From positions 1 to 43,866 of the forward strand of contig JAFQGG010000038.1 of assembly GCA_017415505.1 (NCBI GenBank): a DNA stretch of 43,866 bases. Direction: 5' to 3'. Position numbers and translations under genes: made by a program. Of this stretch, positions 1-43,866 are shown one piece after another (within the stretch, counting starts at the first letter, position 1; each line of letters begins with the position of its first letter). Under the pieces are notes generated by a model that searched no databases, was not told the origin of the DNA, and saw only the letters and a program-made list of their open reading frames with translations. The stretch comes from Clostridia bacterium. Lineage in GTDB: Bacteria; Bacillota; Clostridia; Christensenellales; Borkfalkiaceae.

Positions 1-89
1 TACCCTAAATTATGTTCTCGCATATCTAGTATAACAGATATTTTGAATTCTGGCGAGTATTTTGTGTTAAATTCCTTCTTTCTTTTCAT
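1..89 (-). CDS. IS3-family transposase OrfA, N-terminal part (cut by window edge)
   Basis: Only 29 codons are inside the window. They begin MKRKKEFNTKYSPEFKISVI and continue with LDMREHNLG. The KYSPEFKxSVIxDMREHxLxY pattern is typical of the helix-turn-helix OrfA protein of IS3/IS150 elements, which recognises the element ends. The ATG at 87-89 is preceded on the minus strand by GGAGGTGC (about 100-104), a good ribosome site. Whether the gene is intact beyond position 1 cannot be seen. Confidence 0.75.
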   Translation of the reverse strand, partial: MKRKKEFNTKYSPEFKISVILDMREHNLG

Positions 90-132
90 AAAAATATGCA
101 CCTCCAAAAGTTTGTCTAACTTTTGGGGTGCA
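1..132 (-). mobile_element. End of an IS3-family (IS150-like) insertion sequence
   Basis: The element runs off the left edge of the window. Its outer end is placed at 132 because the minus strand from there reads TGCACCCCAAAAGTTAGACA, which resembles the terminal repeats I remember for IS150-group elements. This end forms an imperfect inverted repeat with the sequence around the transposase ribosome site (95-135). The start of an IS3 OrfA gene lies immediately inside. The other end, the target duplication and OrfB are outside the window, so completeness cannot be judged. Confidence 0.7.
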
Positions 133-159
133 TATCAAAATCGGGAAACGGCTTGGTTT

Positions 160-648
160 TTATTCGTTTTCGGAAGGGGGCGTATCGGTGAGCGTGAAGC
201 TGTAATCGATATTGGGATTCGCTTCGAGCATGGCGCGGATAAAAGCTTCCTGCCACGAGGCTTGCACCGTGATCACGATAAACTGTTCGCCGAAAAACAC
301 CGTAAGTTTGTTCGTGCTCACGCTCAGTTCAAGGGCGGTTACGCTCGTTATATCGAATCGGCTCTTGATGAACCCGAACTGCGTAATCAGCGTTTTTTCC
401 TCAATCGCATATTGCGAGCGGATGAGAATACAAGTCACGAGGACGATTGCAAACAAACTCACGAGGATTAAAAACGGGTATTTGAGCACGTCGAGAAATT
501 CCGCTATGCCAAAGCGCGCGATTTGCCAAACGGATACGGCGATTCCCGCCACGCATAAGAGGTAGATAGCGATACATAAAATAACGATAGTCAGCGAAAA
601 TTTAATGGGGAAAGTTTTTGTTTTAAGGTCAATTTTTTCTTTTTTCAT
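160..648 (-). CDS. Small membrane protein with a bacterial PH-like domain
   Basis: The protein has 162 residues. A short Lys-rich N-terminus is followed by two hydrophobic helices (about residues 12-36 and 45-67), then a soluble part rich in beta strands (about 75-150) that resembles the bacterial PH domains found C-terminal to two membrane helices in Firmicutes. No catalytic motif is visible. I chose the ATG at 648 because a complete promoter ends only 6 bases upstream, so longer forms would start inside or before the promoter. No Shine-Dalgarno sequence is present, so translation from a leaderless mRNA is likely. It is transcribed divergently from the MATE gene and ends about 30 bp from the IS end. 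Function unknown. Confidence 0.7.
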   Translation of the reverse strand: MKKEKIDLKTKTFPIKFSLTIVILCIAIYLLCVAGIAVSVWQIARFGIAEFLDVLKYPFLILVSLFAIVLVTCILIRSQYAIEEKTLITQFGFIKSRFDITSVTALELSVSTNKLTVFFGEQFIVITVQASWQEAFIRAMLEANPNIDYSFTLTDTPPSENE

Positions 649-654
649 AACATT

Positions 655-683
655 ATTATAACACGCCACGCGGGAAAAAGCAA
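655..683 (-). promoter_or_regulatory. Promoter of the PH-domain gene, leaderless architecture
   Basis: On the minus strand TTGCTT (678-683), a 17-bp spacer and TATAAT (655-660) are followed after 6 bases by the start codon (646-648). The expected transcription start coincides with the A of the ATG. Confidence 0.75.
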
Positions 684-754
684 CCGTAAAGGCGGTCGTT
701 TTTTGGGGAAATGCGGATTTTTTTATTTTTTCTGCCCGATAGGGGGCAAGTCGG

Positions 755-783
755 TTGCAAAAGTGAAAAAAAGAGTGTATAAT
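755..783 (+). promoter_or_regulatory. Promoter of the MATE exporter gene, leaderless architecture
   Basis: TTGCAA (755-760), a 17-bp spacer and TATAAT (778-783) are followed after 7 bases by ATG at 791. There is no room for a Shine-Dalgarno sequence. Confidence 0.75.
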
Positions 784-790
784 AATATTT

Positions 791-2281
791 ATGATAAACG
801 AAACGCACGAAAAAGAGGGTGGACAGTCGGAAGAACAAGTCCGCGCCCTCGAAAGAAAACAGTTTGAAAGAATGACGAAAACCCCGATCGCCAAGCTTAT
901 TATAAGCTTGGGGATTCCCACCACGCTCAGCATGATGGTGACTTCGCTGTACAACCTTGCGGACACCTACTTCGTGTCTTTGATTGGGAACGACTCGGTA
1001 ACGGCGGCGGTTAGCAACTTGCTCGCGCTTATGTCCATTATCCAAGCGATCGGCTTTACCTACGGTATGGGGAGCGGGAGCTTGATTTCCCGTTTGCTTG
1101 GCAAACGAGATAGGGAAGAGGCGGACAAAACCGCGTCCTCCGCGTTTGCGATTGCTTGCGTGAGCGGTTTGCTCGTATTGCTATTCGGCTTTTTATTTTT
1201 GTCACCGCTCATGAAACTGTTCGGCGCGGCGAACGAAGCCGTGTTGGGCTACTCCAAAGCGTACGCGCCGTATATCTTGATTGCCGCACCGTTTATGTGT
1301 ATGTCGTTCGTTATGAATAACGTCTTGCGCGCGGAGGGAAAAGCGGTGCTTTCCATGATCGGTTTGGTCGTCGGCGCGCTCGTCAACGTGGGATTAGATC
1401 CGTTGTGTATTTTCGTGTTCGACATGGGGATCGCGGGCGCGGGGCTTGCGACTTGTATTAGTCAAATTATCAGCTTTTGCGTATTGTTGTTCATGTTCCT
1501 TTCGGGAAAGACGGTCGTGCGGTTGCGAATAAAATCGGTTGCACGGAAATTCGCCACCTATTGGGAAATTATCTCCACGGGCTTGCCCTCGTTTTGGCGA
1601 CAGATTTTGGCGAGCCTTTGCACGGTGTTCTTAAATCAAGCGGCGGCAACCTACGGCGGGGACGCCGCACAGGCGGCTCTCGGGGTAGTGCAAAAGGTAT
1701 TCATGCTCGCTTTCTCGCTCTCGCTTGGGATCGGGCAGGGGTATCAACCCGTGCTTGGATATAATTACAGCTCCAAGCGCTTTGCGCGCGTGCGTTCGGC
1801 GTATTTGTTTACGCTCGGATTTTCTTCTTGCGTCATGCTCGTGTTCGCGACCGTTTGCGCCGTGTTTGCACCCGTGCTTATGCATTGGTTTAGCCTCTCG
1901 GAAAACGCCACGCAAATCGGTACGCTCACTTTGCGCTTGCAATGTATCGCAATGCCTCTTTTGCCCTTGAACTTTATGGCGAGCGTTTCCTATCAAACGC
2001 TCGGGAAAAAAGTTTCGGCGTCCGTGCTTTCCGTATCTAGACAAGGCTTGTTCTATATCCCGTCCGTACTCGTTTTGCCGAGGGTGTTGGAACTTCTTGG
2101 CGTACAAAGCTGTCAAATGGTTTCCGATATACTTGCGTTCGTGTTCGCGATTCCGTTTACGATATCTTTTTTCCGTATGCTTAAACGGGATGAAGTTGCT
2201 TATGAGAAAGCAAAAGCGGAAGGGCAGGCGTTCGACGAAGTGGAAAACGTGTCGTATAAAGAAGAAAATTTCGGTGAATAA
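791..2281 (+). CDS. MATE family efflux transporter
   Basis: The 496-residue protein has the length and about 12 hydrophobic helices expected of multidrug and toxic compound extrusion transporters, which export organic cations and drugs across the inner membrane using Na+ or H+ gradients. The segment MTKTPIAKLIISLGIPTTLS (starting about residue 33) is the usual opening of Firmicutes MATE proteins. The approximately 30 residues before it are charged and cytoplasmic. The ATG at 791 is supported by the promoter ending 7 bases upstream; the later Met lacks a good ribosome site. The gene is monocistronic, with a hairpin terminator 20 bp after the stop. Substrate cannot be predicted. Confidence 0.92.
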   Translation: MINETHEKEGGQSEEQVRALERKQFERMTKTPIAKLIISLGIPTTLSMMVTSLYNLADTYFVSLIGNDSVTAAVSNLLALMSIIQAIGFTYGMGSGSLISRLLGKRDREEADKTASSAFAIACVSGLLVLLFGFLFLSPLMKLFGAANEAVLGYSKAYAPYILIAAPFMCMSFVMNNVLRAEGKAVLSMIGLVVGALVNVGLDPLCIFVFDMGIAGAGLATCISQIISFCVLLFMFLSGKTVVRLRIKSVARKFATYWEIISTGLPSFWRQILASLCTVFLNQAAATYGGDAAQAALGVVQKVFMLAFSLSLGIGQGYQPVLGYNYSSKRFARVRSAYLFTLGFSSCVMLVFATVCAVFAPVLMHWFSLSENATQIGTLTLRLQCIAMPLLPLNFMASVSYQTLGKKVSASVLSVSRQGLFYIPSVLVLPRVLELLGVQSCQMVSDILAFVFAIPFTISFFRMLKRDEVAYEKAKAEGQAFDEVENVSYKEENFGE

Positions 2282-2300
2282 ATAGAATGCAAAGAATTTA

Positions 2301-2325
2301 GGGACGGATTTCCGTCCCTTTTTTT
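2301..2325 (+). terminator. Rho-independent terminator of the MATE gene
   Basis: GGGACGGA and TCCGTCCC form an 8-bp stem (2301-2318), followed by a run of seven T. Confidence 0.9.
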
Positions 2326-2391
2326 GTATAAGCGATTAAAAAAAGCGGAATATGTGAAAACTAAATCTAAAAGAAAAGGACGGTAGCCGAT

Positions 2392-4698
2392 ATGGTATGG
2401 AACGAAAATAAGTTTTTGAAAGAACTCGATTATCTTTTGCACCTTGCGGGCGCGGACGGCGCGCAAGCGGACGGAAAGCTTTTGTACAACGCCGTGTCCA
2501 AAGCGGTCGTGGCGGATCTTTACGCCGATTGGGAGGAGAATAGACGAAGAAAAACGAGGCGTTGCGGGTATTTTTCCGCAGAGTTTTTGATTGGGCGGAC
2601 GATTTTTTCCAACCTCCTCAATTTGGGGATTTTGGGTGAAGTCCGCGCGGCGCTCGCGACGCGCGGGATTGCGATTGAGTCTTTTGAGGAGGTGGAGGAC
2701 GCCGCGCTTGGGAACGGGGGCTTGGGCAGACTCGCCGCGTGTTATTTGGAAAGCGCCGCCACGCAAAATATACCCTTGGACGGCTACGGTTTACGCTATC
2801 GCTACGGCTTGTTCAAACAAAAATTCGTAGACGGCTATCAAAAAGAGGAAGCGGACGATTGGCTGAAATGGGGCGACCCTTGGAGCGTAAGAAAGGAATC
2901 GGAACGGGTGCGGGTGGATTTTGCCGACTATTCCGTGTACGGCGTGCCGTACGATACGCCCGTCATCGGTTATAAAAACGGTACGGTCAATACCCTTCGG
3001 CTTTGGCAAAGCGAACCGATAGACGCTTTCGATTTTTCGCTGTTCGACGAAATGAAAGGGGAAGAAATCGCGATCGATAATTTCAACGCGACGAAGATTA
3101 CCGCGGTTTTATATCCTAACGACAATACGGACGAGGGGAAAATATTGCGTCTTCGACAGCAATATTTCATGGTTTCCGCGTCGTTACAGGATATATTCAA
3201 AAAGCAAAAAGAGGCGGGCAGGTGTTTGACGAAGCTTGACGGGGATTTCGTGTTCCAGCTCAACGACACGCACCCCGTACTCGCGATTCCTGAGTGTATT
3301 CGGCTTTTGGAAAGGGAAGGGATCGCGTTTGACGAGGCGCTTGGAATTTGCCGTAAACTCTTCCATTTTACCAACCATACGATTATGGCGGAGGCGTTGG
3401 AACGCTGGAACGGGGAAATGGTAAAAAGGGTGTTGCCCCAAATTTGGGAGATTATCGAGAAACTGCAAAAAACGGCGGAAAAAGAAGGGATAGGCGACGG
3501 CGCGCGCGCGATCGTCAAAGACGGCGTGGCGTATATGGCGAATCTTGCCGTGTTCGTATGCGGAAAGGTCAACGGCGTGGCGGAGATTCATACGGAGATA
3601 TTGAAAAAGAGCACCTTTAAGGATTGGTATACGGCGTATCCGCAAAAATTCGTCAACGTCACCAACGGTATCACCCCGCGCAGGTGGATGCTTCTCAATA
3701 ATCCGAAAATGTCGGCGGAAATTACGGCGCGGATAGGCGAGGGTTGGCAAACGGATTTACCGCAAATCGAGAAGTTGAAAACTTTCGTCACCGACGGGGA
3801 GTTCCGCGATGCGTTTCGGCGTATAAAAACGGAAAATAAGCGCAGACTTTCCGCGTATATTCGCCGTCACGAGGGAGTGGATTTGCCCGAAAACTTCCTT
3901 TTCGACGTGCAAGTAAAACGCCTACACGAATACAAACGCCAGCTTTTGAACGCCCTGTCCGTGTTGTATATTTATAACGGGATAAAGAAGGGGGAGATTA
4001 AGAATTTTAAGCCCACGGCGTTTATTTTCGGAGCGAAAGCCGCGCCGGGGTATTATAACGCAAAGGCGATTATTAAATTTATCAACGAGATAGCAAAGCG
4101 AGTGAATACCGATTTGTCCGTCGCGGATAAATTGCGGGTCGTGTTCGTGCAAAATTATAACGTTTCCTACGCGGAAAAAATCGTGTGTGCGGCGGACGTT
4201 TCCGAGCAAATCTCCATGGCAGGTATGGAAGCAAGCGGTACGGGGAATATGAAATTCATGCTCAACGGAACGGTTACGCTCGGTACGATGGACGGGGCGA
4301 ACGTGGAGATTTGCGAAGAGGCGGGCGTGGAAAATAATTATATTTTCGGCGCACGCGTCGAGGATATAGAAACGGTTAAAAAAACCTATTCGCCAAAAGA
4401 GATTTTGGAAAAGAATACTCGTTTGAAAGCGTGCGTGGAAAGTCTGGCGGACGGAACTTTTGAGGACGGAGAAGGGATGCTCAAAGCCGTTTACGATAGT
4501 TTGCTTTGCGGAAAAGAAGCGGATAAATATCTCGTGCTTTACGATTTTGAGAGTTATATGCGGGCGAAATTCCGCGTGAACGAGGATTACGGCACGGAAG
4601 AATTCGTTACGAAAAGCTTGATGAATATGACCAAAGCAGGTAAATTCTCCGCCGATCGCTCGGTGCGCGAGTACGCGGAAAAAATTTGGGAATTGTAA
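2392..4698 (+). CDS. glgP: Glycogen/starch (alpha-glucan) phosphorylase
   Basis: The 768-residue enzyme belongs to GT35. These enzymes release glucose-1-phosphate from the non-reducing ends of glycogen or maltodextrin using phosphate and pyridoxal phosphate. The cofactor site EASGTGNMKFMLNGT is clear, with Lys621 as the Schiff-base residue. GNGGLGRLAACYLES, the nucleotide/glucan-binding NDTHPVLAIPE and NVTNGITPRRW segments are also present. It is shorter than the roughly 800-840 residues of E. coli GlgP, mostly at the N-terminus, as in other Clostridia. The ATG at 2392 has AAGGA 11 bases upstream. No other glycogen gene is adjacent. The role is cytoplasmic reserve-glucan breakdown. Confidence 0.95.
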   Translation: MVWNENKFLKELDYLLHLAGADGAQADGKLLYNAVSKAVVADLYADWEENRRRKTRRCGYFSAEFLIGRTIFSNLLNLGILGEVRAALATRGIAIESFEEVEDAALGNGGLGRLAACYLESAATQNIPLDGYGLRYRYGLFKQKFVDGYQKEEADDWLKWGDPWSVRKESERVRVDFADYSVYGVPYDTPVIGYKNGTVNTLRLWQSEPIDAFDFSLFDEMKGEEIAIDNFNATKITAVLYPNDNTDEGKILRLRQQYFMVSASLQDIFKKQKEAGRCLTKLDGDFVFQLNDTHPVLAIPECIRLLEREGIAFDEALGICRKLFHFTNHTIMAEALERWNGEMVKRVLPQIWEIIEKLQKTAEKEGIGDGARAIVKDGVAYMANLAVFVCGKVNGVAEIHTEILKKSTFKDWYTAYPQKFVNVTNGITPRRWMLLNNPKMSAEITARIGEGWQTDLPQIEKLKTFVTDGEFRDAFRRIKTENKRRLSAYIRRHEGVDLPENFLFDVQVKRLHEYKRQLLNALSVLYIYNGIKKGEIKNFKPTAFIFGAKAAPGYYNAKAIIKFINEIAKRVNTDLSVADKLRVVFVQNYNVSYAEKIVCAADVSEQISMAGMEASGTGNMKFMLNGTVTLGTMDGANVEICEEAGVENNYIFGARVEDIETVKKTYSPKEILEKNTRLKACVESLADGTFEDGEGMLKAVYDSLLCGKEADKYLVLYDFESYMRAKFRVNEDYGTEEFVTKSLMNMTKAGKFSADRSVREYAEKIWEL

Positions 4699-4715
4699 AA
4701 TAGAAAAACAAAATA

Positions 4716-4780
4716 CCCCTTAACAAGCGGTTGGCCTGACGAATTTCACCCTCGTCAGGCTAATATGTTAAGAGGTTTTT
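4716..4780 (+). terminator. Compound hairpin terminator after glgP
   Basis: An outer stem (CCCCTTAACA at 4716-4725 with TGTTAAGAGG at 4766-4775, one mismatch) encloses a perfect 9-bp inner hairpin (GCCTGACGA at 4734-4742 with its complement at 4752-4760). Five T follow. Confidence 0.75.
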
Positions 4781-4890
4781 ATATAATAAGAAAAAAATTT
4801 TTGCAATTTTTCGATTTTTTTTACGAAATGTTGTTCTAAAATAGTCTTGTCAGTTTGAGGCAAGGCTATTTTTCTTTTTGTGAAAAATGG

Positions 4891-4927
4891 TAGGTTCGCC
4901 TTAACTGGCAAGCCTATTTTTTATTTT
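4891..4927 (+). terminator. Terminator-like hairpin in the leader of the phage-fragment genes
   Basis: TAGGTTCGCC and GGCAAGCCTA (4891-4900 and 4907-4916) can form an imperfect stem, followed by TTTTTTATTTT and, only a few bases later, by the ribosome site of the next gene. It could be an attenuator or simply the terminator of a lost upstream gene. Confidence 0.4.
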
Positions 4928-4940
4928 ACAGGAGGTAACT

Positions 4941-5135
4941 ATGGAAAAGACCAAAGGCAAGCGCAAGGCAAACTGCACCTATCTTGGGGCGGACATTCCC
5001 GACGAGTTGGCGGAACAGGTTGCGGAAACCGTAAAAAAGAAATCCGAACAGTTGGGAATTCGCTTTTATACGAGCGACGCGGTGCGCGTAGCCCTTAAAG
5101 AGTGGGTAGAGCGCGAGAAAGAAAAAGCAGTTTAA
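4941..5135 (+). CDS. Small ribbon-helix-helix-like protein
   Basis: The 64-residue product has a basic N-terminus, a short strand-like stretch (NCTYLGADIP) and two helices (DELAEQVAETVKKKSEQLG and SDAVRVALKEWVEREKEKA). This is the layout of Arc/CopG-type ribbon-helix-helix DNA-binding proteins, which act as dimeric repressors. The ATG follows AGGAGGTAACT, a very strong ribosome site. It is the first gene of the phage-type cluster, 11 bp ahead of the next gene, so it may regulate that cluster. The family assignment rests on pattern only. Confidence 0.6.
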   Translation: MEKTKGKRKANCTYLGADIPDELAEQVAETVKKKSEQLGIRFYTSDAVRVALKEWVEREKEKAV

Positions 5136-5146
5136 CGGAGGCAATT

Positions 5147-5434
5147 ATGAAACTCAATTCGTTTAAGGTTAGAACAGGAAAACCTATGGTTGACAGTTTG
5201 GAAAGCGCAAAGGAATTTTTAGCGCAATGCAAAGTGGCGTTTGATTTGAAATTGCCCGATAGAAAAACCATTTTAACCTTTTTCGGTGGCGACGATTATA
5301 TCCCTTGCAAAGTCGGAAAATACGAAAAGGTGGACGAATGGACGGACGTTGAGGTTACAGTTGTTTATGGTAACGAGGCAATAAAAGCGTGCTACCAAAA
5401 CCGCAAATATATCAACGCGTATTTTAGAAATTAA
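5147..5434 (+). CDS. Hypothetical protein of the phage-type cluster
   Basis: The 95-residue product starts at the ATG at 5147, preceded by ACGGAGGCAATT. I do not recognise a family. The sequence is soluble, mixed alpha/beta, without signal peptide or membrane segment, and ends in an aromatic- and Asn-rich tail (KYINAYFRN). It lies between the ribbon-helix-helix gene and a helix-turn-helix gene with short gaps (11 and 14 bp), so it is almost certainly cotranscribed with them. Confidence 0.6.
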   Translation: MKLNSFKVRTGKPMVDSLESAKEFLAQCKVAFDLKLPDRKTILTFFGGDDYIPCKVGKYEKVDEWTDVEVTVVYGNEAIKACYQNRKYINAYFRN

Positions 5435-5448
5435 CGGAGGATAAGCAA

Positions 5449-5709
5449 ATGGCGAAACGTGGTGTAGCAGGGGGGCTTATGAAAAAGCCCACGCAAAAAG
5501 AGGAAGTTTTGGCGTATATGCGAAATTACGGCAGTATTTCCACTTTCGAGGCGTACACCGAACTTGGTGTTACGCAGTTAGGGGCTCGTATCAAAGAACT
5601 TGAAAATACGGGCTGGCAAATCGGGCGAATCAAGAAAGCCCGTATAAGCAGGCGAACGGGAAAAACCGTTCACTTTGTAGAGTATTACATACAGGAGGCG
5701 GCAGTATGA
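5449..5709 (+). CDS. Helix-turn-helix domain protein, phage type
   Basis: The 86-residue protein carries MKKPTQKEEVLAYMRNYGSI followed by STFEAYTELGVTQLGARI. This matches the small winged-helix domain (the HTH_39 type, recalled from memory) often seen in phage early regions, where residues after the turn contact DNA. The ATG at 5449 has GGAGG about 8 bases upstream; the Met at 5479 is an alternative start after a G-rich stretch. The stop overlaps the next start (ATGA), indicating translational coupling. Confidence 0.7.
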   Translation: MAKRGVAGGLMKKPTQKEEVLAYMRNYGSISTFEAYTELGVTQLGARIKELENTGWQIGRIKKARISRRTGKTVHFVEYYIQEAAV

Positions 5710-6068
5710 GGTATGAAACCCTTTTGAAGATTGACACTTTTTTCTTGTTTCTTGCGGCGTGCGCCATCGTGGCTTTGCTTGTAATTTTCTATTATACGGC
5801 AAAAGAAAACGCACGTCAACAGGCTTTCATTAAAAAGCAGGACGAGGAAATCCGCAGGCTTTACGGGGAAATCGAGAAGATGGCAACCGACGATTACGAC
5901 GCGGAGGTAAAGAGAATCGCAAGCGAAATGCTGGATTCAGTAGATATTGACGAGGCGGTAAAAACCGCAAACGAATACTACGAACAGGTAAAAGAAACGC
6001 TGACGGCGGAACTTTGGAAACAGTATCACGAGCGTTGTGCGAGGGGGCAAGAATGTACGAAAAAGTGA
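5706..6068 (+). CDS. Single-pass membrane protein with coiled-coil tail
   Basis: The 120-residue protein has one membrane helix (about residues 11-31, FFLFLAACAIVALLVIFYY). A long charged helical region follows (about 33-115, e.g. FIKKQDEEIRRLYGEIEKM) that is probably a coiled coil. The strong ribosome site AGGAGGCGGCAGT lies inside the end of the upstream gene, and the starts and stops overlap as ATGA. The layout recalls phage spanin-like or membrane-anchored accessory proteins, but no specific family is recognised. Its 3' end overlaps the start of the YqaJ stub. Confidence 0.6.
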   Translation: MRYETLLKIDTFFLFLAACAIVALLVIFYYTAKENARQQAFIKKQDEEIRRLYGEIEKMATDDYDAEVKRIASEMLDSVDIDEAVKTANEYYEQVKETLTAELWKQYHERCARGQECTKK

Positions 6069-6163
6069 AATCACAGCACGGCTCCCCCGAATGGCTGGCG
6101 TTGCGGACAAGAGGCATAGGCGCGAGCGACGCGGCGGCAATAGAGGGTATTACGACGAAATAG
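6053..6163 (+). pseudogene. Truncated YqaJ-type viral exonuclease (N-terminal stub)
   Basis: The reading frame from the ATG at 6053 gives MYEKVKSQHGSPEWLALRTR, then GIGASDAAAIEGITTK and a stop, 36 residues in all. SPEWLALRxxGIGASDAAAI is the N-terminal signature of YqaJ/lambda-exonuclease-type phage recombination nucleases, normally about 200-330 residues long. Everything after the GASDAAAI motif is missing, including the catalytic core. The sequence continues in another frame with methyltransferase homology, so a deletion at about 6140-6150 joined the two genes. A ribosome site (AGGGGGC) is still present. Confidence 0.75.
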
Positions 6164-6528
6164 TGGATTTTCTAAACGAGGAGCCTATCTATGGAATACA
6201 TGCACAACCGTTGTTTGGACGCGACCAAATAGCGTTTGATATTATCACAAATCCGCCCTACAAATACGCGACGGAATTTGTTTTAAGGGCGTTGGAATTG
6301 TTGCCAGCGCGGTGCAAGTGTTATATGTTTCTCAAACTGACATTTTTAGAGAGCGAAAAGCGATACAAGCAAATTTTCAAAGACAATCCGCCTATAAGGA
6401 TTCACGTCTTTTCCAAACGCGTTGCCTGCGCCAAAAACGGCGATTTTTCACGCGTAAAGGAAAGTGGTGGAAGTGTAACCGCCTATTCTCGATTTTTATA
6501 TATTGAAAAAAAACTTGCCCTTCGATAG
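6145..6528 (+). pseudogene. Internal fragment of a phage DNA adenine methyltransferase
   Basis: An open frame encodes FDIITNPPYKYATEFVLRAL followed by MFLKLTFLESEKRYKQIF and VFSKRVACAKNGDF. NPPY is the catalytic motif IV of N6-adenine methyltransferases, and the following segments match the small phage family in which it is usually preceded by a DRGY..VDFL region (here NRGYYDEIVDFL). The upstream SAM-binding part is absent and the C-terminus runs into another gene at about 6500. The fragment has no start codon of its own and is bounded by deletions on both sides, so it should be inactive. Confidence 0.7.
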
Positions 6529-6961
6529 CGAGAAGCTTGGGCAAATGATAGAAGATTGCAGTTTAACGAAGTTTTTCGAGGCAGTAGACGCGCTTGCGTA
6601 CGCATGGTTTGACGGAGCGGAACTGCCCGAAAAATATACGCAGGTCCAAGCGTATATTTTAAGAGGTGGTGTATACGGCACTTTGGAACATAAAGTTACC
6701 GTTCGACAGGCGCAAAAGGGCGGAAAAAGGAAATATCTTTTCAGTCGAATTTTCATGCCTTACGAGGAATTAAAAGCCTCGTATCCCGCGTTAGAAAAAC
6801 GCAAATGGCTAACGCCGTTTTATCAAGTGAGGCGTTGGGGAAGTATACTTTTCGGCGGTAGAATCAAAAAATCCGTTTTGGAATTGAATACGAGTGCGGC
6901 AGTCACTCAAGAGGATTCGGCTCGATTGAAACGAATGATGGAAGAATTGGAATTGTTGTAA
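6503..6961 (+). pseudogene. 5'-truncated nucleotidyltransferase-family gene (C-terminal half)
   Basis: The roughly 152-residue product aligns along its whole length with the C-terminal half of the intact protein encoded at 6984-8150. Shared blocks include GGVYGTLEHK / GGVYGSTENK, YLFSRIFMPYEELKASYP / YLFSCIFLPYEQLAQIYP, and LTPFYQVRRW in both. The nucleotidyltransferase domain is entirely missing. The homology begins at about 6505, exactly where phage methyltransferase homology ends. Only a TTG at 6503 could serve as a start, without a ribosome site. It is therefore the remnant of a tandem paralogue whose 5' half was lost at the prophage edge. Confidence 0.8.
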
Positions 6962-6983
6962 AAATAGGGTTGGAAGGGGAATA

Positions 6984-8150
6984 ATGATGAGGCTAAAAGA
7001 GATACTGTTTGCTCTGCTTCGCTGCGAAGTATGCGGGGAAACGCTTTCCGAAGAGGTAAAAAAAGTTTGTACGTCCGAGCTGGCGGGGTCGTTGTATAAG
7101 TTTGCCAAAGCGCACGACTTGGCGCATTTGGTCGGCGACGCCATTGCTTCGAGTGCGCTTTTGCCCAAAGAAAACGCGCTGTATCAAAAATTTGTTCAAC
7201 AGCGCCGTACCGCCGTGTACCGTTGTGAACAGCTTAATTACGAACTAGAACGGATTAGCGAGGTTTTCAAAGAAAAGGAAATTTATCACATTCCGTTAAA
7301 AGGCTCGGTTTTGCGGGAGTACTATCCCGAAAGTTGGATGCGAACGAGTTGCGATATCGATTTATTCGTCGCGGAAGAAGATTTAGACAAGGCGACGCAG
7401 GTACTTTCCGAAGATTTGGGTTATCGGGTAGACGGAAAGAGTCTTCACGATATACAGTTGTTTTCGGAAAGCGGTTTGCACTTGGAGCTGCACTTTATTT
7501 TGATTGAGGAAAACCGTTTTCCGCAAATGTCGGAAATACTTATGAATATTCGAAGTTACACGCAAGAGTCGAGCGAGGGCGAATACCGATTGCAAACGAC
7601 GGTGGAATTTTTCTATTTTTACCATATTGCGCATATGGTAAAACATTTCGTTTGCGGTGGGTGCGGGATACGACCTTTCCTCGATCTTTGGATTATGGAA
7701 CGGAAAATGCCTTGCGATAAAGAGAAACTCGAATCTCTGTTGCGTAAAGGCGGTATCTTTACCTTTTACGAACGGGCGAAAACGCTTTCTGAGTGTTGGT
7801 TTTCCAACGCCGAGGCGGATGCACTCGCATTGGAAATGGAAGATTATATTTTCTGTGGCGGGGTATACGGCTCGACGGAAAATAAAATCGCAGTAAAAAG
7901 AGAGAATACGAAAAGCAAAATCGGTTATCTTTTCTCCTGTATCTTTTTACCGTACGAGCAGTTGGCGCAAATATATCCGTCCTTGAAAGGGAAAAAGATA
8001 TTGACGCCGTTTTACCAAGTGCGTAGGTGGTTTAGAATCCTTTTCAAAGGCGTTTCTAAAAAAACGAAAGGCACTTTGAAAGCGTACGATAGCGTGACGG
8101 AAGATAAACAGGAACGCACGAAAAAACTATTTGATACTTTGGAAATATAA
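6984..8150 (+). CDS. Nucleotidyltransferase family protein (NTP_transf_5 type)
   Basis: The 388-residue protein contains PLKGSVLREYYPESWMRTSC followed by DIDLF, that is a KGS motif and the metal-binding Asp124-x-Asp126 of the polymerase-beta-like fold, as in the uncharacterised family I remember as NTP_transf_5. About 150 C-terminal residues after the catalytic domain end in LTPFYQVRRWFRIL and a charged tail. The ATG at 6984 (or 6987) follows GGAAGGGGA. The reaction is not known; relatives occur near peptide- and polysaccharide-modification genes. It lies 23 bp after a truncated paralogue, so the pair arose by tandem duplication. Its stop codon lies in a perfect palindrome shared with the convergent amidase gene. 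Confidence 0.8.
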   Translation: MMRLKEILFALLRCEVCGETLSEEVKKVCTSELAGSLYKFAKAHDLAHLVGDAIASSALLPKENALYQKFVQQRRTAVYRCEQLNYELERISEVFKEKEIYHIPLKGSVLREYYPESWMRTSCDIDLFVAEEDLDKATQVLSEDLGYRVDGKSLHDIQLFSESGLHLELHFILIEENRFPQMSEILMNIRSYTQESSEGEYRLQTTVEFFYFYHIAHMVKHFVCGGCGIRPFLDLWIMERKMPCDKEKLESLLRKGGIFTFYERAKTLSECWFSNAEADALALEMEDYIFCGGVYGSTENKIAVKRENTKSKIGYLFSCIFLPYEQLAQIYPSLKGKKILTPFYQVRRWFRILFKGVSKKTKGTLKAYDSVTEDKQERTKKLFDTLEI

Positions 8151-8190
8151 ATTGTATCGCCGCCTTGGAAAAGGCGGCGATACAATTTAT
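8147..8190. terminator. Perfect 20-bp stem shared by two convergent genes
   Basis: The arms 8147-8166 and 8171-8190 are exact complements around a GGAA loop. The left arm contains the TAA of the plus-strand gene (8148-8150); the right arm contains the TAA of the minus-strand amidase (8187-8189). T-tracts are minimal, so it may act as a bidirectional terminator or as a 3'-end stabiliser. Confidence 0.7.
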
Positions 8191-8693
8191 ATGGTTCTCG
8201 CACCCAAAATGTGAATACAGCGCAAGTTCGCGAAAGAGTAAGAACGGAGCGGTCGCAAAAACGCGTCGTTGGTATGCGCGGCAACGAGCGGTTCGCCGTT
8301 TGCAAATCCCACGACGACGGGGGTGTGGTAAAAATCTCCTACGCTGTTCCCCAACTGTAAAAAATCCCCAATTTCCACTTGGGATAGAGGTATTTGTACG
8401 CCAAACGGACCTTCCCCCGTTCCAACGCCGTCGCCTACGGCGTTTTCGATTAGAAAACGGTAAAAAAACTCAACTCCCGTCCACGCGGCGGCGCGGTCGT
8501 TTACCGAACGGTAAAACCAACCCAAATCGGGCGTTGCGTTCATTACGCCAACGCCCGCGTATAAACATTGTGAAGCGTAGTTCGTGCAATCGCCCCCAAT
8601 ACGGCTAAAATCGAAATATTCTGGGTTTCGGGAAAACGCCCATTTTTTTGCGTACGCCTGCACGGCAGGACGGTCATAAGAAATAACTTGCAT
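8187..8693 (-). CDS. Putative amidase-domain protein (Amidase_6 type)
   Basis: The 168-residue protein contains GGDCTNYASQCLYAGVGVM (about residues 30-50), the Cys-containing active-site segment of the putative amidase family seen in Gram-positive cell-wall and spore-related proteins. HTPVVVGFANG (about 120) holds the probable His partner. This suggests a papain-like cysteine peptidase/amidase fold. No signal peptide is seen, so the site of action is unclear. I chose the ATG at 8693, where homology starts (MQVISYDRPAVQAYA). It has no Shine-Dalgarno sequence, and a TATATT lies 5 bases upstream, so this may be another leaderless gene, although no good -35 is present. Confidence 0.75.
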   Translation of the reverse strand: MQVISYDRPAVQAYAKKWAFSRNPEYFDFSRIGGDCTNYASQCLYAGVGVMNATPDLGWFYRSVNDRAAAWTGVEFFYRFLIENAVGDGVGTGEGPFGVQIPLSQVEIGDFLQLGNSVGDFYHTPVVVGFANGEPLVAAHTNDAFLRPLRSYSFANLRCIHILGARTI

Positions 8694-8726
8694 AGTACAA
8701 TATACGAAAAAGGGGAGAAAAAAGTG

Positions 8727-8764
8727 AAAAAAAATCGGCGGACGATGAGCTTCGTCCGCCGATT
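8727..8764 (-). terminator. Rho-independent terminator of the hyd operon
   Basis: On the minus strand a 12-bp stem (arms 8734-8745 and 8752-8763) follows the hydA stop and is followed by eight T (8727-8734 read in reverse). Confidence 0.9.
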
Positions 8765-8775
8765 GCATTTATCAA

Positions 8776-10542
8776 TTAATTTTTGAACGGTTCTTTTGCT
8801 TCGTATACCGTATGCAAAAGCTCGTGTGCTTTATGGGAGTTGGGTTCGCCCAAGAAATCCTCGTAAAGCTTAACGATTTGCGGATTCTTATGCGAAGCGC
8901 GAAGCGCTTTCGATTCGTCCTCGCTGTAAAGCGCGGAGGCTCTCTTTTGCTTGTAGGTGTCGAGAATATCCGCGTCTTCGTTGGGCAGGAAACAGGGTTT
9001 TACGAACGGTTGACCGCCACCTGCGATACACCCGCCAGGGCAACCCATGATCTCGATGAAATGGTATTCGCTCTTGCCTTCGCGGATTTGGTCGAGCAGT
9101 ACTTTCGCGTTTTTCATACCGTGCGCAACGGCAACCTTCACTTCCACGCCACCGAGGTTGTAGGAAGCTTCTTTAATGCCCGCAAAACCGCGCACTTCGG
9201 TAAGTTCCGCTCGATCCAACTCTTTGCCCGTGAGTTTGAACGCCGCCGTACGGAGCGCCGCTTCCATAACGCCGCCCGTCGTGCCGAAGATAACGCCTGC
9301 GCCCGTGTAATCGCCGACGATATCGTTATCGAAAGCTTCGTCGGGGAGCTTCACGAAGTTAATACCCGAACGCTTGATAAGCTTGCCAAGTTCGCGCGTC
9401 GTCAATACCGCGTCCACGTCGGCAATACCGTTTACGGAAAGCTCGGGGCGTTCTTTTTCCGACTTTTTCGCCGTACAGGGCATAATCGAAACGACGAACA
9501 TATCCTTAGGATCGATACCGTTCTTTTCGCAATAGTAGCTTTTGAGAATTGCCCCGAACATTTGATGGGGGGATTTGCAGGAAGAAAGGTGGGGGAGCAA
9601 ATCTCCGTAATTGTATTCGGCGTAGTTCACCCAACCGGGCGAGCAGGAAGTAATCATGGGCAGTTTACCGCCGTTATTGATTCTATCCAAAAGTTCGGAC
9701 GCCTCTTCCATAATGGTAAGGTCCGCCGCGAAGTTCGTATCGAACACCTTCTTAAAGCCAAGGCGTTTGAGTGCGGCAACCATTTTGCCCGTCACGAGCG
9801 AACCGATTGGCATATCGAATTCTTCGCCGAGTGCGGCTCTTACGGCGGGCGCAGTTTGTACGACGACGTACTTGCCCGCTTTCATTGCTTCGTCTACCTT
9901 ATCGATTTCGGAAACTTCCATAAGCGCGCCCGTAGGGCAAACGCTTACGCATTGTCCGCAAAGAATACAGGGGGAATTGGCAAAGCTTCTATTTTCCGCG
10001 GGGGCAACGATCGTGTTGAACCCTCTCTTTTCAAAGCCGAGAATCCCCAAACCGTGCGCGTTTTTACATCTTTCCACGCATCTACCGCAAAGCACGCATT
10101 TGGAAGTATCTCTTTCGATAGAGGGGGTAAGACGGTCGATCGTCGTCGGGGTTTGTTCGCCGATATACATATCGTCGCGCGCGCCCGTTACTTTCGCTAC
10201 GTGCAACAGTTCGCACTTACCGTTCTTGTCGCATTGTTGGCAGTTTTTGCTATGATTGGAAAGAAGAAGTTCCACCGAAGTTCTTCTTGCCGCCGTTGCT
10301 TTGGGGGAGGAAATAGTGATTTCCATGCCTTCCGCAACGGGATATACGCACGACGCCACGAGTCCTCTTGCGCCCGTTGCTTCTACCAAGCAAACACGGC
10401 AAGAGCCTTTGGAACATTCTCCGTGGTTGAACGCACAAAGGGAGGGGATTTCAAAGCCACAGGCTTTTGCCGCTTCCAATATCGTCAAGCCTTCTTCGAC
10501 CTCGAAAGGAATACCTTCGATTTTAATATTAATTTTCGCCAT
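8776..10542 (-). CDS. hydA: NADH-dependent [FeFe] hydrogenase, catalytic subunit HydA
   Basis: The 588-residue subunit carries, in order, a plant-type [2Fe-2S] domain (C36, C48, C51, C65), the His-ligated cluster motif HSKNCQQCDKNGKC (97-110), two [4Fe-4S] ferredoxin motifs (CVLCGRCVERC and CILCGQCVSVC) and the H-cluster domain. The three H-cluster signatures are TSCSPGW (298-304), MPCTAKKSE (354-362) and EIMGCPGGCIAGGG (497-510). TSCSPGW replaces the common TSCCPxW; I recall this form in HndD-type NAD(P)-linked enzymes. The protein evolves or oxidises H2 in the cytoplasm as part of the trimeric HydABC complex, probably electron-bifurcating with ferredoxin and NADH. The start is 15 bp after hydB, with a GAGGAGG ribosome site. 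Confidence 0.95.
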   Translation of the reverse strand: MAKINIKIEGIPFEVEEGLTILEAAKACGFEIPSLCAFNHGECSKGSCRVCLVEATGARGLVASCVYPVAEGMEITISSPKATAARRTSVELLLSNHSKNCQQCDKNGKCELLHVAKVTGARDDMYIGEQTPTTIDRLTPSIERDTSKCVLCGRCVERCKNAHGLGILGFEKRGFNTIVAPAENRSFANSPCILCGQCVSVCPTGALMEVSEIDKVDEAMKAGKYVVVQTAPAVRAALGEEFDMPIGSLVTGKMVAALKRLGFKKVFDTNFAADLTIMEEASELLDRINNGGKLPMITSCSPGWVNYAEYNYGDLLPHLSSCKSPHQMFGAILKSYYCEKNGIDPKDMFVVSIMPCTAKKSEKERPELSVNGIADVDAVLTTRELGKLIKRSGINFVKLPDEAFDNDIVGDYTGAGVIFGTTGGVMEAALRTAAFKLTGKELDRAELTEVRGFAGIKEASYNLGGVEVKVAVAHGMKNAKVLLDQIREGKSEYHFIEIMGCPGGCIAGGGQPFVKPCFLPNEDADILDTYKQKRASALYSEDESKALRASHKNPQIVKLYEDFLGEPNSHKAHELLHTVYEAKEPFKN

Positions 10543-10557
10543 GAATCCGTCCTCCTC

Positions 10558-12441
10558 TTATTTTTTAACGATCGCTTTGAATTTACAGCTTGCGATACAC
10601 ATACCGCACTTGATACACTTTTCTTGGTCAATGGTGTACGCGGGAAGTTTCTTGCCGGGTGCGATATAATCGGTTTTCACGAACGCGTTGACGGGGCAAG
10701 CTCTCGCACAAGCACCGCAACCGAAACATTTATCCTTTTCCACGACGTATTGCATAAGATTCTTACATACGTGCGCGGGGCATTTCTTGTCAACGATATG
10801 CGTGATATATTCGTCGCGGAAATGTTTCAAAGTGGATAAAACGGGGTTGGGCGCAGTTTGTCCGAGTCCGCAAAGGGAGTTGCTCTTGATATTTTCCGCC
10901 AACTCTTCCAGTTGCGTCAAATCGTCCATCGTCGCTTTCCCGTCGGTAATGCGCGTAAGGATTTCAAGCATTCTCTTCGTACCGATACGGCAGGGGGTAC
11001 ATTTCCCGCACGACTCGTCGCAAATGAATTCCATGTAGAATTTTGCAACGTCTACCATACAGTTGTCTTCGTCCATAACGATCGCACCGCCCGAACCCAT
11101 CATCGAGCCTCGCGCTACGAGGTTATCAAAATCGATAGGGGTGTCGAGATCCGCTTCCGTCAAGCAACCGCCCGAAGGACCGCCCGTTTGAATGGCTTTG
11201 AATTTCTTACCGTCGGGAATTCCCCCGCCGATATCGTAAATCAATTCGCGAAGGGTCGTACCCATGGGGATTTCCACGAGTCCTACGTTGTTGATTTTAC
11301 CGCCGAGCGCGAATACCTTCGTGCCCTTCGATCTTTCCGTGCCGTACTTGGAGAACGCTTCTTTACCCTCGCGCAAAATGTACGGTACGCACGCAAGCGA
11401 TTCTACGTTGTTCACGATCGTAGGCTTGCCCCAAAGCCCTTTCACCGCAGGGAAGGGGGGACGGGTGCGGGGCATACCGCGTTGACCCTCGATCGAGTTC
11501 AAAAGCGCCGTTTCCTCACCGCAAACGAACGCGCCTGCACCCAAACGGATATGCACTCTAAACGAGAAATCCGTGCCGAGAATATTATCGCCCAAAAGCC
11601 CAAGCACTTCCGCCTGTTCAATGGCTTTGCGAAGTCTGTTTACCGCGATAGGATACTCCGCGCGCACGTAGAAATACCCGTTTTGCGCGCCGATCGCGTA
11701 ACCTGCAATCATCATACCCTCGATCACGGCGATAGGGTTGCCTTCGAGAATGGATCTATCCATGAACGCGCCGGGGTCGCCCTCGTCGCCGTTGCAAACG
11801 ACGTACTTTTCGCCCTCGGGTTGCGCGTAGGCAAACTGCCATTTTCTACCCGTAGGGAAACCGCCGCCGCCACGACCGCGAAGCCCCGATTCAAGCACTT
11901 CTTGAATGACTTCCGCGCGGTCCATTTGCAACGCCCTTGCAAGACCTTGGAACGCGCCTGCGCCGATACTTTCGTTGATGTCTTCGGGGTTAATGCTTCC
12001 GCAACCGTGCAAGGAGATACGCACTTGCTTTTTGTAAAAGTTGATATCTTCCTGTTTCGTTACCTTTTTCTCGGTATTGGGGTCGATATACAAAAGTCTT
12101 TCCACGATTTCCCCGCCGAGGATATCCTTTTCGAAGATTTCGGCAACGTCTTCTACCTGTACCAATCTATACAGCGTGTCTTCGGGATAAATTTTCACGA
12201 AAGGACCTTGGGAACAGAACCCAAAACACCCCGCATGGTTTACGGTTACTTTATCTTCCACGCCTTTCTCTTCAATCAAACGCTTAAATTCCGCGGTGAT
12301 CTCGTCCGAACGGGAGGAAATACAACCCGTACCGCCACAAAGAACGATATGTCTTTTGTTGTCCGAACCCGTGAATTTCGCGCCAAGGCAGGAGGCGCAT
12401 TTTGCTTGCATTTGATTCAATTCGTCAAAATTCTTGATCAT
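10558..12441 (-). CDS. hydB: Hydrogenase diaphorase subunit HydB (NuoF-like)
   Basis: The 627-residue subunit begins with a thioredoxin-like [2Fe-2S] domain (CGGTGCISS and HAGCFGFCSQGP). The NuoF core follows, with the NADH/FMN site GLRGRGGGGFPTGRKWQF (about residue 190) and the cluster motif ESCGKCTPCR (about 470). It ends with a two-cluster ferredoxin domain (CFGCGACARACP and CIKCGMCIASC). It oxidises or reduces NAD(H) and passes electrons to HydA. Its ATG overlaps the hydC stop by the sequence ATGA, so the two are translationally coupled. The domain order is that of bifurcating HydB/HndC proteins. Confidence 0.95.
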   Translation of the reverse strand: MIKNFDELNQMQAKCASCLGAKFTGSDNKRHIVLCGGTGCISSRSDEITAEFKRLIEEKGVEDKVTVNHAGCFGFCSQGPFVKIYPEDTLYRLVQVEDVAEIFEKDILGGEIVERLLYIDPNTEKKVTKQEDINFYKKQVRISLHGCGSINPEDINESIGAGAFQGLARALQMDRAEVIQEVLESGLRGRGGGGFPTGRKWQFAYAQPEGEKYVVCNGDEGDPGAFMDRSILEGNPIAVIEGMMIAGYAIGAQNGYFYVRAEYPIAVNRLRKAIEQAEVLGLLGDNILGTDFSFRVHIRLGAGAFVCGEETALLNSIEGQRGMPRTRPPFPAVKGLWGKPTIVNNVESLACVPYILREGKEAFSKYGTERSKGTKVFALGGKINNVGLVEIPMGTTLRELIYDIGGGIPDGKKFKAIQTGGPSGGCLTEADLDTPIDFDNLVARGSMMGSGGAIVMDEDNCMVDVAKFYMEFICDESCGKCTPCRIGTKRMLEILTRITDGKATMDDLTQLEELAENIKSNSLCGLGQTAPNPVLSTLKHFRDEYITHIVDKKCPAHVCKNLMQYVVEKDKCFGCGACARACPVNAFVKTDYIAPGKKLPAYTIDQEKCIKCGMCIASCKFKAIVKK

Positions 12442-12929
12442 TGTCCGTTTGCCTCCAACGCTTTATATTCTTCTACGATTTTAGGAATCGCGTCCACCGT
12501 GAGTTTGGGATAAACCTTGCCGTTAATGGTAACGGCGGGGGCGATACCGCATGCGCCGATACAACGGAGCGCGTCCAGCGTAAACAGCCCGTCCGCGGAA
12601 GTTTCGCCCGCTTTAATTCCAATAAGCTCGGAGAACTTGTCAAGTACCTGTTGCGCGCCTTTTACGTAGCAAGCCGTGCCCAGACATACGCCGATAACGT
12701 ACTTTCCCTTAGGAGTAAGGGAGAAGAAGGAATAGAAGGTAACGACGCCGTAAATTTCGGCAACCGAAACGCCCGTTCTCTTGGAAACGAGCTCCTGCAC
12801 TTCGAGAGGAATATATCCGTACTCTTTTTGAATATCGCTCAAAATCATCATGAGCGGGGTTTTTTCGTTGGCGTATCTGTCGCAAATCTCGTTGATTTTC
12901 TTCACAGCCGCCGCTTGTAAATGAGCCAT
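12438..12929 (-). CDS. hydC: Hydrogenase subunit HydC (NuoE-like, [2Fe-2S])
   Basis: The 163-residue subunit is a NuoE-type thioredoxin-fold ferredoxin with an N-terminal helical bundle. The four cluster ligands are seen in CLGTACYVKGA and CIGACGIAPA. VTFYSFFSLTPKGKYVIGVC is typical of the family. It transfers electrons within the HydABC complex. It is the first gene of the operon; AAGGAG lies 7 bases before the ATG, and the promoter lies about 55 bp upstream. Confidence 0.95.
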   Translation of the reverse strand: MAHLQAAAVKKINEICDRYANEKTPLMMILSDIQKEYGYIPLEVQELVSKRTGVSVAEIYGVVTFYSFFSLTPKGKYVIGVCLGTACYVKGAQQVLDKFSELIGIKAGETSADGLFTLDALRCIGACGIAPAVTINGKVYPKLTVDAIPKIVEEYKALEANGQ

Positions 12930-12983
12930 AATACTCTCCTTATAAAAATACTAAACGGACGAAATACCGCATTATCTTATTCT

Positions 12984-13012
12984 ATTATATCATAAAAAAT
13001 TTTTTATCACAA
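12984..13012 (-). promoter_or_regulatory. Promoter of the hydCBA operon
   Basis: On the minus strand TTGTGA (13007-13012), a 17-bp spacer and TATAAT (12984-12989). The spacer contains a 16-bp AT palindrome, ATAAAAAATTTTTTAT (12992-13007). Confidence 0.8.
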
Positions 13013-13072
13013 ACGCTTGACTTGCTTTTCGACAAAAAATAAATCGTTAAATCGATAAATTTTTATCTTAAT

Positions 13073-13190
13073 AAAAAAGACGGATTGCTGGAAAAGCAAA
13101 TTCGTCGAAAAGTGCGTCCAACCGCTCGCCAAAGCCGTAAACTGCATTTTACGGCTTTGGCGAGTCGCGTTTCCGTAAGCTTATAAAATT
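13073..13190 (-). ncRNA. Candidate small RNA upstream of hydCBA
   Basis: Read on the minus strand, a perfect 17-bp hairpin (arms 13125-13141 and 13148-13164, six-base loop) is followed by a second imperfect stem (13079-13089 with 13095-13106) and six T (13073-13078). Together these look like an RNA body plus an intrinsic terminator. No coding frame fits. The 5' end is a guess: a TATAAG at about 13180-13185 is a possible -10, without a clear -35. The terminator lies about 60 bp before the hyd promoter, so the RNA would be a separate transcript. No known RNA family is recognised. Confidence 0.35.
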
Positions 13191-13274
13191 TTGCGATTCG
13201 TTTGTTGGCTCGTTCGTTTGTAATGCGAAAAGAAAAAGGTTTTATTTTTTACTATTTTTTTTATAGAATATACC
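13191..13274. other. Rest of the hydC-ASRT intergenic region
   Basis: The gap 12930-13325 holds the hyd promoter, the candidate RNA and the promoter of the next gene. In this remaining AT-rich part I see no further structure or coding frame. Confidence 0.5.
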
Positions 13275-13303
13275 TTGCAAGATAGGAGAGAATGTGGTAT
13301 AAT
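13275..13303 (+). promoter_or_regulatory. Promoter of the ASRT-family gene
   Basis: TTGCAA (13275-13280), a 17-bp spacer and TATAAT (13298-13303). AAGGAG (13313-13318) serves the ATG at 13326. Confidence 0.85.
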
Positions 13304-13325
13304 AAAATAAAAAAGGAGAGAACTT

Positions 13326-13691
13326 ATGAAAAACGGTAAAAAGAATTGGGTATTTTGCGACGGTGATTTGCCTCCCCACGGAGATAATCCCGATTTTCTC
13401 GGTCACGAAGCGTTGATGATCACGAACGTGTCGAAGAAGGACGCGAAGATTCGCATTAAGGTGATTTTCGAGGATAAACCTCCCTACGATCAAATCACGA
13501 TTGATCTTCCTGCGGAGAGAACGACTTGCTTGCGCCTCGATTATCCTATCGGCAAAGAAAAGTATCAAATTCCCTTCGGTCAATATGCGTTGCACGTAAT
13601 TTCGAACGTACCCGTATGCGCTTGCTTCGGGCGTTTGGATGTAAGACAAACGAACATGGCGTATTACAGCCTGTCCGGATATTCCTTCTAA
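13326..13691 (+). CDS. ASRT-family protein (Anabaena sensory rhodopsin transducer-like)
   Basis: The 121-residue protein begins with WVFCDGDLPPHG and continues GHEALMITN and IRIKVIFEDKPPYDQITIDL, the conserved pattern of the small beta-sandwich family named after the Anabaena sensory rhodopsin transducer. Most bacteria with this family lack rhodopsins, and members often sit near sugar-use genes, so a soluble ligand- or sugar-related role is possible. No rhodopsin is seen here. The gene is monocistronic with its own promoter and terminator. It lies between the hydrogenase operon and the fucose cluster. Confidence 0.8.
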   Translation: MKNGKKNWVFCDGDLPPHGDNPDFLGHEALMITNVSKKDAKIRIKVIFEDKPPYDQITIDLPAERTTCLRLDYPIGKEKYQIPFGQYALHVISNVPVCACFGRLDVRQTNMAYYSLSGYSF

Positions 13692-13697
13692 AAAATT

Positions 13698-13733
13698 CGA
13701 ATCCCCCCGAATACGTTCGGGGGGATTCGTTTT
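13698..13733. terminator. Bidirectional terminator
   Basis: A perfect 14-bp stem (13698-13711 and 13716-13729, loop TACG) has T on the plus side and a run of A (13691-13695) that gives T on the minus side. It ends both the ASRT gene and the convergent araC gene. Confidence 0.9.
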
Positions 13734-14562
13734 AGCGTTTTCGGTAATTTTTCGGCGTTACCCGCTTGATTTCCTTAAAAGTTTTGATAAAATAACTCAA
13801 ATCGTTAAACCCGCAATCGTAGGCGATTTGCGTGATATTTTCTTCCGTACCGAGCAGTTTTCGCGCCGCCCGTTCCACGCGGTAGGTAAGCAAATATTTC
13901 ACGGGCGTCGTGCCCGTCATATTCTTAAAAAACGAACAAAAATACTTCGTAGAAAGTTCGGCTTCTCTCGCCATATCTTCCAAAGTAATCTCGCGGGAGA
14001 AATTCTCGCGGATAAATTTAAGTACCCTTTTAAGCTTGTATATTTTTTGCATATCCTTTCCGTCGTTGTACTCCCGCTCGTACAATTTTTTTTGCTGTAT
14101 AAGCCCGAAAAGGTACGCGGAAAGCCCGATCACCTTAAAATAAAATCCGTCTTTTTTGCCGTCCATCTCGTCAAGTAGCGCGTCGACGGCGTTTTTTACT
14201 TCTTCGTCCTCGATCAGGTCGGGCAAATAAAAATAATGCGATAAAAGATTGTCTAAAAACAGATCGCAAGGATCGTTTCCCGTTTTCAAAAAGGCGGGAT
14301 TGAATACGAGGCAACGGTACTCGCAATCGTGCGGGGTCGCCCCGTGAATCACCTCGCTGTTGACGAACACCAAATCGCCCGCCTTTGCATCGAAAGAGCG
14401 GTCGTTTAAGGTCACGGTCAAACTGCCTTTCGTTATGCGGATAAGCTCCACGGAGGAGTGCCAATGAAACGCCATTTTATATTTGGGGTGCGACTTATCT
14501 ACCTTGTAAAGCTCGAAGGGAAAATCTTCCGTTCCGTGCTGTTTTATCTCGTTAAAACTCAT
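13732..14562 (-). CDS. AraC-family regulator, probably of the fucose genes
   Basis: The 276-residue protein has an N-terminal cupin domain (about residues 25-95, including FHWHSSVELIRITKGSLTV and a GDLVFVNSEVIHG segment), a linker, and a C-terminal AraC/XylS double helix-turn-helix (about 175-275: ITLEDMAREAELSTKYFCSF ... ITQIAYDCGFNDLSYFIKTF). Such proteins usually sense a sugar with the cupin and activate neighbouring genes. It is divergent from fucU-fucI with a 148-bp shared promoter region, so L-fucose or a metabolite is the likely effector (inference). The ATG follows GAGGCGAATT. Confidence 0.88.
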   Translation of the reverse strand: MSFNEIKQHGTEDFPFELYKVDKSHPKYKMAFHWHSSVELIRITKGSLTVTLNDRSFDAKAGDLVFVNSEVIHGATPHDCEYRCLVFNPAFLKTGNDPCDLFLDNLLSHYFYLPDLIEDEEVKNAVDALLDEMDGKKDGFYFKVIGLSAYLFGLIQQKKLYEREYNDGKDMQKIYKLKRVLKFIRENFSREITLEDMAREAELSTKYFCSFFKNMTGTTPVKYLLTYRVERAARKLLGTEENITQIAYDCGFNDLSYFIKTFKEIKRVTPKNYRKR

Positions 14563-14621
14563 AATTCGCCTCGAATCGTTCCTTTCGTTTCGTGATTAGG
14601 AAAATAATTATACTTTTTATT

Positions 14622-14668
14622 ATTATACCACAAGTATTTTTGTTTTTTCAAGTATATAATTATATATA
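14622..14668. promoter_or_regulatory. Overlapping divergent promoters with two CAAGTAT repeats
   Basis: Minus: TTGAAA (14646-14651), 18-bp spacer, TATAAT (14622-14627) for araC. Plus: TATAAT (14655-14660) without a good -35, or TTGTTT (14640-14645) with TATATA (14663-14668). Direct repeats CAAGTAT at 14631-14637 and 14649-14655 cover the plus -35 region and the araC -35, as expected for an AraC operator. Confidence 0.55.
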
Positions 14669-14710
14669 AGAGAAAAAAAATTAAAAAATTTTTTCAATGG
14701 GAGGAAAAAT

Positions 14711-15130
14711 ATGTTAAAAGGTATTCCTAAAATCGTATCCCCGCAACTTTTGAAGATATTGTGTGAAATGGGTCACGGCGACGAAATCGTTATCGCCGAC
14801 GGCAATTTCCCCGCGGAAACGATGGGAAAAAGAGTCGTTCGCGCGGACGGGCTTGGCGGTGTGGAAATGCTCCGCGCCGTGTTGAGTCTTATCCCGCTCG
14901 ATACGTACGCGGAAGAAAACTTCATTCTCATGCAAACGAAAGAGGACGAGCCTACGCCTGAAATTTGGGCGGAGTATAAAGCGGTTGCGAACGAGCTTGA
15001 CGACAACTTGCGTTTGGCAAATACCGAACGCTTTGCTTTCTACGAACGGGCGAAAAACGCTTACGCCGTTATTGCGACGGGCGAAACCGCCATTTACGCG
15101 AATATTATCGTGAAAAAGGGCGTTATTTAA
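14711..15130 (+). CDS. fucU: L-fucose mutarotase (RbsD/FucU family)
   Basis: The 139-residue protein shows the RbsD/FucU pattern MLKGIPKIVSPQLLKILCEM, then GHGDEIVIADGNFP, where the His of GHGDE is catalytic in the family. A C-terminal FYERAKNAYAVIATGETAIY also fits FucU. It interconverts alpha- and beta-L-fucose ahead of the isomerase and is expected to form a cytoplasmic oligomeric ring. The ribosome site GGGAGGAAAAAT precedes the ATG. fucI follows 57 bp later in the same transcript. Confidence 0.92.
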   Translation: MLKGIPKIVSPQLLKILCEMGHGDEIVIADGNFPAETMGKRVVRADGLGGVEMLRAVLSLIPLDTYAEENFILMQTKEDEPTPEIWAEYKAVANELDDNLRLANTERFAFYERAKNAYAVIATGETAIYANIIVKKGVI

Positions 15131-15187
15131 GGAATTATGCGCGTAGCGCAACATTAAACAATAAAAAACATTTAGGAGGAAAACAAT

Positions 15188-17026
15188 ATGGCAAAATCCA
15201 GATATATCGGGGATTATCCCGTAATCGGTATTCGTCCCATCGTGGACGGCAGAAGAGGACCTATGCAACTTCGCGAGAGCTTGGAAAATCAAGTAATGGC
15301 GATGGCGAACGCGGCGAAGAAACTTTTCGAAGAAAATCTTTTCTATTCGAACGGCGAACCCGTAAAGGTAGTTATGGCGGATAGCACGATCGGGCGCGTA
15401 CCCGAAGCGGCGGCTTGTGCGAACAAGTTCCAAAAGGAAGGGGTAAGCATTACGCTTTCCGTTACGCCTTGTTGGTGCTACGGTAGCGAAACGATGGACA
15501 TGGACCCCACGACGATCAAAGCCGTTTGGGGCTTTAACGGTACGGAGCGTCCCGGCGCGGTGTACCTTGCGGCGGTTTTGGCGGGACACGCGCAAAAGGG
15601 CTTGCCCGCGTTCGGTATTTACGGACACGAGGTACAAGACCGCGATATGGTAACGACCATTCCCGAAGACGTAAAAGAAAAATTGCTCCGCTTTGGTCGC
15701 GCGGCGGTTGCCGTGGCTACCATGCGCGGTAAATCGTATTTGCAAATCGGCTCGCAATGTATGGGTATCGCAGGCTCGATTATCGATCAAGATTTCATGG
15801 AATCGTATCTTGGTATGCGCGTGGAATCGGTAGACGAAGTGGAAATCCTTCGCCGTATGGAAGAGGGGATCTACAACGAAGAAGAATACCAAAAAGCGCT
15901 CGCTTGGACGAAAGAACATTGTAAAATGGGCAGGGACGACAACCCCGAATCGGTGGAATTTTTGGGCAAAGAACGCCGTATTAAATTCACCGACGAAGAG
16001 AAAGAAAAACAATGGGAATTTACCGTTAAAATGTATTGCATCATCAAAGACCTCATGGCGGGCAATCCCAACCTTCCCGCGGGCTTTGAAGAAGAAAAAG
16101 TGGGTCACAACGCGATCGCGGGCGGTTTCCAAGGTCAAAGACAATGGACGGACCATTGGCCCAACTGCGATTATCCCGAAGCGTTGCTTTCTTCCACCTT
16201 CGACTACGAAGGCGCGCGCGAACCGTATACGCTTGCAACGGAAAACGACGTGCTCAACGGCTTGGGTATGCTGTTTATGAGATTGCTCACGCACAGAGCG
16301 CAAATCTTTGCCGACGTGCGTACTTATTGGTCGGGCGAAGCAACCGAGCGCGTGACGGGTTATAAATTGGAAGGCAAAGCGAAAGAATCGAACGGTATCA
16401 TTCACCTTTTGAACTCGGGCGCGGCTTGCTTGGACGCTTGCGGAGAATGTAAAGACGAGAACGGCAACGCGGTCATGAAGAGATGGTGGGAAGTCACCGA
16501 AGAAGATATCAAGAAGATGACGGACGCAACCGTATGGTGCGAAGCGGGCTTCGATAACTTCCGCGGCGGCGGTTTTTCCAGCCATTACACGACGAGAGCG
16601 GAAATGCCTTGCACCATGATTCGTTTGAATTTGGTTAAGGGCTTAGGACCCGTGCTTCAAATCGCCGAGGGTTGGACGGTGAACCTTCCCGACGAAGTTT
16701 CCGATACTTTGATGGAAAGAACGAACCCCACTTGGCCCTGCACTTGGTTCGCACCCCGTTGCGACGGCAAAGAGGGCAGTCCTTTCAAGACGGCGTACGA
16801 AGTTATGCAAAATTGGGGCGCAAACCACGGCGCAATCTCGTATGGGCATATCGGCGCGGACTTGATTACTATGTGCTCGATGCTCCGTATCCCCGTATGT
16901 ATGCACAACGTAGACCCCGACAAGATTTACCGTCCCGCAGCGTGGAACGCGTTCGGTATGGATAAGGAAGGACAGGATTATAGAGCGTGCCAAACCTACG
17001 GACCTCTCTATAAGCAAACGAAATAA
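15188..17026 (+). CDS. fucI: L-fucose isomerase
   Basis: The 612-residue protein matches L-fucose/D-arabinose isomerase along its length: [20 protein letters not shown] at the N-terminus, [36 protein letters not shown] and a C-terminal [15 protein letters not shown]. It converts L-fucose to L-fuculose with Mn2+ in the cytoplasm and is slightly longer than the E. coli enzyme (about 590). AGGAGGAAAACAAT precedes the ATG. The cluster has no fuculokinase, aldolase or fucose transporter in view, so the rest of the pathway must be elsewhere. A terminator follows directly. Confidence 0.95.
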
Positions 17027-17041
17027 TATGCGAAAAGCGAA

Positions 17042-17080
17042 GGCGGTATTTGCGGAAAAACGGCAAATACCGCCTTTTTT
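17042..17080 (+). terminator. Terminator of fucUI
   Basis: A 12-bp stem (GGCGGTATTTGC at 17042-17053 with 17063-17074) is followed by six T. Confidence 0.92.
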
Positions 17081-17082
17081 CA

Positions 17083-17111
17083 TTGACATTCTTTTCCCGT
17101 TGTGATACAAT
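17083..17111 (+). promoter_or_regulatory. Promoter of the AEC transporter gene
   Basis: Consensus TTGACA (17083-17088), 17-bp spacer, TACAAT (17106-17111), starting 3 bp after the preceding terminator. Confidence 0.85.
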
Positions 17112-17142
17112 ATATCCGTTTGAAAAAAGAAGGTGAAAAATT

Positions 17143-18123
17143 ATGGAACTGTTTGGACCGATACTCAATCAAATGATCGTGTTGGCGCTGTTTATCGTGA
17201 TAGGGTTCGTACTTTCCCATTGGAAAATCGTACCCAAAGAAGCGGCGCAATCGCTTTCCAAAATGGAAACGTTCGTATTCGTTCCCGCAATGATTATCAA
17301 TACGTTCGTACAAAACTGTACGCCTGAAAAGCTTTCGAGCGTTTGGCAACTCTTGTTGATGAGCTGTGCGCTCGTGGCGATTCTCGTGCCCGTTTCCTTG
17401 GCGATCGGTAAGCTTTTGTACAAGGACGAATACACGAAAAAGCTCGCCGCGTACGGCTTGGCGTTTTCCAATTTCGGGTTTATGGGCAACGCCGTATTCA
17501 TGGCGATTTTCCCCGATATATTCTTTGAATATACCATTTTTACTTTGCCGTTTTGGACGATGGCGTACGTATGGGCAGTACCTTCGTGGCTCGTTCCGCG
17601 CGAGAACCAAGATACGGGGAAAAAGACGCTGTGGACGCGCGTGAAACCGTTTATCAACCCGTTGATGGTTTCCGTCGTAATCGGCGCGGTATTGGGGCTT
17701 ACGGGCTTGGGGAAATACCTGCCCGCGCCCGTTACGCAGGTAATCTCGGTGACGGGTAGCTGTATGTCGCCGCTTGCCATGATTTTGATGGGGCTTTCGC
17801 TTGGAACGCTTCCCGTGTTGCAACTGTTCAAAAGAAAGACTTTGTATATTATTACTTTGTTCCGTTTGATTATCTATCCGCTCGTAACGCTTGGGATTTT
17901 ATATTTGCTTTCCCTTATCGGTACGAACGCGTTTATCAACGATACGTTCTTCGTTTGCGCAATGTGTATGGTGTCCATGCCGATCGGCTTGACGGCGATA
18001 TTTATCGCCGCTTCGTACGAACGGGATACCTCGGAAGTGGTGGGTATGGTATTGCTGTCTAGCATTGCCTCTATCGTTACCATTCCGCTTTGGTTTATGC
18101 TCTTGCAAATGCTGTTGCTCTAA
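17143..18123 (+). CDS. AEC family transporter (auxin efflux carrier-like permease)
   Basis: The 326-residue protein has about 10 hydrophobic helices in two halves separated by a cytoplasmic loop, as in the AEC/PIN-like permeases that move organic anions such as malate. The N-terminal VLALFIVIGFVLSHWKIVPK and the glycine-rich segment GFMGNAVFMAIFP agree with the family. The C-terminal half includes SMPIGLTAIFIAASYERDTS. The substrate cannot be predicted; the fucose genes upstream are on a separate transcript. GAAGG precedes the ATG. Confidence 0.88.
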   Translation: MELFGPILNQMIVLALFIVIGFVLSHWKIVPKEAAQSLSKMETFVFVPAMIINTFVQNCTPEKLSSVWQLLLMSCALVAILVPVSLAIGKLLYKDEYTKKLAAYGLAFSNFGFMGNAVFMAIFPDIFFEYTIFTLPFWTMAYVWAVPSWLVPRENQDTGKKTLWTRVKPFINPLMVSVVIGAVLGLTGLGKYLPAPVTQVISVTGSCMSPLAMILMGLSLGTLPVLQLFKRKTLYIITLFRLIIYPLVTLGILYLLSLIGTNAFINDTFFVCAMCMVSMPIGLTAIFIAASYERDTSEVVGMVLLSSIASIVTIPLWFMLLQMLLL

Positions 18124-18139
18124 ATAAACGAATAAAAGA

Positions 18140-18178
18140 AACGGCGCGTTACGCTTGCGAGCGTAACGCGCCGTTTTT
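18140..18178. terminator. Bidirectional terminator between convergent transporter genes
   Basis: A perfect 16-bp stem (18140-18155 and 18160-18175, loop TGCG) with T-rich flanks on both strands. Confidence 0.92.
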
Positions 18179-18186
18179 CGTTTTTA

Positions 18187-19659
18187 TTAGTATCCGATTT
18201 GTATTGCAAAGAAGAGGGTGAGGACGGTGAGAAGCAGGATTCCCACTTGCATGAGCCAAGTCCAACGCACCCATTTCCCATACGAAACGTTCGCCATGGA
18301 AAGCCCGATCAAAAGTACGGGGTTGGTTGGCAAAATCATATCCGTGAACCCGTCCGCCATACAGTAGGTAAGGGCGATTACGGTAGGGGTAAGCCCCAAC
18401 GCCGTACCCACGGGAAGAATGATCGGCATAATCAAGAATATCTTTGCGCTTGCCGAGCCGATAAAGATTTGCAAAAAGAGAATGAGTAGGTAAATAAGCA
18501 ATACGCAAACGAACGGGCTTTGCCCTTCCAGGAAGGAGATAACGCCGTACATGAGCGTGTCCATGATCCCGCTTTCCACCATAACGAGCTTGACGGAGGA
18601 CGCGAGCGCAATCATCAATACCGCGGGCAACATAGCGGCAATCCCCTGCCACATCAATTTTGCAACTTCCCGTTTTTGTTCGCAAATCATAAGCCCGCAG
18701 ATAATTCCGCCGATAAGGAAAGTGACGGCGAGAATGGGGATTGCGTAGCCCGAAATCGCGCGAATACTCGCGATAAGCAACAGTACCGTGAGTTGCACGA
18801 GGAAGAATACGGCGCAAATTTTGAAGATTCTTTGATCTTTTTCCGTATTAAACGCCGTTCCAAGGCGTAAGGATTCCCGTTTTTTGAGATCGATTTCGTA
18901 AGTGGGGGATTTGCTCGGATCTTTCGTGATTTTTCGAATATGCAACAATAAAAACGCGCAAACCGATGCGAAGATCACGAGGAAGAACACGGCGCGAAGC
19001 CAAATGCCGTCCGACATACGGAACGGGATATTCAACGCCGCCGCTTGGTCGGGGATAAGCCCGACGGAGAAGGGATTCGTCATTGCCGCGGAGAATCCGA
19101 AGCACGCCGCCATCATACACACGCCCAAGCCCGTCATGGTATCAAACCCGAGGGAAAGCATGAACATGATTACGATAGGAAGAAGGGTGACGAGCTCTTC
19201 AAAGAGCCCGAAAAACGAGCCGAACGCCATAAAAATTAGCGCGGTCACGCAAACGACCAAGTGTTTTTTCGAGGAGAATTTCTCCATCGTTTTCCCGATA
19301 ATTACTTTGATTCCGCCCGTTTTATCCAAAAGATTGAAAACCCCGCTCATAATCAATAAGAACAGGCTTATCATAATGATCGTAAGCGCGTCTTCCGAAG
19401 CGAACACGCGCACGGGCGCGGTGATAATCCGCCAAACGGCAATGCCCCGTACTTCGCCCCTCGTATACGAATCGACGATAATCATACCGGCAGGATCGCG
19501 GGCAAAAGTGCCTTGCGGTATAATATACGATAAAATACCGCTTACGGCAAGAATCCCGCAAAGTAAGCCGACGACGAGTAAAAAAGATTTGACGTTTATA
19601 TTGGAAAACGCCTTTTCTTTTTCGGTGGGTTGATTTTCTTGTGTCATTTGTGTGTCCAT
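18187..19659 (-). CDS. YfcC/DcuC-family transporter
   Basis: The 490-residue protein has 11-12 hydrophobic segments and the family hallmarks of the YfcC/C4-dicarboxylate anaerobic carrier superfamily: LSYIIPQGTF near the N-terminus, FGSFFGLFEELVTLLPI in the middle and SASAKIFLIMPIILPVGTAL with DGFTDMILPTNP near the C-terminus. Members import or exchange dicarboxylates, amino acids or small peptides; which one cannot be told here. The ATG at 19659 has GCGGAGG upstream; a second Met lies four codons in. It is 33 bp after the acyltransferase fusion and probably cotranscribed with it. Confidence 0.88.
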   Translation of the reverse strand: MDTQMTQENQPTEKEKAFSNINVKSFLLVVGLLCGILAVSGILSYIIPQGTFARDPAGMIIVDSYTRGEVRGIAVWRIITAPVRVFASEDALTIIMISLFLLIMSGVFNLLDKTGGIKVIIGKTMEKFSSKKHLVVCVTALIFMAFGSFFGLFEELVTLLPIVIMFMLSLGFDTMTGLGVCMMAACFGFSAAMTNPFSVGLIPDQAAALNIPFRMSDGIWLRAVFFLVIFASVCAFLLLHIRKITKDPSKSPTYEIDLKKRESLRLGTAFNTEKDQRIFKICAVFFLVQLTVLLLIASIRAISGYAIPILAVTFLIGGIICGLMICEQKREVAKLMWQGIAAMLPAVLMIALASSVKLVMVESGIMDTLMYGVISFLEGQSPFVCVLLIYLLILFLQIFIGSASAKIFLIMPIILPVGTALGLTPTVIALTYCMADGFTDMILPTNPVLLIGLSMANVSYGKWVRWTWLMQVGILLLTVLTLFFAIQIGY

Positions 19660-19692
19660 GAACGCCTCCGCGTATCCTTCCAGACGAAAGAT

Positions 19693-21609
19693 TTAGCCGA
19701 CTTTTTTAAGCAGTTCGCTTGCGGTGTACCAATCTACGCAACTCCGCTTTTCCGTGGGAACGAAGTAATAAAGCTGTTCGCCTTCGTAAATTTCAAAATC
19801 CTCGCCCGCACCGAATAAGATTCGGTAAATATCCGAGAGGGGGAAGAGTTTTTCCACTTCCTCGCCGTCCCGCGTACCGCGGTAGAGCAAACCTTTTCTA
19901 TCCAAAACGCAAACGCCTTTCCCCGCCTCGCGCAAAATCTTTTTGCCGTCGAAGGAGTGGTGCATAAGCGTTACCTCGCTTTCCAAACGGAAATCGGGGC
20001 TTTCGAGAATGGCTTTTTCCATTTCACTCTTTTGATATTCGTACCACTCGGCGAGGTTTTTGTGGGGCGACGGTACGGTGAACCCGTACCGACTGTTCAG
20101 CGTGCGTTCAAAACCGCACTCTGAACAAAAGATTTTTAATTTGTCCGTTTGCATGGTGTAGTGCGCACCGCAGCTCGGGCAAAGCGTGAGGATATTTTCC
20201 AAGCCCTTTGCGAGCGTTTTGGATTTATACTGCACGTTCGGCTTCGTTTCCAACCACGCGAAATCGTCGTAATACAGCGCGTCGTTTACGCGTTTTTGCA
20301 CCTCTTCAAACGGCAATTCTTTCGTTTCGCCCGCTTTGAAAAGGGGATCGAGCCGAGCTTCTACCAGCGCGCCTTTTCTCGTTTTATCCCCCCACTTGGG
20401 CTTGGCGAGATAACTGCCGTTCAAGGAAATCGTGTATACGGCTACGTTCATCTTTTGAATGAAACGGTAGGTCGAGTCTTGGATTCCTTCAAATTTTCCC
20501 GCGGTGGAGAGCCGAGCTTCCGGCATCATGACGAGCGTTCCGCCCGAAGAGATTACGCGCACGCAGTTTTTCGCGTTTTCCACGTCGGAAGTGAACATAC
20601 TCTTAGGAAACGCGCCCGCTTTACGCAGTAGCCACGCGAGATTCCTTTTGTAGAAATACATACGCGCCGCAACGTAATGCGGTTTTTCTTTTACGAGCAG
20701 TTTGCCCGAATATACGAAATCGAGGAAAGAGCCGTGCGTACAAAGTACGATACACGGTTTATCCAGCTTTCCAACGTTATTTTTTAAGGTGTATTTCATT
20801 TTCGGACGGAGAATTAAGGTAGAGATAAAGCTTGCGATCCGCAAAATGATAGAATGTGTTTTTCCCACCGTCGTTTTAGAGGAATAATTGGCTTGTTTTT
20901 TCATAAACTCGTTTACCTTGGCAAAGATAGCCGCTTTGTTTTTGAAAACGATAATCAAAAGCGTGAGCAAAACGATAAACACGCAAATGGATAAAATCCA
21001 GCTCGCAGCCATGGCAAGATGCCCCAAAGCTACGCCGATAAGTATGGAGGGGATAGACCCGAGCGTCGTCAATAAAATATATTGATAATATTTTTTGTTG
21101 AGGGAAGCGGTAAAAAAGCAAATGAGTCCGTAGGGGATCGCGGGCAGGAAATATAGAATGAATATAACCAGCGCGATTTTGGGGGATTTTCTCGCCTCGT
21201 CGAAATCAAACTCCGCGTTTTTCTTGAAATACCGCTCCAATTTTTCCCCGTAAATTTTATAGAGGATATAAATGACCGTATTGCCGACGAATACGCCCGC
21301 CAAACAAATAAGTCCGCCGTACCAAACGCCAAAGGAGATCCCCGCCATAACTTGCACGGGCTCAGCGGGAATGAAAGTGAGAACGACTTGCAAAAAGGAA
21401 AGTGTGCCCATGGTAAGGTAGCCTTTGTAACCAAGACTTCCAAGTAGTTCGCGTATTTGTTCTTGGGTCAAGTCGTCGCGGAAAAGTTTTTGCAATATTA
21501 TAAAGTTGTCGCCCGAAAAAAGAAAAATGGCAAGACCGACGAGCAAAGTTACGAGTCCAAGCGCCGTAAAAATTTTTCTTTTTATTTTTCTCGTTTTCTT
21601 CTTTGCCAA
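19693..21609 (-). CDS. VTT (DedA/TMEM41-like) membrane domain fused to PlsC acyltransferase, zinc ribbon and C-terminal domain
   Basis: Counted from the longer ATG form (651 residues), the order is as follows: basic N-terminus; VTT/SNARE-associated membrane domain (about 28-240, with LTFIPAEPVQVMAGISFGVW and FLPAIPYGLICFF); PlsC-type glycerolipid acyltransferase (about 280-470) with H305-x4-D310 in CTHGSFLD and PEARLST (376-382) in place of PEGTRS; a zinc ribbon (C490, C493, C508, C511); and a C-terminal beta-rich part that may be PH-like. VTT proteins move phospholipids between leaflets and PlsC makes phosphatidic acid, so one chain may couple lipid synthesis and flipping (inference). I prefer the TTG at 21609 because AAAAGGAG lies 6 bases upstream. 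The ATG at 21648 lacks its own site. Confidence 0.8.
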   Translation of the reverse strand: MAKKKTRKIKRKIFTALGLVTLLVGLAIFLFSGDNFIILQKLFRDDLTQEQIRELLGSLGYKGYLTMGTLSFLQVVLTFIPAEPVQVMAGISFGVWYGGLICLAGVFVGNTVIYILYKIYGEKLERYFKKNAEFDFDEARKSPKIALVIFILYFLPAIPYGLICFFTASLNKKYYQYILLTTLGSIPSILIGVALGHLAMAASWILSICVFIVLLTLLIIVFKNKAAIFAKVNEFMKKQANYSSKTTVGKTHSIILRIASFISTLILRPKMKYTLKNNVGKLDKPCIVLCTHGSFLDFVYSGKLLVKEKPHYVAARMYFYKRNLAWLLRKAGAFPKSMFTSDVENAKNCVRVISSGGTLVMMPEARLSTAGKFEGIQDSTYRFIQKMNVAVYTISLNGSYLAKPKWGDKTRKGALVEARLDPLFKAGETKELPFEEVQKRVNDALYYDDFAWLETKPNVQYKSKTLAKGLENILTLCPSCGAHYTMQTDKLKIFCSECGFERTLNSRYGFTVPSPHKNLAEWYEYQKSEMEKAILESPDFRLESEVTLMHHSFDGKKILREAGKGVCVLDRKGLLYRGTRDGEEVEKLFPLSDIYRILFGAGEDFEIYEGEQLYYFVPTEKRSCVDWYTASELLKKVG

Positions 21610-21673
21610 AACAATCTCCTTTTCATGGAAATAACGCCTGTTTTTCATGGCGTTTTCATAAATCGTCCTTTTT

Positions 21674-21702
21674 ATTATACCCCTTTAACTTTTAATTGTC
21701 AA
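21674..21702 (-). promoter_or_regulatory. Consensus promoter of the VTT-PlsC gene
   Basis: On the minus strand perfect TTGACA (21697-21702), 17-bp spacer, perfect TATAAT (21674-21679). The leader then contains a short frame, MKTP and stop, with its own AAGGA site. Confidence 0.9.
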
Positions 21703-21803
21703 GCGAATAGAGGAAAAAAGGCGGAAAAGCCCCTAATAAGGGGCGTTCCAACGGGAAAAAACAAGTTTTTTTTCACACTTCATAAGAATACGCCTTAAAA
21801 AAC

Positions 21804-21832
21804 TTGACAAAAACGCGAATCGGGTGTAAAAT
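21804..21832 (+). promoter_or_regulatory. Promoter of the zinc-ribbon protein gene
   Basis: TTGACA (21804-21809), 17-bp spacer, TAAAAT (21827-21832). This rules out a start codon upstream of about 21840 for the next gene. Confidence 0.85.
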
Positions 21833-21884
21833 AATATATAGATTGGAACGTCGTAAGACGAAAAATTATAAGGCAGGTAGTTTT

Positions 21885-22277
21885 ATGTGCAGATGCAAGA
21901 AAAAGAAAGCTCCCGTAACGGTTGTGGAAGCGATTCCCGTACAAGAACCGAAAGATTACGTGGTAAACTGTCCGAAGTGCGGTGCGGCTCTTAAAATTAA
22001 AGACGGTGGCAGTTTTGCCTATATGTGCCCCGTTTGTAACACCCTTCTTCGCGTAAAGACGGGCGTTAAGTATATCAAAGACGTAGATACGGGCGATAAA
22101 TCCATGCACGTTGCAATCACGGCGACGGCTGCGGCGTATATCGCGGATCTCGGCGCGCAGGGCAAGAGCGTGCATTTGGAATCGCTGATTGCGCAACAAA
22201 TCGCGGGCGGTTATTCTCCCACGGATTCCTACGTGGTAGATTTGGGCGCGTACGGCTTGGTCGTTAGAAAAGCGTAA
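21885..22277 (+). CDS. Small zinc-ribbon protein of unknown function
   Basis: The 130-residue protein starts with a Cys/Lys-rich MCRCKKKKA. It then has a zinc ribbon of the CPKC-x18-CPVC type (about residues 34-57), and a C-terminal domain with strands and helices (ITATAAAYIADLGAQGKSVH and SYVVDLGAYGLVVRKA). No membrane segment or signal is seen. I do not recognise the C-terminal domain. The ATG at 21885 was chosen because the promoter ends at 21832; the ribosome site is modest (AGGCAGGT). The gene is monocistronic and ends in a strong terminator. Confidence 0.7.
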   Translation: MCRCKKKKAPVTVVEAIPVQEPKDYVVNCPKCGAALKIKDGGSFAYMCPVCNTLLRVKTGVKYIKDVDTGDKSMHVAITATAAAYIADLGAQGKSVHLESLIAQQIAGGYSPTDSYVVDLGAYGLVVRKA

Positions 22278-22294
22278 ATTTACATAAAAAAGAT

Positions 22295-22343
22295 ACGACC
22301 CACCGTCCGTAGGGAAACGGGCGGTGGGTCGTTGTGCCTTTTT
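22295..22343 (+). terminator. Terminator of the zinc-ribbon gene
   Basis: A 16-bp stem with one G-U pair (22295-22310 and 22317-22332) followed by a T-rich tail. Confidence 0.88.
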
Positions 22344-22352
22344 CGCAAAATA

Positions 22353-22400
22353 AGAAAAAAAAACGAAACTCCGTAGCAATTTGCTACGGAGTTTCGTTTT
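22353..22400 (-). terminator. Terminator of the giant lipoprotein gene
   Basis: A roughly 19-bp near-perfect stem (22360-22379 with 22381-22400). On the minus strand it is followed by a long T run (A at 22355-22363). Confidence 0.9.
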
Positions 22401-22403
22401 TCG

Positions 22404-25400
22404 TTAAGTTTCCGATTCGCTCAAAACGATGGTAACGCTATCTTCGTCGCCGTAATCGAGCGTCGCCGTGTATTCGTTGCCGTCCGTGTCCGTCAATACG
22501 AGCGTGACCGTATCGTCGTCGTTGTAGCTCGTCACGGTATAGGCGTATACGGTAGAGGCTTCGCCGTTCGTTGCCACGACCCCGCCCGTGCCGTCAAAGG
22601 TATACTCCGTGCCGTTCTCGTCCGTAGCTACGGTGAGATACAGCGCGTCTACCTGCGTTTTTATAAACGCTTTATCGCCGTTGATATATGCGCCCTTGTC
22701 GGTGATTTCCGCCGTTTCCAGCTTGAAATACAAAGTCTTGCCCGCTTGCTGTTCTTGCGTCCAAATCAAGATAGATTCCCCGCGCACCGTGTAATAGTAA
22801 TAGGTCACGGTAGGTTTCGAGGTGGGAAGAAGTTGCCAAATAACCTTGGCTACGCCGTACGCAAAACTGCTTTGTACGCCGTCGAAAACAATCGTTTCCT
22901 TCGCGCTTTCGTTCTTCCAAGACCCGAACATAGCGTCCTTTTTCGAGCATACCGCCCAATCGCCCGCGGAAAGATTTCCCGACTCGGAAAGGAGCATCGT
23001 GGACGAGTCGTCTAACAAGAACAGATAATATTCTACGGGTTGCGTGCCGATATAATACTTAAAGTGCAAAGTGGACGCGTCCACGATAGACATGGAAACT
23101 TCGTAACCGTCGGAGTCTTCCGTAATCCCGAATACGGCGTTGATATTGCCGAGCAGGTCGCTCGCGCCGATTTCCATAAGCGCGAACTGTCCGCCGAGTG
23201 CCCAAGTGCCCATAAGAGGATTTTTGATATACAGCTTTTTCGTTTCCGTATCCGTGGTAAATTGGTAATATTTCCCGTCTTGGGAAAGGGTGATCGTTCC
23301 AATCGGCGTTGCGCTTTCCGCGTAGGCGTTTTCGTATACGGCGTATTCCGTTTCCGAAATCATTTTATAGGCGTATTGCTCGTCGTTTTCGGTGAAAGTA
23401 CCGCCCATATTCAACGCACTCTTTCCGTCGAACGAGTAGGAATATTTTCCGTCGTTGGTGACGAACTCAATATCGGCAAAACGGTCTTTTCTGTGCAGTT
23501 GCACCTCGTTACCGTTTTGGAAAACGGTCGCCGTGCCCAAATCTTCGTCGTAGGTGAGGGTATAAGTCACGCCGTTGTAAACGAACAAACCGACGAGCGT
23601 GAAATTTTCAAGCTCGTAGGCAATCTCTACTTCCGTTTCCGTACCGTTCGTGATATCCGTTACGATTAAGGTCGTATTGCCGTACAAACCGAGTCCGCTA
23701 AATTGCAAGGTATTCATGGAGGATTCGTTGCTAATCCAAACCCCGTCGTAGTCGTCTACGAGGTACATGGAGGCGTCGATAAAATCCCCGAGAACGGGAT
23801 AATAGAAGATCGCGCTCAATTTATGGGATTCGGCAACGAAGGTATACGCGCCGAAAATCGCGCCGTCGAGATAGAGCGCGTACACAGCCGAAGCTTCGCT
23901 TTCCGCGTAAGTAAGGGTGTACGCGTAGCCCGCGTCGAAGACGAGGGTAGCCGTACCCACGCCTCGTTGGTTGAGCCCGTGCAAGGTAAGCGTGATTTCC
24001 CGCTCGTTGGAGCTAATCCAAGTCCCTACGGACGCGTCGCTATTGTAATAGGTTTGCGTTTTGCCGTTTCCAACGAGAGTAAGGAATCCCTCTGAGCTAA
24101 ACGAGGCTTTGTATTCCACGCCGTCGTCGGTGAACTTGATTTCCGTATCGCCCAAGCGTTCGTAAACGCCCGTTTTCGTGACCGCGTTATCGCCGTAGCC
24201 CACCGTGTACGACCAACCGCCCATACCGTCGAAACGGTAGGTTTTGCCCACCGTCACCGCCTTCACCCACGCGCCTTTGAACGCGTCGTAGGAAAGGAGC
24301 GCGGAAAGGGCAACCGTTTCCGTCGATGTATCCGCGTAGGTGAGGGTGATTACGCCGTCCTCTACGGTGTAAGAGAAGGATCGCGCGTTGCCGTCAACCG
24401 TCTTTTCGCCCTTTTTGCCGTAGAAGCAAAGCGTTTCGCCCGTGGCAAGGTAATATTCCCCGCGCAGGAGCGTTTCATACGCGCGAAGGGGCGCGTCTTT
24501 TGTAAAGTATACGCCGTCGTAGAGCTTGATAACGCCGTCGTTCACAACGGCGAAGAAATCAAAGACTTGGTATGCGTTGAGATCGAATTTGTCGTCGTTA
24601 TAGAAATATCTTGCAAGGCGCGCGGAATGTACGGTGATCGTTTCGCCGTCGTAGACGAAGTACGCCGTTTCCGTCGTTGCGCCGTCCGTGTAGGTAAGCA
24701 ATCCGCCGTGCTCGTCCACGGTAAATTCAAGGAACGCTTCTTCCGCCGTGTAATCGAGCGCAAGGCTGTACTTGCCGAGAATGGGCGTAGCGTCCGCAAA
24801 GCCCACATAGAACACGATATTTTTCGTGGCGAGGTAGGAATAGGGCACGGGCAGAGTGCAAGCCTCGTCGAGGAAATACCCGTAAGAGATATATCCGTTG
24901 TCCGCTTTGAGGTATTGGGAAAGCCCGTTCACGGCGAACACGTCCGCGATAGGCGCGTAAGTGTCTTCCGCCGAATCGAAATAGTTTTGCGTGTACCCCG
25001 TTTCGCCGTCAAGCTCAATCGTAACGCCCGCGTCCTTGGTCGTGTATTGCAAGGTGAGGGTCGTTTTGAAAGGGGTCGTCGAAGCGTTATAGTTTACGAC
25101 GGGATAAATGCCGTTGGCAAAAATCCAATCGGCGTCCGTCCAGCCGAGCGCGGATTGCAAAGCCGTCGCGTTTTGCAAATCGTAATCTTCCAAGAGAATA
25201 CAGTTGAATACGACGAACTTTTTCGCCGTCAACGCGCTCACGCCCGCCTCGTCGCCACCGCCGACGAAATCGTTTTCGATCGCGTAATCGCCACCGCCGT
25301 ACGCCACCGCGTCTACGCTTTCACAAGCCGACATACTGTCGTTGACGATCGTATCGTTCGACGCGTATCCGACGAGTCCGCCCGCATACGCGTATAAATA

Positions 25401-26687
25401 TCCGCTATCCACTTCCTCGTCGGTGAAAGTATTCTCCGCCGTAATTTCACCCTTGGCGTAGCAGTTGGCGATAGAGGTGTGTCGTCCGAGGAAACCCACG
25501 ATACCGCCCGCGTTGAACCCGCCGTCCACGTCGCCCGAAGCTACGCAGTTATGCACGAACGCAGGGGTGAGCGCGTAATTCGTTTCTAACGCGCCGACGA
25601 TACCGCCCGAATAGAGCACCAAACCGTCTTCTACGCTCAAATCCACGTCCACCGTCGCGTAGCCGATCTCCGCGCCGTAAGAAGCGGAAGCGTCGTAAAC
25701 CGCTTGCATATACCCGACGAGCCCGCCCGCGTAGGAGAAGTAATTTTCGTCGGCGGTTACGTTAAGCACGCCGTTCACGGCTTCGCAGGCGAGCAATCTC
25801 GCGCCCACGCCGTAGCCGACGAGCGACCCGCAAAACATAGAAAGGTTTTCGCTTTGCGTAGCGTTCTTTAAGGAAGCGTTGATCGTGAAGTTTTCCAAAC
25901 GAATCCCGTTGATAAGCCCGCTACTCGTTACGTTCGGGGACGCGTAGACCGCGCCGAATAAACCCACGGCGTTGGAAGAGGTGGAATCAATCGTGAAGTT
26001 GGAAATCGTGAATCTGTCGATTTCTTCGGTGTTGGGATCGTCGTAGCTGGTGATACAACCGCTAAAATACGCGTTGTCCGTCGCGCCGTTGCCGATCACC
26101 TGCAACGCTTCGCCTTTGCAATCGATATCGTTGGCAAGCACGTACGCGCCGTTCACGTAAGCGGGAACGCCGTTATTCACCTGCTCGGCGATATAAACGA
26201 GGTCGATAGGGCGGGAAATCACGAACGCGTCGTCGAACGCGCCCGAACCCGTCATGTTCGATTCGTCTTTTTCAATACCGTTTACTTTGACCGTCGTTTC
26301 CCCGCTCACCGTAAAGGAATAGGAGAGCGTTTGCGTATCGTCCGCACTCACCGACCCGCCGTTGACGAGTACGATAGGATACCCCGCGTAAAACGCGCCG
26401 ATATCCAAACGGAAGGAAACTACGCTACCCGACTTTGCTTTGAGCGCACCGAGCGAGGTTTGCGTTACGCCGTCGATTTTCACGCTTTCAAAATCAAACC
26501 CCGCGCCGTCGATAAAGGAAAGCGCGTATTCTTCGTTGGAAACGGAAGAAGAGCTCGAAGAATCGTTCGTGGAATCGGAAGCCGAATCCAAACTGCCCGT
26601 ATCCGTCGAATCTTCGTTACAACCCACCGCCGCGAGCGTGCAAACGCAGGAGAGGGAAAGCAAAAGTGCAATCAGATATTTTTTCAT
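22404..26687 (-). CDS. Giant surface lipoprotein with GLUG-like repeats
   Basis: The 1427-residue product starts with a lipoprotein signal (MKKYLIALLLSLSCVCTLAA, then VGC with Cys23), followed by a Ser/Asp/Thr-rich linker (about 24-50). Residues about 200-560 hold GLUG-type repeats, recognised by recurring GGLVGY/GGIVG and NCYAKG motifs, as in beta-helical surface proteins such as IgA-protease N-terminal regions. The remaining roughly 800 residues consist of diverged beta repeats with GTW/GVW and Tyr/Thr-rich strands (e.g. GVWISNESSMNTLQFSGLGL). No catalytic site is recognised. It is anchored to the outside of the membrane, perhaps for binding or adhesion. The ATG at 26687 has GGAG 5 bases upstream. 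It is divergent from the redox cassette. Confidence 0.8.
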   Translation of the reverse strand: MKKYLIALLLSLSCVCTLAAVGCNEDSTDTGSLDSASDSTNDSSSSSSVSNEEYALSFIDGAGFDFESVKIDGVTQTSLGALKAKSGSVVSFRLDIGAFYAGYPIVLVNGGSVSADDTQTLSYSFTVSGETTVKVNGIEKDESNMTGSGAFDDAFVISRPIDLVYIAEQVNNGVPAYVNGAYVLANDIDCKGEALQVIGNGATDNAYFSGCITSYDDPNTEEIDRFTISNFTIDSTSSNAVGLFGAVYASPNVTSSGLINGIRLENFTINASLKNATQSENLSMFCGSLVGYGVGARLLACEAVNGVLNVTADENYFSYAGGLVGYMQAVYDASASYGAEIGYATVDVDLSVEDGLVLYSGGIVGALETNYALTPAFVHNCVASGDVDGGFNAGGIVGFLGRHTSIANCYAKGEITAENTFTDEEVDSGYLYAYAGGLVGYASNDTIVNDSMSACESVDAVAYGGGDYAIENDFVGGGDEAGVSALTAKKFVVFNCILLEDYDLQNATALQSALGWTDADWIFANGIYPVVNYNASTTPFKTTLTLQYTTKDAGVTIELDGETGYTQNYFDSAEDTYAPIADVFAVNGLSQYLKADNGYISYGYFLDEACTLPVPYSYLATKNIVFYVGFADATPILGKYSLALDYTAEEAFLEFTVDEHGGLLTYTDGATTETAYFVYDGETITVHSARLARYFYNDDKFDLNAYQVFDFFAVVNDGVIKLYDGVYFTKDAPLRAYETLLRGEYYLATGETLCFYGKKGEKTVDGNARSFSYTVEDGVITLTYADTSTETVALSALLSYDAFKGAWVKAVTVGKTYRFDGMGGWSYTVGYGDNAVTKTGVYERLGDTEIKFTDDGVEYKASFSSEGFLTLVGNGKTQTYYNSDASVGTWISSNEREITLTLHGLNQRGVGTATLVFDAGYAYTLTYAESEASAVYALYLDGAIFGAYTFVAESHKLSAIFYYPVLGDFIDASMYLVDDYDGVWISNESSMNTLQFSGLGLYGNTTLIVTDITNGTETEVEIAYELENFTLVGLFVYNGVTYTLTYDEDLGTATVFQNGNEVQLHRKDRFADIEFVTNDGKYSYSFDGKSALNMGGTFTENDEQYAYKMISETEYAVYENAYAESATPIGTITLSQDGKYYQFTTDTETKKLYIKNPLMGTWALGGQFALMEIGASDLLGNINAVFGITEDSDGYEVSMSIVDASTLHFKYYIGTQPVEYYLFLLDDSSTMLLSESGNLSAGDWAVCSKKDAMFGSWKNESAKETIVFDGVQSSFAYGVAKVIWQLLPTSKPTVTYYYYTVRGESILIWTQEQQAGKTLYFKLETAEITDKGAYINGDKAFIKTQVDALYLTVATDENGTEYTFDGTGGVVATNGEASTVYAYTVTSYNDDDTVTLVLTDTDGNEYTATLDYGDEDSVTIVLSESET

Positions 26688-26739
26688 AAAAACTCCGTAA
26701 AAATTATTTTTGAGCGGTAAACCGCAAAATACCATTATC

Positions 26740-26768
26740 ATTATACTATATATCGAAAAAAAACACAA
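26740..26768 (-). promoter_or_regulatory. Promoter of the giant lipoprotein gene
   Basis: On the minus strand TTGTGT (26763-26768), 17-bp spacer, TATAAT (26740-26745). Confidence 0.75.
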
Positions 26769-26770
26769 GA

Positions 26771-26796
26771 AAAAACGGGTTGCTTTCCCCGTTTTT
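26771..26796. terminator. Terminator-like hairpin between divergent promoters
   Basis: AAAAACGGG and CCCGTTTTT (26771-26779 and 26788-26796) form a 9-bp stem with T tails on both strands. It lies just outside the lipoprotein promoter and before the cassette promoter, so it can only stop transcription coming from further away. Confidence 0.6.
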
Positions 26797-26837
26797 ATCC
26801 GATTTTCATAAAAGGGCGTTCCTGCTTTACGATTCGC

Positions 26838-26866
26838 TTGACAAGTTTTTGCGGATATTATATAAT
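26838..26866 (+). promoter_or_regulatory. Consensus promoter of the redox cassette
   Basis: Perfect TTGACA (26838-26843), 17-bp spacer, perfect TATAAT (26861-26866). GAAGGAG serves the ATG at 26898. Confidence 0.9.
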
Positions 26867-26897
26867 ATAGTGTAGTAAAACGAACGAAGGAGCATTT

Positions 26898-27785
26898 ATG
26901 ACGGATCACGCAAAACGCTTAACGAAACGGATATACGCGATATGTCTTGCGCTGTTGACGCTTCTAACGGGGATTTTGTTTATCGTACAGGTTTTCTCCA
27001 TTTACCGCTCGGCGGAAAGTCAACCGTATACGGTAGAGCGCATATCCGCGCATTTTTGGGCGATCGCGCCCGTGTTTTTCGCTTGGCTTTTGGCAGTCGT
27101 TGCAGGCGGGGTGATATGGACGGCGATACCCGACGCGCCCGAACGTCCGAAAGCGTATATCGAGTTGAAAACGACGCTTGAAAAATTTGAAAAAAGACTT
27201 CCGCTCGGGGAAATCCCCCCGCAAGCCAAACGCTTGCGGGCGATAAGAACCGTCGTTTGGTGCGTGAGTTTGGCTTGTTGCCTCGTTTCGGCAATCGTTT
27301 CTTTTACCGTGCTTACGGATAAGAGCTACGCGCCCCGTTTCCAAACGGAATTTTTCACGGCGCACGGCGGGGCGGCGGATAGGCTCGTTCGCATTTTGCC
27401 GTGGATATTGGCGGGATTTTTCGCGCTCGTCTTTGCTTCTATTTTTGCGTTCCATAGCGAGAAAAAGCAAATTGGAATCGTAAAGACGGCGGTGGCGGAG
27501 CGCGTGAAAAAGACGGCGAAAGAAACGGGTGAAGTCGCGACGCTTTCGGAAACGCAAACGGCGTTGTCGGCGAGTGTAAAAGCGGAAACGCAAGGGGAGA
27601 AAAAAAGCGAATCGCTTTTGGAAAAATACCCGTTCCTGCAATCCAAATGGTGGGGAATCGGGTTGAGAATCGCAATCGGCGCGCTGGGCGTTGCCCTCGT
27701 CGTCGTAGGGATTTTCAACGGCGGTATGGAAGACGTCTTGCTCAAAGCGGTGAAGATTTGTACCCAATGTATCGGTCTTGGCTAA
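26898..27785 (+). CDS. Membrane protein with C-terminal CD1871A-like CXXC tail
   Basis: The 295-residue protein has four hydrophobic helices (about 12-34, 50-72, 115-137, 165-187), a charged cytoplasmic stretch (190-250), and a last helix. The last helix runs straight into GIFNGGMEDVLLKAVKICTQ, then CIGLG-COOH, giving Cys288-Thr-Gln-Cys291. That ending matches the approximately 40-residue CD1871A family of CXXC proteins, which normally are free-standing and sit beside 4Fe-4S and TlpA genes. Here it is fused to a roughly 250-residue membrane part that I do not recognise. The CXXC pair at the membrane surface suggests thiol or electron relay. It is the first gene of the cassette, 14 bp before the iron-sulfur gene. 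Confidence 0.72.
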   Translation: MTDHAKRLTKRIYAICLALLTLLTGILFIVQVFSIYRSAESQPYTVERISAHFWAIAPVFFAWLLAVVAGGVIWTAIPDAPERPKAYIELKTTLEKFEKRLPLGEIPPQAKRLRAIRTVVWCVSLACCLVSAIVSFTVLTDKSYAPRFQTEFFTAHGGAADRLVRILPWILAGFFALVFASIFAFHSEKKQIGIVKTAVAERVKKTAKETGEVATLSETQTALSASVKAETQGEKKSESLLEKYPFLQSKWWGIGLRIAIGALGVALVVVGIFNGGMEDVLLKAVKICTQCIGLG

Positions 27786-27799
27786 ATTAGGGGAACGCT

Positions 27800-28807
27800 A
27801 TGAAGAAATTTTTCGGTAAAATAAAAAAATGGTTCGTCGATCATAAGCCGACGAAGCGCAGACTTATCCAAGTCTACACCGCGCTTTTGTATAACGCGAA
27901 TATCAAAGGCTTTTTCAACGGCGAAATTTATAAAGGCGCGAGCAAAAACGCGTGCGTTCCCGGCTTGAACTGTTATTCCTGTCCCGGGGCGGTCGGTTCT
28001 TGTCCACTCGGCGCGTTGCAAAACGCGCTGTCCGCGTCTAAAACGCGCGCGCCCGCTTATATCTTCGGGATTATTATTTTGTTCGGCTTATTGCTCGGTC
28101 GTACGATTTGCGGGTTTTTATGCCCCGTGGGGTTGGGGCAGGAGCTTTTGTATAAAATCAAAACGCCCAAAGCCAAAAAGAGTAAAGTAACGCGCGTGTT
28201 TTCCTATTTGAAATACGTCGTATTGATCGTGTTCGTCGTGATCATACCCCTTACGCTCACCATTCCCGGATTTTGCGAATACATATGCCCCGCGGGAACT
28301 TTCGAGGGCGGATTGGGGCTTTTATCCAACTCCGCAAACGAGGATTTGTTGTCCATTCTCGGACCGCTGTTCACTTGGAAATTCGCCGTGCTCGTGGCGG
28401 TGATCGTGCTCAGTATCTTTTTCTTTCGGTTCTTTTGCCGTTTCCTGTGCCCGCTCGGCGCGCTTTACGGTTTCTTCTCCAAGATCGCCCTGCTCGGGAT
28501 CAAATTGGATAAAAACAAGTGCACCGATTGCGGACTTTGTATCGGCGTTTGTAAAATGGACGTGAAAAAGGTGGGAGACCACGAATGTATAAGCTGTGGC
28601 GAATGTATTTCCGTTTGCCCCGCAAAAGCCATTTCTTGGAAGGGTTCGAGCCTCTTGGTTCGCCCCAACGACGCGGATATGCCCGCTACGACGGAAATTA
28701 AACCGCTTGCGGGTATGCTCAAACGCAAAGAACCCATAGAAGAGGAAGAAACCGCGCTCGCGCAATCGGTCAACGAAATGAACGGGGAGGACGCGAGCAA
28801 TGAGTAA
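27800..28807 (+). CDS. NapH-like membrane 4Fe-4S protein
   Basis: The 335-residue protein combines several membrane helices with many Cys motifs: CVPGLNCYSCPGAVGSCPLG near the N-terminus, GRTICGFLCPVG, EYICPAG and FCRFLCPLG around the helices. A C-terminal two-cluster ferredoxin follows (CTDCGLCIGVCKMDV and CISCGECISVCPAKAI, about 238-275). This is the layout of NapH/NosR/YccM-type proteins, which carry electrons across or to the membrane. In the CD1871A/TlpA neighbourhood it is the likely source of electrons for the thioredoxin. The ribosome site is AGGGGAACGCT. The stop overlaps the next start by 8 bases (ATGAGTAA). Confidence 0.88.
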   Translation: MKKFFGKIKKWFVDHKPTKRRLIQVYTALLYNANIKGFFNGEIYKGASKNACVPGLNCYSCPGAVGSCPLGALQNALSASKTRAPAYIFGIIILFGLLLGRTICGFLCPVGLGQELLYKIKTPKAKKSKVTRVFSYLKYVVLIVFVVIIPLTLTIPGFCEYICPAGTFEGGLGLLSNSANEDLLSILGPLFTWKFAVLVAVIVLSIFFFRFFCRFLCPLGALYGFFSKIALLGIKLDKNKCTDCGLCIGVCKMDVKKVGDHECISCGECISVCPAKAISWKGSSLLVRPNDADMPATTEIKPLAGMLKRKEPIEEEETALAQSVNEMNGEDASNE

Positions 28808-29435
28808 GAAAACGAATTGGTTGAAAATCGGCGCGTATACGCTCGCAGGCGCGGTGCTTTGCGGTGCGCTCGTGTATTATAACTTCTTCGATAAAGTGGA
28901 AGTGGAAGTCAAAGCGCGTGGCGTAGGGGAAAAATGCTCGGATATTTCCTTGCAAACCTATAAAACGGAAAACGGCAAATTCGCCGTCGGCGGAGAAGAT
29001 TTCCTGTTGAGCGATTATAGGGGCAAGGTCGTCGTGCTCAACTTTTGGGCGACTTGGTGCGGACCTTGCAAGGCGGAAATTCCACACTTTAACGAGTTTT
29101 ACGAAGCGTATGCAAACGATATTGAAATGGTGATTATCAACACGGAAACCAACTTAACGCAAGAGGTGCTGTGCGATAACTATTTGAATAACGCCGTCGG
29201 AGAAAAGGAGTACGAGGGGTGGACGGAATACGCCTGCACCTTTGCCAAATACGACGCGGAAAACGATATTTACGCCAAGGCGTTTCTCGTCGCGGGAAAA
29301 GACGGAACGAAACGCGCCCCGCAAAGCTTACCGCTCACCGTGATCGTAGATCAAGAGGGCGAAATCCGTTACGCGGGCGAGGGCAAGCTCACTTACGAGG
29401 CGTTGGAAGCACAAGTACTTCCGTTGCTTGACTAA
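28800..29435 (+). CDS. Membrane-anchored TlpA-family thioredoxin
   Basis: The 211-residue protein has one N-terminal membrane anchor (about residues 8-28) and an extracytoplasmic thioredoxin domain with NFWATWCGPCKAEIPHFNEF, active-site Cys87 and Cys90. The cis-Pro segment SLPLTVIVDQEGEIRYAGEG is present. A family insertion between the helix and the cis-Pro holds another Cys pair. TlpA proteins reduce disulfides outside the cytoplasm, e.g. in cytochrome or surface-protein maturation. It overlaps the iron-sulfur gene and closes the cassette, so the two are probably partners. A hairpin terminator follows. Confidence 0.9.
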   Translation: MSKKTNWLKIGAYTLAGAVLCGALVYYNFFDKVEVEVKARGVGEKCSDISLQTYKTENGKFAVGGEDFLLSDYRGKVVVLNFWATWCGPCKAEIPHFNEFYEAYANDIEMVIINTETNLTQEVLCDNYLNNAVGEKEYEGWTEYACTFAKYDAENDIYAKAFLVAGKDGTKRAPQSLPLTVIVDQEGEIRYAGEGKLTYEALEAQVLPLLD

Positions 29436-29440
29436 AAGAA

Positions 29441-29465
29441 AAAAGGAGGCAGTTGCCTCCTTTTC
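29441..29465 (+). terminator. Terminator of the redox cassette
   Basis: AAAAGGAGGCA and TGCCTCCTTTT (29441-29451, 29454-29464) form an 11-bp stem ending in T. Confidence 0.8.
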
Positions 29466-29472
29466 GTTTGCG

Positions 29473-29506
29473 AAAAAACAAAGGCGAAGCAGTATGCTTC
29501 GCCTTT
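29473..29506 (-). terminator. Terminator of the lipoprotein cluster
   Basis: A 12-bp stem (29480-29491 and 29495-29506) followed on the minus strand by six T (A at 29473-29478). Confidence 0.85.
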
Positions 29507-29527
29507 GCGCTTTTAAGCGTTTTTCGC

Positions 29528-31501
29528 TTATCTGATTCGGCTTGTGAAATCAATACCCGTTGCGTTTGCCGTAAACACGATATTCCAATTGAATTCGCCG
29601 TAAACGTAATCCTCTTCGCCGTAGGGTGCAACTACCATGAACGTAATAACTTCACCGGCTTTTACGTTGTAAGAGGTGTTGTATTCGTACGAAGACATAC
29701 CTACTCTAATAATGGCGGGAGTTTCGTCGTCGCTCATAAAGGTGATCGTACCGTCTGCCGTCGCCGTATAGGTGTAATAGATATAGGAAACGGTTTCGCT
29801 AAGCGTAGTCTTGTTCGTTGCGCTTGCCGTATTCGCTTTGTAAGCGGACGAGCCGTCTGCTTCCACCGTACCTTCCGTGAAGGTCATGGTGAAGGTAACG
29901 CTCATGTCGCCTTCCGCGGAAAGGGCAACGACAGAGCCTTTCTTAACGGAGAAGGAATCGGATATATCTTCCGTTTCAGCGCTCGTATCGTAGCTTGCGT
30001 TCGTGTTCATATCGACTACCCAGCAGTTTTCGGTGATGTCCGAGAAGGTGAGCGTACCGTCCGCAGGAGCGGTAAATACCGCGCTTTGCGTTGCCCACTT
30101 GCTACGGTCGTAATTCAAGGTGATAGCCGTACCGCTAATAAGTTCGAAAGGAACGTCGAAGCCGTCGGGTTCAATACCTTCCGTTACGGTAAGCTTCCAA
30201 GTATAATCGTCCGCCGTGTAGCTGTTGATTGCAATGGTAAGCGTTTCGCCTGCTTTCAACGATACGTTCGCGTTCAATTCGATGTTCCCTTCCACATAAT
30301 CGTATTGCGCGTTGTATATCAAAACGAAGAAATCAAGGCTTTCGGAAGAGAATACGAGCGTGCTGTCTTTTTCCGCCGTGTAGCAGTAGTAAACGGGCGA
30401 ATCTTCCATTTCGATCGTCGTCACCGTATCTTCTCCCGCTTTGATTTCGTAAGGGAATGCGGAAGAGCCGTCTTGGGGTACTACGTATTCCTTATCTTCA
30501 TAGGTGAAGTATACGGGATATCCGCTCATACTTACAAGCATGAAATAATTTGTAACGCCTGCGGTAACGGGGATTTCTTGATTGAGGGCGTAGGGGGCAG
30601 GACCCGTCGAATCCATTTGCATGATATCGCCGAGCCATTGGATCATTGCGCCCGAACTACCTTCCTCTTCTTCTTCGCATTCGAATTTCACAACGCCGTC
30701 TTTTTCAGCGGTGTAGGCGAAAACGCCCATACCTAAAATGTAATTATCCGCTTCAATTTCGCTTGCGAATATGAGATTCGTATCGAAGGAAACGTCGAAA
30801 GAAAGGTCAACGCTTGCCGCAGGTTCGCCTTCTTCGGGAGCAACTGCGCTAACCTCAATGTCAAACGACATACCGGGATAGCAGGCGACAAACGCCACTT
30901 CTTCATAATCTACCATAATAGAAATATTCTCGTTTTCCGATTCAAACGAGAGGATGCCGAACTCGGTCGTCGTAATCGTATAGTAGGTCGTGGTATACGC
31001 CATTTCTTCGTATTCGTTCATTTCGTACTTGGAAACGGTCGTGTAAGTAGCGTTTACGCAAGGAAGAGCGAGATGATCGAAGTAGGACGCACCCGTCGTT
31101 TCTTTCACGTAGAAGGTCGCGTTTTCAACCGCCGCACCGTTTTTACCCGTTACGTCGATAGTTACCTTGTCACCCTTCTTAACGAGCACTGCGCCGTAGT
31201 ATTCCGCCTTTTCGCCTACGTAAGCGGAAACTTCCAAATCGCCGTATACGTCGAAGGAAACGGAGCCGTCCACGGTAGCCGTGTATTCGTACTTTTTCGT
31301 TTCACCTGCCGCAACGGAAACGACGTTGGGAAGAATCCCTTCTGCCGCCGTGGGCACTACGGGGGTTACGCTTTCGCCTCCCGTGCTTTGACCGCCTTCC
31401 GAGGAGCTTGACGAAGAATCGTTACAAGCAACCGCCGTCGCAAGACAAGCCGTTCCGAGGATAGCCGTGCAAAGCAGAGCCAACTTCTTGAATTTTGCCA
31501 T
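29528..31501 (-). CDS. Surface lipoprotein with repeated PPC-like beta domains
   Basis: The 657-residue product has a signal peptide with lipobox ATAVAC (Cys26) and a SSSSSSEGGQSTGG linker. It continues with at least four beta-sandwich units of the type found in bacterial pre-peptidase C-terminal domains: recurring phrases are KYEYTATVDGSVSF, VFAYTAEKDGVVKFECE, VYYCYTAEKDSTLVFSSE, TQSAVFTAPADGTLTFSD and IYYTYTATADGTITFMSD. No catalytic domain is present, so binding or structural roles are likely. GGAGGTATTTTT precedes the ATG. It is 55 bp downstream of the next lipoprotein gene on the same strand and may be its last cotranscribed partner. Confidence 0.8.
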   Translation of the reverse strand: MAKFKKLALLCTAILGTACLATAVACNDSSSSSSEGGQSTGGESVTPVVPTAAEGILPNVVSVAAGETKKYEYTATVDGSVSFDVYGDLEVSAYVGEKAEYYGAVLVKKGDKVTIDVTGKNGAAVENATFYVKETTGASYFDHLALPCVNATYTTVSKYEMNEYEEMAYTTTYYTITTTEFGILSFESENENISIMVDYEEVAFVACYPGMSFDIEVSAVAPEEGEPAASVDLSFDVSFDTNLIFASEIEADNYILGMGVFAYTAEKDGVVKFECEEEEEGSSGAMIQWLGDIMQMDSTGPAPYALNQEIPVTAGVTNYFMLVSMSGYPVYFTYEDKEYVVPQDGSSAFPYEIKAGEDTVTTIEMEDSPVYYCYTAEKDSTLVFSSESLDFFVLIYNAQYDYVEGNIELNANVSLKAGETLTIAINSYTADDYTWKLTVTEGIEPDGFDVPFELISGTAITLNYDRSKWATQSAVFTAPADGTLTFSDITENCWVVDMNTNASYDTSAETEDISDSFSVKKGSVVALSAEGDMSVTFTMTFTEGTVEADGSSAYKANTASATNKTTLSETVSYIYYTYTATADGTITFMSDDETPAIIRVGMSSYEYNTSYNVKAGEVITFMVVAPYGEEDYVYGEFNWNIVFTANATGIDFTSRIR

Positions 31502-31556
31502 AAAAATACCTCCAAAATAAAGTTTATTTTTTATCCTTTGCAGGGATAAATCAAGT

Positions 31557-33692
31557 TTAGTCGTTGGGCGTGAATACGAGCGTTACTTCTTCGGTAACGA
31601 TCACGTCCGATTCGAAACGAATAATAAACAGGTTCGTTTCTTCGTTTTCTTCCACGGTGACTTGGCAAAGCGTCGCGCCTTCCACCGTCAAAGTGCCTGC
31701 CGTCGTCGCCTCGTAAGAAAACAGGGCGATATTGGTAAGCTTTCCGCTCATAAGCACCGCTTCCGAAGTGGATACGGACAGCGCGCCGAGCGCGGAAACG
31801 GGCAGGGGTTGGGTTTTTGAAATTCGAAGCGTAAGCGCAGTTTCTTTTCCGCCTTTATCCGAAAGACGGAAGGTCATGCCCGTCGTTTCGTCCGCTTCGA
31901 AAGTAATGGAGAACGCGCCTTGTATTTGCTTTTCGCCGATACGGATCAACGCGTTTTCGTTATCGCAGGATACCGTATAGAACCCCGCGGGGCATTTCAC
32001 GTTATAATAAACGAAATCGAAAAGCTTGGTGGTAACGGTCAAATCCTTGTCAAGATCTTCCGCGGTAAGCTGTACGGGGCGTTCTTCCGTGCCTTGCGTA
32101 AGCGCGGCGTAGAAATAGCAGGGCGCAAGCCAAGCGTATTTTTCGCGCAACGCCTCGTCTTCCCAAATACTATCGGGAATTTCCACGGGCTTATTCAGGG
32201 AAACGTAAAGATTGAGGAATTCGAACAATTCCTGCGTAACGGGATACACGCCGTCTTTATTTACGTAATTTTGATAACAGTTCCCGTAATTGGTTGCGTA
32301 CGATTTCATGATAAACGGCGCGTAGTCGGCGACGAGGTAATTGCCTTCCGCGTCCTTGCCCGTTTGCAAATCCAATCTTCCGCCGTCGTCCATAATACTC
32401 GTAAAGGACGCCGCCGAGCCTGCTCCGCCCACGAAAAGCCGAGGGGCGGAAACGGTGATGGCAACGAAAATGATTTTGCCCGGCTTCTCCGCCGTACCGC
32501 GACGGTAGTAGCCCGTCGTTTCGTCGTAGAAATAATCACCCGAATAGGGCATGGGGGAGAGGGAAACGCCCTCGCCGCCCTCGGGCGCGTAAGTTCTTTG
32601 AATTTGCGTGGGGATCACGCTCGTTCTCACGGTCGAGGGAATCCAAGCCGCGTCCGCAACGCGCACGAAGCGTACGCGTACGATATCGCCCGCATCGCCC
32701 GTTAATTGCCAAGTGGCGCGCCAATCTTCGCTGTAATGCATTTGCGAACAGTTGACATCCGAATAGAAATTGGTTGCGGGAAGCAAACCGTCTTCCGTGA
32801 ACACTCTCGCTTCTTCACCGCCCGAATAGCCGATAACTTCGCCGTCGTCGTTATAGATTGCGCCGGGGATATAATGGGTACTCGCGTCGTAACGCGTCGC
32901 TTTTACGCCGTCGGCGTTTTGCAACGAATACATAGCGTACTGCCCCGATTCGGGAACGGTAAGGGATACCCACGCGCTTCCGTTTGCGCCCAGCTCAAAC
33001 TCGTAATAGCCTTGCTCCGTATCCACCGTATAACGGTTGAAATCGCTTCCGTCTTCGCCCGCTTCTTCAAAGGGATTGCCCGCGTCGTAATTGTTGACGT
33101 AAGTAATCGTACTAGGCGAGTCAGGGAGCGTGACGACCGTCGTACATTCGCTACAAACGCCGTTTTTGTAGGCGTGTCCGTGCGCCGAAATCGTTTTGCT
33201 CGTCGTGTGGGTAGAATCTCTACGGCAAACGGCGGACTGTTCGCCCTCGTCCGTGCACGAAAATTCGTCCGAAAGACTCCAAATCCAATCGTGACCGATC
33301 GCTTCCGTTTTTCGCGTGGTCGTATGCGACGGATCGTGCGCGCAAGTCCCCGTTTCCTTGCCTGCCGTTTCGCAAGTGGGGGCGAGCGTTTCCGTCCATA
33401 CGTATTCGTGCGCCGACTTATTCACGGGAATCTCTTCTACCGTCGTCGCTCCGCAATTACAAGAGCCCGTCTTTTCGCCCTTTTCCGTGCAGGTGGCTTT
33501 TTTCGTGGTTTTGTACGACCACGAGTGTTCATGCTCGGCGGAGGAAGAGTCGGAATCGACGCTTTCGCTTGCCGTGCTTTGGTTTACGCTATCGCTCTCG
33601 TAGCTTTCACCGCCCTCGCACGCGGTAAACGCGATAGAGGAGGTAAACAGCAACGCGAGCAATATCGCGGTAATTTTGCGTGTCTTTTTCAT
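31557..33692 (-). CDS. Cys-rich surface lipoprotein with a shared unknown module
   Basis: The 711-residue protein has a lipobox FTAC (Cys25) and a Ser/Asp linker. Three Cys/His-containing repeats follow (about residues 54-185; e.g. KKATCTEKGEKTGSCNCG and APTCETAGKETGTCAHDPSH), a repeat type common in Clostridia surface proteins that might bind zinc. A beta-rich segment (about 215-345) comes next, then one copy of the module (about 381-531) also found twice in the neighbouring lipoprotein. No enzyme motif is seen. The ATG at 33692 has AGAGG upstream and lies only 11 bp after the stop of the TlpA-domain lipoprotein, so the two are cotranscribed. Confidence 0.8.
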   Translation of the reverse strand: MKKTRKITAILLALLFTSSIAFTACEGGESYESDSVNQSTASESVDSDSSSAEHEHSWSYKTTKKATCTEKGEKTGSCNCGATTVEEIPVNKSAHEYVWTETLAPTCETAGKETGTCAHDPSHTTTRKTEAIGHDWIWSLSDEFSCTDEGEQSAVCRRDSTHTTSKTISAHGHAYKNGVCSECTTVVTLPDSPSTITYVNNYDAGNPFEEAGEDGSDFNRYTVDTEQGYYEFELGANGSAWVSLTVPESGQYAMYSLQNADGVKATRYDASTHYIPGAIYNDDGEVIGYSGGEEARVFTEDGLLPATNFYSDVNCSQMHYSEDWRATWQLTGDAGDIVRVRFVRVADAAWIPSTVRTSVIPTQIQRTYAPEGGEGVSLSPMPYSGDYFYDETTGYYRRGTAEKPGKIIFVAITVSAPRLFVGGAGSAASFTSIMDDGGRLDLQTGKDAEGNYLVADYAPFIMKSYATNYGNCYQNYVNKDGVYPVTQELFEFLNLYVSLNKPVEIPDSIWEDEALREKYAWLAPCYFYAALTQGTEERPVQLTAEDLDKDLTVTTKLFDFVYYNVKCPAGFYTVSCDNENALIRIGEKQIQGAFSITFEADETTGMTFRLSDKGGKETALTLRISKTQPLPVSALGALSVSTSEAVLMSGKLTNIALFSYEATTAGTLTVEGATLCQVTVEENEETNLFIIRFESDVIVTEEVTLVFTPND
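32100..32552 (-). repeat. Unknown surface module, copy C
   Basis: Residues about 381-531 of the Cys-rich lipoprotein: starts YFYDETTGYYRRG, contains GVYPVTQELFEFLNLYVS, and ends WLAPCYFYAAL. The order of motifs matches the two copies in the neighbouring lipoprotein. Confidence 0.6.
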
Positions 33693-33703
33693 AAAAACCT
33701 CTT

Positions 33704-36574
33704 TTAAGCTTGGGGCGCGAGCGTCAATTCGTAGTAGCAAAGCATGAGCCACGAATTATAGATACCGTCGTATTTGTCCACGGTAATCTTTTGAAGGATA
33801 TCGAACACCTCTTGCGTGACTTTGATATATCCTTCCAACGCGCCCGTATTGTTGCTCGCCTCGAAACAAAGCGCCATTACGTCCGCCGTATAATCCTTAC
33901 CGCCGATATAGAACGCGCGCAACTCCTCGGGATAAATAAACTCGTTGTTCTCGTCCTTTGCCATGGCTTGACGGCAAATATCGTAAAGGGAAATAGAGGA
34001 GAAGAACGCCGTAGGTTTGTTGCAGTCGAGGTAAATAATCGCGTCGTTCGATTTCGCGCGGTATACGTCGTTCGTTTCGTCGTAATAGTATTCGATTGCG
34101 TCGGGCAGGTACAACTCGAATGTGTTAAGGTTCGCGCTGTAAGGACCTACCGCCGCGTTCGCCATATAGGTGTAGGATTCGCCCAAATAATCGATCACCA
34201 CGTCGTAGTTTGCCGTTACGTCGAGATAGGTCGTGAAGAGCATATAATAGGTCTTATTCGCTTCGAAATAATAGTAGAAACTAAAATTCGTTTCGGGAAC
34301 GAGTACGGTTTCTTCCTTGCCGTCCGCGCCCGTTTGCGTTTCTTCTCTATACACGCCGATTTGATCGGTGTAAGTGCCGAGGAAGGTTTCCTTGTCTTCG
34401 CCTACGAGGAAGCAAACGGTGTCGTAAGTGCCCAAAGAATAAATATGGTACGCGCCCGCCGTCGTCGGGGTGAACTTATACTTAAACCCGCGGGGTTTCA
34501 TGGCGAAAGGTACGCTTACGCTCGTCGTGCTCGTAAGCTTCCCGTTGACCTCTCGTACGGGGTTCATGGGGATCGCGGCGTGGAAGCTAATTCCCTTGGT
34601 GGGGTCTTCCATTTGCGCGGCGTTGCCGTACGGTTGATAGTATACGCAAAGCTCCAACCATTCGTTATCGTGCGTGTCGCCGTCCCATTTTTGCGCGTAA
34701 TCCACGTACGCCGTAACGAGCTTCAACAATTCCGCAAGCTCTTCCGTTACGGGCACGTAGCCGTTATTTTTCATATTATTCGAAGCGACCCAGCTATGTT
34801 CCTCGATAAGGTCGGCGAGGTTGTTTCCGCCCACCGTGCAGTACCCGCCGTAAGCGAGCAACCAAACGCTCGTTTCACTCCAAAGCGATTCGAATAACAA
34901 GTTGGCAAAGAGGATAGGACCGTCTTTCGCGCCTACGTGGTAATATCCGTCGCCCCCTTCCGATTGCGGATAGAGGACGGGAGTAATATAATCGTTAAAC
35001 TGTGCAGTCGCGCTTTCGTCCGTCGCGGGATTGGTTGCCGCGTACTTGAAAATCGTCGCGCCTACGTTGGAACTTACCAACGACTCGGGGGAAACGAGTT
35101 GGAGATTCTTGATCTTCACTTCGTCGTCGCCTGCGGAGGTATCGCCGTCTTTGAGATAGATAAGCGAAAGCCTGTGTTCGCCCATTTGTTCTTCTTCGTC
35201 GAATACGTACGCAAGGCAGGTCTTCCAATTTTGCTCGATTCCCGAGAATTTATGGATAACTACGTCGTCGATCAATACGTAGAGCATATCCCCGTCGAGT
35301 TCGCTACTAATAAGGTAATCGAAAGTGATAGCCGTGTCCGCGTTGACGGTGAAATCCACGTACAGCTCGGCGTAGGTGCTCACGAGCTTGTTGGGGGTGT
35401 ACAAATACCCGTCGGTTTCGTTTACCAGCCAGGGCCAAGAATATTCGTCCTGTTCGTTCCAAGAATAGTCGAACGCTTGATTGCCCCCGCCCAATACTTG
35501 GTGTACCTTGGAAATAGCGGGCGCTTCGACGTCGGGTTTGATTTGTTCGCTACCCGTACCGTCTTCGGGCGTTTCGTCTTCACTTCCGCCTGCCCCGATA
35601 ATCACTTGCTCGTATTCTTCGTCCGTGCCTTCGGTCAAAAGCGCGAACTTCTCGGTGAATTGGTTCTTGTTCGTCATAGACCCCGCTTCCATAAACGCGA
35701 TCGCACCGAAACGGTCGATCAGTACGGAATAGGGGATTGCGCTCGTGTTGAACATATTCGTCAAGTTTCCACCGCTCGCCGCCATATCGAAGAATAAGCC
35801 TTGCGCCGATTTGAACGCCGCGACGTCTTTTTTGCTGTCCGTCGTGCTCATGGCGAGCACGGACACGGTGTCGCGGTATTCGTAATACGCGCTGTTGAGC
35901 GCGGGGAATTCCATTTTACAAGGACCGCACCAAGTCGCCCAGAAATTGATAAGCACCGCTTTCTTTTCTTTGAGTACCTCGGAAAGCGTGTACGAGTTGT
36001 CGTCGGAAGTGGTGATCGTGAAATCGTACATCACGTCGCCGAGCTTGTACGTCTTTCCCGCAGGGGCGGTTTCTTTGATAACGCCCGTGGGTTTAATCGC
36101 AATCTCGACCGTCGTGCCGATTTCCGCTTCCGTCGTATACGAAGCGTCTTGATTTGCAAGCGCGTAGCCCGCGGGAAGCTCGGAAAGGGTCACTTCGTAC
36201 TCGCCCGCTTGGGAAATCATGTTTTCTTCTGTTCCCTCTTTGAACAGGGCGTATCCCGTTGCGGAGGTCGTTTTTACGGCTACCGTGTTTTCGCCGTCCG
36301 AAAGGGTAACTTTCACGCCCGAAATTCCGTATCCGCCTTCCGTTTGCACCTTTACGCGATATGCGTACAGGTTCTCGTTTTCGTCCGAAGACGACGAGGA
36401 GGAAGAGGAGGAATCGGACGAATCGCTATTCGATACCGAATCGCTTACGCTTACGGAATCGGAAGAAAAACCGCTGTCCTCAATACTGTCTTTCCCGCAA
36501 GCCACGCCGACGGCAAGGGAAGCCGTCGCGACGAGCGACGCGAGAAAAATAAGTGTCTTTTTCAATCTTTTCAT
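33704..36574 (-). CDS. Large surface lipoprotein with a TlpA thioredoxin domain
   Basis: The 956-residue protein has these parts: signal peptide with lipobox VGVAC (Cys26); a Ser/Asp linker (27-68); a Cna-B/prealbumin-like beta domain (about 70-165, KVQTEGGYGISGVKVTLSDG); a complete TlpA thioredoxin domain (about 172-315) with FWATWCGPCK (Cys216, Cys219) and cis-Pro segment SAIPYSVLIDRFG; a beta-sandwich domain (about 390-500); copy A of an unknown module (533-650); a PPC-like domain (about 690-800); and copy B of the module (827-952). The thioredoxin should act on the outer face of the membrane. It is 17 bp downstream of the small lipoprotein gene and 11 bp upstream of the Cys-rich one. It is a natural candidate partner of the nearby membrane TlpA cassette (inference). 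Confidence 0.85.
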   Translation of the reverse strand: MKRLKKTLIFLASLVATASLAVGVACGKDSIEDSGFSSDSVSVSDSVSNSDSSDSSSSSSSSSDENENLYAYRVKVQTEGGYGISGVKVTLSDGENTVAVKTTSATGYALFKEGTEENMISQAGEYEVTLSELPAGYALANQDASYTTEAEIGTTVEIAIKPTGVIKETAPAGKTYKLGDVMYDFTITTSDDNSYTLSEVLKEKKAVLINFWATWCGPCKMEFPALNSAYYEYRDTVSVLAMSTTDSKKDVAAFKSAQGLFFDMAASGGNLTNMFNTSAIPYSVLIDRFGAIAFMEAGSMTNKNQFTEKFALLTEGTDEEYEQVIIGAGGSEDETPEDGTGSEQIKPDVEAPAISKVHQVLGGGNQAFDYSWNEQDEYSWPWLVNETDGYLYTPNKLVSTYAELYVDFTVNADTAITFDYLISSELDGDMLYVLIDDVVIHKFSGIEQNWKTCLAYVFDEEEQMGEHRLSLIYLKDGDTSAGDDEVKIKNLQLVSPESLVSSNVGATIFKYAATNPATDESATAQFNDYITPVLYPQSEGGDGYYHVGAKDGPILFANLLFESLWSETSVWLLAYGGYCTVGGNNLADLIEEHSWVASNNMKNNGYVPVTEELAELLKLVTAYVDYAQKWDGDTHDNEWLELCVYYQPYGNAAQMEDPTKGISFHAAIPMNPVREVNGKLTSTTSVSVPFAMKPRGFKYKFTPTTAGAYHIYSLGTYDTVCFLVGEDKETFLGTYTDQIGVYREETQTGADGKEETVLVPETNFSFYYYFEANKTYYMLFTTYLDVTANYDVVIDYLGESYTYMANAAVGPYSANLNTFELYLPDAIEYYYDETNDVYRAKSNDAIIYLDCNKPTAFFSSISLYDICRQAMAKDENNEFIYPEELRAFYIGGKDYTADVMALCFEASNNTGALEGYIKVTQEVFDILQKITVDKYDGIYNSWLMLCYYELTLAPQA
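33719..34096 (-). repeat. Unknown surface module, copy B
   Basis: Residues about 827-952 of the TlpA-domain lipoprotein: starts EYYYDETNDVYRA, contains GYIKVTQEVFDILQKIT, and ends NSWLMLCYYEL. Confidence 0.6.
34625..34978 (-). repeat. Unknown surface module, copy A
   Basis: Residues about 533-650 of the TlpA-domain lipoprotein: starts near GGDGYYHVGAKDGPI, contains NNGYVPVTEELAELLKLVT, and ends NEWLELCVYYQPYG. Confidence 0.6.
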
Positions 36575-36591
36575 AAATCAAGGTTCTCCGA

Positions 36592-37002
36592 TTAGTTTGC
36601 CGACTGTACGGTGACGGTTACTTCGCCGTAGGTTGCGGGGGTCTTGTGAGCGTCGTTGTCGAAGGTGTACTCGCTCGAAAGCCCCAAAAGGTGAATGTCG
36701 TAAGTGTTTTCGCCGTTGGGGGGCGTTACCGTCGCCTTGCCGTTCGCGTCCGTGAATACGGGTTGCAAGCAGAATTCTTCGCCCAAGCAAAGCTGTACGC
36801 CTACGTTTGCGATGGGCGCGCCGTTTTCGTCTACGACGGTAAATTCGTAAGCCGTCGCCGTTTCGGGCGAATCGGAAACGGAATCACTTGCCGAAGTACC
36901 CGCGGAATTGCTTGCCGAATCGGCGGGATTTTGGCAAGAAGCGAATGCGATTGCTGAAAGAGAAAGTATGACTGCCGTCAAAAAAGTAATAAGTTTTTTC
37001 AT
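36592..37002 (-). CDS. Small surface lipoprotein with a Cna-B-like domain
   Basis: The 136-residue protein has a signal peptide with lipobox FASC (Cys23), a short Ser/Asp linker (QNPADSASNSAGTSASDSVS), and one beta domain (about 50-136: YEFTVVDENGAPIANVGVQL ... YDIHLLGLSSEYTF). This resembles the prealbumin/Cna-B fold and the N-terminal domain of the next lipoprotein. No catalytic residues are evident. GGAGG lies 10 bases before the ATG. It is the first gene after the promoter at 37087-37115 and lies 17 bp before the TlpA-domain lipoprotein gene, so it heads the operon. Confidence 0.8.
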   Translation of the reverse strand: MKKLITFLTAVILSLSAIAFASCQNPADSASNSAGTSASDSVSDSPETATAYEFTVVDENGAPIANVGVQLCLGEEFCLQPVFTDANGKATVTPPNGENTYDIHLLGLSSEYTFDNDAHKTPATYGEVTVTVQSAN

Positions 37003-37086
37003 GGTTAAAAAACCTCCAAAAGTAATATATCCGATTTTAATAAAATTAAATCCAAAAGGAAAACGCTTTTGCGTATACTTATATAT

Positions 37087-37115
37087 ATTATAGCATAATT
37101 GCAAGAAAAAAGCAA
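37087..37115 (-). promoter_or_regulatory. Promoter of the lipoprotein operon
   Basis: On the minus strand TTGCTT (37110-37115), 17-bp spacer, TATAAT (37087-37092). The leader is about 80 nt long. Confidence 0.82.
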
Positions 37116-37167
37116 GTATTTTAGTAAGTTTACCAACCGTAATTCCGCTTTTTTATGAATTTTTCGT

Positions 37168-37200
37168 AAAAAACCGCCCTCGCGCATTATGCGCGAGGGC
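37168..37200 (-). terminator. Terminator of nagB
   Basis: A 12-bp stem (37176-37187 and 37189-37200), followed on the minus strand by GG and six T (A at 37168-37173). Confidence 0.88.
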
Positions 37201-37217
37201 AAAAGGAGGACAAAATA

Positions 37218-37286
37218 ATGTTCCAATTAAAGCAAGCTTGCCGCGTCTTTGTCGCAAATAACGGTGACGAAGGGATGAAGCTGTAA
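37218..37286 (+). CDS. Possible 22-residue ORF antisense to the nagB end
   Basis: AAGGAGG (37203-37209) lies 8 bases before an ATG that opens a 22-codon frame, MFQLKQACRVFVANNGDEGM then KL. It overlaps the 3' end of nagB on the other strand. The ribosome site is excellent, but no promoter is seen and most of the frame is nagB complement, so chance is likely. Confidence 0.15.
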   Translation: MFQLKQACRVFVANNGDEGMKL

Positions 37287-37949
37287 AACGGAAGCGGGAA
37301 GCTCGGTCGTGATTTCACCTTGCACCATGCCTTTCACCGCTTGCGCTTTGTTCTTGCCCGATACCACCATGACGATAGATTTTGCTTGCATGATGTTTTT
37401 AATACCCATAGACAGCGCTTGACGGGGCACTTCGTCGATAGAAGCAAACAAACGGGAGTTGTCTTTAATGGTGTTCTCGGTAAGGTCTACGAGGTGTGTG
37501 ACGGAATCGAGGGGCGTGCCCGGTTCGTTGAAACCGATATGCCCGTTCGAGCCAAGCCCGAGCACCTGTACGTCCTGTTGCATGGTGGCAAGGAGCGCGT
37601 TGTAACGGTCGCATTCCGCTTTCGCGTCGGGCGCGCTACCGCAGGGCAGGTTGGTGTTGGCAAGATCGATATCGATCGAGTCGAACAGGTTGGTGCGCAT
37701 AAAATACGCGTAGCTTTGGTCGTGATCGGCGGTGAGTCCCACGTATTCGTCGAGGTTGACCGTCTTTACGCTTTTATACGACGTGCCGTTTTCCTTGTGA
37801 TCCTTAATCATATTTTGATAAGTGCCGATAGGGCTTGAACCGGTTGCAAGCCCGAGGATTGCGTTGGGGTTGTTCTTTACGATACCGATAATAATTTCGG
37901 CTGCCTTTTGGCTCATTTCTTGATAGTTTTCCGTAACGATAACTTTCAT
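37227..37949 (-). CDS. nagB: Glucosamine-6-phosphate deaminase
   Basis: The 240-residue enzyme converts glucosamine-6-phosphate to fructose-6-phosphate and ammonia, the last step in using N-acetylglucosamine. Family motifs are GLATGSSPIGTYQNMI, VNLDEYVGL (catalytic Asp) and GLGSNGHIGFNEPG (catalytic His and Glu). The length is that of the short Gram-positive form. TGAGGT precedes the ATG. It has its own promoter and terminator. No nagA or PTS gene is adjacent; the AraC gene upstream may be its regulator. Confidence 0.95.
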   Translation of the reverse strand: MKVIVTENYQEMSQKAAEIIIGIVKNNPNAILGLATGSSPIGTYQNMIKDHKENGTSYKSVKTVNLDEYVGLTADHDQSYAYFMRTNLFDSIDIDLANTNLPCGSAPDAKAECDRYNALLATMQQDVQVLGLGSNGHIGFNEPGTPLDSVTHLVDLTENTIKDNSRLFASIDEVPRQALSMGIKNIMQAKSIVMVVSGKNKAQAVKGMVQGEITTELPASVLQLHPFVTVICDKDAASLL

Positions 37950-37984
37950 TTTGAATACCTCATATAATAAAATTTATTTTCTCT

Positions 37985-38013
37985 ATTATAAATCTTTACG
38001 AAAAAAAAAGCAA
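37985..38013 (-). promoter_or_regulatory. Promoter of nagB
   Basis: On the minus strand TTGCTT (38008-38013), 17-bp spacer, TATAAT (37985-37990). Confidence 0.82.
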
Positions 38014-38061
38014 GCGTTTGGATTGCCTTTTTTTATAAAGTCGAAAAATTACAAAGCGCCG

Positions 38062-38853
38062 TTAAAAAATCGCGTTGCTTTTCCTGTATTCGGTGGGGGT
38101 GAGCGAAAACACTTTTTTGAAACAGCGGTTGAAATCGCGGAGTGAACCGAACCCCGAATTGAGCGCGATTTCCGTGATAGACTGCTTAGTTTTTTCTAAC
38201 AAAAACTTTGCAAGATAGCATCTTCTCAAAACGATATAAGAGGAAAAGGAAATACCCGTATACGCGTTGAAGGCTTTACTTAGCGTAACGGGGTGACAGC
38301 CGATTTCTTTTGCCACCGCGGTCAAGGTGATATCAAAAAGCAAGTTTTTATTGATGATGGCAAGCGCCGCGGAAATTAGTGTTTTTTGTATATTCTTTTC
38401 TTGCTTAAATTCGCAGTTTTCCGCAACGATGGCAAGAAGCGGGGCAAGCACGCTATCCGCTTTTAATTTGTCTAAATAAATAGTTTCTTTCGGGCAAATA
38501 TATTCCACGAGGTTCAAAACGGGCGAGGGGATAGCAAACACGCGCGTTAAAGGTTTTTTGTTTTGCAAAAAATCGTAAAAGCGTTTTCCCGCGCTTTGGT
38601 TGAATAACATTATGAAACATTCGCAATCCACGCTTTCGAACGAGTGCGCTTCAACCGGTTGCACGAAAATACCTTCGCCCGAGCGTATTACGTATTTTTC
38701 ATCTTCGATTTCCATCGTCAGTTCGCCTTTCGTTACGACGACGAGCTCCGTTTCTAAATTAATATGCGTAAGACATACGACGTTGACGGTGTACGAACAG
38801 CGAAAATTCTGGTTCGGAAAAATATCTGGATGATTTATCTTTTTTTCTTTCAT
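38062..38853 (-). CDS. AraC-family transcriptional regulator
   Basis: The 263-residue protein has an N-terminal cupin-like domain (about 20-90, LVVVTKGELTMEIEDEKYVI, RSGEGIFVQPVEAHSF). A C-terminal AraC/XylS double helix-turn-helix follows (about 160-260: ITLTAVAKEIGCHPVTLSKA and ITEIALNSGFGSLRDFNRCF). The target is unknown. It is divergent from a frameshifted MATE gene (186-bp gap) and upstream of nagB on the same strand, so either could be regulated. GGAGAGGAAAAGGTT precedes the ATG. Confidence 0.88.
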   Translation of the reverse strand: MKEKKINHPDIFPNQNFRCSYTVNVVCLTHINLETELVVVTKGELTMEIEDEKYVIRSGEGIFVQPVEAHSFESVDCECFIMLFNQSAGKRFYDFLQNKKPLTRVFAIPSPVLNLVEYICPKETIYLDKLKADSVLAPLLAIVAENCEFKQEKNIQKTLISAALAIINKNLLFDITLTAVAKEIGCHPVTLSKAFNAYTGISFSSYIVLRRCYLAKFLLEKTKQSITEIALNSGFGSLRDFNRCFKKVFSLTPTEYRKSNAIF

Positions 38854-38879
38854 AACCTTTTCCTCTCCGTTTTTTAGAT

Positions 38880-38908
38880 AGTATAAACTTTTTTTGCTCG
38901 TCTGTCAA
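38880..38908 (-). promoter_or_regulatory. Promoter of the second araC-type gene
   Basis: On the minus strand TTGACA (38903-38908), 17-bp spacer, TATACT (38880-38885). Confidence 0.85.
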
Positions 38909-38970
38909 CGGAAAATATGCAAAAAAATAAAAACTCGCCAAGTTTTGTCCTATTTTTGAAAGAAATTGTC

Positions 38971-38999
38971 TTGCGTTCAATAAAAATACGCGGTATAAT
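38971..38999 (+). promoter_or_regulatory. Promoter of the frameshifted MATE gene
   Basis: TTGCGT (38971-38976), 17-bp spacer, TATAAT (38994-38999). GCGGAGGTG serves the ATG at 39040. Confidence 0.82.
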
Positions 39000-39039
39000 A
39001 AATATACGAAGTTCTTGAAATGGGGTGCGGAGGTGTAAA

Positions 39040-40376
39040 ATGCAAAAATTAAAATTCGACGTTTTGAATGATCCGATAAGAAAAATTATTATCGGCGTTT
39101 GCGTTCCGCTCATTATCGTAACGGTGATTTCTTGGTTTACCACTTCCGTGACGAATATTTTGTACGGTAAATTCGGCGGGGAATATTTCACCGTGCAGGG
39201 CTTAATCGGTATCGTGCTCACTTCTATTACGCAAGTCGTTTCTTGCGTGATTTCCGCCTCGTGGATAAAAACGGCAATCTACTATAAAGAAAAACGTTCG
39301 GGGGACGAAAAGCCGTATTTGGCGACTTCCGTGTACGTAACGGTAATCGTGAAACGCTGTTGATCGGCGCTTGTTTGCTCGCGAAAAAACCGATTTTTTC
39401 CCTCTTTTACATACCCGAAAATCTCTATGAAAGCACGAGCGTCTTTTATACGGTGGGTTTGCTTTCCTATTATTTGACTTCTTTGGGGTATTTTGGCGTA
39501 ACGCTCGTAAACGGCGTGGGCAGTTCCACGCAACTGCTCGTGGGGAATCTAATCAATTCCTGCGGTACGATGGCGGTGGCTTTCGTACTGCTCGGCGTGT
39601 TCAAATTGGATATAATCGGGGCGGCGTTGATTGCACCCGTTTGCGGAATCGTTCTCGTCGTGTACGCGCTAATCGTGCTCAAAAAGAACGAAATCCCGTT
39701 GCCGAAAACCGCCAAGGGCTTCCGTTTGGATAAAAAGCTGTTTTTCGCAATTTTGAAAACGGGGCTTTTGATGGGCTTGCAAAGCCTGCTTTGCCAAGTA
39801 GGGGATATTTGCTTATCCGTGCAAACGAACAGGTTTGTAGATTCTGGATTGATTTCGCTTTCGTTTGTGGAAGTGGCAAGCGTAGGTTTACCCCTCACGG
39901 GAATTATGAGCAGTTTTTCCACCGTTTGTCTTGTGTTTATTCCGCCTAACTATAACGCGGGCAATAAAAAACGGGTAAAAAAATTTCTTTGGATTATGAT
40001 GGTGTTGACCGTTTCTTACGGCGCGATTCTTACGCTCGTTTACGCGTTTTTCGGAAAGTTCTTCTACGCAACGGTGTTCGACGACCCCAACCTTATCGCG
40101 CTCGGCGCGCGGTATTGGCGGTATTATTCCGCTTCCATGATTCCCGTTTCCGTGCTATTCGTATTACGCTACTATTTCGACTGTATCGGCTATAATCGTC
40201 TTGCCATGTTTGCGGGCGTTATGCAAATGCTTGGGGCGTTATTTGCCGCGTTCGTTATCGTTCCGCAATTTGGCGAATTAGGGAGGGGAATATCCACCGC
40301 GATTGCTTTTTCGTTTGCGACTATATATCTGGTCGTCGCTTATTTCTTGGTGGAGAAGTTCCATAAAAAAGAATAG
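39040..40376 (+). pseudogene. MATE family transporter gene broken by one frameshift
   Basis: The first frame (39040-39363) gives 107 residues starting MQKLKFDVLNDPIRKIIIGV, with MATE-type helices, and stops after VTVIVKRC. From about 39350 the next frame continues the same helix as ETLLIGACLLAKKPIFSLFY and runs without a stop to 40376. The two parts add up to about 445 residues, the normal MATE length. Restoring one base near 39350 rejoins them. No slippery run is present at the site, so programmed frameshifting is unlikely; either the gene is inactive or the base was lost in sequencing. Promoter, ribosome site and downstream hairpin are all intact, which favours a recent event or an error. 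Confidence 0.85.
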
Positions 40377-40397
40377 AATGCAATTAAAAAATGACCT

Positions 40398-40430
40398 ACG
40401 CCCGAAACCGTGTTTCGGGCGTGTAATTTT
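40398..40430 (+). terminator. Hairpin after the MATE pseudogene
   Basis: ACGCCCGAAAC and GTTTCGGGCGT (40398-40408, 40412-40422) form an 11-bp stem with a weak TAATTTT tail. Confidence 0.7.
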
Positions 40431-40441
40431 AATAAAAACAC

Positions 40442-40470
40442 TTTACAAAAAAAGATAAATATGCTATAAT
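40442..40470 (+). promoter_or_regulatory. Promoter of the ABC exporter gene
   Basis: TTTACA (40442-40447), 17-bp spacer, TATAAT (40465-40470). Confidence 0.8.
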
Positions 40471-40503
40471 TATAGCCAAATTTATGTTAAATCGGGGTTT
40501 ATC

Positions 40504-43344
40504 ATGTTAGAATTAAGAAACGTAAGAAAAACTTACCGAACCAAGGCGGGCGAGGTGCACGCTTTGGACGGAATATCGTTGACCTTTCCCGAAACGGGTT
40601 TGGTGTTTATCTCGGGTAAAAGCGGTTGCGGAAAAACGACGCTTTTGAACGTAATCGGCGGGCTTGACGGAATCGACGAGGGGGAAATATTCGTGCAGGA
40701 TAAGGCGTTTTCCACCTTTTCCGCCAAGGATTACGACAGTTATAGAAATACTTGCGTAGGGTTCGTATTTCAGGAATATAACCTGCTCGCGGAATACTCC
40801 GTGGAGTACAACGTCAAAATCGCCATGGAATTGCAGGGCAGGGATACGGACGAAAGGGCGCTTGAAGCGCTTTTGAGGGAAGTAGATATCGAGCATTTGA
40901 GAAATCGAAAGCCCTCCGAACTTTCGGGCGGGCAAAGACAACGCGTGGCAATCGCTCGCGCACTCGTGAAAGATCCCCGTATCATTATGGCGGACGAGCC
41001 GACGGGTGCGCTCGATAGCGAAACGGGCGCACAGGTGTTGGACGCGCTTAAAAAACTGTCTAAAAATAGGTTGGTAATCGTCGTTTCACACGATCGGGAG
41101 TTTGCGGAAAAATACGCGGATAGAATCGTTCATCTCGTAGACGGTAGGGTCGTAGACGATATTTCGTTTGCCGAACGGGAGTTGCAAACGAACCTTTTCG
41201 AACGGGAAAATTCGTTGGTCGTTAAAGAGGGCGCGGATCTTTCCGAGGAGGAAAAGAACGCCTTGGCAAAGGCGGTGCGCGAACGTAAAAAGATAGAATT
41301 TACGGAAAAGATATGCTATCGCGACAAGCGGGCGACGGGAGCGGTGGAGCGGGATACGCAAACCCCGCTCACGCTCAAAGAAAGTAAAATGAAATTGAGA
41401 AGTTCGGTGCAGTTGGGCGTGAAATCGTTGGTGGTAAAGCCCGTCCGCTTGGCAATTACCGTACTTATTTCCGCGCTCGCGTTCGCGGTGTTCGGGCTGT
41501 TTGATACGATTGCTACTTTTAGCACCGAAAAAATATTGCAAAACACGCTGGAAGAAAAGCGTTCCACAGTAGTGACCACCGCCGATTATATTATCGATTA
41601 CGAGGACGAGGACAGATATAGCTTGAAGGTGTCGCAAGCGACCGTGGATCGTTTGCAAGAGCAAACGGGCGGGGCTGTGAAAGGGATCTTCGATTTTCGC
41701 GACAATACCGCGGGGAGCTTGACACACTCGCAAACGATTTTGGAACTAACCGAATCGAGCGCGGTAATCGGCAAGGCGTATTATAGCAACGCGATAAGCG
41801 GGTTTATTCAATTCGACGGGGAAAAGGAACTTGAAAAAGACGGTTCGTTCAAAGATTTTAATTATAAATTGATCGCGGGCGTATATCCGCAACTTTTGTA
41901 CGAAAATTCCAAACTCGTGGAAGAGAGCTTATACGAGGTGGCGATTTCCTCCTATCTTGCCGACTCCATTATCTACTTTTTGGAGGGCGGAACGCTTGAC
42001 GATAAGGAGATTCGCCAAACGACGGATTTGCTTGGAAAAACGGTGTCCATAGGACAGGATACGTATAAAATCGTGGGGATTATCGATTGCGGAGAGATTC
42101 CCGAAAAATACGACGAAATCAAAACTTCCACGCCGTATAATTTGCATATCAATTCCCTGCTTGACGATTATTCGTCGTATATCAATTCGAGTGCGCGAAA
42201 ATGCTTTTTCGTGGGCGAGGGTTTCCGCGAGGAATACAATAGACTTAACGAATCGGCGGAGATTTTCTACGCGGGGAACGTCGATTGGTCGATTACGCCC
42301 GACGGCTACGCGGGAAGAAGAGAAGTGACCGATTACGTTTACGACAGTCGGGAGTACGGCGGGGATAATATTTTGCTTTTTAGTGGCGAATATCCCGCCG
42401 ACGGCAAAGTCGCGCTAAAAGACGACGAAGTTTTGATTCACCATTCCAACCTGCAAAACTTGTTCGCGGATCAAATTACTCATATCATCGACGATACTAC
42501 CCGCCAAAACGTAGTGACGCTGTTGTACGGGTTAAAGGACGGAACGAAGGACGAGAACCGCGAAGCGATGCAAAAAATTCTTCAAGGACTTCGTCTTGAA
42601 ATCTCGTCCGTTTCGGCGACGATCAAGCATAAATCCACGAAATCGGGCGAGAAAACGGAAAAGCAGGTGCGGATCGTGGGTGCGTATTTCGGGGTGGACT
42701 CCAACCGTTATAACGTCGCTTCCCGTTATAGACTTATGATGAACGGCGCAATGATGGAAACTTTCGGGATTTATACCGAACAGGCGGAGTACGGCAAAAT
42801 TCTCTTTTCGGAAAAAAGCGTGCGAAACGGCGCGGATAAGATCGTGGAATATCTTACGAGCGAGGAAGGCTTGGCGCTCCGTTGGTACGATAACTCCGTT
42901 TTGACTGTGATTAAAGACAACGAAACCATGATTCGACAGGCGGCGGATTTGTTTTTGTACGCGGCGCTTGCCCTGGCGGTGTTCTCCGTGTTCATGCTGT
43001 ATAATTATATAAGCACGAGTATAAATAATAAACGCCGTAGCGTGGGCGTTTTGCGCGGACTCGGCGCGGGCGGAAAGGATATTTTCCTCGCCTTTTTGAG
43101 CGAAAGTTTGATTATCGGCGTCATCAACGGGATTTTGGCTGCGATATTCTCGGCGGTAGGTTGTACGCTCGTCAATTCGTATATTATGAACACGATGAAT
43201 ATTTCCGTCGCGTTTGCGCTCTTTGGGATACGGCAGGTATTGATTATCACGGCGATTAGCTTGCTCGTTTCCGTTTTGTCCTCGGCGTTGCCGATTGTAA
43301 AAATCTCTAAAAAGAAACCCGTTGACCTAATTCGTCAACCGTGA
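40504..43344 (+). CDS. ABC transporter, ATPase and FtsX-type permease in one chain (MacB-like)
   Basis: The 946-residue protein begins with a LolD/MacB-type ATPase (1-225): Walker A GKSGCGKTTLLN, signature LSGGQRQRVAIARAL, Walker B IIMADEPTGALD and the switch His in VVSHDRE. After a charged linker a first membrane helix occurs at about 310-330. A large extracytoplasmic domain follows (about 335-810), then three C-terminal helices with the FtsX/MacB permease pattern (RRSVGVLRGLGAGGKDIFLA). Such transporters often work as mechanical exporters or peptide/antibiotic sensors at the membrane. No outer partner or histidine kinase is adjacent. The ATG is preceded by a weak CGGGG site. It is a single-gene transcript. 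Confidence 0.9.
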   Translation: MLELRNVRKTYRTKAGEVHALDGISLTFPETGLVFISGKSGCGKTTLLNVIGGLDGIDEGEIFVQDKAFSTFSAKDYDSYRNTCVGFVFQEYNLLAEYSVEYNVKIAMELQGRDTDERALEALLREVDIEHLRNRKPSELSGGQRQRVAIARALVKDPRIIMADEPTGALDSETGAQVLDALKKLSKNRLVIVVSHDREFAEKYADRIVHLVDGRVVDDISFAERELQTNLFERENSLVVKEGADLSEEEKNALAKAVRERKKIEFTEKICYRDKRATGAVERDTQTPLTLKESKMKLRSSVQLGVKSLVVKPVRLAITVLISALAFAVFGLFDTIATFSTEKILQNTLEEKRSTVVTTADYIIDYEDEDRYSLKVSQATVDRLQEQTGGAVKGIFDFRDNTAGSLTHSQTILELTESSAVIGKAYYSNAISGFIQFDGEKELEKDGSFKDFNYKLIAGVYPQLLYENSKLVEESLYEVAISSYLADSIIYFLEGGTLDDKEIRQTTDLLGKTVSIGQDTYKIVGIIDCGEIPEKYDEIKTSTPYNLHINSLLDDYSSYINSSARKCFFVGEGFREEYNRLNESAEIFYAGNVDWSITPDGYAGRREVTDYVYDSREYGGDNILLFSGEYPADGKVALKDDEVLIHHSNLQNLFADQITHIIDDTTRQNVVTLLYGLKDGTKDENREAMQKILQGLRLEISSVSATIKHKSTKSGEKTEKQVRIVGAYFGVDSNRYNVASRYRLMMNGAMMETFGIYTEQAEYGKILFSEKSVRNGADKIVEYLTSEEGLALRWYDNSVLTVIKDNETMIRQAADLFLYAALALAVFSVFMLYNYISTSINNKRRSVGVLRGLGAGGKDIFLAFLSESLIIGVINGILAAIFSAVGCTLVNSYIMNTMNISVAFALFGIRQVLIITAISLLVSVLSSALPIVKISKKKPVDLIRQP

Positions 43345-43347
43345 GAT

Positions 43348-43386
43348 ACAGCCCCGAAAGTTCTTCCAAACTTTCGGGGCTGTTTA
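43348..43386 (+). terminator. Terminator of the ABC exporter gene
   Basis: A perfect 15-bp stem (43348-43362 and 43369-43383) with a short T tail. Confidence 0.82.
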
Positions 43387-43586
43387 GAATGCGACGCACT
43401 AAAAAGCAAAGAAAATTGCAATTAAATAAAGATAAAAACAGTTAAAAAATTAGTTGCTGAAAACGCCATGTTTGTTCCACGGTTAGTAAAACGGTCTATA
43501 CTTATTCGTACTTTTGTCAAAAAAAATATAGATAGAATGAAAAATGGATAAAAGTTAAAAAAATATGGAAAATAGCGTAAAAATGC
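43387..43586. other. AT-rich intergenic stretch
   Basis: Part of the 312-bp gap before the tRNA gene. I see no coding frame with a ribosome site and no strong structure here. Confidence 0.5.
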
Positions 43587-43615
43587 TTGCAAAATGAGTT
43601 GAAAAGTGGTAAAAT
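43587..43615 (+). promoter_or_regulatory. Promoter of tRNA-Gln
   Basis: TTGCAA (43587-43592), 17-bp spacer, TAAAAT (43610-43615), about 40 bp before the tRNA. Confidence 0.8.
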
Positions 43616-43622
43616 GTATTGC

Positions 43623-43640
43623 GTTGATGCAAGCATCAAC
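43623..43640 (+). other. Hairpin in the tRNA 5' leader
   Basis: GTTGATGC and GCATCAAC form a perfect 8-bp stem around AA, starting where transcription should begin. It would cap the 5' end of the precursor before RNase P cleavage at 43657. Confidence 0.5.
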
Positions 43641-43656
43641 ACAAAGCGTTGAATAT

Positions 43657-43731
43657 TGGGGATTCGCCAAGCGGTAAGGCAACGGACTCTGACTCCGTCA
43701 TTCGGGTGTTCGAATCACTTATCCCCAGCCA
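43657..43731 (+). tRNA. tRNA-Gln, anticodon CTG
   Basis: All parts of the cloverleaf are seen: acceptor TGGGGAT/ATCCCCA with the U1-A72 pair typical of tRNA-Gln; D arm GCC/GGC (43666-43680); anticodon stem ACGGA/TCCGT with loop CTCTGAC (anticodon 43689-43691); T arm GGGTG/CACTT with two G-U pairs; discriminator G; and encoded CCA (43729-43731). It reads CAG codons. A promoter precedes it and a terminator follows. Confidence 0.96.
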
Positions 43732-43760
43732 TAAAAGGGCGATAAAAAAGATATCGCCGC

Positions 43761-43795
43761 AAAAAGCCTTGATTTTTCAAGGCTTTTTTGCTTTT
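43761..43795 (+). terminator. Terminator of tRNA-Gln
   Basis: AAAAAGCCTTGA and TCAAGGCTTTTT (43761-43772, 43777-43788) form a 12-bp stem followed by more T. A smaller hairpin (GCGATA/TATCGC) lies just upstream. Confidence 0.88.
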
Positions 43796-43866
43796 TTCGG
43801 GCGAAATTTTTTAGTTCGATTTTGTAGATGAAAAATGGGTATTTTCCAATACTGAAAGGATTTGAA

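Follow-up and report, generated by a model that had tools for sequence, protein, structure and literature searches.

Genes A, B and C, which follow one another in the window (the whole stretch of 43,866 nucleotides analyzed), form a cassette that is real and conserved, and that is more structured than a first reading of the sequence showed. CD1871A is known as a named family with its neighbours. New here are the fusion of its tail into a protein with five predicted helices, and a link between this tail and a set of cysteines of B that are predicted to be located at the outer face. The proteins encoded by A, B and C probably constitute an electron conduit through the membrane, which maintains thioredoxin-like proteins of the surface in the reduced state, in anaerobes almost all of which are without CcdA and DsbD.

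Searches of open-licence full texts list no paper that deals with the cassette by title or abstract start, and none for CD1871A by name. No description of the fusion, which the earlier note had considered to be new, was found either. CD1871 is contained in two papers, one with CD18710 in a table row labelled conjugative transposon, and one that refers to a frameshift of CD1871, in the permease of an ABC transporter.

Organization of the cassette

The features of the cassette and of gene D are summarized in Table 1. The coordinates given in the earlier note are correct. In the window sequence, A and B are separated by 14 bp, and B and C overlap by 8 bp. The source genome of the window is 1.82 Mb in size and 94% complete. 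No near match to A plus B is found in the plasmid collection.

Table 1. Positions of genes A-D and of their parts in the window
Feature	Position	Strand	Description
Gene A	26898..27785	+	295-aa membrane protein with four-helix N-terminal part and CD1871A-type tail (ORF)
Gene B	27800..28807	+	Fer4_5 protein of 335 aa with four helices and, at the C terminus, a 4Fe-4S dicluster ferredoxin domain
Gene C	28800..29435	+	211-aa membrane-anchored TlpA/ResA-type thioredoxin-fold protein
Gene D	33704..36574	-	Putative lipoprotein of 956 aa that contains a single TlpA-type domain, WCGPC (ORF, TlpA-type profile match)
Four-helix part of A	26898..27452	+	Residues 1-185, no conserved cysteine
CD1871A-type tail of A	27657..27782	+	Residues 254-295, one helix followed by CXXC end, predicted outside (NF040920, charge counts)
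CXXC of A	27759..27770	+	Cys288, Cys291
First outer cysteine group of B	27953..28003	+	Cys52, 58, 61, 68 (CVPGLNCYSCPGAVGSC), invariant
Inner CX3C of B, first CX3CP motif	28109..28123	+	Cys104, Cys108, invariant
Second outer cysteine group of B	28274..28288	+	Cys159, Cys163 (CEYICP), invariant
Inner CX3C of B, second inner CX3CP motif	28436..28450	+	Cys213, Cys217, invariant
Cytoplasmic ferredoxin domain of B	28520..28618	+	Residues 241-273, eight cysteines (Fer4 36.3 bits, cut-off 21.1)
CXXC of C	29058..29069	+	Cys87, Cys90, WCGPC (sequence)

Tail and four-helix part of gene A

The NCBIfam model of the CD1871A family, NF040920, matches the last 36 residues of A (residues 260-295) with an E value of 1.8e-7 and a score of 30.9 bits, which is 1.1 bits below the curated cut-off of 32. 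The score is 35.3 bits, and therefore above the cut-off, when the search is done in six frames. This model matches none of the 14 control genomes searched along with each of the order, class and phylum samples, and Lys283, Ala284, Cys288, Cys291, Gly293 and Gly295 of A do not vary among the 29 fusion proteins aligned, indicating that the match to A is above chance. Thus, the C-terminal match to CD1871A reported in the earlier note is present, and relatives retain both the CXXC pair and the order of the genes.

Hydropathy analysis detects hydrophobic segments at residues 12-30, 55-73, 118-136 and 166-184 of A, and at residues 254-272 in the tail, suggesting that A has five helices overall, four of which are outside the CD1871A part. 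Cys288 and Cys291 are located within the final eight residues, after the helix of residues 254-272. The net charges of A, averaged over the alignment with segment borders of our own choice, are +2.6 for the N terminus, +4.9 for the middle loop, +6.3 for the linker and −0.3 for the C tail. According to the topology predicted in this way, the N terminus, middle loop and linker are inside, and the C tail with its CXXC is outside.

A Pfam search of A gives no family above its cut-off, and a search of the PDB gives no convincing relative (best E value 0.02). No conserved cysteine is seen in the four-helix part when the aligned fusions are inspected. Within A, therefore, only the tail can be redox-active by means of cysteines, and a scaffold is the plain reading of the four-helix part, which is most likely a membrane scaffold that has grown onto the tail. 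A DsbB/VKOR-like role of this part is set aside, because it lacks a conserved cysteine. Its two halves align end to end with a probability of 20.8% (hhalign), which is only suggestive of an internal doubling of the four helices.

Cysteine groups and predicted topology of gene B

Fer4_5 of Pfam matches B with a score of 72.1 bits (cut-off 22). All 18 cysteines of the window B are invariant across 69 aligned rows, the window included; short tail rows were left out of this alignment, because they appeared to align onto the ferredoxin region. When E. coli NapH is aligned to B, the two inner CX3CP motifs (CSWVCP and CGHICP) and the ferredoxin cysteines are in common. B was called a NapH-like 4Fe-4S protein in the earlier note. 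This likeness is only remote, because the NapH/MauN model TIGR02163 matches B with 79.4 bits, far under the cut-off of 213. B also has six further invariant cysteines (Cys52, 58, 61, 68, 159 and 163), at the positions of which E. coli NapH has no cysteine. Among the 60 of 162 PDB matches listed for B, all align to the ferredoxin region only.

The net charges of B, which were averaged as those of A, are +4.7 for the N terminus, +5.0 for the middle loop and +3.6 for the ferredoxin end. Those of the outer loops are +2.1 for the first, which is mildly positive, and −0.1 for the second. Hence the N terminus, middle loop and ferredoxin end are predicted to be inside, and the second outer loop outside. 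Cys104, 108, 213 and 217 would be arranged at the inner face, and the six further cysteines at the outer face, together with the CXXC of A. The outside placement of the first outer loop is the least sure, because this loop is mildly positive and follows a helix, the first of B, of weak hydrophobicity (mean +0.58).

Linkage of the outer cysteines to the tail

Fer4_5 genes are found in 43 of the 121 genomes of the order, in which they amount to 57 distinct genes by our own count of distinct places. The outer cysteines and the tail are both present in 35 genes and both absent in 20 genes, each of the latter having at least 0.9 kb of upstream DNA; two genes are undecidable, because contig ends cut them. 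The motif search made before reading by eye gave 34 genes with the outer motif and the tail, 22 with neither, and one with the tail but without the motif. This last gene (G236:C111) reads CLPGLSCYSCP, which is a variant of the outer motif. In G232:C76, which has a TlpA-type neighbour, the contig edge falls inside the motif. Absence of the tail at G249:C14 says nothing, because only 106 bp of upstream DNA are available. A TlpA-type neighbour was not found in the stretch examined for the 20 genes with neither feature or for the G249 gene. The outer cysteines and the tail are associated with a Fisher p of 2e-15 when kinship is ignored, and this link may represent one inherited subfamily of B.

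Distribution of the fusion

A is found by its own sequence in 39 of the 151 family genomes (E value of 1e-3 or better), and B in 40 of them (E value of 1e-10 or better). The only genome with B alone, G003, carries a divergent 282-aa A directly upstream of B, which NF040920 matches with 33.3 bits, over its cut-off; all 40 genomes with B therefore have A beside it. Neither gene is found in the remaining 111 genomes at these thresholds. With 40 of 151 genomes carrying it beside B, the fusion constitutes a trait of the lineage.

In the order sample, NF040920 matches 61 of 200 genomes, 57 of them above the cut-off, and frames of 264-408 aa that it matches occur in four further families, at loci that match the four-helix profile. 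It also matches 71 of 391 genomes of the class sample and 40 of 299 genomes of the phylum sample, mostly in short frames. Among 411 relatives of A in named genomes, 80 were analyzed, which are titled uncultured Clostridia, Clostridiales or Oscillospiraceae; many of their isolate names refer to the guts of deer, sheep, goat and rabbit. A is present at these 80 loci by construction, because they were found by similarity to A. A full B is present at 78 of them, each with the tail, a four-helix A and the outer cysteines (a motif variant in one case), and B and C share one frame at 58 of these 78 loci. At the remaining two loci, the sequence stops within B (L270), or continues for 573 bp past the tail without a match to B (L250).

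Linkage of the tail to gene B and series of forms

B is located downstream of the tail on the same strand at 107 of the 108 short tail-bearing loci, which include some places twice. The single exception, L048, has 162 bp between the tail and the contig end. Most of the loci have less than 0.25 kb between the tail and the match to the B profile, and four of the 108 have 455-707 bp. B and the TlpA-type C are thus the usual neighbours that follow the tail, as the earlier note had supposed. At the 60 wide loci, the tail is upstream of B in 58 cases and fused to the C terminus of B in two; these loci were chosen for bearing the tail and hence give no information on B without it. A genus-wide search of 79 genomes detects ten proteins with the tail on B.

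Forms of A with two helices and approximately 150 aa are encoded at L095 and L188-L190, as judged by eye; a weak profile match marks L189 and L190 as four-helix, but both are read as two-helix forms. The four-helix fusion described in the earlier note is therefore one state in a series, which consists of the free tail of approximately 50 aa, the two-helix form and the four-helix form, with the tail fused to B as a further form. In a quick tree of B (69 rows, without bootstrap), 29 rows with four-helix A and one row with two-helix A are placed on one side of a branch with an SH-aLRT value of 99, and this side is joined with the ten tail-on-B rows with an SH-aLRT value of 96.

Thioredoxin-fold proteins encoded by genes C and D

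AhpC-TSA of Pfam matches C with a score of 62.6 bits (cut-off 26), and the active-site motif of C is WCGPC. NF002854 (ResA subfamily) matches it with 77.9 bits, below the cut-off of 170. At the 60 wide loci, C is fused in frame to B in 20 cases. It is a gene of its own in 38 cases, at most 4 kb away on the same strand, and is not found in two cases. A simple pattern detects a lipobox in 24 of the 31 C frames outside the four-helix group.

Among the 28 wide loci at which A is of the four-helix form, 14 encode a large protein similar to D, on the strand opposite to the cassette and no more than 5 kb from it; all of these proteins contain a C..C pair. Among the 151 family genomes, 35 have a match to D, which comprise 34 of the 40 genomes with B and one (G002) of the 111 without B; the other six genomes with B have no match to D. 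Five of these matches (G009, G042, G084, G145 and G150) span the TlpA part alone and may be other TlpA proteins. When only the matches that extend past the TlpA domain are counted, D is found in 29 of 40 genomes with B versus one of 111 without B. D thus tends to co-occur with B and is the best candidate for a client of the cassette, and only a candidate.

CcdA and DsbD in the family

DsbD_TM (PF02683) is found in four of the 151 family genomes, namely two of the 40 cassette carriers (G097 and G116) and two of the 111 non-carriers, and in ten of the 14 control genomes. It is absent from the window's genome and, as examined with Pfam, from A, B and C. Nearly all cassette carriers are without CcdA to feed C. 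This scarcity is family-wide and so is not, taken alone, an argument for the cassette.

Proposed mechanism

If the cassette is a conduit, a low-potential donor in the cytoplasm would reduce the cytoplasmic ferredoxin domain of B, and electrons would pass from this domain to an inner membrane cluster on the two inner CX3CP motifs, and then to an outer cluster among the six outer cysteines; both membrane clusters are suggested by the invariant cysteines and the predicted topology. The outer cluster would reduce the terminal CXXC of A, placed outside and beside B in this model, and this CXXC would reduce the thioredoxin-fold protein C, which may in turn serve clients such as the surface lipoprotein D. 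The predicted layout fits the thiol reduction from cytoplasm to surface that the earlier note proposed. The computational results that argue for the conduit are the gene order, the invariant cysteines, the predicted topology, the linkage of the tail to B, the near absence of CcdA/DsbD, and the natural proteins in which the tail is joined to B, or B to C. The association of the outer cysteines with the tail, the joint occurrence of A and B in the family and the co-occurrence of D with B also speak for it. The points that weigh against it are the weakly predicted first outer loop, the possible descent of the outer-cysteine link from one subfamily, the genomes in which D and B do not occur together, and the four loci with the tail 455-707 bp from B. 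In a wider reading, which we consider to be evenly balanced between true and false, a ferredoxin-fed iron-sulfur wire would be a widespread further route for reduction of the cell surface and would stand in for CcdA/DsbD in anaerobic Bacillota-like Clostridia. A cysteine tail of 40 residues would complete this wire, either as relay or as cluster ligand. Here, the microprotein would have become a five-helix subunit, and would have been linked to a very large thioredoxin lipoprotein at the surface.

In the main alternative, the tail CXXC might be a cluster ligand instead of a relay. Cys288 and Cys291 of A would then share one cluster with Cys159 and Cys163 of B, Cys52, 58, 61 and 68 would hold another, and C would be reduced directly by an outer cluster, in a manner similar to ferredoxin:thioredoxin reductase. 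The outer and tail cysteines total eight, which is two sets of four, they are either both present or both absent in all 55 decidable Fer4_5 genes, and the two residues between the cysteines of the CXXC (such as TE, TQ, LE and ME) are unlike the GP of thioredoxins. However, a count of ligands is no evidence of a cluster, and CXXC relays beside thioredoxin-fold partners are common. We regard the ligand role as rather unlikely. With either role of the CXXC, the cassette would be a wire for surface thiol reduction.

Electrons might flow inward, or the cassette might serve another purpose, as an oxidative or metal-reducing surface system in which C and D are not kept reduced; that D is the sole client candidate identified is consistent with this possibility. 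However, ferredoxin-type clusters are generally lower in potential than dithiols, so that outward flow is the downhill direction, and the record titles identify the carriers as gut Clostridia. An inward or other function is improbable. The tail might also be mainly a structural subunit for assembly of B in the membrane, with its cysteines outside the electron path, because it adjoins B or is fused to it at nearly all loci, and because conserved cysteines are lacking in the four-helix part of A. This role is very improbable, because neither tail cysteine varies among the 29 fusions, and both are kept in the tails of the Fer4_5 genes of the order.

As far as the open-licence literature was searched, it contains no description of how extracytoplasmic thioredoxin-fold proteins are kept reduced in anaerobes without CcdA or DsbD. 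If the conduit is correct, a conserved system of ferredoxin type, equipped with a cysteine tail of its own, would directly answer this question, the thiol redox state of the surface would be tied to central ferredoxin metabolism, and a function would be suggested for CD1871A, a named family for which none was found in print. The natural fusions of the tail to B and of B to C make the conduit testable with single-chain proteins.

Comparison with known systems

The tail, its position directly upstream of B and the TlpA-type partner are the same in the CD1871A family and in the window. However, the CD1871A frame usually consists of approximately 50-120 aa, whereas the tail in the window is fused behind a four-helix membrane part. 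B shares the four-helix core, the two inner CX3CP motifs and the C-terminal ferredoxin domain with NapH/MauN (TIGR02163; E. coli NapH), but is far under the cut-off of this model and differs in the six extra invariant cysteines at the predicted outer face. Ferredoxin:thioredoxin reductase is a soluble enzyme, in which a 4Fe-4S cluster reduces a disulfide with electrons from ferredoxin. In contrast, the cassette is predicted to span the membrane, with the disulfide outside.

Membrane iron-sulfur proteins have been proposed to feed an outer redox carrier in two systems: the NapH-like conduits with an FMN-binding domain (PMC8238504) and PceC/RdhC (PMC5928378). The role of the CX3CP motifs of PceC is given as unknown (PMC5928378). 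The outer carrier is FMN in both systems, whereas it would be the CXXC tail and a thioredoxin-fold protein here; the FMN-binding domain of Pfam is absent from A, B and C and from the neighbours at 22407-26750, 29531-31501 and 31560-33752. CcdA and DsbD likewise bring reducing power to extracytoplasmic thioredoxin-fold proteins, and CcdA is reported to work with a surface thioredoxin in Fusobacterium (PMC12288474). CcdA and DsbD use cysteine pairs fed by thioredoxin, whereas the A-B-C cassette has iron-sulfur motifs and no DsbD_TM.

Co-occurrence of D with B, and further ORFs around the cassette

The large putative lipoprotein D, a candidate client of the cassette, is matched in 34 of the 40 genomes of the window's family that contain the 4Fe-4S membrane protein B, but in only one of the 111 genomes of this family without B. 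The sole exception to this co-occurrence is G002, which encodes a full-length D on contig C9 (15772-18660) and contains no match to B. When the other large ORFs flanking the cassette were compared with Pfam, one of the three gave a weak match to GLUG slightly below the cut-off, and the other two gave no Pfam match.

Large ORFs around the cassette
Feature	Window positions (all on the minus strand)
Lipoprotein-like large ORF near cassette	22404-26909
Lipoprotein-like large ORF near cassette	29528-31501
Lipoprotein-like large ORF near cassette	31557-33752
D, 956-residue putative lipoprotein with TlpA-type domain	33704-36574

Variant arrangements of the cassette

At L098 (8444-9991), where the CD1871A tail is free-standing, an ORF 3' of B resembles, by eye, a pyridine nucleotide-disulfide oxidoreductase, and is followed by a small ORF that looks regulator-like. 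B and the thioredoxin-fold protein C form a single fusion protein of roughly 490-730 residues at 20 of the 60 wide loci (L073-L085, L088-L093 and L095). At L154, L155 and L174-L183, all from one genus, it is the C terminus of B that bears the CD1871A tail. The membrane protein A is present in a two-helix version of approximately 150 residues at L095, L188, L189 and L190. This version is possibly an intermediate between the free tail and the four-helix A.
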